Assembly (NCBI GenBank): GCA_030833725.1
Contig: JAURGP010000014.1
Span: 1 to 43,265 of the forward strand
Direction of reading: 5' to 3'
Source: Candidatus Kapaibacterium sp.
Lineage (GTDB): Bacteria > Bacteroidota > Ignavibacteria > Kapaibacteriales > Kapaibacteriaceae
Length of the DNA: 43,265 nucleotides
Positions 1-43,265 of this stretch are shown in pieces. A program made the position numbers and the translations under genes. The notes beneath the pieces were generated by a model. The model did not search any database, was not told the DNA's origin, and was given only the letters and a program-made list of their open reading frames with translations. Position 1 is the stretch's first letter. Every line of letters starts with the position of its first letter.

Positions 1-115
1 CAAGACGTGGAAAGGACTGTACATCTTCGACAACCCTGACGATCTGATGAGCCGAACCCTCGACAATCACCATCAGGATGGTATTCGACCCGATGTCGAT
101 TCCGGCAGCTGTCAC
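1..115 (-). CDS. Ppx/GppA-family phosphatase, N-terminus only
   Basis: The gene runs off the left edge; only the first 38 codons are present. A GTG start at 115 is followed by [16 protein letters not shown], which is the phosphate-1 loop (DxGSNT) at the extreme N-terminus of exopolyphosphatase/guanosine pentaphosphatase proteins of the ASKHA ATPase fold. The following residues ([11 protein letters not shown]) also fit the family, where a conserved R-LG follows strand 3. The family hydrolyses polyphosphate or the pppGpp 5' phosphate in the cytoplasm. The start codon overlaps the stop of the methylmalonyl-CoA mutase gene as GTGA, so the two are probably translationally coupled. Which of the two activities applies cannot be said from 38 residues. 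Confidence 0.8.
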
Positions 116-2268
116 CGAACAGTACCAATCACACGCTCGATAGCGTCGAGAACTTCAGAGGCTGCCTGGAGAATGTTCGTTCCCGGACCAAACACACTGC
201 TGACGCCCATCTCGCGCAACGTTGGAACGTCTGCCGGGGGAATCACCCCCCCAACCACAACGAGGATATCATCGGCATCCTCGAGCGCCAGTGCGTTCTG
301 TAACTGAGGGATGAGCGTGAGATGGCCTGCTGCTTGCGAGGAAATCCCAACAACGTGTACGTCGTTGTCAGCTGCAAGGCGAGCAACTTCTTCGGGCGTT
401 GCGAAGAGGGGACCAATGTCCACATCAAAGCCAATATCAGCAAACGACGTCGCAATCACCTTGGCACCACGATCGTGGCCATCCTGACCGAGTTTGGCCA
501 CAAGGATACGCGGCCGACGTCCTACCCGACGCTCAAAGTCTACCACACGCGCATGAAGCCGATCGAACTCGGGGTCGTGGGCATACTGTTGCGCATACAC
601 ACCTTCAATCGCCATGGTTGTCGCCTCGTAGCGTGAAAACACCTCCGTCATGGCGTCGGTAATCTCGCCAACGGTTGCTCGGACACGTGCACAGTGAATG
701 GCAGCCTCGAGGAGGTTGCCTTTGCCTGTGCGCGCAATACTGGTAAGCTGCTCGAGTGCCTGGTGCACTGCAGATGCACTTCGCGTGGACCGTATCTGCT
801 CCAAGCGAGCCACCTGTGCAGCCCGCACAGCCGTGTTATCGATCGACAGCACATCGATGTCTGGCTCGTCGGCCAGTTCGTATCGGTTGACACCTACAAT
901 CACTTCCTCGCCACGGTCGATGCGTGCCTGCCGAATCGTCGCCGACTGTTCAATCCGCATCTTGGGAATACCTGCCTGAATCGCCTTCGTCATACCGCCG
1001 GCCTGGTCGACTTCGTGGAGCAGCACGGAGGCCTGCGACACCAACTGGTCTGTGAGCGCTTCAACATAGTACGAACCGCCAAGAGGATCGATCACATCGG
1101 TGATGTGTGATTCTTCAGCCAGAATCAGCTGGGTGTTACGGGCAATCCGAGCACTGGTTTCAGTGGGAAGACCCAGAGCCTCATCGAAGGAGTTCGTGTG
1201 AAGGGACTGCGTTCCACCGAGCGTTGCCGCCATGGCTTCGATAGTTGTCCGTACAATGTTGTTGTAGGGATCTTGCGCTGTGAGCGACCATCCCGACGTC
1301 TGACAGTGTGTCCGGAGCATCAGTGACTGCTCCTTCTTCGGGTGGAAGGCCTGCATTTGCTCGGCCCAGAGTCGTCGCGCTGCACGGAGCTTGGCCACCT
1401 CCATGAAGAAGTTCATCCCAATGGCAAAGAAGAACGAAAGCCTCGGGGCAAAGCTGTCGACGTCCATTCCGGCAGCCATGGCCGTTCGTACATACTCAAG
1501 GCCGTCGGCGATGGTGTAGGCCAGTTCCTGGACTGCCGTGGCTCCCGCCTCATGCATGTGATAGCCGGAGATCGAAATCGAGTTGAACCGCGGCATCGCC
1601 CTAGACGTGTAGGCAATGATGTCGGCAACGATTCTCATCGATGGTTCCGGAGGATAGATGTACGTGTTCCGAACCATGAACTCTTTGAGAATATCGTTCT
1701 GGATCGTACCACTAAGCTGTTCCGGAGCAACACCTTGCTCTTCTGCGGCAACAATGAACATCGCCAAGATGGGAATCACGGCGCCGTTCATCGTCATGGA
1801 CACGCTCATCTCGGAGAGCGGTATGCCATCGAAGAGGATCTTCATGTCTTCGACTGAGTCAATGGCCACACCGGCCTTGCCCACATCGCCTACGACGCGT
1901 GGGTGATCGGAGTCATAGCCACGGTGGGTAGCAAGGTCGAAGGCTACAGAGAGTCCGCGCTGACCCGCCGCCAATGCCTTGCGATAGAAGGCATTCGACT
2001 CCTCAGCCGTTGAGAACCCTGCATACTGGCGGATGGTCCAGGGACGGTTCGTGTACATGGTGGCATACGGACCACGCACGTACGGGAAACTGCCTGGCAT
2101 TCCATGACGGTTGCCAAGATCACCAAGATCATCAGCCGTATAGATCGGGCGAACCGGAATACCTTCTGCCGTGTGATGGATGTGCTCTTCCACGGAAGAA
2201 CCTTTCCATTCCGCCTCGGCTCGTTGTTTCCACGTGTTGAATGATTCTGACATTCCTGGCTGCGACAT
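112..2268 (-). CDS. scpA: Methylmalonyl-CoA mutase, large/alpha chain (adenosylcobalamin-dependent)
   Basis: 718 residues, the full usual length. The enzyme interconverts (R)-methylmalonyl-CoA and succinyl-CoA using adenosylcobalamin. The TIM-barrel half has the substrate-channel segments ([16 protein letters not shown] near residue 90; [14 protein letters not shown]; the SGYHMHEAG histidine; the [14 protein letters not shown] stretch). The C-terminal B12 domain has D596-x-H598-x-x-G601, whose histidine replaces the lower cobalt ligand, then a GG loop near 674. No small-subunit gene adjoins it, so a homodimer like E. coli Sbm or the human enzyme is likely, unless a small subunit is encoded elsewhere. 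MeaB, its GTPase chaperone, is coded 36 kb away. Start chosen at 2268; a second ATG five codons later (2253) is possible. A promoter core ends four bases before the ATG, implying a leaderless or nearly leaderless transcript. Confidence 0.96.
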
Positions 2269-2272
2269 AGGG

Positions 2273-2304
2273 CAAATATAGGGTTACCGAGGTGGTGACT
2301 TCAA
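2273..2304 (-). promoter_or_regulatory. Bacteroidota-type promoter of the methylmalonyl-CoA mutase gene
   Basis: Reading the minus strand, TTG (2304-2302) is followed by 21 bp and then TATATTTG (2280-2273), a perfect match to the TAnnTTTG -7 element with a -33 TTG at the usual distance. Only CCCT separates the element from the ATG at 2268. The -33 part lies in the end of the upstream CPBP-TPR gene, so the mutase can be transcribed separately from the operon. Confidence 0.7.
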
Positions 2305-4050
2305 CGCGGTTTCCGCCTCGGCATGAGAACCATCGATGTCGTCGAGCGTAAGGACGTACTTGTAGAACTTGACGGCCATTGGACGGTTGTTCAGAGCATC
2401 GTAGCTCCGAGCAATGTTCAGGTTCGCCTTCACGGTGAATCCGCTGGTTTCGTCGTCCACAACCTTGCTGGCCTGAGTGCTCTTGTAGAAGTACTTGATG
2501 GCCAACTCGTACTCACGTGCTCGCATTCGACCAAGTCCGATGTAGTAGAGCGCCTCGCGAGCAGCATACTCGTCGTAGCCGGGTTGCTTGTCCATGTAGT
2601 TCAGTAGGACGGATCGCCACAGAACCTCCATCGTATCGAGTCGTCCAAGTCGTACCAGACACCGACCCAGTGCCCTCTGAAACTCTGGATTCCGTGGAAA
2701 CCGCGTTGCTAGCTCCAGCGCATACGGATAGGCTCTCTGAGCATCACGTTCAAATGTGAAGTAGGCAGAAACCAAGATGGACTTGGCCTCGACCTCGGCA
2801 TAACGAGCCTGATTGGCAGCGGCCTTGAGCTGTAACAGCCCTAACGTGCGATCGCCCTTGGGGAGGAACAGCATTGCTGGATTCAAGAGCGGATACTTCT
2901 CCGGCATCACGACGGCAAAGTAGTTGTAAAGCCCCGTACCCAACATGATATCGTGGTTGGAAGGGGCGATCTTTTGACACTGCTGCAGAATCTCGAGTCC
3001 GTCTTTGCCATCGTTGACAGCATCAAGGTAGGCACCTCGAACTGCGTGATATCGACCACGAAATCCTAAGGCTCCACCCTTGAAGAAGAGAGCTACGACG
3101 TCCTGTTCATCCCGGGCCAGAAGCGTATCACATACGGCCAATACCCGATCGATCTTGGTACGAAACACGTCATCGTGACGATAACTGCGTTTGTTGAGCG
3201 TGATTCGCCACCAGTCCACCATGGCATCCATGAAGTACGAGGCCGGATGTTCCGGATAGCGTCTCTGGACTTCACTGAAGATGGCCTCAGCCTCCGTGAA
3301 CTCTACGTTGTACACATGCTGGATGCCACGCTGCACAAGGGAATCAGCGTCGCTGCGCATCATAATCCACTGCGCTGGCAGAGCTGTTGGCAGAACCAAC
3401 AGTCCACAGGCGATGATCACCGCTCGCAGAGCTCGAGACGGGCGAGACGGACGAATCCAACCGGCAATCACCACAATGATGCCAAGGAGAGCAACGGTCG
3501 TTACCAGACCTTGTTCTACGCCAAATGGTCCACTGACCAGCCAGAGGAGAGACGGATCCATCATCGACGTATCAAGTGTGGCCCACCATCCAGTCGATCC
3601 CATGCCGCTTACAGCACCGACTACGGCCGCCACAGCAACGTTCCACATCACATGAAAGCCAATAGCACCACCCAGCGAGGCCGTGCGAATGCGCAGGGTG
3701 CCCAAGAGCACGCCAGCGATAGCCACGTTGGCAGCCGCAAGTGCCGACACTCCAGGATTCATGAGGTGGGCCGCACTGAACACCACCGCACAGATGCCGA
3801 CGGCTGCAGCGTCATTCCACCTTCGCCGCAGCCATGAGAACAATGGGCCACGAAACACGAGCTCTTCCAGAACACCTGCGGCAATAACCGTAATGGCAGA
3901 CCATCCCACCGAGGAGCGACGTACCATCCAGAGGTCCGACCACTCGAAGCGGGCCCCCAGAAGCAGACTCATCACGGCAATAAAGCCGACGCCGGCGAGT
4001 GCAAGACCCGCCCCCATGACAACGGCCATCAGATGTGCTCGTACTACCAT
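2284..4050 (-). CDS. CPBP intramembrane protease domain fused to a secreted TPR domain
   Basis: 588 residues in one uninterrupted frame. The N-terminal third is a multi-helix CPBP (CAAX protease/bacteriocin-processing) domain: E62-E63-x3-R67, F91-x3-H95 and H133-x3-N137 supply the expected catalytic/metal residues. After a last helix, residues 206-227 read like an ordinary signal peptide (basic start, hydrophobic core, A-L-P-A-Q end). The remaining 360 residues are TPR-like helices (YNVEFTEAEAIFSEVQRRYP; YYIGLGRMRAREYELAIKYFYKS). So a membrane protease appears joined to what was once a separate exported TPR protein, with the former signal peptide serving as a transmembrane segment that would place the TPRs outside the cytoplasmic membrane. 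GTG codons at 3474 and 3471 could permit separate translation of the TPR half. The start overlaps the preceding gene by 7 bp. Substrate unknown. Confidence 0.82.
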   Translation of the reverse strand: MVVRAHLMAVVMGAGLALAGVGFIAVMSLLLGARFEWSDLWMVRRSSVGWSAITVIAAGVLEELVFRGPLFSWLRRRWNDAAAVGICAVVFSAAHLMNPGVSALAAANVAIAGVLLGTLRIRTASLGGAIGFHVMWNVAVAAVVGAVSGMGSTGWWATLDTSMMDPSLLWLVSGPFGVEQGLVTTVALLGIIVVIAGWIRPSRPSRALRAVIIACGLLVLPTALPAQWIMMRSDADSLVQRGIQHVYNVEFTEAEAIFSEVQRRYPEHPASYFMDAMVDWWRITLNKRSYRHDDVFRTKIDRVLAVCDTLLARDEQDVVALFFKGGALGFRGRYHAVRGAYLDAVNDGKDGLEILQQCQKIAPSNHDIMLGTGLYNYFAVVMPEKYPLLNPAMLFLPKGDRTLGLLQLKAAANQARYAEVEAKSILVSAYFTFERDAQRAYPYALELATRFPRNPEFQRALGRCLVRLGRLDTMEVLWRSVLLNYMDKQPGYDEYAAREALYYIGLGRMRAREYELAIKYFYKSTQASKVVDDETSGFTVKANLNIARSYDALNNRPMAVKFYKYVLTLDDIDGSHAEAETALKSPPR

Positions 4051-4538
4051 GGCAACTCAGATACAAACGCAAGCAGTGGGACAGACCCAGCAACAACATA
4101 CCATCGTGTAGGAGTTTGTCGCAGGTACGATGCGATGAATGCCGAACCAAGAGAGATGGCGACCATCAGGGTCATGCCGTCACTCGGTACGACCGACAGC
4201 CACACGGCCGCCAGGAGAACAGCAGTCACGATGCGACGGAAACCCACACCGAATCCCTCACGCTCCATCCACGACCAGATCGTGTCGTGGGTCACCAACA
4301 CCGGCCACAGCGGTATCAATAGTACAGACGCGGACCCAGTGAGCGCAGAGGTTCGTGGTAGCAACCCACAGGATGCCGTCCGAAGCAACATACCCGCAAA
4401 AAGTACCACTGGCAGAGCTTCTTCTCTCAGCGGACTCACGGCAGCACCAATCAGGAGTACAACGAGCAGAATGTGTAACCGAGTGTTCCATGTCAGGAAC
4501 GTGAGATACGACCGCTCGCGTGAGGAGGGTTGTGTCAC
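4044..4538 (-). CDS. Hydrophobic membrane protein, faint EcfT/CbiQ-like features
   Basis: 164 residues with about five hydrophobic segments, so an integral inner-membrane protein. GTG start at 4538 overlaps the stop of the HicB-like gene (GTGA), and its own end overlaps the CPBP-TPR start by 7 bp; this tight packing argues that it is real and co-translated. The stretch around W-M-E-R-E-G-F-G-V-G-F-R-R-I-V and the N-terminal helix pair loosely recall transmembrane subunits of energy-coupling-factor transporters (EcfT/CbiQ). However, the protein is some 80 residues too short and the cytoplasmic coupling helices with their Ala-Arg-Gly motifs are absent. I treat it as a protein of unknown function; the transporter idea is a weak inference. 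Confidence 0.6.
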   Translation of the reverse strand: MTQPSSRERSYLTFLTWNTRLHILLVVLLIGAAVSPLREEALPVVLFAGMLLRTASCGLLPRTSALTGSASVLLIPLWPVLVTHDTIWSWMEREGFGVGFRRIVTAVLLAAVWLSVVPSDGMTLMVAISLGSAFIASYLRQTPTRWYVVAGSVPLLAFVSELPW

Positions 4539-4729
4539 TGCTGTTCGGAGGTCCCGAGTGAGGAGATGTATTGACGAATGTACTCGCGCATCGCTTCTTC
4601 AACCTCTTCGTGCGCCGTGCCTTTGATCATGTGTGCTAGCTGCGGACAGTACGACGCGTAATCGGCTTCATCGCGACGGCGAATCAGGATTTCATAGTCT
4701 TCGGGGTTTGTACTCGTACTACGTTGCAT
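4535..4729 (-). CDS. Small HicB-like protein without a HicA partner
   Basis: 64 residues from an ATG at 4729. The sequence YEILIRRR...Y.SYCPQL...IKGTAHEEVEEAMREYIRQYI has the layout of the HicB/partial RNase H-like antitoxin fold: a short beta strand, the CP-L core, then a turn and a long helix. HicB proteins normally neutralise a HicA mRNA interferase, but no HicA-sized gene with a double-stranded-RNA-binding-like fold lies next to it. The neighbours are a TPR protein 25 bp upstream and a membrane protein whose GTG start overlaps its stop. It may be a domesticated orphan member rather than an antitoxin. No DNA-binding extension (RHH or HTH) is present. Confidence 0.72.
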   Translation of the reverse strand: MQRSTSTNPEDYEILIRRRDEADYASYCPQLAHMIKGTAHEEVEEAMREYIRQYISSLGTSEQQ

Positions 4730-4754
4730 CGTCGAGAGTCCTTGATGTGGTGTG

Positions 4755-6362
4755 TTAGCGGTAGCGATCAAGACGGTTCTGTACATTGGAGCGTGTAGGG
4801 TCCTTTTCGAGGCACATCTTCCACGCGCGGACGGCACCATCAAGATCACCAAGTTGCTCAAGAATGAAGCCAAGATGCTCATAGTGAGTGGCACTTCCTC
4901 CAACCTGAATGGCCCGCTCGATGAAGAGCCGGGCTTCCGAGTACTCGCCGCGCTGGTAGAGAACCCAGGCGTAGGTGTCGAGGTAGGCTGGAAGATCCGG
5001 GTTCTGCTGGAGTGCGCGGTACGACCAGATGCGAGCCTTGTCCAGATCGCTGCCTTGCTCGGCCAGCATGTAGGCATAATTATTCAAGGCCATCGGATTC
5101 ATCGGGTCGAGCTGCAGTACCATGGCGTAACAGGCCATCGCACTGTCGGCCTGCTCCATTCGATCGTAGATCGAACCCAGCTGTAACCACACATCCGTAA
5201 GGCTTGGATCCAGTTCGAGCGCAACGTAGTAGTAGGGGAGTGCCTGGTCAACGTCGGGTACCGACACATACGCGTCGCCGATTGCCTGTAAGTACCGAGG
5301 ATTAGCGGCGTGAAGGGGCTGCCACGTCAGCAACAAGGATGCGGCCATGGAGGGATATCCAAAACCGAGCACCATACCAGCTTGCTGCATGAGGGCATCA
5401 GCATCATACTGCACCATCTCTGAGGCCATCTCCACAGCCTGTAGCCCCCTGTCGCGATCTCCAATAGAGAGTGCAACAGCAGCAGCCAGCGACGTAAGAG
5501 GATAGGATTGAGAAAATCGTGCGCATGCACTATCAACAATGCGTTGAGTTTCCGACAGGTGTAGCTGTGCCACCAAGCTATCCTGAAGCAGACTCTGCAA
5601 CAGTGTGCCCCATACAGCGGTCGCTGACGAGCCGTCAAGGGGTGAGCGCTTCCAGTCCACGGCAACGGAAACGGCATCACTCACCCGACCGGCACTCACG
5701 TACGATTCAATCAATCGCGCCGACAGTTCCACATTGCGTCGATCAAGGGTTCGTCCTTTTTCCAGGGTTTCGATAACCGCCCCCTGATCACGTAGGCGAT
5801 CATACAGTCCGGCAATGCGAAGGTAGAGTTCCGGCGATGGGTCGTCGGTTGCGAGCCGCTCGAATACTCCGATGGCTTTGCGCGCATCGCGCGGTTCGTA
5901 CAGCCGAGCTAATGTATAGAGTTGTCGACGCGTTGGTTCGAGCTGTAGGATGCGCTCATAGGCTACGATGCCGTCGTCGTACCTCCCCGAGGCAATGTGG
6001 AGCTCCGCAAGCAACTCCCACGCCTCACTTCTGACGGAATCCCGCGCTAAGGCAAGCTGTACGTACGTTTCAGCGCGATCGAGCTTCTTGAGTTCGATAT
6101 ATGATCGAGCAATCGCCACCAAGGTGACAACGGCAGAATCGAACCGGAGGGATTCCTGAAACTCGAGTATGGCTTCAGCATGGCGGTTGCCTTGAAGCTG
6201 GAGAGTGGTGCCGGCGATGAAGTAGCGACGTGCCGTGCGGACACGGTCTGTAGAATCTTGAGCGTCTGAAGGGGCACCAACGGAAGCACGTGCCGTGGAG
6301 AAGCTCGCAACAGCAAGGATGATCGTGCAAAGAAACGTCAGGACCGGTGTCATGGTTATCAT
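4755..6362 (-). CDS. Exported tetratricopeptide-repeat protein
   Basis: 535 residues. An N-terminal hydrophobic stretch ending S-F-S-T-A-R-A-S looks like a cleavable signal peptide, so the protein is probably periplasmic or outer-membrane associated. Nearly all the rest is TPR repeats with the W/L-G/A-Y-A-P spacing, for example SVRSEAWELLAELHIASGRYD, LYTLARLYEPRDARKAIGVFERL and MALNNYAYMLAEQGSDLDKAR; some 11-13 repeats fit. Such proteins are protein-interaction scaffolds; no enzymatic domain is visible. Alternative ATG at 6353. It starts the minus-strand operon that continues through the HicB-like, membrane and CPBP-TPR genes, and it is separated from rpmB by a good terminator. No TAnnTTTG element was found in front of it. 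Confidence 0.88.
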   Translation of the reverse strand: MITMTPVLTFLCTIILAVASFSTARASVGAPSDAQDSTDRVRTARRYFIAGTTLQLQGNRHAEAILEFQESLRFDSAVVTLVAIARSYIELKKLDRAETYVQLALARDSVRSEAWELLAELHIASGRYDDGIVAYERILQLEPTRRQLYTLARLYEPRDARKAIGVFERLATDDPSPELYLRIAGLYDRLRDQGAVIETLEKGRTLDRRNVELSARLIESYVSAGRVSDAVSVAVDWKRSPLDGSSATAVWGTLLQSLLQDSLVAQLHLSETQRIVDSACARFSQSYPLTSLAAAVALSIGDRDRGLQAVEMASEMVQYDADALMQQAGMVLGFGYPSMAASLLLTWQPLHAANPRYLQAIGDAYVSVPDVDQALPYYYVALELDPSLTDVWLQLGSIYDRMEQADSAMACYAMVLQLDPMNPMALNNYAYMLAEQGSDLDKARIWSYRALQQNPDLPAYLDTYAWVLYQRGEYSEARLFIERAIQVGGSATHYEHLGFILEQLGDLDGAVRAWKMCLEKDPTRSNVQNRLDRYR

Positions 6363-6372
6363 ATTGAGCGTG

Positions 6373-6397
6373 AAAAAGGCCGCACGTTGGCGGCCTT
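6373..6397 (-). terminator. Intrinsic terminator after rpmB
   Basis: On the minus strand the sequence AAGGCCGC-CAACGT-GCGGCCTT is a perfect 8-bp GC-rich stem with a 6-base loop, followed at once by a T run (TTTTT counted with the stem end). It lies 43 bp past the rpmB stop and only 11 bp before the ATG of the TPR gene, so that gene needs either read-through or a promoter I could not recognise. Confidence 0.85.
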
Positions 6398-6440
6398 CCT
6401 CTTCTATGCTTGCACGACGTTCTACGAAATGAGACGGCCG

Positions 6441-6662
6441 TTATTTTGCGGCACGCTTCTTCATTTCGGTGTACCCCACCTTGTCGAGTGTCTTCAGGGC
6501 GCGGGCCGTAGCCTTCACCGTTACCCACCGACCTTCTTCGGGTACCCACACACGCTTCTTCTGAATGTTCGGAAGAAAACGGCGACGCGTCTTGTTGTTA
6601 GCGTGCGATACGTTGTTACCGTACATCACACCAACGCCGGTAAGCTCACAGCGACGAGACAT
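6441..6662 (-). CDS. rpmB: 50S ribosomal protein L28
   Basis: 73 residues, typical L28 size. The N-terminus [32 protein letters not shown] is the L28 signature (C-x2-TG, GN-VSH-N-KT-R-F-PN); the C-terminus ends in lysine-rich residues. It is a component of the large ribosomal subunit. It stands as a single-gene transcription unit with its own promoter 40 bp upstream and a terminator downstream. Only one cysteine is seen near the N-terminus, so it is the zinc-free form. It is divergent from uvrA. Confidence 0.97.
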
Positions 6663-6702
6663 GGGACTAACTCCAATTCCTGGTTGACTTAATACAAGAC
6701 TA

Positions 6703-6733
6703 CAAACTTATACACACTTTATCTCCTAAGCAA
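6703..6733 (-). promoter_or_regulatory. Bacteroidota-type promoter of rpmB
   Basis: Minus strand: TTG (6733-6731), 20 bp, then TAAGTTTG (6710-6703), matching TTG-N19-21-TAnnTTTG. The predicted transcript would begin about 35 bases before the rpmB ATG at 6662. The element adjoins one copy of a TATACACAC direct repeat (6709-6717) described under findings. Confidence 0.75.
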
Positions 6734-6799
6734 GCACTGTGCCAGCTCTATACACACCTGTGTGTTGGTTACCGTAGGGAGGAAGTCCGTCTTGAGCCG

Positions 6800-6807
6800 T
6801 ACTTTTG
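6800..6807 (+). promoter_or_regulatory. -7 promoter element of uvrA
   Basis: TACTTTTG is a perfect TAnnTTTG match ending 10 bp before the uvrA ATG at 6818, implying a 5' leader of only about five bases. No TTG sits at the expected -33 distance, so the promoter may be weak or activator-dependent; an inverted repeat ACACACCTGTGTGT lies upstream at 6752-6765. Confidence 0.55.
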
Positions 6808-6817
6808 GGGTTGCCAT

Positions 6818-9622
6818 ATGCCCAAGCCCCCTACAAACCCAGCCGTCATCAGTATTCGTGGAGCCCGAACGCACAATCTGCGTGGGGTTGATGTGGATCT
6901 TCCACGCAATGCATTGATCGTGGTCACGGGTGTAAGTGGATCGGGAAAGTCATCCCTAGCCTTCGATACACTCTACGCAGAAGGGCAACGACGCTTTGTG
7001 GAGTCGCTCAGCTCCTATGCGCGGCAGTTTCTGGACAAGATGCAGAAGCCGGACGTGGAGTCGATCTCCGGGCTTCCTCCAGCCGTGGCCATCGAGCAAC
7101 AGACGTTTTCGCGTAATCCGCGATCAACCGTTGGTACAACGACCGAGGTCTACGACTACTTGCGTTTGCTATACGGTCGGATTGGCATTGTGCTGGACAA
7201 AGATACCGGCGACGTTGTCCGAAAGGATACGCCGGATCAGTCTGCGGCAGTGGTTATTCAGCAATGGCGTGGTGAGCGTGTCTACGTCTTGGCAGAACTG
7301 CCGCGCGAACATGCCACCGTAGGGACCGTCACGGAGGGATTAGCTGAGCGGGGATATAGCCGGGTTGTGTTCGGGAGCTCGACCGAGATCACAGAACTGC
7401 GTAACCTCGACGCTCTGCCAGTGGATGAAGACATCTTTGTCCTTGTAGATCGTCTCGTTCCGGATACCGACGACGACAGTCGATCGCGACTGACCGATTC
7501 ACTGGAGGCGGCTTTTTCCATTGGAGATGGTCGCGTTGTGATCAGAAACGTGAGCACGAGCACCGAAGATCTGTTCTTTTCCACACGCTTCGAGTCGGCG
7601 AAAACGCGAACACAGTACATCGAGCCGGAACCACGGCTCTTCAGCTTCAACAATCCCTTCGGTGCCTGTCCGGTATGCCAGGGATTTGGCAGAAGTGTTG
7701 GAATCGATCTGGATCTGGTAGTTCCGGATCGCGCACTGTCGCTAAAACGGGGTGCCCTGCATCCGTTTCGCGGTGAGGCATTTGCCAGTCACCTCCGTAG
7801 CCTGTTGAAAGAAGCGCAGCGGGCCCGGATCGACATCAATGCTCCCTTCAGCACGCTGTCACCCGATCAGGTCCACCAGATCATGCATGGTGTTGGAGAG
7901 TACATCGGCATCAACAGATTCTTCAAGATGTTGGAAGACAAGGCCTACAAGACGCACTACCGCGTGATGCTCAGTCGGTACCGGGGCTATACACGCTGTG
8001 CGGCCTGCGATGGTTCACGACTTCGTACTGCAGCGCGCCAAGTGTTCGTTGGTGGAAAAAACCTTCCACAGGTAGTTGCCATGACGTTGGTCGATGCCGC
8101 TGTACACTTCCAGTCACTTGAGCTTTCGCCTACTGAATCGGACATCGCTGGCACCATACTTCAAGAAATTCGCTCACGACTGCAGCTCCTCTGCGACATC
8201 GGCCTAGAGTACCTTACGCTGGATCGCCTCTCCCACACGTTATCGGGCGGTGAATCACAGCGGATAAACCTGGCAACCTCACTAGGATCAGCGCTCGTAG
8301 GTACGCTGTACGTCCTCGATGAACCGAGCATCGGACTCCACCCGCGCGATACGGGGCGGCTGATCTCCATTCTTCAACGACTGCGTTCCCTCGGGAATAC
8401 CGTTGTTGTTGTTGAGCACGACCCGGACATTATTTCTATGGCCGACGTTATCGTTGATATCGGGCCAGGAGCTGGCGAGCACGGTGGAACGGTGATTGTT
8501 GCCGGATCGCGTGCTGAAATCCTTGCTCACCCGACGTCTCTCACGGGGCAATACCTCCGCGGAGAGTTGCGCGTGAGCCATGGCCGCAGCGGCCGCAAAG
8601 CATCGAAGAAACAACTCATTGTACGCAATCCTCGACACCACAACCTGGTAGGCGACGACGTTGCGATTCCTCTGGAGCGGCTCACCGTTGTGACCGGCGT
8701 TTCAGGGTCGGGAAAGAGTTCGTTCGTCCATGGTGTTCTGTATGGGAATGTTGCACGGATCTTTGGAACGCATCCCGGCGAGGTAGGCTCTTGCAACGGT
8801 ATCGAGGGACTGGCTGCCATCGAAGGCGTAGAGCTGATCGACCAGTCGCCGATTGGTCGATCAACGCGATCTACACCGGCCACGTACACCAAGGTCTACG
8901 ACCATATCCGCGATGTGTTTGCAGCAACGCAGGCCGCCCGCCAACTTGGCTGGAAAGCCGGGCACTTCTCGTTCAACGTCAAGGGTGGTCGCTGTGAAAT
9001 GTGTGAAGGGGAGGGAAGTGTCACCATTGAGATGCAGTTCCTGCCAGATATCCAGCTCCCCTGTGAAAGCTGCCATGGCTCGCGTTTTAAGCGCGAGGCG
9101 CAGCAGATTCTCTACAATGGCAAGAGCATCGTGGATGTCCTGGCCATGACGGTCAGCGAGGCCATGGAGGTGTTTGCCAGCCATCCGCGAATCGTGAACA
9201 AGCTGCAGATCCTGATGGATGTCGGCCTGAGCTACTTGCGCCTAGGGCAGTCCTCCACCCATCTTTCTGGTGGAGAGGCTCAGCGCCTGAAACTGGCCGG
9301 GCATCTAGACGCCAGTGCATCCTCGGGACCACGCCTGTTCATTTTTGACGAGCCGACGACAGGGTTGCACCTCCACGATGTTGCGGCGTTACTCACCAGC
9401 TTCCAACGTCTGGTTGATGCTGGCCACACGGTGGTGCTCATTGAACATCACGTGCACGTGATTGCGGCTGCCGATTGGATTATCGACATGGGCCCGGAAG
9501 GGGGCGCTGGCGGCGGGCGCGTTGTAGCCACCGGTACGCCAAAGCAGTTGGCGAAGATCAAGAACAGCTACACCGGTGCCGCACTGCGAGAGTTCTTCAC
9601 CAACGTGGATACGGAAGCATGA
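6818..9622 (+). CDS. uvrA: UvrABC excinuclease subunit A
   Basis: 934 residues. UvrA is the ATPase that scans DNA for bulky lesions and loads UvrB in nucleotide excision repair. Two ABC ATPase halves are complete: Walker A GVSGSGKS at residues 38-45 and again in the second half, two ABC signatures (TLSGGESQR and HLSGGEAQR) and two D-loops (VLDEPSIGLHPRD; IFDEPTTGLHLHD). The C-terminal zinc module is intact (CEMCEGEG...CESCHG). In the insertion module the later CPVCQG is present but the first CxxC pair is replaced (near RFESAKTRTQYIE), a variant I associate with Bacteroidota UvrA. Start ATG at 6818 follows a -7 element closely. The stop overlaps the next gene (ATGA), so the flippase-like gene is co-translated. 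Confidence 0.98.
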   Translation: MPKPPTNPAVISIRGARTHNLRGVDVDLPRNALIVVTGVSGSGKSSLAFDTLYAEGQRRFVESLSSYARQFLDKMQKPDVESISGLPPAVAIEQQTFSRNPRSTVGTTTEVYDYLRLLYGRIGIVLDKDTGDVVRKDTPDQSAAVVIQQWRGERVYVLAELPREHATVGTVTEGLAERGYSRVVFGSSTEITELRNLDALPVDEDIFVLVDRLVPDTDDDSRSRLTDSLEAAFSIGDGRVVIRNVSTSTEDLFFSTRFESAKTRTQYIEPEPRLFSFNNPFGACPVCQGFGRSVGIDLDLVVPDRALSLKRGALHPFRGEAFASHLRSLLKEAQRARIDINAPFSTLSPDQVHQIMHGVGEYIGINRFFKMLEDKAYKTHYRVMLSRYRGYTRCAACDGSRLRTAARQVFVGGKNLPQVVAMTLVDAAVHFQSLELSPTESDIAGTILQEIRSRLQLLCDIGLEYLTLDRLSHTLSGGESQRINLATSLGSALVGTLYVLDEPSIGLHPRDTGRLISILQRLRSLGNTVVVVEHDPDIISMADVIVDIGPGAGEHGGTVIVAGSRAEILAHPTSLTGQYLRGELRVSHGRSGRKASKKQLIVRNPRHHNLVGDDVAIPLERLTVVTGVSGSGKSSFVHGVLYGNVARIFGTHPGEVGSCNGIEGLAAIEGVELIDQSPIGRSTRSTPATYTKVYDHIRDVFAATQAARQLGWKAGHFSFNVKGGRCEMCEGEGSVTIEMQFLPDIQLPCESCHGSRFKREAQQILYNGKSIVDVLAMTVSEAMEVFASHPRIVNKLQILMDVGLSYLRLGQSSTHLSGGEAQRLKLAGHLDASASSGPRLFIFDEPTTGLHLHDVAALLTSFQRLVDAGHTVVLIEHHVHVIAAADWIIDMGPEGGAGGGRVVATGTPKQLAKIKNSYTGAALREFFTNVDTEA

Positions 9623-10662
9623 GGCATCTCACTCGCGTCGGAGTACCACTGATCGTGATGGCCGCCGTTGGATGGTATCTTCTGTCGACCGTCAATGTAG
9701 GACAGTTGTGGTCTATTCTGGACCGCACCTCGTGGTGGCTGTTGGCCACCTCCATACCTATCATCCTGTTGAGCCACGTCTTGCGTGCCGAACGGTGGAT
9801 CACGCTTCTGCACTCCGATGCGACGCCTCGATTCTTCAAACTGTTCAACGGCATCATGATTGGCTACGCCGCCAGCACCATCATTCCCCGCAGTGGGGAA
9901 GTGATACGTCCTTTGGTGGTAAGTCTACAGTCGCGCATGGGATTCTCGGTGTTGATGGCAAGTGTTATGGTGGAACGTGTGCTCGATGTTCTCACGCTCC
10001 TATTTGCCGTGGGACTGATCCTCGTCGTCTATCCTGAAGCACTCCAGATGGTCATTCCAGGTGCAACCACCACAACGATCATCTTAACGTTTGCCGTTCC
10101 AGCTCTGGTCCTTACCGTGCTGTTACTTGCAACGGTCTTCATCGACCTTGAACGACACCTCGGAGGAGTACTTCAACGCATCCATCCTACCCTGGCCAGA
10201 TTTGCGATCAAGGTGTTTCACAGTATTCGCGAGGGTGCCAAGGTTCTCACCAGTCCACGCGAGTGGATCCATGTTGGTATTTCGTCGATCCTGATGTGGA
10301 CGTTGTACGCCCTCCCACTCTACCTGGTGCTGGAGGCCATGCCGTGGACCCACGAGATGCACTTTACGCTCTTGGACGGCTTCCTCTTGCTGGTGATTAC
10401 GGCTACGGGCGTGACCGTTGCCCCAACGCCGGGTGCCGTTGGAGTGTATCAAGGGTTTGCCCAGGTTGCGATGGTATCCCTGTACGGCACCACACCAACC
10501 GAGGGGCTGGCGTTCGGCATGGTAGCATGGCTTCTGAACTATGGCGTTGCGTTAGTTGTTGGAGGCGTGTGTCTGGCGGTGGAACTCAATGGCGGACTAA
10601 GCTGGAAGCAGCTCACACGAGGATCATCAGAATCGCAACCATCACCAGAGCCAGAGGCCTAG
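9619..10662 (+). CDS. Flippase-like integral membrane protein (YbhN/AglD C-terminal family)
   Basis: 347 residues from the ATG at 9619, which overlaps the uvrA stop as ATGA; an in-frame extension upstream lies wholly within uvrA and is not credible. Multiple hydrophobic helices and two diagnostic motifs of the lysylphosphatidylglycerol-synthase transmembrane/flippase-like family (PF03706) are present: STIIPRSGEVIRPLVV near residue 90 and TPGAVGVYQGF near residue 270. Members lack the catalytic GNAT-like domain of MprF and are thought to move or modify lipids or lipid-linked sugars in the cytoplasmic membrane; the substrate here cannot be told. Coupling to uvrA probably reflects operon economy rather than function. 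Confidence 0.88.
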   Translation: MRHLTRVGVPLIVMAAVGWYLLSTVNVGQLWSILDRTSWWLLATSIPIILLSHVLRAERWITLLHSDATPRFFKLFNGIMIGYAASTIIPRSGEVIRPLVVSLQSRMGFSVLMASVMVERVLDVLTLLFAVGLILVVYPEALQMVIPGATTTTIILTFAVPALVLTVLLLATVFIDLERHLGGVLQRIHPTLARFAIKVFHSIREGAKVLTSPREWIHVGISSILMWTLYALPLYLVLEAMPWTHEMHFTLLDGFLLLVITATGVTVAPTPGAVGVYQGFAQVAMVSLYGTTPTEGLAFGMVAWLLNYGVALVVGGVCLAVELNGGLSWKQLTRGSSESQPSPEPEA

Positions 10663-10667
10663 TTTTG
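10660..10667 (+). promoter_or_regulatory. -7 promoter element for ferredoxin-NADP reductase
   Basis: TAGTTTTG, a perfect TAnnTTTG, whose TAG is also the stop codon of the flippase-like gene. No TTG at -33. Transcription from here would give an approximately 95-base leader before the ATG at 10767. Confidence 0.5.
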
Positions 10668-10766
10668 TAAGCAAGGTCTCACCTCCTTAGGGTCCTTTTC
10701 TTAGCATCTCTTCTCCCTCATTTTTCCTTCATTTCTCCATCATTTCTCATCCTTCATCAGCATCGT
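10668..10766 (+). promoter_or_regulatory. Pyrimidine-rich, G-poor leader before ferredoxin-NADP reductase
   Basis: From about 10699 to 10760 the sequence is almost all C, T and A, with repeated CATTTCTC / CTTCATT units (for example 10729-10758) and only one or two G. No purine-rich ribosome-binding site is seen. It may be an unstructured leader or a C-rich, G-poor Rho loading site ending the uvrA operon. No convincing hairpin. Confidence 0.5.
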
Positions 10767-11807
10767 ATGACATCCACCGCAATATCCACTGACGTGATCA
10801 TTATCGGGGCAGGACCCTGTGGGTTGTTTACCGTTTTCGAAGCAGGTCTGCTGAAGTGGAAGTGCCACTTGATCGATTACCTACCCACACCGGGGGGGCA
10901 GTGCGCTGAAATCTATCCGAAAAAGCCCATCTACGACATCCCTGGCTATCCCTCTGTACTGGCAGGGGACCTCATCGACAATCTGATGGAGCAGGCGAAG
11001 CCCTTTTCGCCAACGTTCTCGCTTGGAGAGCGTGCTGAAAGCCTCGAGAAGCTGCCCGACGGTTCCTTTCGGGTAACAACCAGCCGGGGGACCGTCGTGA
11101 CGGGTTCCACCGTGTTTCTGGCAGGGGGCTTGGGGTGCTTTGAGCCTCGGAAACCCACCATCGACAACATCGCTCACTTCGAAGATCGCGGTGTGGAATA
11201 CATCGTCCGGGATCCGGAACTGTACCGCAACAAGAAGGTGGTGATTGGCGGCGGGGGAGACTCAGCACTGGACTGGACCATCGTCCTAGCATCTATTGCC
11301 TCCGAAGTCACACTCGTGCATCGCAGCCAGACGTTCCGAGCAGCACCGGATTCGGTCGCAAAGGCGCAGGCACTAGCCGCCGAGGGTACGATCCGCATGA
11401 TCACCGACGGCCAGGTGAGCAGTGTCCACGGAGCCTACCACGGAGCCGACCACGACGCCAACCAACTCGCCGGTGTTACCATCACCCTGAATGATGGTAC
11501 CACCGAAGAGCTCGCCGTCGATCACTACGTACCACTGTTTGGACTGTCGCCAAAGCTGGGCCCCATTGCGGGTTGGGGACTAGGTATCGAAAAGAATGCC
11601 GTGTCAGTAGATCCAACGACCTACATGACGTCGGTAGAGGGTGTCTATGCTGTTGGCGACATTGCCGAATACCCGAACAAACTCAAGTTGATTCTGAGCG
11701 GTTTTCACGAAGCGGCGCTGGCACTCCACGTGGAATACCAGCGCCAGCATCCGGAAAAGAAGCACGTCCTGAAGTACACTACCGTGACAGGCATCAGCGG
11801 GATGTAA
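10767..11807 (+). CDS. Ferredoxin-NADP(+) reductase, thioredoxin-reductase-like type
   Basis: 346 residues. FAD-binding G14-A-G-P-C-G19 opens the protein and a second dinucleotide site IGGGGDSALDW lies at 160-170 for NADPH. The redox CxxC of true thioredoxin reductase is missing from between them, and the final FAD motif YAVGDIAEYPNKLKL is present. This combination and length match type-2 ferredoxin-NADP reductases such as those of Chlorobium and Bacillus YumC, which pass electrons between reduced ferredoxin and NADPH in the cytoplasm. The C-terminal tail (YTTVTGISGM) includes an aromatic residue as in Chlorobium-type enzymes, where it stacks on FAD. It appears to be a single-gene unit converging on the DUF6580-like gene 17 bp away. 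Confidence 0.93.
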   Translation: MTSTAISTDVIIIGAGPCGLFTVFEAGLLKWKCHLIDYLPTPGGQCAEIYPKKPIYDIPGYPSVLAGDLIDNLMEQAKPFSPTFSLGERAESLEKLPDGSFRVTTSRGTVVTGSTVFLAGGLGCFEPRKPTIDNIAHFEDRGVEYIVRDPELYRNKKVVIGGGGDSALDWTIVLASIASEVTLVHRSQTFRAAPDSVAKAQALAAEGTIRMITDGQVSSVHGAYHGADHDANQLAGVTITLNDGTTEELAVDHYVPLFGLSPKLGPIAGWGLGIEKNAVSVDPTTYMTSVEGVYAVGDIAEYPNKLKLILSGFHEAALALHVEYQRQHPEKKHVLKYTTVTGISGM

Positions 11808-11824
11808 CATTCCGCCCTACCAGC

Positions 11825-12415
11825 TCAACGTCGAGCTGTACTCAGCGGAACACTGCGAAGAACCTGGGCCAACGATAGCATCACCGCTGTGTAGGCCCAG
11901 GTACTTACGATACCGTTCAAGAGGAAATTGCCGCCATCCCGGTAGAAGGCCATTCCTGCTGCGTAACACGCAGCGAGACCCTCTACGGTCATTGGATAGA
12001 AACCGCCTTGGAGCCACACGGCAAAGTTGGTCACCAGAAAGAACCCTACGCCAGCTACGGTACCACCCAGAACGGTCGTCCGCAGCACTGACGCATCGTG
12101 AAACCTACGACCGTATACCGTCATGGCCACCAGAGAGCCGTAGACAGCCCACTGTGTTGGGTGCACAGCATATTCCCAACCTAGAAACACTCCCAGCGCA
12201 AGATCGCTAAGAATCATTGCCGCCAATGGGATAAATGCAGCGAGCTTTCTCGTTGGCAGCGTAGCACCACCGACGAGCGCTAGGGCCATCACTGGCGTCA
12301 CGTTCGGCCAGTGCGGAATCAACCGACTCAATGCAGCAACGGCAATCACCGTGGCAACCGTTACGATCGTTCGTCGCTGGGATGAACTAAACGTAGAACC
12401 GTTCGTGACATTCAT
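11825..12415 (-). CDS. DUF6580-like integral membrane protein (possible transport component)
   Basis: 196 residues with five to six hydrophobic helices. The conserved layout NVTPVMALALVGGATLP...AAMILSDLALG...FFLVTNFAVWLQGGFYPMTVEGLAACYAAGMAFYR is that of the DUF6580 family, small membrane proteins distantly like substrate-binding (S) components of energy-coupling-factor transporters. No ATPase or EcfT gene is adjacent, so a shared ECF module elsewhere would be needed. ATG at 12415 is preceded by CCCTCCT on the coding strand, which is not a ribosome-binding site. It lies downstream of sucC in the same direction with a 79-bp gap. Substrate unknown. Confidence 0.8.
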   Translation of the reverse strand: MNVTNGSTFSSSQRRTIVTVATVIAVAALSRLIPHWPNVTPVMALALVGGATLPTRKLAAFIPLAAMILSDLALGVFLGWEYAVHPTQWAVYGSLVAMTVYGRRFHDASVLRTTVLGGTVAGVGFFLVTNFAVWLQGGFYPMTVEGLAACYAAGMAFYRDGGNFLLNGIVSTWAYTAVMLSLAQVLRSVPLSTARR

Positions 12416-12494
12416 AGGAGGGAAACCTTTGGAAACAACTTACTTTACATAATGCTGATTATATCCAACACGTGCGACGATCCGTGCAAGCGGG

Positions 12495-13748
12495 TTACTG
12501 TCGAACAGCCAGTGCTTCGGTGACCTTATCGGCTGCATCCTGCAACGTTGCGGCCACCAAGAAGTTCAATCCGGACGCCTGCAGAATGTCGCGAGCTTCT
12601 TCGGCGTTGGTTCCGTCGAGGCGCACAATCACAGGAACGTCCACCTTGACTTGTTCCAAGGCCTTCAGAATGCCGTTGGCCACACGATCACATCGAACAA
12701 TACCACCAAAGATGTTGATCAGGACGGCTTCGACATGCGGATCACTCATCATGATGCGGAAGGCGTTAGCAATACGCTCGACGTTGGCGCCGCCGCCAAC
12801 GTCAAGGAAGTTAGCCGGCTCACCACCAGCCAGCTGAATGATGTCCATGGTGCCCATGGCCAATCCGGCTCCGTTTACCATGCATCCCACGTTGCCATCG
12901 AGCTTGATGTAGTTCAGATCGAACTTGCCAGCCTCGACTTCCAGTGGATCTTCTTCTTCAATGTCGCGCAAGGCAGCATAATCTGGATGACGGAACAACG
13001 CATTGTCATCGAAGTTCAACTTGGCATCAAGTGCAATGAAATCACCTGAGCCAGTCTCTACTAACGGGTTGATTTCCAACATGCTACAGTCCATCTGCTC
13101 ATACGCCGTGTACAGCTTCTGGATGAAGCTCACAAAGCTTTTCAGCCCCTTATCCTTCAATCCTAGACCAAAGGCCAGCTGGCGCGCTTGATATCCCTGC
13201 AGTCCCAGGAGTGGATCAATGTGGATTTTTAGGATCTTCTCTGGGCTGTGCTCTGCTACTTCCTCGATATCCATGCCGCCTTCGGTAGACACCATGATCA
13301 GGTTCTTGCCTACCTGACGGTCCAACAGGATCGAACAGTAGTACTCGTGCGCAATGTCACATCCCTCTTCGATCAGGACGCGCTTGACAATCTTACCGGC
13401 CTCACCGGTTTGAATTGTTACGAGGCGATTCCCGAGCAAACCCTTCGCAACGTTGTACGCTGTATCGGCAATATTGCTGCTCATGCCCGGATGAATCACC
13501 GTAACGCCACGCAGCTGCGATCCACCTACCATGATGGGTTCGTTGGTCGTGGCATCATGGACAGTTCCCTTGCCTCGTCCGCCGGCGTGAATCTGCGCTT
13601 TTACAACAACAACCTTCACGCCATGCTGCGCAAAATCGCTGTGCGTAACGGCACCTGCGTCTTCGGCCGAAAACACGGCTCTGCTGCGCAACACCGGCAC
13701 ATTGAATGATTTCAACAGCTCTTTGGCCTGATACTCATGAATGTTCAT
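12495..13748 (-). CDS. sucC: Succinyl-CoA synthetase (ADP/GDP-forming) beta subunit
   Basis: 417 residues from the ATG at 13748, preceded by GAGAGG seven bases upstream; a longer in-frame extension to 13910 would run across the promoter and is rejected. The N-terminus MNIHEYQAKELL and the ATP-grasp segments VVKAQIHAGGRGKG, EINPLVETGSGDFIALDAKLNFDDNA and LDVGGGA...INIFGGIVRCD are diagnostic. With SucD it converts succinyl-CoA to succinate with nucleotide triphosphate formation in the TCA cycle or in propionate metabolism. It is about 30 residues longer than the E. coli protein, through insertions in the first half. sucD is not adjacent, so the two subunits are encoded in separate operons. Confidence 0.97.
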   Translation of the reverse strand: MNIHEYQAKELLKSFNVPVLRSRAVFSAEDAGAVTHSDFAQHGVKVVVVKAQIHAGGRGKGTVHDATTNEPIMVGGSQLRGVTVIHPGMSSNIADTAYNVAKGLLGNRLVTIQTGEAGKIVKRVLIEEGCDIAHEYYCSILLDRQVGKNLIMVSTEGGMDIEEVAEHSPEKILKIHIDPLLGLQGYQARQLAFGLGLKDKGLKSFVSFIQKLYTAYEQMDCSMLEINPLVETGSGDFIALDAKLNFDDNALFRHPDYAALRDIEEEDPLEVEAGKFDLNYIKLDGNVGCMVNGAGLAMGTMDIIQLAGGEPANFLDVGGGANVERIANAFRIMMSDPHVEAVLINIFGGIVRCDRVANGILKALEQVKVDVPVIVRLDGTNAEEARDILQASGLNFLVAATLQDAADKVTEALAVRQ

Positions 13749-13799
13749 TGGATCCTCTCGCCGTTCAGGGCACGTGACGTAATTTGACGTTCGAAGCCA

Positions 13800-13831
13800 C
13801 AAAGTTACCAAACCCGCAACGACCACACCAA
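13800..13831 (-). promoter_or_regulatory. Bacteroidota-type promoter of sucC
   Basis: Minus strand TTG (13831-13829), 21 bp, TAACTTTG (13807-13800): a perfect match to both elements. The predicted leader to the ATG at 13748 is about 45 bases. The element lies in the 99-bp gap shared with the divergent PhnD-like gene. Confidence 0.75.
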
Positions 13832-13847
13832 CGTACGTTTTCACCAT

Positions 13848-14780
13848 ATGCGAATTGGCCTCCCCTACCTCCTCGTGCTTGTTATCGGCATTGTTTGGAT
13901 CTCCGTCCAACCACTGCTCGAGGATCGGTCGCTCGGTACGCCCGGCAACCCCATCAAAATCATGCTTACTCCGTCGACCGATGCGCAGGCCATCATTCAG
14001 AATGGTGATCTCTTGGCCGCATTCATTCAGGATCGGACGGGTTTATCGGTGCGGGTGGAGGTACCGAACTTCTACATTACCGTTGTGGAGGCCTTTGGCA
14101 CCGATCGCGCCGATGTGGCCATCATGAATACGTTTTCGTACCTCCTGGCGCATGCGAAGTATGGTGCCAACGCCGTCCTGCGCGTGACTCGTCGGTACGG
14201 CGAACTGAGCTACCGTGGTGAGATCATCGTGCGAGCGGATCGTGGAATCGACTCGCTTCCTCAACTCGAGGGCAAGACCATCGCCTACGTGGATCCGTCG
14301 TCCACCTCGGGCTACATCTATCCCAAGGAGCTGCTGCGCGAACACAACATCACCACCAAGGAGGAGATGTTTGCACAGGGCCACAACCAGGTGGTCATGA
14401 AGGTCTACCAGGGTGATATCGATGCAGGAGCCGTGTTCTATTCGTCACCCGATACGGTTACTGGTGAACAGCTTGATGCTCGTTGCAAGGTGGCGACGTC
14501 CTACCCGGACGTCTACGATGTGGTGAAGATTCTTGCCTTAACTCGGGAGATTCCCAATGACCCAGTGGTTGTTCGCAAGGGGCTTCCAACCGAGATCCGC
14601 GACGCCGTAATCAAGGCGCTTCTCGAGTTCCAACAATTGCCAGAAGGACCGGCTGCGTTGATGGAGATTGCTAGTATCGAGGGTTTTGTACCCACGACTG
14701 ACGCAGCCTACGGAGACGTACGGTCGCTCGTTTCGAAGTACGGCATCAACCTTGAGGACGCGCTGAAAAAGAAGAAGTGA
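13848..14780 (+). CDS. PhnD-type periplasmic substrate-binding protein (phosphonate/phosphite/phosphate family), orphan
   Basis: 310 residues. A single N-terminal hydrophobic segment (signal anchor or uncleaved signal peptide) is followed by a PF12974-type binding protein: KIMLTPSTDAQAI, FYITVVEAFGTDRADVAIMNTFSYLLA, LEGKTIAYVDPSSTSGYIYPKELL, and DAGAVFYSSPDT. The serine/threonine-rich DPSSTSGY loop is where PhnD proteins hold the oxyanion. These proteins deliver phosphonates, phosphite or similar anions to an ABC transporter or act as sensors. No permease or ATPase gene adjoins it; neighbours are divergent sucC and convergent envelope genes. A near-match promoter TACGTTTT (13834-13841) precedes the ATG. 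The ligand cannot be assigned. Confidence 0.86.
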   Translation: MRIGLPYLLVLVIGIVWISVQPLLEDRSLGTPGNPIKIMLTPSTDAQAIIQNGDLLAAFIQDRTGLSVRVEVPNFYITVVEAFGTDRADVAIMNTFSYLLAHAKYGANAVLRVTRRYGELSYRGEIIVRADRGIDSLPQLEGKTIAYVDPSSTSGYIYPKELLREHNITTKEEMFAQGHNQVVMKVYQGDIDAGAVFYSSPDTVTGEQLDARCKVATSYPDVYDVVKILALTREIPNDPVVVRKGLPTEIRDAVIKALLEFQQLPEGPAALMEIASIEGFVPTTDAAYGDVRSLVSKYGINLEDALKKKK

Positions 14781-14798
14781 TGTTCGCCTACGTACCGC

Positions 14799-15164
14799 CT
14801 ACTTGCGGAACATCCGAATCAACGACGAAATCGTACGCACAGCGCCGCTTAGGGTGGACGTGATATCATCCACAGTTGGGCGCAGACTACTTACCACCTG
14901 TTGCTCCATGGCCCGTACGTCTTCCGTGATTGCACGTAACGTAGCCGTGCTGACGGCCACATTCCGCATAGCAGACTGTACATCATCGACCACGGGCAGC
15001 ACACGCTGCTTCAGGTCCCGCACATCGGAGCTCACGTCTTCGAGCGTAAGGACTGCTCGTTGCATCTCGCGCAGTGCACGTACAGCAACGATGGCTAGCG
15101 TCACGCAGAGCACAGTGATGGCTACCAATGCCAGAATACCAAAGACGAGAAGTGCAGTGTTCAT
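14799..15164 (-). CDS. DUF948-like membrane-anchored coiled-coil protein
   Basis: 121 residues: one N-terminal transmembrane helix (about residues 5-28), then an uninterrupted heptad-rich helix with repeated V-x2-V/L-x3 spacing (LTLEDVSSDVRDLKQRVLPVVDDVQSAM and further). This is the layout of DUF948 proteins, which commonly neighbour YtxH genes, as here (45 bp upstream). The last residues SLIRMFRK are basic. Probably an inner-membrane protein with a cytoplasmic or periplasmic coiled coil; function unknown, linked in the literature to stress or envelope. Third gene of the kdsC-ytxH-this gene run. Confidence 0.78.
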   Translation of the reverse strand: MNTALLVFGILALVAITVLCVTLAIVAVRALREMQRAVLTLEDVSSDVRDLKQRVLPVVDDVQSAMRNVAVSTATLRAITEDVRAMEQQVVSSLRPTVDDITSTLSGAVRTISSLIRMFRK

Positions 15165-15172
15165 AGGTTGAC

Positions 15173-15220
15173 AGTGTCGTTGATGTTATCGCTGGTGTTA
15201 TCGCTAGTGTTACCGTTCCG
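15173..15220. repeat. Short 12-bp tandem repeat between two envelope genes
   Basis: Four imperfect 12-bp units: agtgtcgttgat, gttatcgctggt, gttatcgctagt, gttaccgttccg. The two central copies differ at one base. The array spans the gap between the YtxH-like and DUF948-like genes and covers the YtxH stop codon (15210-15212). Confidence 0.7.
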
Positions 15221-15611
15221 ACCCTTCTCGTTTGGCTCCTTCAGCGCGACTGCGAGCGTCACGTAGCACCTGCTCGGCATTCGACAGCAGCGATTCGGCT
15301 TGTTGTCGGGCTGATGAGACGATCCGTTCCGCCTTCATCCGTCCTTCATTGACAACATCATCGACAGCGTCGTCGACAGCACGGTGAAGGACATCGCCAG
15401 CGCGATTGACTGTGGCTTCCACAGCCGTGGCCTCGTTGGCCAACATCTCCTTGGCCCTGCCAATCAGGTCTTCGGACGTGTCGGCAAGATCTTTGCGCAA
15501 TTCCTTACCAGACTTCGGCGCAAAGAGGAGAGCAAGTACGGCACCAGCCAACCCGCCAATGACGGCGCCTGCCAGAAACCCAGTGAAGGGGCTTTGATGT
15601 CGGGATTCCAT
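15210..15611 (-). CDS. YtxH-domain membrane protein
   Basis: 133 residues. The N-terminal helix FLAGAVIGGLAGAVLALLFAPKSGKELRKDL is the YtxH (gas-vesicle GvpP-like) signature: a glycine-rich membrane helix followed by LLFAPKSGKE-R. The remaining 90 residues are a charged amphipathic helix (AKEMLANEATAVEATVNRAGDVLHRAVDDAVDDVVNEGRMKAERIVSSARQ written here only as a description of heptad character). Such proteins are general-stress or envelope proteins of unknown mechanism. It sits 29 bp after kdsC and ahead of the DUF948-like gene, a pairing often seen. Confidence 0.86.
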   Translation of the reverse strand: MESRHQSPFTGFLAGAVIGGLAGAVLALLFAPKSGKELRKDLADTSEDLIGRAKEMLANEATAVEATVNRAGDVLHRAVDDAVDDVVNEGRMKAERIVSSARQQAESLLSNAEQVLRDARSRAEGAKREGSER

Positions 15612-15640
15612 ACTTCGACCTTGATGAGGTGTAGTGGAGA

Positions 15641-16156
15641 TTACCAGCCTTCTGTCAGCGTAACGGCATGCCCCTGAGCACGGAGAATGAACTCAATGAA
15701 CTCGCGCACGGCACCGTGTCCTCCAGGCAGGCTGCAGACGAAGTGCGCACTCTGCCGTATGGTTTCTACGGCGTCCGACGGACAGCCAGCCAGGGCACAC
15801 ACACGCATGACGGGACCATCGTTGACGTCGTCACCAATATACGCAACGGCATCAAGTGCCACCCCGGCCTGAGTGGCCAACGACGTAAGTGCTGCCGTTT
15901 TATCGTGCGAGCCAAGGACAATGTGATCGATCTTCAACTTCAGTGCACGCTGTTGGGCGATGATCGAGTGTTCGCTGGTGATGATGGCTGGCACCAGTCC
16001 CGCGCGTTGGAGCAGGGTGATTCCCATCCCATCGCGCGTGGAGAAGCGCTTCATCATCTCCCCTTCCATCCCGTAGTACATGGCACCATCCGTAAGGGTA
16101 CCATCTACATCCATCACCACCATCTTGATCCGTTCAGCACGCTCTTGGAGTGTCAT
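15641..16156 (-). CDS. kdsC: KdsC-type 3-deoxy-D-manno-octulosonate 8-phosphate phosphatase
   Basis: 171 residues from the ATG at 16156. Short HAD-family (C0, cap-less) phosphatase: D16-x-D18-G-T nucleophile motif, IITSEHS (threonine/serine motif), H-D-K-TAA lysine region and YIGDDVNDGPVM metal-binding motif; the family forms a tetramer using the beta hairpin after DGTLTDG as a cap. It dephosphorylates Kdo-8-phosphate in LPS core synthesis, fitting the LptD gene in this window. An in-frame ATG at 16210 would add 18 residues but would run through the prmA promoter region and lacks HAD similarity, so the shorter form is preferred. It starts the minus-strand kdsC-ytxH-DUF948 operon, divergent from prmA. 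Confidence 0.9.
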   Translation of the reverse strand: MTLQERAERIKMVVMDVDGTLTDGAMYYGMEGEMMKRFSTRDGMGITLLQRAGLVPAIITSEHSIIAQQRALKLKIDHIVLGSHDKTAALTSLATQAGVALDAVAYIGDDVNDGPVMRVCALAGCPSDAVETIRQSAHFVCSLPGGHGAVREFIEFILRAQGHAVTLTEGW

Positions 16157-16183
16157 TCGGTCAGCCCCCTGCAGATTGCAACG

Positions 16184-16191
16184 TAGATTTG
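16184..16191 (+). promoter_or_regulatory. -7 promoter element for the prmA-mfd-tsaB operon
   Basis: TAGATTTG, a perfect TAnnTTTG, 48 bp before the prmA ATG at 16240. No TTG at -33. It lies in the 83-bp gap with divergent kdsC. Confidence 0.55.
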
Positions 16192-16239
16192 TGTGTACAT
16201 CCAATACCATCTAACGAACGAAACTACAACGAGAGCTCC

Positions 16240-17100
16240 ATGCCGACACGCTATGTTCTGGTGACCGTGAACATTCCCGAGGAGCAGCACGACGTTGCCA
16301 CGGCCATCCTGACTACCTACCCGATGCTTGGGATCGAGGTTGGAATGGACAGCCTGACCGTCTGCTTTGATCAGTCCGATTGGGATCCAGCCTACGAACA
16401 GCAGATTCTCGAGGATCTTGCTGCCGCCAGCGTCTCAGCAACCATGGGCCTTGTAGGTACCGAGGAAGATCAGAACTGGAATGCTGAATGGGAAGCCAGC
16501 ATCGATCCGGTGATTGTCAATGATCGCATTGCCATCGTGCCAGAGTGGCGGGAATCGGAGTTCGACGTCCCGTTGAAACTCGTCATTACGCCGAAGATGT
16601 CGTTCGGCACTGGGCACCATGCCACAACGCGCATGATGTGCCGATTGATGGAGCACCGTGTGCAGGCCGGTGACACGTGGGTGGACGTTGGGACTGGAAC
16701 GGGTGTACTGGCCATTCTGGCCGTGAAGCTCGGTGCGCGTCACGTTCTGGCCTTCGACAACAACGAATGGTCGGTGCTGAATTCAGAAGAGAACATCCTC
16801 AAGAATTCGTGTGAAGGGGCTATTGATCTTCGACAGGATGAACTGGGATCAATCGAACTCCCCCACTGCGACGGATTAGCCGCCAACCTGTATCGCCACC
16901 TTGTGATTCCCTACTCGGCTGACTTTGTCAACGCTGTCAAACCCGGTGGATGGATCATCGTTTCGGGCATACTGAAGTATGATGCCGACGACGTGATCGC
17001 TCCATTTCTGGCCCTTGGATGTTCTCTCGATGAGCGGATCGATGAAAGCGAGTGGTGTGCCATCGCCTTCCGTACGCCAACTGCACCATCCGCATCATGA
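16240..17100 (+). CDS. prmA: Ribosomal protein L11 methyltransferase
   Basis: 286 residues from MPTRYVLV at 16240; an upstream in-frame ATG at 16150 would run back across the promoter and into kdsC and is rejected. The linker motif KMSFGTGHHATTRMM and the SAM-binding DVGTGTGVLAILAVKLGARHVLAFDNN are typical of PrmA, which trimethylates ribosomal protein L11 in the cytoplasm. The catalytic/substrate loop reads LAANLYRHLVIPY where many PrmA have NI-A--L. First gene of a run with the small membrane protein (ATGA overlap), mfd and tsaB. Confidence 0.93.
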   Translation: MPTRYVLVTVNIPEEQHDVATAILTTYPMLGIEVGMDSLTVCFDQSDWDPAYEQQILEDLAAASVSATMGLVGTEEDQNWNAEWEASIDPVIVNDRIAIVPEWRESEFDVPLKLVITPKMSFGTGHHATTRMMCRLMEHRVQAGDTWVDVGTGTGVLAILAVKLGARHVLAFDNNEWSVLNSEENILKNSCEGAIDLRQDELGSIELPHCDGLAANLYRHLVIPYSADFVNAVKPGGWIIVSGILKYDADDVIAPFLALGCSLDERIDESEWCAIAFRTPTAPSAS

Positions 17101-17285
17101 CCTCGCCGAAGCGCTCCAACACTTGGATCTACGCCGCAGCAGCTCTCTTTGGTGTTGTTCTGTTGTTGCTAGTCGTCAACGGTGGGATGTGCGAGAGGTA
17201 CAACCGTAAGATGCAGCGGCAACAGTTGATGCGTCAGTACCTTGATTCCATTCGTGCCGAGGAGCAGAAGCGCTTCCTCGACTAA
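17097..17285 (+). CDS. Small single-pass membrane protein of unknown function
   Basis: 62 residues, ATG overlapping the prmA stop as ATGA at 17097. A basic N-terminus (TSPKRSN) precedes one hydrophobic helix (about residues 10-28, WIYAAAALFGVVLLLLVV) and then a strongly charged helical tail (RYNRKMQRQQLMRQYLDSIRAEEQKRF). The topology resembles small division or septum proteins (FtsL/DivIC size class) but there is no clear leucine-zipper periodicity, so I give no function. Position between prmA and mfd with 16 bp before mfd suggests co-transcription. Confidence 0.68.
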   Translation: MTSPKRSNTWIYAAAALFGVVLLLLVVNGGMCERYNRKMQRQQLMRQYLDSIRAEEQKRFLD

Positions 17286-17301
17286 CTCCCTTGTGCACCG
17301 T

Positions 17302-20300
17302 ATGGCCACCGTTCGAACACACTCTTACAGCATCATCGATCGTGTGCAGCATGCCAACCTCGTTGTGCAGGCCGCCCAGCGCTTAACTGCTGACCGTCGC
17401 GTACGGATAAAGAACCTCGTTGGATCATCAAAAGCGATCCTGGTTGCAGCGCTGTACCAGTTGGGAGAGGTTCCCATGGTTGTCCTTGCCTCTGACGACC
17501 GTAGCAGCGACGATTGGACGCACGATCTCGGTGTGCTGCTGCGGGAGGCCTCCATCACAACAGTCCATCGACCGCATGCATCTTCCGGACGTCTGGATCT
17601 TGGAAGTTTACGTCACGATGAAATCGACGCCCTGTTGAAGGTACAATACGCTACCCGCTCCCTCACCGTGGTTACATCCGCAGCACTAGGTGCACGGATG
17701 CCATCGCAGCAGTCCTTGGCCCAGTATCAACGTGAACTTCATCGTGGTCTACACCTACCCTACGAGTCCTTTGTAACGGAGCTGGCCATCAATGGGTACG
17801 AGCGCGTGGACTTTGTTGGGAAGCCAGGTGAGATGTCCGTTCGTGGGGGAATCGTCGACCTCTACCCTGCCGGATGGAGCAATCCCCTGCGCATTGAGTT
17901 CTGGGGAGACGACGTAGACTCCATCCGTGAGTTTGAGCCCCTTTCCCAGAGATCCATTCGTGAACATGATCGGGCGACGGTCCTCACACACGTGTTCCAC
18001 GACGATGATGAACAGCTCACTGCCACCGTACTGGATCATCTTCCTCCGGATACGGTGATCGTGTACGACGGTCCATTAACGGTAGAAGAATCTTCTATCG
18101 TTGAAGCATTGAAGACGTTCCCCACCTTAGAGATTAATCCACTCGGAGACGCCGATCTGACAACGGCCACCAAGCCACAGCCATCGGTAGCTGGTTCGAT
18201 CGAACAGATGTTGCAGCAGGCTGCTGCCTTACAACGTTCAAGTGTACACGTGTTCCTTGGTGCCGATGGTAAGGCAGCATCGCACAGACTCATCGAGCTC
18301 TGCGAGGGAGTCACCGATCATGTTGAGGAGGAGAGTGAAGAGCGTGCGCTCGGCTTCCATCGCGCGATGAACGGCATGGAGTGGCTGCCGGCTTCACTCA
18401 GCCAGGGTTGTACGTGGAACGAACTTGGTATTGCCGTGTGGTCGGAGCATGAAGTGTTTGGCCGACAGCGTGCCCAGCGGCGATCCAAGCGATCAGAGTC
18501 TGGCATCACGATTCGTGAGATACAGCAGCTGCACAAAGGTGAGTTCGTTGTGCACACCGACAAGGGTATCGGCCAGTTTGACGGTCTTACGACCATCGAT
18601 ATCAACGGAAGTCAGGTGGATTGTGTGCGCCTCCTCTTTGCCGGTGGCGACGTGCTGTATGTCCATTTGAACTACGTCCACAAGCTATCGAAGTTCAGTG
18701 CCGAAGAGGGGTCCGTGCCGAAGCTATCGAAGCTTGGCACAGCAGAATGGGAGCGCAAAAAGGCCCGAGCGAAGAAGCGGATTAAGGATATTGCGCGCGA
18801 CCTGATCACCCTGTATGCTCAGCGCAAGGCACAACCAGGCTACGCCTTCCCAGAGGATACGATCTGGCAGAAGGAGTTCGAGGCATCGTTTCAATACGAA
18901 GACACAGCCGACCAGGCAAAGGCAACGGCAGAGGTCAAGGCCGACATGGAACAGTCAGCTCCGATGGACCGACTGATCTGTGGTGACGTAGGATTCGGCA
19001 AAACCGAGATTGCTATTCGCGCGGCCTTCAAGGCAGCTCAGGCTGGCAAGCAGGTTGCCGTTCTCGTGCCAACAACGATTCTGGCACAGCAGCACTACAT
19101 GACCTTCTCTGATCGGTTGCGTCGCTACCCTGTGACCATTGAGGTTCTGTCGCGGTTTCGCTCGAAAGCTGAACAGCGAGACGTACTCCAGCGATTGGCC
19201 GAGGGGAAGGTCGACATCATCATCGGCACGCATAGGCTGCTAAGCGCCGACGTGCAGTTCCGTCAGTTAGGTCTGCTGATTGTTGATGAAGAGCAGCGAT
19301 TTGGGGTTTCCGCCAAGGAAAAGCTCCGCGCACTGCGCACTACGGTGGATACGCTTACCTTGACCGCCACGCCGATCCCTCGTACGCTGCACTTCTCGCT
19401 GATGGGTGCTCGCGACCTCTCCGTGATTGAGACGCCGCCACGAAACCGCCTACCGGTGGAAACCGAGATCATTGAGTGGGATGACGACCTGCTGCGTGAG
19501 GCACTGCAGCGTGAATGCGATCGCGGCGGGCAAACGTTCATCGTAACCGACAAAATTCATGACATGGAGCAGCTGATCACACGGATCCGCATGCTTGCTC
19601 CCACTTTGCGCATCACGATGGCCCACGGACAGTTGCCTACCGAGGAGCTGGAAGACGTCATGGAGGCCTTCCTTGAACGAAAGTACGATGTGTTAGTGGC
19701 CACCAAGATCATCGAATCCGGCTTGGACATTCCCAACGCCAATACGATGATTGTCTATCGCGCCGATAACTTCGGCCTTGCCGAGCTCTACCAGTTGCGA
19801 GGCCGTGTTGGACGCTCGAACGTCCAAGCCTACTGCTACCTGCTGATTCCACCTGTCCATACCATCTCTCGGATAGCCCTGCGCCGGCTCCAGGCGCTCG
19901 AAGAGTTCACTGATCTCGGAAGCGGTTTCCAGCTGGCAATGCGGGATCTTGAGCTGCGTGGTGCCGGGAATCTCTTAGGGGGCGAACAGAGTGGTTTTAT
20001 CATGGACATGGGATTTGAACTCTACCACAAGATTCTCGACGAAGCTGTCGACGAACTCCGCACGGAAGAGTTTCACGAGCTGTTTGGAACATCCACCGCT
20101 CGTGAGCGCCGGCCGTCCTTTACCAACGAAGACGTTGCCATCGAGCTAGATGTTGACGCCCTGTTGCCGAAGTCGTGGATACCGACCGATACCGACCGCT
20201 ATGAGGCGTATAAGACCTTGTACAACGCAACACGTGATGCCGATGCCGACGCCGTGTTTGCTGACCTCCGTGATCGGTTCGGAGCGTTACCGGCAGATGC

Positions 20301-20592
20301 CGAACATCTGTGGTATGCTGTGCGGTTGCGCATCGCAGCACTTCCAACTGGCTTTGTGCGATTGCGCCTGCAGCACACATCGCTCTCGATCGAACTACCG
20401 CCAGAATCGCAGACCACTTACTATGAAACGGCATTCCAGCGGATCTTGAGCTGGATGGCAGACAAACCCAACATCCGTTTTGTGCAGCATGGCAAACGAT
20501 TGTTGCTTGAGGTAGAGCTGGCACGCCGCGATGATGCCATCAATGTTGTCTCCTCGATCGCTGCGGCAATCCTAGCAGAGGAGGCCGTATGA
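17302..20592 (+). CDS. mfd: Transcription-repair coupling factor (Mfd translocase)
   Basis: 1096 residues from MATVRTHS at 17302. Mfd removes RNA polymerase stalled at lesions and recruits UvrA. In order: UvrB-homology module (DFVGKPGEMSVRGGIVDLYPAG...EFWGDDVDSIREF), the CarD-like RNA-polymerase-interaction domain (LHKGEFVVHTDKGIGQFDGL, about residues 420-490), then superfamily-2 helicase lobes (ICGDVGFGKTEIA; IGTHRLL; DEEQRFG; LTATPIPRTL; ESGLDIPNANTMIVYRADNFGLAELYQLRGRVGR) and a C-terminal autoinhibitory TRCF domain. A TTTCATT-type ribosome site is not obvious; GTG at 17293 is an alternative start. Its stop overlaps tsaB (ATGA). Together with uvrA in the window it supplies transcription-coupled repair. 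Confidence 0.98.
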   Translation: MATVRTHSYSIIDRVQHANLVVQAAQRLTADRRVRIKNLVGSSKAILVAALYQLGEVPMVVLASDDRSSDDWTHDLGVLLREASITTVHRPHASSGRLDLGSLRHDEIDALLKVQYATRSLTVVTSAALGARMPSQQSLAQYQRELHRGLHLPYESFVTELAINGYERVDFVGKPGEMSVRGGIVDLYPAGWSNPLRIEFWGDDVDSIREFEPLSQRSIREHDRATVLTHVFHDDDEQLTATVLDHLPPDTVIVYDGPLTVEESSIVEALKTFPTLEINPLGDADLTTATKPQPSVAGSIEQMLQQAAALQRSSVHVFLGADGKAASHRLIELCEGVTDHVEEESEERALGFHRAMNGMEWLPASLSQGCTWNELGIAVWSEHEVFGRQRAQRRSKRSESGITIREIQQLHKGEFVVHTDKGIGQFDGLTTIDINGSQVDCVRLLFAGGDVLYVHLNYVHKLSKFSAEEGSVPKLSKLGTAEWERKKARAKKRIKDIARDLITLYAQRKAQPGYAFPEDTIWQKEFEASFQYEDTADQAKATAEVKADMEQSAPMDRLICGDVGFGKTEIAIRAAFKAAQAGKQVAVLVPTTILAQQHYMTFSDRLRRYPVTIEVLSRFRSKAEQRDVLQRLAEGKVDIIIGTHRLLSADVQFRQLGLLIVDEEQRFGVSAKEKLRALRTTVDTLTLTATPIPRTLHFSLMGARDLSVIETPPRNRLPVETEIIEWDDDLLREALQRECDRGGQTFIVTDKIHDMEQLITRIRMLAPTLRITMAHGQLPTEELEDVMEAFLERKYDVLVATKIIESGLDIPNANTMIVYRADNFGLAELYQLRGRVGRSNVQAYCYLLIPPVHTISRIALRRLQALEEFTDLGSGFQLAMRDLELRGAGNLLGGEQSGFIMDMGFELYHKILDEAVDELRTEEFHELFGTSTARERRPSFTNEDVAIELDVDALLPKSWIPTDTDRYEAYKTLYNATRDADADAVFADLRDRFGALPADAEHLWYAVRLRIAALPTGFVRLRLQHTSLSIELPPESQTTYYETAFQRILSWMADKPNIRFVQHGKRLLLEVELARRDDAINVVSSIAAAILAEEAV

Positions 20593-21257
20593 TCGTGTTG
20601 GCACTGGAAACAACTGGAGACACGTGCGGAGTAGCTTTAGCCTCGTGTACGTCGGCAGGAATGAACCTGATCGAGCTGCGAGAGGTGTTTGGCAGCAACG
20701 TCCATGATGCCCGCATCGCAGAGCTTACGCAGGGTGTGCTGTCGGGAGGCAATGTGTTGATCGAAGATGTCGATCTCGTGGCTGTTAGCGCAGGACCGGG
20801 TTCCTTTACGGGAACGCGCATCGGCGTGTCGTTTGCCAAGGGGCTTACCCTCTCGGGGCGTCCACAGCTGATGCTGGTGGACACGGCCCGAGCACTGGCT
20901 GGAGCAGCTCACGAGATTGCCATCGCTGCAGGTAGACGGGGTGTCATGGTAGTGATTCCGTCGCACCAGGACATGGTGTACACCGACTCCTACGTTCTTG
21001 CGGACACGGGTGATCTTGTGCGGTCGCCGTTTGATTCACCACGACTACAACGTATCTCCGAGATCGAAGAACACTGTTGCGACGAACGCGTACTCGTATG
21101 CGGACCAGGGGCTGGCGCCTGTACGCCATCACCGATAAGTGGGCTTACACGGCTCTCGGCCAGGTTCATCGCCCGCGAGGCGTGTCGGCACCCAGTGTTC
21201 GACAACCCTCTCACCGCCGAACCGCTCTACCGACAAGAATTCAAAGGGCGCTACTGA
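20589..21257 (+). CDS. tsaB: tRNA threonylcarbamoyladenosine biosynthesis protein TsaB
   Basis: 222 residues, ATG overlapping the mfd stop. The N-terminus IVLALETTGDTCGVAL and the motif VSAGPGSFTGTRIGVSFAKGL are diagnostic for TsaB, the non-catalytic ASKHA-fold partner that dimerises with TsaD to make t6A37 in ANN-decoding tRNAs. The C-terminal part is shortened and variable as usual. The end of the gene forms one arm of a long hairpin (21244-21281). Confidence 0.93.
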   Translation: MIVLALETTGDTCGVALASCTSAGMNLIELREVFGSNVHDARIAELTQGVLSGGNVLIEDVDLVAVSAGPGSFTGTRIGVSFAKGLTLSGRPQLMLVDTARALAGAAHEIAIAAGRRGVMVVIPSHQDMVYTDSYVLADTGDLVRSPFDSPRLQRISEIEEHCCDERVLVCGPGAGACTPSPISGLTRLSARFIAREACRHPVFDNPLTAEPLYRQEFKGRY

Positions 21258-21281
21258 CGAAGTCTCGTGCGTAGCGCCCTT
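21244..21281. terminator. Hairpin between convergent tsaB and peroxidase genes
   Basis: AAGGGCGCTAC (21244-21254) and its exact reverse complement GTAGCGCCCTT (21271-21281) form an 11-bp stem with a 16-base loop. The left arm is the last codons of tsaB. There is no strong T run on either side, so it is a bidirectional terminator candidate or an mRNA 3'-end stabiliser. Confidence 0.6.
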
Positions 21282-21298
21282 GAGTGATCGAGCTCCGA

Positions 21299-22348
21299 TT
21301 ATTGTGCGGCCAGCTTGCGAGACGGATCAGAAAGCGCCGAAAGGAAGGCCACGATAAGGTCGCGGTCCTTGGTCTCCAGCTTCCGACCGAGTTGGTGCCA
21401 CGCCATCGACGTCACAGCAGAATCCAGCGTAGGAATCGAACCGTCGTGATAGTACGGTGCCGTCAGAGCCACGTTACGCAAACTTGGCACCTTGAACATC
21501 AGGCTGTCAGCAGGGTCCTTGGTGACTTCGTACCGACCAGCATCCTTGGAGTCATACGGGTTCACCAGTCCGAGTTTTTGATACATCGACCCACCAAAGG
21601 TTGGGCTCACGTGGCATGTGATGCATCCGGTGGAGATGAACGTCTGCAAACCGCGCTTTTCAACGTCGGTGAGTGCCGACGATGTTCCGGAGACGTAGTC
21701 GTCGTAGCGTGACTTGGACACGAGCGTACGCTCAAAGGCAGCAATAGCTGTTGCAACGTTATGGTACGTGATCGGCTGCTTGGCCTGTGGAAACGCTGCA
21801 GCGAAGGCCGTCTTGTACTCGTCGATGGCAGATAGGCGGTCTTCCACATCCTTTTCGCTGGCCATGGCCATTTCCGCTGGATTCAGAATCGGACCCTTGG
21901 CTTGCTCAACAAGATCCGCAGCACGTCCATCCCAAAACTGGACGAAGTGGAAACCAGCGTTCAACACCGTAGGTGAGTTGCGCGTACCGGGTGTACCATG
22001 TGCACCTGGCGAAGTAGGCAGATTGTCGACGCCCGACTTTCCTCCATCCACCATGTGGCAGGAGTTGCACGACTGTGTGCCAGTTGCCGACAACTGGGTT
22101 TCGTTGTAGAGTTTCTCCCCCAGCGCAACCAACTCTGGAGTGTCCGTACTTGCACCCGGCATCATGTCGGGCAGTACACCGAACAGCGCTTTTGCTTGAG
22201 CCAAGAGGGTTTCCTCCTCTTCAGGGGTAAGGGGCTCGACGGTTAGGGTGGCCGTCTCTTCCGGTGTGGTCTCCGGCTTTGAGCAACCTACGATTCCTCC
22301 AACAGCAGCGGAAGCAAGCAGAAGTGCGAGGAGCACAGCTTTCATCAT
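21299..22348 (-). CDS. Dihaem cytochrome c peroxidase/MauG-family lipoprotein
   Basis: 349 residues. A type II signal peptide ends at C22 (G-I-V-G-C), so the mature protein is probably lipid-anchored. Two haem c sites are visible: C94-N-S-C97-H98 and C242-I-T-C245-H246; the family motifs GTPGTRNSPTVLNAGF and FKVPSLRNVALTAPYYHDGS follow in the usual order, the latter holding residues near the peroxidatic haem. Bacterial CcpA-type enzymes reduce hydrogen peroxide with electrons from small cytochromes or cupredoxins in the periplasm; MauG-like members oxidise other substrates, and sequence alone does not separate them here. The gene is divergent from purB, with its own promoter. Confidence 0.92.
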   Translation of the reverse strand: MMKAVLLALLLASAAVGGIVGCSKPETTPEETATLTVEPLTPEEEETLLAQAKALFGVLPDMMPGASTDTPELVALGEKLYNETQLSATGTQSCNSCHMVDGGKSGVDNLPTSPGAHGTPGTRNSPTVLNAGFHFVQFWDGRAADLVEQAKGPILNPAEMAMASEKDVEDRLSAIDEYKTAFAAAFPQAKQPITYHNVATAIAAFERTLVSKSRYDDYVSGTSSALTDVEKRGLQTFISTGCITCHVSPTFGGSMYQKLGLVNPYDSKDAGRYEVTKDPADSLMFKVPSLRNVALTAPYYHDGSIPTLDSAVTSMAWHQLGRKLETKDRDLIVAFLSALSDPSRKLAAQ

Positions 22349-22397
22349 GATCTCTCAATAGTGGGTGATTTGAAACAGTGCGTACAACAACATCAGA

Positions 22398-22405
22398 CAA
22401 AAATA
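22398..22405 (-). promoter_or_regulatory. -7 promoter element of the peroxidase gene
   Basis: Minus strand TATTTTTG, a perfect TAnnTTTG, 49 bp before the ATG at 22348. No TTG at -33 spacing. Confidence 0.55.
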
Positions 22406-22423
22406 AGTGCCCGCTGCTTTCCA

Positions 22424-22431
22424 TAGATTTG
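22424..22431 (+). promoter_or_regulatory. -7 promoter element of purB
   Basis: Plus strand TAGATTTG, a perfect TAnnTTTG, 47 bp before the purB ATG at 22479. It lies back-to-back with the peroxidase promoter, 18 bp apart, so the two transcripts start within a shared region. Confidence 0.55.
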
Positions 22432-22478
22432 CCCGGGGATTTGGATCCTCTCCACCACTATCGTAGAAGTAACCGCAC

Positions 22479-23771
22479 ATGATACCTCGCTACACCTTGC
22501 CGGAAATGGGCCAGATCTGGTCGGATGATAACCGCTATGCGATCTGGCTAGAGATCGAGATTCTAGCCTGCGAGGCGCAAGCGCAGCTTGGACATATTCC
22601 GGAGGATGCCGTTCGGGAAATCCGAGCCAAGGCGCAGTTCAATAGCGAGCGAATAGCTGAGATCGAGGAAGTGACGAAGCACGATGTGATCGCCTTCACC
22701 ACAAACGTGGCGGAATACGTTGGCCCGGCCTCGCGCTACATCCATCTCGGGATGACGTCCAGCGACGTGCTCGACACCTGTCTGGGAGTGCAACTCCGTC
22801 AGGCCGGTGAGAAGATTCTCGCCGATCTTGAGCGCCTGCGCACGGTGATTGCACGCAGGGCCCAAGAGCACAAGTACACCGTCTGTATCGGACGCACCCA
22901 CGGCATCCATGCCGAACCAACAACCTTCGGCCTGAAACTGGCACTCTGGTACGAGGAATGCAAACGCAGTATCCACCGCATGCGGCAAGCGATCGACACG
23001 ATTGCTGTAGGGCAGATCTCTGGAGCCGTTGGCACCTTTGAGCACCTTTCGCCGGACGTTGAGGCCTATGTGTGCAGCAAGCTCGGACTTCGTCCCGCAC
23101 CAGTGAGCACACAGGTCATCCAGCGTGATCGCCATGCCGAGTTCCTCTCCACACTTGCCATCATCGGCTCCTTCCTTGAGAAAATCGGTACCGAGGTGCG
23201 GCACCTGCAGCGAACCGAGGTCCGTGAGGCCGAGGAATACTTTTCGGCTGGTCAGAAGGGCTCTAGCGCCATGCCTCACAAGCGTAACCCGATCGTCTCT
23301 GAGCGGCTCTGCGGATTGGCTCGACTGCTTCGCGGTAATGCCATGGCAGCCATGGAAAACAATGCCCTGTGGCATGAGCGCGACATTTCTCACTCTAGTG
23401 TCGAGCGCGTGATTTGTCCAGACTCTACCATCACCCTTGACTACATGCTTGCCCTCAGTATCAAACTCATCGATACGCTACTGGTGTATCCGGAAACGAT
23501 GAAGGCAAACATGGACCGCACCCATGGGCTGCCGTTCTCGCAGTCGGTGCTGCTGGCTCTCGTGCGTGCGGGAGTGAGTCGTGAGGACGCCTACGTTCTG
23601 GTGCAGCGGAATGCCATGCAGACGTGGGAAACCGGCACGCCACTGCAAACGCTTCTGACGGCAGATGCAGACGTTACGGCACACGTCTCTGCCGAGCAGC
23701 TGGCTGACATCTTCGATGAAACACGGATGCTGAAGAACGTTGACGTCATCTTTGAGCGCGTCGGTCTCTAG
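22479..23771 (+). CDS. purB: Adenylosuccinate lyase
   Basis: 430 residues, the Bacillus/Thermotoga size class. It cleaves SAICAR to AICAR and adenylosuccinate to AMP, releasing fumarate, in purine synthesis. The fumarase-superfamily signature [10 protein letters not shown] is intact, with the flexible-loop serine, and the upstream [11 protein letters not shown] and [14 protein letters not shown] segments supply the other active-site residues. The N-terminus [26 protein letters not shown] is standard, fixing the start. Single-gene unit. Confidence 0.97.
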
Positions 23772-23793
23772 TCATCTGCTACTCGGCTGCTGA

Positions 23794-24447
23794 TCAGCGG
23801 ACTACCATTACGCCATCTGTCGTAGAGAGAACATCCAGGAACTCAACGCCGCGCTTGGAGCACACTTCTGCTAGGGAGGCTCCAAGGTATCGGCCGTAGA
23901 GGTCCCAAACCCCACCGTGTGGAGAGCAGGTACCAGGTGCTTGGGCTCGCGATATCCATGGAGAAAACAAACGTGGACGTCCCTGTACTGAACAGACATC
24001 ACGCACGATCAGCCTTCCAGAGCGAGCGACCTGTACCGTGGAACCATCGGAGTGGTCTGATGCAAGGATGCGTGTGCCAACGATGCGTACGCCAATCTGT
24101 GAACTGTCGCCCAAGACACACGTGTACATGATTTGAACACGCTCGGTGCGCGCCGGACCCGGGGCAAGTCGGATCGTGACATAACGCAGGATGTCCCTAC
24201 TTCCCACCCATCGGTAGGCCCCTTCCGGCAGCAGCACACTGGCGCGCGTGCGGATCTGAAGCTGGAGAGTCAACGACTGTCGCAGCATCTGCATAATCCG
24301 GATATCGACGGGCACGCCAATACGCTCGCCGGGTGTAGCCGTGGTATCCCGACCAGCGATGAGAATCTCACTTCGGGCCACGAGCGAGGATGTCGCTACC
24401 AGGACCGCGAGAGACAGCGCCAGCGCTGTACATCGCCATCGTACCAT
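23794..24447 (-). CDS. Exported protein with cohesin-like beta-sandwich opening and T9SS-tail-like end
   Basis: 217 residues, not matched to a named family. A signal peptide (WRCTALALSLAVLVATSSLVARS) is followed by GRDTTATPGERIGVPVDIRI, resembling the first strands of cohesin or related beta-sandwich domains (PG-x-x-x-x-PV), and alternating hydrophobic strands. The final 40 residues, G-V-W-D-L-Y-G-R-Y-L-G ... F-L-D-V-L-S-T-T-D-G-V-M-V-V-R, recall the type A sorting domain of type IX secretion (DL-GR ... G-Y-V-V), with the central part divergent. If right, the protein is secreted to or anchored on the cell surface. Its start overlaps the preceding gene by 52 bp. Last gene of the minus-strand run, convergent with purB. 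Confidence 0.65.
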   Translation of the reverse strand: MVRWRCTALALSLAVLVATSSLVARSEILIAGRDTTATPGERIGVPVDIRIMQMLRQSLTLQLQIRTRASVLLPEGAYRWVGSRDILRYVTIRLAPGPARTERVQIMYTCVLGDSSQIGVRIVGTRILASDHSDGSTVQVARSGRLIVRDVCSVQGRPRLFSPWISRAQAPGTCSPHGGVWDLYGRYLGASLAEVCSKRGVEFLDVLSTTDGVMVVR

Positions 24448-25835
24448 ACCGTGAGTGCTCCGTCTATGGGTACAAGAATGTTCTGACCGAGTGGAAACAG
24501 GAAGCTCTCTTCAGCGCCAACCACAATGGATGCGTGTTCGAACTCCACCGGATAGTCTGTCGCCAGAAGGATCACCTCCCTGCCATGGCGGCCACCTGCC
24601 AGCCCCTGCACCACCGATTGGATTACGTTGCCACGGAGGATCACCACTTCGCCCTCTCCAACGGGTACGGCTCCGGACGGTCCAGCTGCCGCCGCGATGG
24701 TGGTCGTACCGGTACGGTACCGTGCTCCGCTAGTACGCATACTGTAAGCATGCGTCACCGTTTGACCACTACCCGGTAACCACTGCAACTCTGGTGGACG
24801 GTCCTGGGGACTACTGCCAAGATAGACGCTGCCGTCGGTCACGGCCAGAGCGATGGCTCCTGGCACTGCCGACAACAGTGCGCCAACCGCCGTAGCTGTT
24901 CCCGGCGCGAGGCTGACGGCCTCGGCCTTCAGACCAATGGCAATACCACCATGCGACGTGGTTTCGTGGTGTGCTGTAGCCAGCACGCCGATCGACGTCA
25001 TCGCCTTTGATCCACTTCCGCCACGACGACTACCCCCCCACACGCCAACCAACGTGTCGGACGTGGCACTTGAATTCGTGGCAGCAACGCCCATCACTCC
25101 TGTGCGGGCGCGTGGCGCAATTGACGCATACGCTGCCGAGACCACGCTGCCCACTAGTGCCGTGCCATTGGTGTTCCCTTGCGCATACACTCCAACGTGA
25201 TCCTCCCCGGATACGGTGATATCCACACCGCGTTGAGGCGCCGTGGTACCGCCGATCCGTATTGCTGTGCCACTACCGGCCGTCAGAGCATTGTAGAGCA
25301 GGCCCGTACCACCTGTGACGTCAATGGCCGTTGCCAGCGTAGGACGCGTCCCCGACGGCCCCCCTAGACGAATGCCGGTACCAATGCCGTTCTGTAAACT
25401 GCTGATGGTCATTCCGGCATGCTCACTGCCAGAGGTTCCCACCATGCGTATAGCAATACCCGTGGAGTGTTGCGTCCCGGTAAGGTCTACATCTAGCCCC
25501 CTACCACCCTCCTGGGTGATGGAGGCAATACGAACCATGGTTCCTGGAACCGTACCCGTCATCGCGCCTATGGCCACCGGTCCACGCAACCACGTTTCAC
25601 CTGCGCCCGACACTTCGAGCGATCGCAGTGAGCCCAGCGACCCCACCTGGATCTGGACGGGCTGAGGAATCATCGACGCAGTACCCAGCACGAGCGGCAT
25701 GGTGGAGCGCGTCCCGACGAACGCACCACTCGCACCACTCCACGCTGGTGGAGATACCTCCAGACGCGTTGTGCGCAGTTCCTGACAGATCGCAGCTGTT
25801 GTACCGAGGACCATCATGATCACCATCCAGCGCAT
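24396..25835 (-). CDS. Exported repeat-rich fibre-like protein
   Basis: 479 residues; unrecognised as a named family. After a signal peptide (ends A-A-I-C-Q), the middle is glycine-, threonine- and serine-rich with a repeated phrase of the form TG-x-A-I-R-x-G-G (near GIAIRMVGTSG, GTGIRLGGPSG, GTAIRIGGTT) and later phrases G-V-x-G-x-A and G-V-Y-A, as expected of a beta-helix or trimeric beta-prism stalk. The C-terminus (EGEVVILRG ... GREVILLATD ... ALTVWYDGDVQRWRCLS) is like the closing domain of Bacteroidota tail-fibre-like surface proteins, whose last strand has the pattern L-x-Y-D-x3-W-R. Placed between two other exported proteins, 12 bp after the gene upstream. Likely a surface or secreted fibre; binding partner unknown. 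Confidence 0.72.
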   Translation of the reverse strand: MRWMVIMMVLGTTAAICQELRTTRLEVSPPAWSGASGAFVGTRSTMPLVLGTASMIPQPVQIQVGSLGSLRSLEVSGAGETWLRGPVAIGAMTGTVPGTMVRIASITQEGGRGLDVDLTGTQHSTGIAIRMVGTSGSEHAGMTISSLQNGIGTGIRLGGPSGTRPTLATAIDVTGGTGLLYNALTAGSGTAIRIGGTTAPQRGVDITVSGEDHVGVYAQGNTNGTALVGSVVSAAYASIAPRARTGVMGVAATNSSATSDTLVGVWGGSRRGGSGSKAMTSIGVLATAHHETTSHGGIAIGLKAEAVSLAPGTATAVGALLSAVPGAIALAVTDGSVYLGSSPQDRPPELQWLPGSGQTVTHAYSMRTSGARYRTGTTTIAAAAGPSGAVPVGEGEVVILRGNVIQSVVQGLAGGRHGREVILLATDYPVEFEHASIVVGAEESFLFPLGQNILVPIDGALTVWYDGDVQRWRCLSRSW

Positions 25836-25847
25836 AGGATCGTTGCG

Positions 25848-26762
25848 TTACGGATTGAAGATGGCCCATGCAAGACGATCGGACGCTGTGAGCGGCACCG
25901 ATGTTTCCACCTGCAACGTCCCAGATGCCGCATCGATTCCGGTGACGGTCACACCAATGGTCGAACCGGGCGACGTCATCAACGTCACGACCGGCACCGA
26001 CGCCGACGTCAGCACGCCCACTCCTACCGTAATGGTATGCTGCCACGTGTTCGGCGTAGGAGTAAACACGCCCATGGGACTCTCATTGAATGGTCGAACC
26101 CACGAGAGCTCCCCCGTTGGCGTCGTGCTCAGCACATAGCCATTCTGCGATGGAACCGATGCCGGCAGTGTGTAGGTGATCGACGACGTCTGCTCTCCCG
26201 CACGGATTGCCGTGAACTCCGTACCAGCTGCCGCCGGCTCGGCAAACCGAATCTCGGATGCTGGCCCCCGCGAGGACAGCTGCACGGTGTTGGTAAAGTC
26301 GTAGGGGGCCTGAGGCGTGCTCGTGCCGAAGCCGATGTAACCCTGTGTGGGCCCGGCAACACCAACAACGCGCATGACTTCGGCGCTGTTCGCTGCTAGG
26401 ACGAGATCCTGGGCGTTGGCCGTACCGAGGAACTGCTCATCGGCACCAGTGCCTCCAGCCGTGATCGACGATCCTTGCAGGCTCCAGTACGGTGAATCGG
26501 CCCACGTAAGCTCTGCAATAGAACCCGTCACTGCCGAGACGGTCAGCGATTGTCCGCCGACGGCTGGTTCGGCCGGAAGCCGGAGCGTATAGGGCGTAAC
26601 ACCTTGTTCGGGTGCGGTGAGTGAGATACTCTGTGCCTGAGCGTTTCTCAGATGTAGGGTGCCTGTTGTCTGACTTTGGCCGTATCCAACCTGCAGGCCG
26701 ACTATGGCCATCAGGAAGTAGGTCATCAGAAAGCAGGTTGTGGTAAGTGTCGATCGAGTCAT
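25848..26762 (-). CDS. Exported tail-fibre-like protein
   Basis: 304 residues from MTRSTLTTTC at 26762; a longer reading to 26951 has no signal sequence and runs into the upstream gene. A signal peptide (FLMTYFLMAIVGLQVGYGQ) is followed by a domain starting TGTLHLRNAQAQSISL...YTLRLPAEPAVGGQSLTV, then ITYTLPASVPSQNGYVLSTTPTGELSWV. These are typical phrases of Bacteroidota fibre/collar-like proteins in which TLP--xP--x-G-x-L-T/S-T introduces a beta strand. The C-terminal 35 residues (V-T-G-I-D-A-A-S-G-T-L-Q-V ... PL-x-A-S-D-R-L-A-W-A-I) are alike to the end of the neighbouring 219-residue protein. No enzyme motif. Confidence 0.75.
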   Translation of the reverse strand: MTRSTLTTTCFLMTYFLMAIVGLQVGYGQSQTTGTLHLRNAQAQSISLTAPEQGVTPYTLRLPAEPAVGGQSLTVSAVTGSIAELTWADSPYWSLQGSSITAGGTGADEQFLGTANAQDLVLAANSAEVMRVVGVAGPTQGYIGFGTSTPQAPYDFTNTVQLSSRGPASEIRFAEPAAAGTEFTAIRAGEQTSSITYTLPASVPSQNGYVLSTTPTGELSWVRPFNESPMGVFTPTPNTWQHTITVGVGVLTSASVPVVTLMTSPGSTIGVTVTGIDAASGTLQVETSVPLTASDRLAWAIFNP

Positions 26763-26814
26763 AACAACAGTTCTCCGTATGGTGATGGGATGAAACAGTA
26801 CACGTACGATGTAC

Positions 26815-27474
26815 CTACCACCGTATGCACCACGAGAGCGTTTCGTGACGCGAGAGTGGCGCTGCGGTAAAGAGTTCAATCGTGTTGGTAGCCAGATCAA
26901 CCGTGCCGATCCGTACGGCAATGGACGTCGGAGCTTCCACTCGTGCATCAATCCAATAGCGAGGTGGAACGGGTTGCTGCGGCGTGATGAGGAATCGTGT
27001 TTGTCCCTGGACCGGAGCTACAACTCCGCACTCTGTCGTAAGAGGCGGTGGCGCGCCACCAGACCGCACAGAATCAGCAACGAGCGCATGGGATGCCAGC
27101 ATGGCGTATGGTACGCTGAGGACCGGCGTACGTGGCAGCAGTTCCTCACCGCCATCCACACGAACTCCAAGCCAATGCGGCCCACTGGTGAGGAGTTCTA
27201 CCGGCACAGCCCTGATGCTTCCGAGATACAGCGTGACGACTCCCCTGGTCACGTCGGTCGTAAACGACTCCGAATGTTTGGCAACACCGCCGTCGACCGA
27301 CGTAAACCAGGAGACCTCGACGGTATGAATTCCGGAGACCGGCTGACCGGATCGTTCCAGATACATTTGCACGGGAATGGTATGCGGAATGATACCACTG
27401 GGCTGGCCGTGCAGCAGGACTGGTATCAACAACACCGTCAACCGAACCAGGACATATCGCAGAGGGGCTTCCAT
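26815..27474 (-). CDS. Exported protein related to the fibre-like neighbour
   Basis: 219 residues with an N-terminal signal peptide (LVRLTVLLIPVLLHGQ). The sequence contains LSVPYAMLASHALVADSV, a phrase (VPYA--A--A) recurrent before the stalk of Bacteroidota tail-fibre-like proteins, and an immunoglobulin-like beta-rich N-terminal half (TIPVQMYLERSGQPVSGIHTVEVSWFTS). Its C-terminus, I-A-V-R-I-G-T-V-D-L-A-T-N-T-I-E-L ... APLSRHETLSWCI, parallels the end of the next protein. Three cysteines. The opposite strand carries an open frame of similar size, but it lacks a signal peptide or any motif. Unknown function; probably a surface complex partner. Confidence 0.7.
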   Translation of the reverse strand: MEAPLRYVLVRLTVLLIPVLLHGQPSGIIPHTIPVQMYLERSGQPVSGIHTVEVSWFTSVDGGVAKHSESFTTDVTRGVVTLYLGSIRAVPVELLTSGPHWLGVRVDGGEELLPRTPVLSVPYAMLASHALVADSVRSGGAPPPLTTECGVVAPVQGQTRFLITPQQPVPPRYWIDARVEAPTSIAVRIGTVDLATNTIELFTAAPLSRHETLSWCIRW

Positions 27475-27495
27475 CCACGATATCCGTGCTGCTAC

Positions 27496-27783
27496 CTACA
27501 CTGAATGTGACATCCACCACAGGGCAACGACCCAGCACAGCCACCCCACCGAGCCCACCAGGGCATGCATGCGGCTTCCGGCCTTCGTCATCGGCATCAG
27601 TGCGAGCATTACCAGGACGGGAACAAGGAACCAGGATGGTTCCATGAGCACGGCCAGGGCGGCCGTGGCACAGGAGACGAAGTAGAAGACGTGATGCCAC
27701 TGCCCAAACGATCTTCGACTAACGGTGGCCGAGATCCCCAAGGCCATCGTAACGGTGTACACTGCGGCGGCGACCACCATCAT
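27496..27783 (-). CDS. Small polytopic membrane protein, unknown
   Basis: 95 residues from the ATG at 27783, chosen because GGGGGAG lies five bases upstream and the start follows the preceding stop by 11 bp; the open frame extends to an ATG at 27828, overlapping the upstream gene by 34 bp. Three to four hydrophobic segments (MMVVAAAVYTVTMALGI; VFYFVSCATAALAVLM; WFLVPVLVMLALMP; GWLCWVVALWWM). No family recognised. Position between the ftsY-linked 140-residue gene and the exported-protein genes suggests that it is part of that transcript. Confidence 0.6.
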   Translation of the reverse strand: MMVVAAAVYTVTMALGISATVSRRSFGQWHHVFYFVSCATAALAVLMEPSWFLVPVLVMLALMPMTKAGSRMHALVGSVGWLCWVVALWWMSHSV

Positions 27784-27794
27784 CGGCTCCCCCA

Positions 27795-28217
27795 CTACGG
27801 CTGGTCGATAGGAGAGGACAACAACCATGCGTCGTCAACACGTGCGAGTGTGCGCGCAAACTCAGGTTGTGTTGCCAAGTACGGACGGATCCACCGATAC
27901 CAGGAGGGGTTTACGCCGTGATCGTTCATCACGCCAATCACGGTTGACTGCTGCGCACGACCTGTCTCCGCAAGATCCAGCAGCACGATACGAGCAATCT
28001 CCAGATCCGCCGGTGACGGAGGCACACTGTCGGTGGCCGCGCTCGGCCAGACGGCCTCCGACAGAAACACCGACGTTCGAGCATTCGGTGTTTGCAGAGC
28101 CGTTACAACAGTGCGGATGAACGGTGCAACACTGAACACTTCATATCCTAGGTAGCCCATGGCCGTGACAACTGCCAGGGAGAAGAGCCAGCGACGCATG
28201 GTTCGGATGCTAGGCAT
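27795..28217 (-). CDS. Membrane-anchored protein of unknown function
   Basis: 140 residues (134 if the ATG at 28199 is used). One N-terminal helix (RRWLFSLAVVTAMGYLGYEVF) then a soluble part with a helical C-terminal domain (LEIARIVLLDLAETGRAQQST ... WYRWIRPYLATQPEFARTLARV). No known family. The start at 28217 overlaps the ftsY end by 8 bp, so the two are likely translationally coupled. Confidence 0.62.
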   Translation of the reverse strand: MPSIRTMRRWLFSLAVVTAMGYLGYEVFSVAPFIRTVVTALQTPNARTSVFLSEAVWPSAATDSVPPSPADLEIARIVLLDLAETGRAQQSTVIGVMNDHGVNPSWYRWIRPYLATQPEFARTLARVDDAWLLSSPIDQP

Positions 28218-29214
28218 CTACGACTTCGGTGCGATGGTCCTCGAACATTGCCTCCACATAGGCAGCGGGATCAAATGGCTGGAGATCACCAATCTGCTCA
28301 CCAACTCCGATGTACCGCACGGGAATGTTCATCGCATGGGCAATGGCCAGAACGGCACCGCCTTTGGCCGTACCGTCCAGTTTGGTCAGAACAATGCCGG
28401 TGATCGGAGCAACCTTCGTGAACTCCCGTGCCTGTTGCAGGGCGTTCTGACCGGTCGTGGCGTCCAACACAAGGAAGATGTCGTGAGGTGCCGACGGCTG
28501 CACCTTCTTCATTACCCGTGAAATCTTCTCCAGTTCTTGCATGAGCCCAAGTTTGTTATGCAACCTGCCAGCCGTATCGATGATGACGACGTCGGTGTTG
28601 CGGGACACTGCTGCCTTGAGTGTGTCGAAGGCGACCGCAGCGGGATCAGCACCCTGCTGCTGCTGCACAATGTCTACTCCTGCACGTGTAGCCCACACCT
28701 CGAGCTGCTCGTTGGCAGCGGCCCGGAACGTATCGGCGGCGCCGATGAGCACGGAGTGTCCTGCCTGACGATAATTGTGTGCCAACTTGCCAATCGTTGT
28801 GGTCTTGCCAACGCCGTTGACGCCAACCACCATGATCACGTGCGGCAGCTCGCCCTTCGAGAGGCTGAACGTTCGATCGGCTTCTGCCGACGGCGATGCT
28901 GCCATCATCGTAGCGATCTCTTCCTTGAGCATCGACAGGATTTCCTCGGCATTCTCCACGGCATCTCTTCGAACGCGTTCCGAGATCCGCGCAATGATGT
29001 GTGTGGTAGCCGTTACGCCTACGTCACTCGTGATGAGGATTTCCTCGATTTCATCGAGGAGTTGTTGGTCGATCTTGCGTCCAGCGAAGAGCGCAGAGCG
29101 AAGTTTGCCAACGATCGAATCCCGCGTTTTTGCCAGCCCTTCCGTCAGTCGATCAAACGAGATCTTCTCACTGACGTTGGTAAAGGTTTTCTTGAGTTTG
29201 TCGAATAAGCCCAT
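28210..29214 (-). CDS. ftsY: Signal recognition particle receptor FtsY
   Basis: 334 residues from MGLFDKLKKTF at 29214; the longer reading from 29250 adds 12 residues unlike the family. FtsY docks SRP-ribosome complexes at the membrane. The short N-terminus (MGLFDKLKKTF, an amphipathic targeting helix) lacks the long acidic A domain of E. coli. The N domain is followed by the NG GTPase: Walker A G131-V-N-G-V-G-K-T138, ADTFRAAA, DTAGRLHN, TKLDGTAKGG, and GVGEQIGDLQPF. Overlaps the upstream pgsA gene by 47 bp. Transcribed with pgsA, the symporter, rnhB, folE and the PTPS gene. Confidence 0.98.
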   Translation of the reverse strand: MGLFDKLKKTFTNVSEKISFDRLTEGLAKTRDSIVGKLRSALFAGRKIDQQLLDEIEEILITSDVGVTATTHIIARISERVRRDAVENAEEILSMLKEEIATMMAASPSAEADRTFSLSKGELPHVIMVVGVNGVGKTTTIGKLAHNYRQAGHSVLIGAADTFRAAANEQLEVWATRAGVDIVQQQQGADPAAVAFDTLKAAVSRNTDVVIIDTAGRLHNKLGLMQELEKISRVMKKVQPSAPHDIFLVLDATTGQNALQQAREFTKVAPITGIVLTKLDGTAKGGAVLAIAHAMNIPVRYIGVGEQIGDLQPFDPAAYVEAMFEDHRTEVVDA

Positions 29215-29749
29215 GGAGTCGCCTTGCGTATTGCCATAAAGATACGGCAATCAGCAAGCAGCTGACCGCCACGCCCACGTCACGAGCCGTTGTCCATTGC
29301 ACCAGTGCCGTAACGCCCGTCCACGCGATGGCACTCACCGCCAGCTTTCCACTCCACATCGAAGGGAGCACGACGGTGCTGTACCGGCGGGCCACAACAC
29401 CACCGAGTACGATGAGGACGTCGCGACCGATAACTAAGGCAACAAACCACAAGGGCAAGAGCCCCCTCACCAACAACATCACCACGATGGTACCGACGAG
29501 TACCTTATCGGCCACGGGATCGATCACCTTCCCCCATTCGCTGACAGTGTTCGTAGCACGTGCAACGTAGCCGTCGAGCCAGTCCGTTAACGCCGCGAAC
29601 CAGCACAGTCCAAACGCCCACCATGTGTGGTCGGTGTAAATGAGGTAGGCCACAGGTGCCGTCAACAGGAGCCGAAACAGACTGATGAGATTCGACGCCG
29701 TGAGGAGATCGTCACGGGTGGGAGCGAGAATGCGAGGTTCGGAGTGCAT
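29168..29749 (-). CDS. pgsA: CDP-alcohol phosphatidyltransferase, probably phosphatidylglycerophosphate synthase
   Basis: 193 residues with about five membrane helices. The CDP-alcohol phosphotransferase motif is complete: D56-x2-D59-G60-x2-A63-R64-x8-G73-x3-D77-x3-D81, the residues binding CDP-diacylglycerol and metal. N-terminus TASNLISLFRLLLTAPVAYLI matches PgsA-type start (NLIT-FR---). It should make phosphatidylglycerol phosphate; the precise acceptor alcohol is inferred. It overlaps the ftsY gene by 47 bp and the symporter gene by 38 bp, both longer than ordinary start-stop overlaps, so one start may be mis-set by a few codons. Confidence 0.85.
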   Translation of the reverse strand: MHSEPRILAPTRDDLLTASNLISLFRLLLTAPVAYLIYTDHTWWAFGLCWFAALTDWLDGYVARATNTVSEWGKVIDPVADKVLVGTIVVMLLVRGLLPLWFVALVIGRDVLIVLGGVVARRYSTVVLPSMWSGKLAVSAIAWTGVTALVQWTTARDVGVAVSCLLIAVSLWQYARRLHGLIRQTQENLYQRQ

Positions 29750-31124
29750 ACGGCATCAAAAGTACGGAGGCAGCCACACCGATCAGCATCGGAGGTATCG
29801 GAGGTAGTGCCAGCGAGGCAGTGAAGGCGGAGAGAACCATCGCTGCCACACTCAGGAGCGACGGAATCAGCATCCATGTGATGATGCGTTGATGACGGTA
29901 TGCACGCGGCCGTCCTGATCGGTACGACAGGAGCAATGGCAACAGCAACGCCGGCACAGCAATCGACGCCGCATGCATGATCAGGTCGACGATACTCGGA
30001 ACGATGATTGCCACGGCAGTCCCCACAACGCCTGTTAAAAGCAATCCGGTGATCACGGACGATCGACGTGGCTGCGCACCACGTACACGATCGATGAGAT
30101 CGTGACCGATTGTCGTGGCACTTACCAAGGCATAGCCGTCGAGTGTTGAGATCACAGCTGCCAGCAGCGACGACACGAACAATCCCAACCAGCCGGGAGG
30201 TAACACGGCAACGGCCATGTCCAGGTACAAGGCCGCCGGCTGTCCAGCCGGCACACCCACAACAGCGTACAAGCCAGCCAACAACTGCAGACTATCAAAC
30301 ACCACCCACCCGGCGATGCTCCACCAAAGCCCCTTGCGAGCCGTTTCTGCCGAGCGGGCCGCAGCAGCTCTCATATGAAAGTTTGGATCCACCATTGTTT
30401 GGAGGGCGATCAGGAACCACACGGCAATGGCAGACCACTCCAATCCTCCTGGTATCGATCGGTGCGTGACGGGCAACTGCTGCCACATCTCGACGGGACT
30501 GCCTACGTGCGCAATACTGGCAACAACCAAGGCGAGAAAGCCGGCGTACATGATCACCACCTGCCCGGCATTGGCGTAGACGTCGCTCCGCAATCCACCC
30601 CGTGCGACGATGGCCAACGCCACAACCGAGCCTGCAATGATGGACCATGGAATACTCAGCGGTGTCAAGGACGACACCACGATTCCAAGTGTGAGCATGT
30701 AAGGGGCTGGGATCGAGAGCACCAAGATCAAGACCGCTGCGAGGTAGCCCACGCGTTCACCGTAGGCACGACGAAACTGATCGGCGATCGACACGGTTTC
30801 ACTCGATCGGATTCGTTGCGCGAGAACCGTAGCATACACGGCCGCTGCAAGGTAGTATGGTATGCCGAAGCACAGGATCATCACCACACCGTAGCGAGCG
30901 ATGAACTCTCCGGCACCCAACACAGCCCCATACCATGTGGCGATGAGCGAGGCAGCAAAGAATGGAGCCGTCAGCGATCGTCCGGCCAGGATGTAATCCA
31001 CGGCGTCGTTCGTGGATGGCCCCGACATTCGCGGTGCCGTTCGCCCGCGGTGCCCCAGCCACAACCACCCTGCCATCAGCAGAACAATCAGGGATACGTC
31101 CAGCGGATGAAGCGCCATGGACAT
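29712..31124 (-). CDS. Sodium:solute symporter (SSS) family transporter
   Basis: 470 residues. ATG at 31124 shares its A with the rnhB stop (TGATG). About 13 hydrophobic helices; family features include the opening LAGRSLTAPFFAASLIATWYGA, the TMS with IPAPYMLTLG, and the LDGYALVSATTIGHDLI stretch near helix 8 that in SSS transporters lines the sodium site. The loop R-x2-A-R-S-A-E-T-A-R-K-G is the cytoplasmic segment. SSS members co-transport sugars, amino acids, nucleosides or organic acids with sodium. Substrate not determinable; membership clear. Upstream in-frame Met codons lie within rnhB and are ignored. Confidence 0.88.
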   Translation of the reverse strand: MSMALHPLDVSLIVLLMAGWLWLGHRGRTAPRMSGPSTNDAVDYILAGRSLTAPFFAASLIATWYGAVLGAGEFIARYGVVMILCFGIPYYLAAAVYATVLAQRIRSSETVSIADQFRRAYGERVGYLAAVLILVLSIPAPYMLTLGIVVSSLTPLSIPWSIIAGSVVALAIVARGGLRSDVYANAGQVVIMYAGFLALVVASIAHVGSPVEMWQQLPVTHRSIPGGLEWSAIAVWFLIALQTMVDPNFHMRAAAARSAETARKGLWWSIAGWVVFDSLQLLAGLYAVVGVPAGQPAALYLDMAVAVLPPGWLGLFVSSLLAAVISTLDGYALVSATTIGHDLIDRVRGAQPRRSSVITGLLLTGVVGTAVAIIVPSIVDLIMHAASIAVPALLLPLLLSYRSGRPRAYRHQRIITWMLIPSLLSVAAMVLSAFTASLALPPIPPMLIGVAASVLLMPYALRTSHSRSHP

Positions 31125-31696
31125 CAGAGAAACGATCGTAGGAAGGTGGTCCGATGCAGTGCACATGGTCCGTGGACGCGGAGTGCCTGTCGGTGGGCGA
31201 CCGTACCATATCCCTTGTGGCGATCGAAACCGTAGGAGGGATAGTCGCGATGGGCTACCTCTACCATCCACGCATCCCGATGAGTCTTGGCCAGAATGGA
31301 CGCTGCCGAGATGGAGGGCTCAAGGGCATCTCCTCCTACAATACAGCGATGTGGCACGGCATGAGGTCGGAAGCGATTACCGTCAATCAGCAGGAGGTGG
31401 TCTTCAGCACCGTTCGATTGGACCTCCGTCAGCACCGCCTCGATTGCCAGGTGCATGGCGTCGTAGGTCGCCTGGAGGATGTTGACGTCGTCGATACGCT
31501 GATGATCAACCTCGGCAACAGCCCAGGCTAGAGCCGTCGAACGGATCGCTGCTGCAACCTGCTCGCGAATACGTGGAGCAAGTACCTTGCTGTCGGCCAC
31601 ACCATCGGGCACGAATGCAGGGTCCAACACAACGGCAGCAGCTACCACCGGACCGGCGAGTGCTCCTCTCCCTGCCTCATCAACGCCGATGATCAC
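31124..31696 (-). CDS. rnhB: Ribonuclease HII
   Basis: 190 residues if translated from the GTG at 31696 (start of VIIGVDEAGRG); the in-frame ATG at 31801 lies inside folE. RNase HII cleaves 5' to single ribonucleotides in DNA. The DEAGRG motif gives two catalytic acids, followed by the family segments ADSKVLAP, LLIDGNRFRP, SISAASILAKTHRD and YGFDRHKGYGTVAH. Its stop overlaps the symporter start by one base. The 16-bp gap after folE and the GTG start suggest coupling. Confidence 0.94.
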   Translation of the reverse strand: MIIGVDEAGRGALAGPVVAAAVVLDPAFVPDGVADSKVLAPRIREQVAAAIRSTALAWAVAEVDHQRIDDVNILQATYDAMHLAIEAVLTEVQSNGAEDHLLLIDGNRFRPHAVPHRCIVGGDALEPSISAASILAKTHRDAWMVEVAHRDYPSYGFDRHKGYGTVAHRQALRVHGPCALHRTTFLRSFL

Positions 31697-31712
31697 GGAA
31701 ACCGCCGGCAGG

Positions 31713-32456
31713 TTACGCGTGGGACAACAACTGCAGGAATTCAGCGCGCAACGTGGGATTCGTTGCGAGGTCACCACGCATGACCGACGTGACCATTTCA
31801 CTGGAGTCGTGAGCCTCTACACCGCGTGCAATCATGCAGTAGTGCTTCGAAGAGATGACCACGCCCAGAGCAATCGGATCGAGCAGTCGCACCAAGAAGT
31901 CGGCGATCTGCTCACCAAGTTCCTCCTGAATCTGTCCCCGACGAGCGTACCATTCGACCACACGCGTGAACTTGCTCAGGCCGATCACCTTCGAACGAGG
32001 TACGTAGCCAATGGCGCATGTCCCCGTAATGGGCTGCCAGTGGTGCGAACACACGCTCATGATCTTGATGCCTTTGGAAATCACCAGTTCATCCACCTTC
32101 TTCCGATTTGGGAACACGGTCACGCGTGGCGGAGCCTGATAGCGTCCGATGAGCAGTTCCTGTACCCACATCTTTGCCAGTCGATGAGGCGTATCCGTAC
32201 TGTTGGGGTCGTTTCGGTTGATCCTCAGAATTTCGAACAACTCGGCAAACTTCTCCTCGGCCTGCTGCTGCATCTCCGCCAGCTCATCTGCCGAAAGGGG
32301 TCGGTTGCCGTTCGCATCAAACAACTCCGTGCCAGCAGCTCCGATGGCTGGAAAGGCCATGCCCTCGGTACGTAACTGACGCTCAAGCTCGTCATCATCG
32401 AGATCAACGTACGATGTAAGCACTGCCGAAGACAGCCTTTGTTCCGGGAGTTTCAT
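31713..32456 (-). CDS. folE: GTP cyclohydrolase I
   Basis: 247 residues. Converts GTP to 7,8-dihydroneopterin triphosphate. Zinc ligands C136-S-H-H139 and C207 (SSKHYCMIARG) are in place, as are DTPHRLAKMW, GYVPRSKVIGLSKFTRVVEWYARR and VQE-type glutamate (QIQEELGEQI). The family fold is a homodecamer. Its ATG overlaps the stop of the PTPS gene upstream (ATGA). With that gene it forms the first two steps of pterin synthesis, so the product is probably pooled for a specialised pterin as well as folate. An N-terminal extension of about 55 residues is unrelated to the core. Confidence 0.96.
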   Translation of the reverse strand: MKLPEQRLSSAVLTSYVDLDDDELERQLRTEGMAFPAIGAAGTELFDANGNRPLSADELAEMQQQAEEKFAELFEILRINRNDPNSTDTPHRLAKMWVQELLIGRYQAPPRVTVFPNRKKVDELVISKGIKIMSVCSHHWQPITGTCAIGYVPRSKVIGLSKFTRVVEWYARRGQIQEELGEQIADFLVRLLDPIALGVVISSKHYCMIARGVEAHDSSEMVTSVMRGDLATNPTLRAEFLQLLSHA

Positions 32457-32905
32457 GATTGCGTCTCCGATGAGTGGCCGAAGGTGGGGATCGTCACAGG
32501 TGCTCCGAAATACTCGGCAACGTTATGGTCGGACTCCCACAGCTTGATCGAGTGTAACTCCCCCGACGGCAGATGCTGCACCAAGCGGTGCCAGAAGGCC
32601 ACACACAGGTTTTCGACAGTAGGGATCACGCCTCGCAGGAAGTCGACGTCGAAATTCAGGTGTTTGTGGTCCACCAGATCCACAATGCGCTCGTCGAGGA
32701 CGCGTTTGAGCAACTTCAGATCAATCACGTACCCCGTCTGCGGATCGGGAAGCCCCTTTACCGTGACTTCAAGAACGTAATTGTGGCCGTGCCCGTACAG
32801 GTTGTTGCATTTGTCGAACGTTTCGTCGTTTTGCTGGTCCGTAAACGTTGGATTGTACAGGCGATGCGCAGCGGAAAACTCGGCAATGCGCGTAACGTAG
32901 ATCAT
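32453..32905 (-). CDS. 6-pyruvoyl-tetrahydropterin synthase, C-x5-HGH class
   Basis: 150 residues from the ATG at 32905. Zinc ligands are H14, H39 and H41; the catalytic cysteine is C33, in C33-N-N-L-Y-G-H39-G-H41. The five residues between Cys and HGH match the PTPS-II spacing of animal and Chlorobium tetrahydrobiopterin enzymes, whereas queuosine QueD has C-x3-HGH. Further family features: IDLKLLKR, the catalytic D-H pair (LVDHKHLN), and PTVENLCV. It should turn dihydroneopterin triphosphate into 6-pyruvoyl-tetrahydropterin. First gene of the operon with folE. No sepiapterin reductase is in the window. A QueD role cannot be wholly excluded. Confidence 0.86.
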   Translation of the reverse strand: MIYVTRIAEFSAAHRLYNPTFTDQQNDETFDKCNNLYGHGHNYVLEVTVKGLPDPQTGYVIDLKLLKRVLDERIVDLVDHKHLNFDVDFLRGVIPTVENLCVAFWHRLVQHLPSGELHSIKLWESDHNVAEYFGAPVTIPTFGHSSETQS

Positions 32906-33022
32906 GGGATTCCGTGAGATGTGTGTCAACTGTGCAGTTTCGTGACCACTCGGGTAACGCTCTTCTGATGGACTTGGTTCCAACAATGTCGGATATTTGC
33001 ACCTCTACTCGATTGTACCCGT

Positions 33023-33793
33023 ATGCAAGCTACAACCATCTGCCGACTCGCATGGTCGATTCTCTGCCTACCGCTCCTGTGGGCAGGCACAGTGTTGTGC
33101 AGTATACCTGCAATGGCTTCAGAGATGGGGCTTCCCGCAGTTCGCATTGAGGGGACACTCACCACGACGGGATCTCCAACGATCAATCTCAGTGGTGCAC
33201 CGTTCTCAGTGACCATTGATTCGGCTAACCGCATGCTGGTGACCATGGGTGGTCCGTTCGGGATGACGCTGGCTCAACTCCTCCTAACGCAGGACCACTT
33301 TGTTATGGTCAACTACCTTGCTCAAGAAGTGTGGGATGGCGATCCCGATGCTGAGGCCCTCAAGTCCCAGATGCATCTACCTGTTCAACCATCGGCGCTC
33401 CTGGCGTTGTTTCGTGGACGTATTCCCGGCGATACGACGCGCTTCTCAGAACCTCTCCAGCGACCGGATGGCTCGTTGCTCTACCGGTGTACCGGAACAG
33501 ACAGCTCGGACGGCTTTGGTGGCACGGTGGAGTTTGCACTTGTTGACGGAAAGACAGGCTTGGTGAAGCAGTATCAGATCAAGGATGCCACCGGAGTGCT
33601 GCTTCTGGACGTGACCCTTGGCGAATACAAAGCAGTTGGCGAAGCCATCATCCCCCATCGGCTGGAGATGACGGCAAAGAATCGGCAGGAATCCGCAACG
33701 ATCACCATCACCGATGCCGAACCATGGCTGCCTGGTGAAGATTCCGTTGAGCTCACGATTCCCCCTTCGTACAGCCGCAGGACTCTCCAGTGA
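33023..33793 (+). CDS. LolA/DUF4292-like outer-membrane biogenesis protein
   Basis: 256 residues with a signal peptide (ends I-P-A-M-A-S). The mature part has the half-barrel pattern of LolA/DUF4292 proteins: VRIEGTLTTTGSPTINLSGAPFSVTID, then GGPFGMTLAQLLLTQDHFVMVNYL (the G-x-FG-x2-x2-LLLT-D motif) and late antiparallel strands (GLVKQYQIKD; HRLEMTAKNRQESATITIT). LolA carries lipoproteins; DUF4292 members occur near lptD in Bacteroidota and may play an analogous or LPS-related role. Its stop overlaps the lptD GTG start by 4 bp (GTGA). Function inferred from fold and neighbour. Confidence 0.75.
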   Translation: MQATTICRLAWSILCLPLLWAGTVLCSIPAMASEMGLPAVRIEGTLTTTGSPTINLSGAPFSVTIDSANRMLVTMGGPFGMTLAQLLLTQDHFVMVNYLAQEVWDGDPDAEALKSQMHLPVQPSALLALFRGRIPGDTTRFSEPLQRPDGSLLYRCTGTDSSDGFGGTVEFALVDGKTGLVKQYQIKDATGVLLLDVTLGEYKAVGEAIIPHRLEMTAKNRQESATITITDAEPWLPGEDSVELTIPPSYSRRTLQ

Positions 33794-36300
33794 TCTGGAA
33801 GCTGGCAGTCGCTCTAGCGCTGGGATGCACGGCGATGCTCACAGCAACTTCTCTGGTAGCAGCTGCTACGACGGCCGATACGATCATCGTGATCAACGCC
33901 AAAGACTCGGCTCGCCTACGCGTGCGGACCAAACAGCTGCAGTTGCGTGGTGATGCATCCATTCAGTACGGACGGCAAGAAATTCGCGCAAACGTGATTG
34001 ACGTGGACTTCACCACTTCGACCCTAGCGGCGACCGGTGCGCTGGATTCCACGGGTACCATTCGGGGATTTCCGATGTTCCGGGATGCCGGTCAGGAGTT
34101 CGCAGGCGCGGAGATGACGTACAACTTTTCCACGGAGCGCGGACGCGTCACAACGGGTGAAACCTCGGTGGAAGGGGGCTTCTACTATGGCGAGTCCATT
34201 AAACGTGCCGGGGATAGCATTGCCTATATCGAACACGGCTGCTTCACCACATGCGATGCCCCCCATCCGCACTTCTACTTCAATGCCCCAAGGATGAAGG
34301 TGGTGGTGGACGACCGTCTCTTTCTTGACCCCGTCATCTGGTACGTCGAGGATCTTCCGGTATTTGCCCTCCCCTTCGGAGTGTTCGTGTCGCTAGAACG
34401 AGGCCGTCGATCGGGATTAATCATGCCGTCTCCGCTGGTGACATCGGACCGTGGCGTCGTCCTCCAGAACCTTGGATACTATTTCGCCGTGAGTGACTAC
34501 TTCGACACGGAGCTCACGGCCGACATCACCACAAAGGGAGGATTTACGCTCTTCAATCGCTCGCAGTGGAATGTGCGAGATCGGCTCAACGGCTCGGCGG
34601 AGATCCGGTTCGGGTACACGCGATTCAACGTGGATGACCCCTACCAGATGAACTTCGGCCTGACGGTCAACCATCAACAGCAGCTCCGACCCAACGAGAC
34701 GATTGCAGCGCAACTCCAGTTCACGACGCAGCGACTGTTCCAGAATACGGCGTTGAATCCGGTAGACCGGCTCCAGCAGAATGCACGCTCGACAGCATCC
34801 TACCAGAGAACGTTCTTTAACGGAACAACGCTGAATGCCAACTACATCCGCGACCAGAACATCATCACGGGCTCGGTGACCGAGGTTCCGTCGTTGTCCT
34901 TCGGTGTTCCACAGTTCTTTCCACTCCGTTCGGTGGTGAGCGGGCAGCACTGGTTACGCGACCTGACGGCCACGTATCGCCTCACGGGGCGCTACCAGAA
35001 CTCGGCGCAGCGACCAGCCGATACCGGTACGTTTGCCATCTCGGAGTATTCCGTCATCGAGCACCGCCCTACCGTCACGGTAACGCCAAAGCTGGGCTAT
35101 GTCACGCTACAACCCACGATCTCGTACTCGGAAAACTGGTACCTGCAGCGCTATACCCAGTCGGTCGACCCCACCGATTCCACGCTACGGACCATCCGTG
35201 AGGCAGGCTTTTTTCGTGAGTACACGTACAGTGCCGGTATCAGCGCCAGCACGTTCCTGTACGGAACGGCATACCCCAAGGCGCTTGGAATCAGCGCCAT
35301 CCGTCACACGCTCCAACCAATCATTGGCCTGCGATTCGCGCCCGACCAGACCGATCCAGATCTGGGCTTTTTTGGCCAGTACGTCAGCCCGATTACCGGT
35401 CAGACGGTGACGTACCGACGTTTTGGTCCTGCCGGGAGCCTGGCCAATGCTCAACAACAAGCCCTCCTGAGCCTGAGCGTCCTGAACAAGATCTCCATCA
35501 AGCCCATGCCGGAGAATGATACTGCGGTGGTCAAACCAGTCGACCTCCTCACGTTCAACGTGGCAACGTCCTACAACCTTGCAGCCGACTCCCTGCGACT
35601 GGCACCGATCACGCTGGGCGTTCGCACACCGGTGCTCGAGGCTCTGGAGTTCAACTTGAGCGGCACGGTGAATCCCTACACGCAGGTGCTGGGTGTGGAT
35701 CCGGCAACTGGGGTGCGGAGTTGGCGTACCATCAACACCACGTACCTTGAATCTGGTGGAGGTTTAGGTCGACTGTCAAACGTGACTGTCAACCTCGGCA
35801 CCCGTTTCAGCAGTCAGGGCGTGTCGTTTAGTGAGCGCTCCATCGTGCAGGATAGTACCGCGCCAGAAGCCCCCTCCCAAGATCTCCAGAGCAGATTTGG
35901 GGAGCGTCTGAACGCCGAAGTCCTGGAATCGGATGTGTATGGTGAGCGTACACCGGGGTGGTCGCCGCTGGTGATGCCCTGGGACGTGAGTATCAACCTG
36001 ACCTATGCGATGAATGCGCCAAATCCAGAAGCCACCTTACAGTCCCTGCTGGTATCGATTCGTGGTTCGATATCGTTAACGGAAACGGTAGATGTTACAG
36101 CCCGTGGCAGCATCGATCTGATCACCGGATCGATCAACTCGCCCATTATTGACATCACCAAGCGCATCCATTGCTGGAATCTGTCCCTCAACTGGGTGCC
36201 GACGGGTTTCAACCAAGGCTTCTTCCTCCGGTTCTCTGCAGCAGCTCCCCAGCTGCAGGGATTGGTGATCCCCAAGCAGAGTACACCGCTGTATCGCTGA
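33790..36300 (+). CDS. lptD: LptD-like outer-membrane LPS translocation/assembly protein
   Basis: 836 residues; GTG start at 33790 overlapping the preceding stop. A signal-type N-terminus (ALALGCTAMLTATSLVAA) precedes an OstA/LptA-like beta-taco (LRVRTKQLQLRGDASIQYGRQEIRANVIDVDF, VEGGFYYGESIKR, IEHGCFTTCDAPHPHFYFNAPRMKVVVDDRLF) and a long beta-barrel part rich in aromatic and Asn/Thr strands (LPFGVFVSLERGRRSGLIMPSP, SWRTINTTYLE). The only cysteines near the N-part form a C-x3-C (CFTTC), not the E. coli disulfide pattern. It exports LPS to the outer leaflet with LptE-like partners, fitting kdsC in this window. Conserved in Bacteroidota/Chlorobiota as a single-gene LptD homologue. Confidence 0.9.
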   Translation: MIWKLAVALALGCTAMLTATSLVAAATTADTIIVINAKDSARLRVRTKQLQLRGDASIQYGRQEIRANVIDVDFTTSTLAATGALDSTGTIRGFPMFRDAGQEFAGAEMTYNFSTERGRVTTGETSVEGGFYYGESIKRAGDSIAYIEHGCFTTCDAPHPHFYFNAPRMKVVVDDRLFLDPVIWYVEDLPVFALPFGVFVSLERGRRSGLIMPSPLVTSDRGVVLQNLGYYFAVSDYFDTELTADITTKGGFTLFNRSQWNVRDRLNGSAEIRFGYTRFNVDDPYQMNFGLTVNHQQQLRPNETIAAQLQFTTQRLFQNTALNPVDRLQQNARSTASYQRTFFNGTTLNANYIRDQNIITGSVTEVPSLSFGVPQFFPLRSVVSGQHWLRDLTATYRLTGRYQNSAQRPADTGTFAISEYSVIEHRPTVTVTPKLGYVTLQPTISYSENWYLQRYTQSVDPTDSTLRTIREAGFFREYTYSAGISASTFLYGTAYPKALGISAIRHTLQPIIGLRFAPDQTDPDLGFFGQYVSPITGQTVTYRRFGPAGSLANAQQQALLSLSVLNKISIKPMPENDTAVVKPVDLLTFNVATSYNLAADSLRLAPITLGVRTPVLEALEFNLSGTVNPYTQVLGVDPATGVRSWRTINTTYLESGGGLGRLSNVTVNLGTRFSSQGVSFSERSIVQDSTAPEAPSQDLQSRFGERLNAEVLESDVYGERTPGWSPLVMPWDVSINLTYAMNAPNPEATLQSLLVSIRGSISLTETVDVTARGSIDLITGSINSPIIDITKRIHCWNLSLNWVPTGFNQGFFLRFSAAAPQLQGLVIPKQSTPLYR

Positions 36301-36326
36301 GGTACAATTCCCGCCGCCAACGTTCG

Positions 36327-36334
36327 TAGTTTTG
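36327..36334 (+). promoter_or_regulatory. -7 promoter element of glmS
   Basis: TAGTTTTG, a perfect TAnnTTTG, 26 bp before the glmS ATG at 36361. No TTG at -33. A GAGGA at 36348-36352 may serve as ribosome-binding site. No glmS ribozyme or riboswitch is visible in the 60-bp gap. Confidence 0.55.
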
Positions 36335-36360
36335 CCGCTATCATCACGAGGACTGCGATT

Positions 36361-38193
36361 ATGTGTGGTATCGTTGGCTACGTTGGGCCGAAAAAAGCAT
36401 CTCCCCTGATTCTGAGCGGACTCAAACGCCTCGAATACCGTGGATACGACTCTGCTGGAATCTGCATCATCGACGCAGAAGACCTGACCATCCATAAGAA
36501 GGCTGGTCGCGTGGTGGACCTGGAACAGAGTGTTGACCTTTCTCACCTGACGGGCACGGTCGGTGTGGGTCACACACGATGGGCTACGCACGGTCTTCCC
36601 AACGACGTCAACGCCCACCCTCATACGAATAACGATGGCTCGATCGCGCTGGTCCACAACGGCATCATCGAGAACTACCTCACGATCAAGAAGAAGTTGA
36701 TCAACGCCGGCTACACGGTTGCCTCAGAAACCGACTCGGAAGTGCTCGCCGTGTTTATCGGCATGCTGTACGACAGTCTTGGCAATCTCGAGCAGGCCGT
36801 CCAGACAGCGCTCCAGGAGGTGGATGGCACCTTTGGCATTGTGGTGGCTAGCACACACGAGCCAAACCAACTCATTGCCGCTCGTCGCGGTAGCCCCCTG
36901 ATTCTAGGAGTTGGACAGGATGAGTACGTCGTGGCATCGGATGCTGCGGCCATCATCGCCCATACGCGCCAGGTGGTGTACCTCCAAGAGAACGAAATGG
37001 CCGTACTCACGCGGGACGGCTTTACCACAAAGACGATCTCCAACGAGGAAACCCATTCCGTGATCGAGGAGATCTCGTTCGAACTCGAGGAGATCGAAAA
37101 AGGTGGCTTTGAGCACTTCATGCTCAAGGAGATCTATGAGCAGCCGATCACCTTCCATGACGGCTTCCGTGGACGCTTGCTCGTTGACGAAGGTAACGTG
37201 CGTCTAGGCGGCCTTGCTAAGGTGCAGGAGAAACTTCGCACAGCCCAGCGTATCATCATCACGGCCTGCGGTACGAGTTGGCATGCCGCGCTCGTGGGCG
37301 AATACCTCATCGAACAGCTTGCCCGTGTGCCTGTGGAGGTGGAGTATGCCAGCGAGTTTCGATATCGTAATCCCATCATCTACCCCGATGATATTGTGAT
37401 TGCCATCTCGCAGAGTGGAGAAACGGCTGATACACTGGCAGCCATTCGCGAGGCCAAGTTGAAAGGGGCTACGGTTTTGGGCATGGTGAACGTTGTGGGA
37501 TCAACCATCGCCCGTGAGACCGATGCCGGCGTGTACCTCCACGCAGGACCAGAGATCGGCGTGGCCTCCACCAAGGCATTTACCTCACAGCTGTGTATCC
37601 TTACCCAATTCGCCTTGTACCTTGGCCGCATGCGTGATCTCACGGCCGAGGCCGGCCGCGAGTTGGCCCAGGGCATGGCCCAGATTCCCGATCAGATCCG
37701 CTCGATTCTCGAGCACGCCGAGAGCATTGCCCACATCGCACGTCAGTACGCGACGGCCACGAACTTCCTCTACCTAGGCCGGGGGTATCAATTCCCTGCT
37801 GCGCTCGAAGGTGCCTTGAAGCTCAAGGAGATCTCCTATATCCATGCCGAGGGTTATCCAGCGGCGGAGATGAAGCATGGTCCCATCGCGTTGATCGACG
37901 AGCACATGCCCGTTGTCTTCATTGCCACCAAGGACGAAACGTACGACAAGGTTCTCTCCAACATCGAAGAAGTGAAGGCACGGCGCGGAACGGTGATTGC
38001 CATTGCCAATGAAGGCGATCATCAGATCGATCGTTTGGCGGACCATGTGATCCGCATTCCCACCACACTGCCGATGCTCGCTCCCATCTTAGCATCGATA
38101 CCGCTCCAGCTTCTGGCGTATTACATTGCCGTCGAGCGAGGCTGCAACGTTGATATGCCACGCAACCTTGCCAAGAGCGTGACGGTGGAGTAA
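36361..38193 (+). CDS. glmS: Glutamine-fructose-6-phosphate aminotransferase (isomerizing)
   Basis: 610 residues, usual length. N-terminal Cys2 nucleophile of the glutaminase domain (MCGIVGYVG; GLKRLEYRGYDSAGI), then two SIS sugar isomerase domains (ITACGTSWHAALVGEYL; ISQSGETADTLAAIREAKLKG; LYLGRGYQFPAALEGALKLKEISYIHAEGYPAAEMKHGPIALID described by motif only) and the C-terminal active-site tail L-A-K-S-V-T-V-E. It makes glucosamine-6-phosphate, the precursor of peptidoglycan and LPS. It starts an operon with meaB 8 bp downstream, the M24 peptidase and a TPR protein. Confidence 0.98.
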   Translation: MCGIVGYVGPKKASPLILSGLKRLEYRGYDSAGICIIDAEDLTIHKKAGRVVDLEQSVDLSHLTGTVGVGHTRWATHGLPNDVNAHPHTNNDGSIALVHNGIIENYLTIKKKLINAGYTVASETDSEVLAVFIGMLYDSLGNLEQAVQTALQEVDGTFGIVVASTHEPNQLIAARRGSPLILGVGQDEYVVASDAAAIIAHTRQVVYLQENEMAVLTRDGFTTKTISNEETHSVIEEISFELEEIEKGGFEHFMLKEIYEQPITFHDGFRGRLLVDEGNVRLGGLAKVQEKLRTAQRIIITACGTSWHAALVGEYLIEQLARVPVEVEYASEFRYRNPIIYPDDIVIAISQSGETADTLAAIREAKLKGATVLGMVNVVGSTIARETDAGVYLHAGPEIGVASTKAFTSQLCILTQFALYLGRMRDLTAEAGRELAQGMAQIPDQIRSILEHAESIAHIARQYATATNFLYLGRGYQFPAALEGALKLKEISYIHAEGYPAAEMKHGPIALIDEHMPVVFIATKDETYDKVLSNIEEVKARRGTVIAIANEGDHQIDRLADHVIRIPTTLPMLAPILASIPLQLLAYYIAVERGCNVDMPRNLAKSVTVE

Positions 38194-38201
38194 GTGACAT
38201 C

Positions 38202-39224
38202 ATGAGTCAGGATCGCCCAACGTCGGCTGCAGAGATTGTCTCTGAGGTGCGCAGCGGAAACCGACGCGCACTGTCCATCGCGCTCTCGCTGGTAGAAAGC
38301 ACTGCGAGCGCCGACCGCCGTCTTGCTGCTGAAGTGGTCGAAGTAGCTGCTCAAGTGATTGATCGCCCTACGCGACGCATGGGCCTCACCGGTGCACCGG
38401 GCGTTGGAAAGAGTACGCTGATGGAGCAGCTGGGAATGGAACTCATTGCTCGCAATCATCGTGTCGCGGTACTCGCTGTTGATCCATCCAGTCGCCGAAC
38501 CGGTGGAAGCATACTGGGCGACAAGATGCGCATGCCACGTCTTGCTGTCCACAACGAAGCCTTTGTGCGTCCGTCGCCTGCTCGTGATACGCTCGGAGGT
38601 ACAGCCGAGGCCACCCGCGATGCCATAACCTTGTGCGAGGCCGCAGGATTCGATACCGTCATTGTGGAGACCGTCGGCGTGGGTCAATCCGAGATCGAGG
38701 CCTCGTTGTTGGTGGATGCACTGTGGCTACTGGTCCTGCCGACGGCTGGTGATGATCTCCAGGGCATCAAACGGGGTATCATGGAAGTGGCCGACGGCGT
38801 GCTGGTGACCAAGCGAGACCTGGATGCGGCAGCGGCGGATCGGGCCTGCACCCTCTACCGCTCAGCACTGCAGCTGCTGCAGCCATCATCACCAAACTGG
38901 ACACCACCAGTGGTGGCCGTGAGTGCTCTGGTTGAAGGGGGCTTGAGTGAGTTCTTGACCGTCCTCGATGGGTTCTTTTCACCAGACCGTGCGTCAGAGA
39001 TTGACCAACGACGGAGGCAGCAGCGGCTTGTAGCGTTCGATGCTCTGCTGCAACGACGCATCAGCGAACAGGTACTCAGCGCCGTGCACATAGCCGATCG
39101 CGTACATTCCGCCAAAGAACAGATCCGTAACGACGGACTACCCCCTACTACTGCGGTGACACGCCTCCTTGACCACATTCATATCACCGTGACGGACGAA
39201 CCACCAGAGAACAGCATGCTATGA
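38202..39224 (+). CDS. meaB: Methylmalonyl-CoA mutase-associated GTPase MeaB
   Basis: 340 residues. MeaB (ArgK/MMAA family) loads adenosylcobalamin into methylmalonyl-CoA mutase and protects it from inactivation. The P-loop G64-A-P-G-V-G-K70-S71-T is followed by VDPSSRRTGGSILGDKMRM (switch/Mg region), FVRPSPARDTLGG, IVETVGVGQSE and the ITHE-like DDLQGIKRGIMEVADGV. The guanine motif is TKRD instead of NKAD, a permitted variant. It is found 36 kb from the mutase, between glmS and an M24 peptidase; the stop overlaps the next start (ATGA). Confidence 0.95.
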   Translation: MSQDRPTSAAEIVSEVRSGNRRALSIALSLVESTASADRRLAAEVVEVAAQVIDRPTRRMGLTGAPGVGKSTLMEQLGMELIARNHRVAVLAVDPSSRRTGGSILGDKMRMPRLAVHNEAFVRPSPARDTLGGTAEATRDAITLCEAAGFDTVIVETVGVGQSEIEASLLVDALWLLVLPTAGDDLQGIKRGIMEVADGVLVTKRDLDAAAADRACTLYRSALQLLQPSSPNWTPPVVAVSALVEGGLSEFLTVLDGFFSPDRASEIDQRRRQQRLVAFDALLQRRISEQVLSAVHIADRVHSAKEQIRNDGLPPTTAVTRLLDHIHITVTDEPPENSML

Positions 39225-40417
39225 ATGATCTTCAACGAGTTGTTGCGTCGCACCACGGCATCGATGCCTGGGTACTCTACGACTTTCGGAAGTCGAATCC
39301 CCTCGCCTGGCACATGATCGGCCTTGATGTTGACGCCCACTGCACACGCCGGTGGTTGGTGGTCATCCCTGCTCACGGGCGGGTGCACAAGATTGTGCAT
39401 AAGCTCGAGACCCACACCTTGGCACACATCGACGCCCTCGAGCACACCTATGCCACCTACGAGGAGTACGATACGGTCCTGCGAACCGTGCTTGGCAGCT
39501 ACGCCACCATTGCCATGGAGTACTCTCCCATGAATGCCCTGCCAGTAACCTCGTACGTCGATGCTGGCACGGTCGACCATCTACGGTCGCTCGGTCTTAA
39601 CGTGGTGAGCTCGGCAGACCTTGCTCAGCAGTTTACCGCTGTTCTCACTGATCAACAGCGAGCCGGAGCAGCCCTTGCCGGTGGAGAGCTTCGTGAGGTG
39701 ATCATGGAGGCGTTCCGTCTGATTGCAACGCGCCTGCTGGATGACGAACCGGTCTCGGAGTTGGAGGTCCAGCAGTTCATTCTCCAACAGTTTGATGCTC
39801 GGGGAATGGTGACCGATGCAGCACCAATCGTTGCCATCGGCCCCAATGCTGCCAACCCGCACTATGCTCCATCGTACACCCAGTACTCGATGATTGAGCG
39901 AGAGATGGTCGTGCTGATTGACGCCTGGGCCAAGTACCAGTCCCCCGGCTCGGTGTACGCCGATCTGACGTGGGTGGGATACACAGGCGAGATCGTTCCC
40001 GACGATGTAGCCAGCGAGTTTGATGTGATCGTTCGTGCACGCGATGCTGCACTCCAGCTCGTTCGCGACCGATACGCTGCCGGGGAGAGTGTTGCAGGAT
40101 ATGAAGTTGATCGTGCGGCGCGCACCGTGGTACACGATGCCGGATTTGACGCGTACTTCATCCATCGAACCGGCCATAACATCACCACGGTGACCCACGG
40201 GCCGGGCACGAACATGGACGACTACGAGACGCACGATACGCGTTTAGTACTGCCGGGAACGAGCTTCTCGATTGAACCAGGGATCTACATGCCCGGCCAC
40301 ATCGGACTCCGAACAGAGATTGACGTGATCATCCACACCGATGGGATTGTGGACGTCCCGTCCAGCCCCCTTCAGACCCACATCCTTCCTCTGCTTGCTC
40401 CAGAGTGGGACGCATGA
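39221..40417 (+). CDS. M24-family metallopeptidase (Xaa-Pro aminopeptidase-like)
   Basis: 398 residues, ATGA overlap with meaB. A creatinase/prolidase N-domain (residues 1-150) precedes the pita-bread catalytic domain: metal ligands are in VLIDAWAKYQSPGSVYADLTW (the two Asp are 14 residues apart, versus 11 in classic prolidases), HRTGHNI, SIEPGIY and LRTEIDV. Such enzymes remove an N-terminal residue before proline or split Xaa-Pro dipeptides. The spacing of the first two ligands marks a subfamily rather than a defect, since all four motifs are intact. No signal peptide, so cytoplasmic. Confidence 0.88.
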   Translation: MNDLQRVVASHHGIDAWVLYDFRKSNPLAWHMIGLDVDAHCTRRWLVVIPAHGRVHKIVHKLETHTLAHIDALEHTYATYEEYDTVLRTVLGSYATIAMEYSPMNALPVTSYVDAGTVDHLRSLGLNVVSSADLAQQFTAVLTDQQRAGAALAGGELREVIMEAFRLIATRLLDDEPVSELEVQQFILQQFDARGMVTDAAPIVAIGPNAANPHYAPSYTQYSMIEREMVVLIDAWAKYQSPGSVYADLTWVGYTGEIVPDDVASEFDVIVRARDAALQLVRDRYAAGESVAGYEVDRAARTVVHDAGFDAYFIHRTGHNITTVTHGPGTNMDDYETHDTRLVLPGTSFSIEPGIYMPGHIGLRTEIDVIIHTDGIVDVPSSPLQTHILPLLAPEWDA

Positions 40418-42231
40418 TGATTCGCTGTGTGGCGTTTGTGCTTGGTCTGCTGATGGTCACCATGAGCAGTGCATTTGCTCAGGCGACGGATCAGCTTCGT
40501 ATGGCGAGGGTCTACGAGCAGGCCGGCGATTACCGCAATGCAGCGCGGATCTATCTGGACGTGTACGAGAGTGGCACCCGAACATCCACGGTGTTCGATG
40601 GTATTGCCCGTACCTTGACGGCGCTGGAACAGTTCACAGCACTCTACCCGATAGCTGAAGCGGAGTTTGCCCGCCAACCATCTGCATCCGTAGCACAGGT
40701 AGCAGCCCTCGCCGCCGCCCGTAGTGGAAATCTGACCAACGCTCATCGATGGTGGGACGAAGCGAGTACACTGATCAGCGCTCGTGCGATCAGCGAGCGC
40801 GACAAGTCGATCCTCATGGCTCAGCTTGCCGCCGACCAGGAGTCCGTTCGTTTGTACGATCGCGCCATCGGCAGCTATCTGACAGCTCGCACGTTGTCGG
40901 GGGATGCTACAGAGTATGCCCTTCCACTGGCCGATCTGTATGGGGCTGTCGGCAAGGTGTCCGAGGCTGTACGAGAGATCCTTCGTGGTTACGAACAACA
41001 GGGTCGGCTGGTGGTCGCAATCGGTCGATTGGCAGCTCTCCTGGCCAAGGGAGCGTCAGCCGACGAGATGGCAACGGTGCTGGAGTCGGCAGGATCAACA
41101 CCGGAAATGCTGGAAGTTCAGGCGTGGTTCTACGGAGAGATTGGCAACTGGGAACAAGCCTACGCCCGCACCGAGCAGCTCGACCGGCTGAGGAATGCAC
41201 AAGGGCGAGACCTCCTGCAGTTTGCCAACCGCGCCAAGGCTGCTCAGGCACCGCAAGCCTACGACGCCGCTCTGCGAGCGTTGGAGTCCATCATCGATGG
41301 CGGTGGTCCACTGGCACTCTCTGCAACGTACTCCTACACGCGCACGCTTGACCAGCGGATGATCGAAACTGACAGCCTGTCGGCGGAGACGGCACAGATG
41401 ATGATCGAGCGGTATCGTTCCATCGCCACCGACAATCCACGACATCCGATTGCTGCCGATGCACTTCTGCGCTGCGCCGAACTGGTAGATGACGTCCTAC
41501 ATAACACCGATGAGGCACGGCACATCCTGACGCAGCTCACCAATCGGTGGAATGGCACCGAGGCTGCGGCCCAAGGTCGATTGCGCCTAGCGGACCTCTA
41601 CATCGCTGCTGGCCGTCCGGACGCAGCCAGAGACGTGCTGCGTCCACTGCGAGATGTGTCGGCGGCTGCCCCGGCTACCATGCGCGACTATGCCGATGCC
41701 GCTGCGTTGCAACTTGCGGATCTGGAGTTGTTTGCCGGTGCTATCGATCACGCCATGCAGCTGTACACCGAGCTGTCGGCGCAGCCAACGTCGGTAGCGG
41801 CTAACGACGCATTGGAGCGCCTCGGTCTTCTGATGCTACGAATAGATGACTCCGTGTCGGTTCAGCAGATGATTCGAGCACTGGCAGCGCGCCAGGCACG
41901 GCGCATCGACTCGGCAATCAGCATCTACTCCGCTACGGCCACGACGACGTCGTCGAAGGACGTTGCGGATCTCTGTTGGGTGTCAGCGGCAACACTCAGT
42001 GCGCGGGCCGCCGACGACCAGTCCGCTGCTCGTCTCATAGAACCCGTGATTGCTCGTATCCCTGAGAGCCTCGTGGGAGACCGCGCCCTAGCTCTTATTG
42101 CCGAGATCTACGAGCGTCGCGGACAAACCGACGATGCCATCTCTGCACTCACCACTCTGCTTGTTCAGTATCCGTTGAGTATTCTTGCGCCGACGGCTCG
42201 TGATCAGATTCGTCGACTTCGAGCTGAGTAA
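40414..42231 (+). CDS. Exported tetratricopeptide-repeat protein
   Basis: 605 residues from the ATG at 40414, overlapping the preceding stop (ATGATGA); a GTG at 40405 is an alternative. The signal peptide ends S-S-A-F-A-Q. The rest is helical repeats of TPR type (QLRMARVYEQAGDYRNAARIYLDVYE; YALPLADLYGAVGKVSEAVREIL; AQGRLRLADLYIAAGRPDAARDVL; ALALIAEIYERRGQTDDAISALTTLL), a layout as in outer-membrane biogenesis or peptidoglycan scaffold proteins. No enzyme domain. Located at the end of the glmS-meaB-M24 run. Confidence 0.85.
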   Translation: MMIRCVAFVLGLLMVTMSSAFAQATDQLRMARVYEQAGDYRNAARIYLDVYESGTRTSTVFDGIARTLTALEQFTALYPIAEAEFARQPSASVAQVAALAAARSGNLTNAHRWWDEASTLISARAISERDKSILMAQLAADQESVRLYDRAIGSYLTARTLSGDATEYALPLADLYGAVGKVSEAVREILRGYEQQGRLVVAIGRLAALLAKGASADEMATVLESAGSTPEMLEVQAWFYGEIGNWEQAYARTEQLDRLRNAQGRDLLQFANRAKAAQAPQAYDAALRALESIIDGGGPLALSATYSYTRTLDQRMIETDSLSAETAQMMIERYRSIATDNPRHPIAADALLRCAELVDDVLHNTDEARHILTQLTNRWNGTEAAAQGRLRLADLYIAAGRPDAARDVLRPLRDVSAAAPATMRDYADAAALQLADLELFAGAIDHAMQLYTELSAQPTSVAANDALERLGLLMLRIDDSVSVQQMIRALAARQARRIDSAISIYSATATTTSSKDVADLCWVSAATLSARAADDQSAARLIEPVIARIPESLVGDRALALIAEIYERRGQTDDAISALTTLLVQYPLSILAPTARDQIRRLRAE

Positions 42232-42272
42232 GCCCTCACCATCCTCCAAGAAACATATCAGGACACCACGTT

Positions 42273-43265
42273 ATGTCGTTTTCCACGTTTTCGACCTTCG
42301 CAGAACTCCCCTACGAGCGCCCGAACCTCGAGTCCTATCGCACGAACCTCGAAGCCATCAAGCACCGACTTACCGCTGCAACGGAGGCCAGTGACTGCCT
42401 CGAGGCCGTTGCCGATTGGAACCAGCTGCGGATCGACGTGAGCACCATGCACAGCCTGGCAGAAGTGCGCTACACGCAGAACGTGAAGGACCCAGTCTGG
42501 AAGGCGGAGAAGGAGTTCTTCGATGTTGAGTCACCCAACATCCAGGATTGGAACAACCAGGTCGAGCAGTTGCTCGTGTCGTCGGCTCACCGAGCAGCGA
42601 TTGAGGAGAAGTATGGATCGCTGTTCCTCACCCGCATGGAGCAGGCTCTGCGTGTGTTCGCCCCTGAGATCAAGTCGACCATGGTGGAAGAAGCACGTCT
42701 GTGCGAAGAGTACAACAACATCACGGCTTCGGCTCGGATCGAACTCAACGCAACGACCTACAACCTATCCACCATCGGAAAGCTCGCCATCGATCTGGAT
42801 CGCGACGTGCGCCGTCAGGCTGTACAGGCGCAGTACGCCTTCCTGGGCGAACACGCTCGACGGATCGACGAGATCTACCATGAGCTGGTGCAGCTCAGAA
42901 CGTCGAAGGCCCGAGCCCTAGGCTTTGCCAACTACGTGGACTTCCGGTACGTGGAATTCGGGCGTGTAGACTATGGCGCCGCAGAGGTTGCTTCCTTCCG
43001 TCAAAGTGTGATCGATCATGTTGTTCCACTCGTGTCCAGACTCAAACAGGCTCAGGCTAAGCGACTAGGCAGGGACACCTTGGCACTCTACGACGAGAAA
43101 CTCATGTTTGCCGACGGCAATCCGATTGCGGAGGGCGAGCGCACCTTTATTGTAGATGCTGCCACGACCATGTACCGAGAACTGTCGCCGGAAACGGCCG
43201 AGTTCTTCCAACTAATGCTCGACGGCGATCTGATGGACCTCGATGCGCGGGATAACAAAGCCACT
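42273..43265 (+). CDS. M3-family oligoendopeptidase, N-terminal part
   Basis: Starts with ATG at 42273 and runs off the right edge, giving 331 codons with no stop. The helical N-terminal half matches PepF/oligopeptidase F-like M3 proteins: ELPYERPNLESYRTNLEAI, TMHSLAEVRYTQNVKDPVW, EEYNNITASARIELNATTYNLSTIGKLAID, VRRQAVQAQYAFLGEHARRIDEIYHELVQLRTSKARALGFANYVDFRY (motifs only indicated). The zinc motif HExxH lies further downstream, outside the window, so activity cannot be verified. Such enzymes degrade short peptides in the cytoplasm. A 41-bp gap follows the TPR gene. Confidence 0.88.
   Translation, partial: MSFSTFSTFAELPYERPNLESYRTNLEAIKHRLTAATEASDCLEAVADWNQLRIDVSTMHSLAEVRYTQNVKDPVWKAEKEFFDVESPNIQDWNNQVEQLLVSSAHRAAIEEKYGSLFLTRMEQALRVFAPEIKSTMVEEARLCEEYNNITASARIELNATTYNLSTIGKLAIDLDRDVRRQAVQAQYAFLGEHARRIDEIYHELVQLRTSKARALGFANYVDFRYVEFGRVDYGAAEVASFRQSVIDHVVPLVSRLKQAQAKRLGRDTLALYDEKLMFADGNPIAEGERTFIVDAATTMYRELSPETAEFFQLMLDGDLMDLDARDNKAT

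Follow-up and report, generated by a model that had tools for sequence, protein, structure and literature searches.

A conserved four-gene operon encoding a putative MAT-like surface fibre in Candidatus Kapaibacterium

In the window analysed here, a stretch of 43,265 nucleotides of Candidatus Kapaibacterium sp. (contig JAURGP010000014.1), we found an operon of four genes, P1 to P4, that is conserved throughout nearly the whole family and whose products look like the parts of an adhesive surface fibre. We estimate a probability of around 0.6 that P1-P4 encode one or more MAT-like/tail-fibre-like adhesive surface fibres, split into subunits, together with a cohesin-like partner that is delivered by the type IX secretion system (T9SS). 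A MAT-like surface fibre is favoured on the basis of the signal peptides, the predicted folds of the tips, the existence of relatives in which the modules are fused, and the neighbouring T9SS-tailed cohesin-like genes.

The four genes and their surroundings

The initial annotation described four consecutive minus-strand genes with signal peptides, and these were indeed recovered. According to the open reading frame calls, P1-P4 follow each other on the minus strand with a spacing of 52 nt between P1 and P2, a spacing of 12 nt between P2 and P3 and an overlap of 52 nt between P3 and P4. Each of the four proteins opens with a hydrophobic Sec-type signal sequence, as judged by eye. The features are:

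Two small genes, 27496-28217, minus strand: 110 and 140 amino acids, located between ftsY and P1
P1, 26815-27474, minus strand: 219 amino acids; signal peptide, beta-rich domain P1N (27064-27405), C-terminal knob P1C (26818-27039)
P2, 25848-26762, minus strand: 304 amino acids; signal peptide, P2N (26487-26684), fibre module P2M (26097-26486), tip P2C (25851-26096)
P3, 24396-25835, minus strand: 479 amino acids; signal peptide, glycine-rich repeat region P3M (24816-25505), tip domain P3C (24399-24728)
P4, 23794-24447, minus strand: 217 amino acids; signal peptide, cohesin-like domain (23983-24372), short T9SS-like tail (23797-23982)
purB, 22479-23771, plus strand: convergent with and downstream of P1-P4; flanking marker, outside the unit

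A start of P2 at the ATG yields 304 amino acids and a start at an upstream TTG 367, and the signal sequence of P4 is encoded mostly within the 3' end of P3, through the overlap of the two genes. The genes of 110 and 140 amino acids are possibly co-transcribed with P1-P4; scans for promoters and terminators gave nothing beyond chance. No family of weight was found in Pfam, NCBIfam or PHROGs for any of the P1-P4 proteins of the window. Between tsaB and purB the window holds a cytochrome c peroxidase-like gene with two CxxCH motifs (21299-22348), which occurs at the same place in just one of the relatives examined (L093).

Conservation and selection

A search for the operon in related genomes had been proposed as a check, and it showed that the operon extends well beyond one strain to nearly the whole family. 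More explicitly, when 60 relatives were searched, P2 and P3 turned up in 22 family members (Candidatus Kapaibacterium-type; 23 genomes in all), the one exception being 80% complete. In the regions recovered from 20 relatives, P1-P2-P3-P4 kept their order and orientation, with the convergent purB after them where that side was assembled; the gaps in the locus map represent contig ends. One extra gene usually separates P4 from purB in the relatives. In most of them a gene of ~505 amino acids lies at this position (L081:6698-8212 and equivalents), in which cytochrome-like CxxCH and FG-GAP-like repeats can be recognized by eye; it is absent from the window. In three relatives the upstream neighbours of P1 differ, yet P1-P4 remain together, which identifies these four genes as the core unit. 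When 123 genomes of the order were searched, P3 in its full length was confined to the Kapaibacterium-type family, the other families having the C-terminal domain only. The titles of matching public records refer mostly to Candidatus Kapaibacterium, Ignavibacteria and Bacteroidetes MAGs.

The dN/dS ratios, calculated for the one pair that was unsaturated, were 0.14 (P1), 0.05 (P2), 0.12 (P3) and 0.15 (P4). Furthermore, the distances between the P2, P3 and P4 sequences correlated with those of purB, r being 0.39-0.57 (no more than 1 of 999 permutations), and for P1 this correlation was weaker (r 0.22, 57 of 999 permutations). The low dN/dS together with distances that track purB, weakly in the case of P1, suggests that P1-P4 are functional genes that are under purifying selection and have been inherited mainly vertically.

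Predicted tips of P2 and P3 and the question of a phage origin

AlphaFold2 monomer models of P2 and P3 were built from the family alignments. Structure prediction, likewise proposed beforehand, was successful in part: tip folds were obtained for P2C and P3C, whereas the remainder of both proteins was modelled with low confidence (mean pLDDT 57 for P2 and 51 for P3, with only the C-terminal domains being confident). Low-confidence stems are what would be expected when one chain of an intertwined trimer is modelled. P2C (residues 223-304 of P2) was most similar to the Pam1 tailspike, in its receptor-binding domain (68 residues at rmsd 2.0, Z 8.4), with further similarity to other tailspikes, the C-domain of K1 lyase (Z 7.0), an R-pyocin fibre (Z 6.2) and Helix pomatia agglutinin (2cgy; 73 residues at rmsd 2.8, Z 6.0); a Z below 8 may reflect merely a common arrangement, and the fold assignment of P2C past the top match with Pam1 is suggestive only. 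P3C (residues 375-479 of P3) matched the Solidus gp83 tailspike (Z 10.5, rmsd 2.3, 86 residues), the chaperone-substrate complex 6o38 (Z 8.8), which we take to be the secreted protease CpaA with its chaperone, and, in the range where the same limit applies, TSP4 (Z 7.2) and T4 gp9 (Z 6.2); T4 gp10 was found as well. With Foldseek alone, P2 and P3 gave nothing under E 0.001 against the PDB, and a comparison of the four family profiles with the sequences of solved structures gave nothing convincing. Based on the models, the C-termini of P2 and P3 are predicted to be tip folds of the phage tailspike/lectin type, in agreement with the tail-fibre-like character attributed to both proteins earlier; fold likeness alone does not imply glycan binding. 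The repeat TG-x-A-I-R-x-G-G that had been reported for P3 is present, but in just two clear copies, GTGIRLGG at 152 and GTAIRIGG at 189. A profile comparison between P2 and P3 yielded a match in the signal peptide only.

Given the tail-fibre and tailspike folds of P2C and P3C, one might assume that P1-P3 are tail-fibre genes kept from a phage, tailocin or contractile-injection-system remnant. The initial annotation considered a phage remnant unlikely and we find it extremely improbable, considering that P1-P4 carry signal peptides, that no window protein had a PHROGs match under E 0.05, and that a tblastn search of P2 and P3 against 50,697 phage records gave no match. Moreover, IMG/VR contained no relative of P3 and only three weak partial matches to the P2 module, no phage gene is evident near P1-P4, and the neighbours are housekeeping genes, also in the relatives. 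The search for a sheath gene found none in 21 of the 23 family genomes, the window genome included, and gave a Phage_sheath match in two relatives. The specific case of a contractile-injection-system fibre was rejected, as no sheath gene was found in the window genome.

Shared modules and the giant fibre proteins

The similarity between the C-termini of the 219- and 304-residue proteins, noted from the sequence at the outset, turned out to represent homology. The family alignments of P1C and P2C matched in hhalign with a probability of 95.8 (E 7e-9, 87 columns), and the P1C HMM recognized each of the 14 P2 proteins, with E-values from 2e-12 to 4e-6; 500 shuffles gave no match. The P1 of the relatives contains a 28-residue segment with the motif VTS[VI]NE[IL]AG that is missing in P1 of the window, where it was lost in frame.

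HMM searches indicated that P1N is homologous to the start of giant fibre proteins encoded in the same genomes. Searches with HMMs of the separate pieces, in the order as well as in the same genomes, revealed that P1N opens giant proteins in which P2 modules are repeated; some of these giants end in P3C. Single large polypeptides were found to combine P1N-(P2M)n, P1N...P3C and P2N-(P2M)n-P3C. In 19 of the 23 family genomes there were matches to MAT_N (NF053851), many of which correspond to the P1N region of the giants. The P1N-bearing proteins matched NF053851 with E-values between 8e-8 and 4e-3, all under the curated cut-off, and for P1 itself the best orthologue reached E 0.11. The putative link between P1 and MAT_N runs via the giant paralogues and not through P1 directly.

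From the gene order and the fused homologues we infer that P1-P3 may be joined in one fibre. Every one of P1-P3 has a signal peptide and a C-terminal domain of its own, and the three could in principle be independent secreted lectin-/tail-fibre-like proteins (e.g. glycan-binding exoproteins) that are grouped for co-expression and do not share a fibre. This seems unlikely to us, because the modules of the three proteins are fused in single polypeptides of relatives and the gene order is fixed across the family.

A recurrent fibre, cohesin-like and barrel locus

A search with the cohesin-like region of P4 yielded numerous matches. The surroundings of short cohesin-like genes were analyzed for 34 loci, taken from the listed matches in frames of at most 500 amino acids outside the P1-P4 operon. 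Upstream sequence was available for 31 of these, and in 25 the gene upstream of the short cohesin-like gene contained P1N, P2M or P3C (L178 was counted from separate searches and L181 has an intervening overlapping frame). Such an upstream fibre gene was found for none of 15 long cohesin-like frames (Fisher p 1e-7 versus the short ones). In 30 of the 34 loci the short cohesin-like gene was directly followed by a gene for an outer-membrane barrel; the barrels are mutually homologous and often have an OmpA domain. A barrel gene also lies beside most of the long cohesin-like genes, so this association is not fibre-specific. A TIGR04183 tail above the cut-off was present in 4 of the 8 short cohesin-like paralogues tested. 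The window genome also has a fibre/short cohesin-like/barrel locus (contig C33); the P1-P4 operon itself is without the barrel/OmpA gene that is found beside giant fibres.

The recurrent locus was observed at L176-L200, L158, L163, L244 and L246, where a giant tail-fibre-like gene, a short cohesin-like gene (often T9SS-tailed) and a barrel gene (sometimes OmpA) occur together. At L201, L205, L210, L212, L213 and L215 a cohesin-like protein of 1430-1460 amino acids is accompanied by related barrel/OmpA genes on both sides. The giant fibres at L161:1145-6616 and L158:2467-15897 have antifreeze beta-roll matches, and the former also has UspA1 adhesin-repeat matches. By eye, the giants of L161 and L158 end in T9SS-like tails, which are not recognized by TIGR04183.

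It is possible, albeit doubtful at this stage, that the order carries an undescribed fibre system in which tail-fibre/MAT-like proteins would be held on the outer membrane by a T9SS-delivered cohesin-like adaptor and, at most loci, by a cognate barrel/OmpA protein. The window would then contain the split-subunit version, and the adaptor of the relatives would be provided with AgmC-like gliding/adhesion domains. We found no literature that combines tail fibre, T9SS and OmpA.

P4, its shortening and the export of the fibre

The relatives' P4 proteins measure 600-980 amino acids versus 217 in the window, where about 400 residues are lacking. In the relatives a glycine-rich domain follows the signal sequence and precedes the cohesin-like domain, and it matched the N-terminal model of AgmC (NF047640) in 10 of the 10 full-length P4 orthologues scanned, with a best E of 3e-58 and all matches staying under the curated cut-off. 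AgmC is, by its NCBIfam name, an adventurous gliding motility protein. The AgmC N-terminal domain is absent from P4 of the window. Among the relatives with assembled loci, the domain loss in P4 and the loss of 28 residues in P1 were observed in the window genome only. This genome encodes two other AgmC-like proteins, neither of them at P1-P4. By its sequence, P4 of the window is a deletion derivative from which the AgmC-like domain was lost in frame and in which the signal sequence, the cohesin-like domain and the tail were retained. The window thus holds a pared-down version of the putative family apparatus.

The fact that P4 is about 400 residues and P1 28 residues shorter than in the relatives could also be taken to mean that the operon is decaying in the window species and that the apparatus no longer works. 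We regard this as quite unlikely, given the four intact frames, the signal sequence and cohesin-like domain that remain in P4, and the resemblance of the short P4 to the standard short cohesin-like gene that adjoins giant fibres. Misassembly as the cause of two clean in-frame losses is unlikely too.

The cohesin-like opening proposed for P4 finds support through the relatives, as an HMM made from their cohesin-like region matches P4 of the window. The Pfam Cohesin model (PF00963), however, does not match the window P4 and stays under its cut-off even in the relatives, two of which had P4 matches at E 0.0027 and 0.07 (best 18.3 bits versus a gathering cut-off of 24.1). When the P4 profile was compared with solved structures, cohesin entries were the sole suggestive matches (E 0.09-0.29).

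Evidence of a T9SS was obtained: SprA occurred in 21 of 22 genomes, and the window genome has 52 T9SS sorting-tail matches. TIGR04183 gave no match at E 5 with P1-P4 of the window, and among the P4 orthologues 1 of 10 matched weakly (E 0.0069). The T9SS-like tail that had been noted in P4 is therefore not recognized by this model, but the short paralogues do carry T9SS-type tails. As P1-P3 have no recognized T9SS tail, the export route suggested earlier for the whole set is indicated for P4 only, through its relatives, with the machinery being present in the genome. The absence of a recognized tail would also suit an envelope scaffold, in which P1-P3 reside in the periplasm or at the inner leaflet of the outer membrane and P4 alone reaches the surface. 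Considering the receptor-binding tip folds of P2C and P3C and the kinship to giant fibres adjoining T9SS-tailed genes, such a scaffold is decidedly unlikely.

Proposed organization of the fibre

In the preferred reading, a MAT-like surface fibre, P1 would form the base and P2 and P3 would constitute the shaft and the glycan-binding tips, probably as trimers. P4, delivered via T9SS, would hold or mature the fibre on the outside of the outer membrane. Because the P4 of the relatives carries an AgmC-like glycine-rich domain, adhesion tied to biofilm formation or gliding would be the likeliest role; the window species retains a minimal form without this domain.

Comparison with known systems

The operon had been put forward as a candidate for an undescribed apparatus, but wholly undescribed it is not, since it resembles both MAT and phage tail-fibre proteins. 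Like the members of the Bdellovibrio MAT superfamily (PMC10769870; NF053851), the proteins are bacterial, exported and tail-fibre-like, with a signal peptide followed by a beta-rich N-terminal domain. The variable adhesive C-terminal tips of MAT may be compared to the predicted tailspike/lectin folds of P2C and P3C, and the P1N domain of the giant paralogues matches MAT_N, be it under the curated cut-off. Glycan-binding tips were described on the same kind of protein in the MAT study (PMC10769870). Unlike in MAT, the putative base, shaft and tips are here distributed over three genes and accompanied by a cohesin-like partner, fused forms being found elsewhere in the order. In addition, the window organism has a T9SS, no S74 domain was found here, and P1 lacks a direct match to MAT_N.

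The folds of P2C and P3C are shared with phage tailspikes and the R-pyocin fibre (Pam1, Solidus gp83, TSP4, K1 lyase C-domain), whereas P1-P4 have no close phage sequence match, possess signal peptides and appear to be vertically inherited. P2C resembles the H-type lectin Helix pomatia agglutinin in its predicted fold (Z 6.0) but has no Pfam match. The N-terminal domain of AgmC (NF047640) is shared by all full-length P4 orthologues scanned and was lost in P4 of the window. Half of the short cohesin-like paralogues tested resemble T9SS type A cargo (TIGR04183), whereas the model does not recognize the tail of P4 in the window. The tail-fibre-like proteins described here represent a bacterial trait that is probably vertically inherited, defines the family and has no apparent link to phages. 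According to the MAT authors, the surface partner of the fibre base/N-terminal domain is unidentified (PMC10769870). The pairing of fibre genes with short cohesin-like and barrel genes across the order provides specific candidate binding partners for the fibre base, and if the reading of fibre, adaptor and barrel is true, it would name candidates for the partners of the fibre base at the cell surface.
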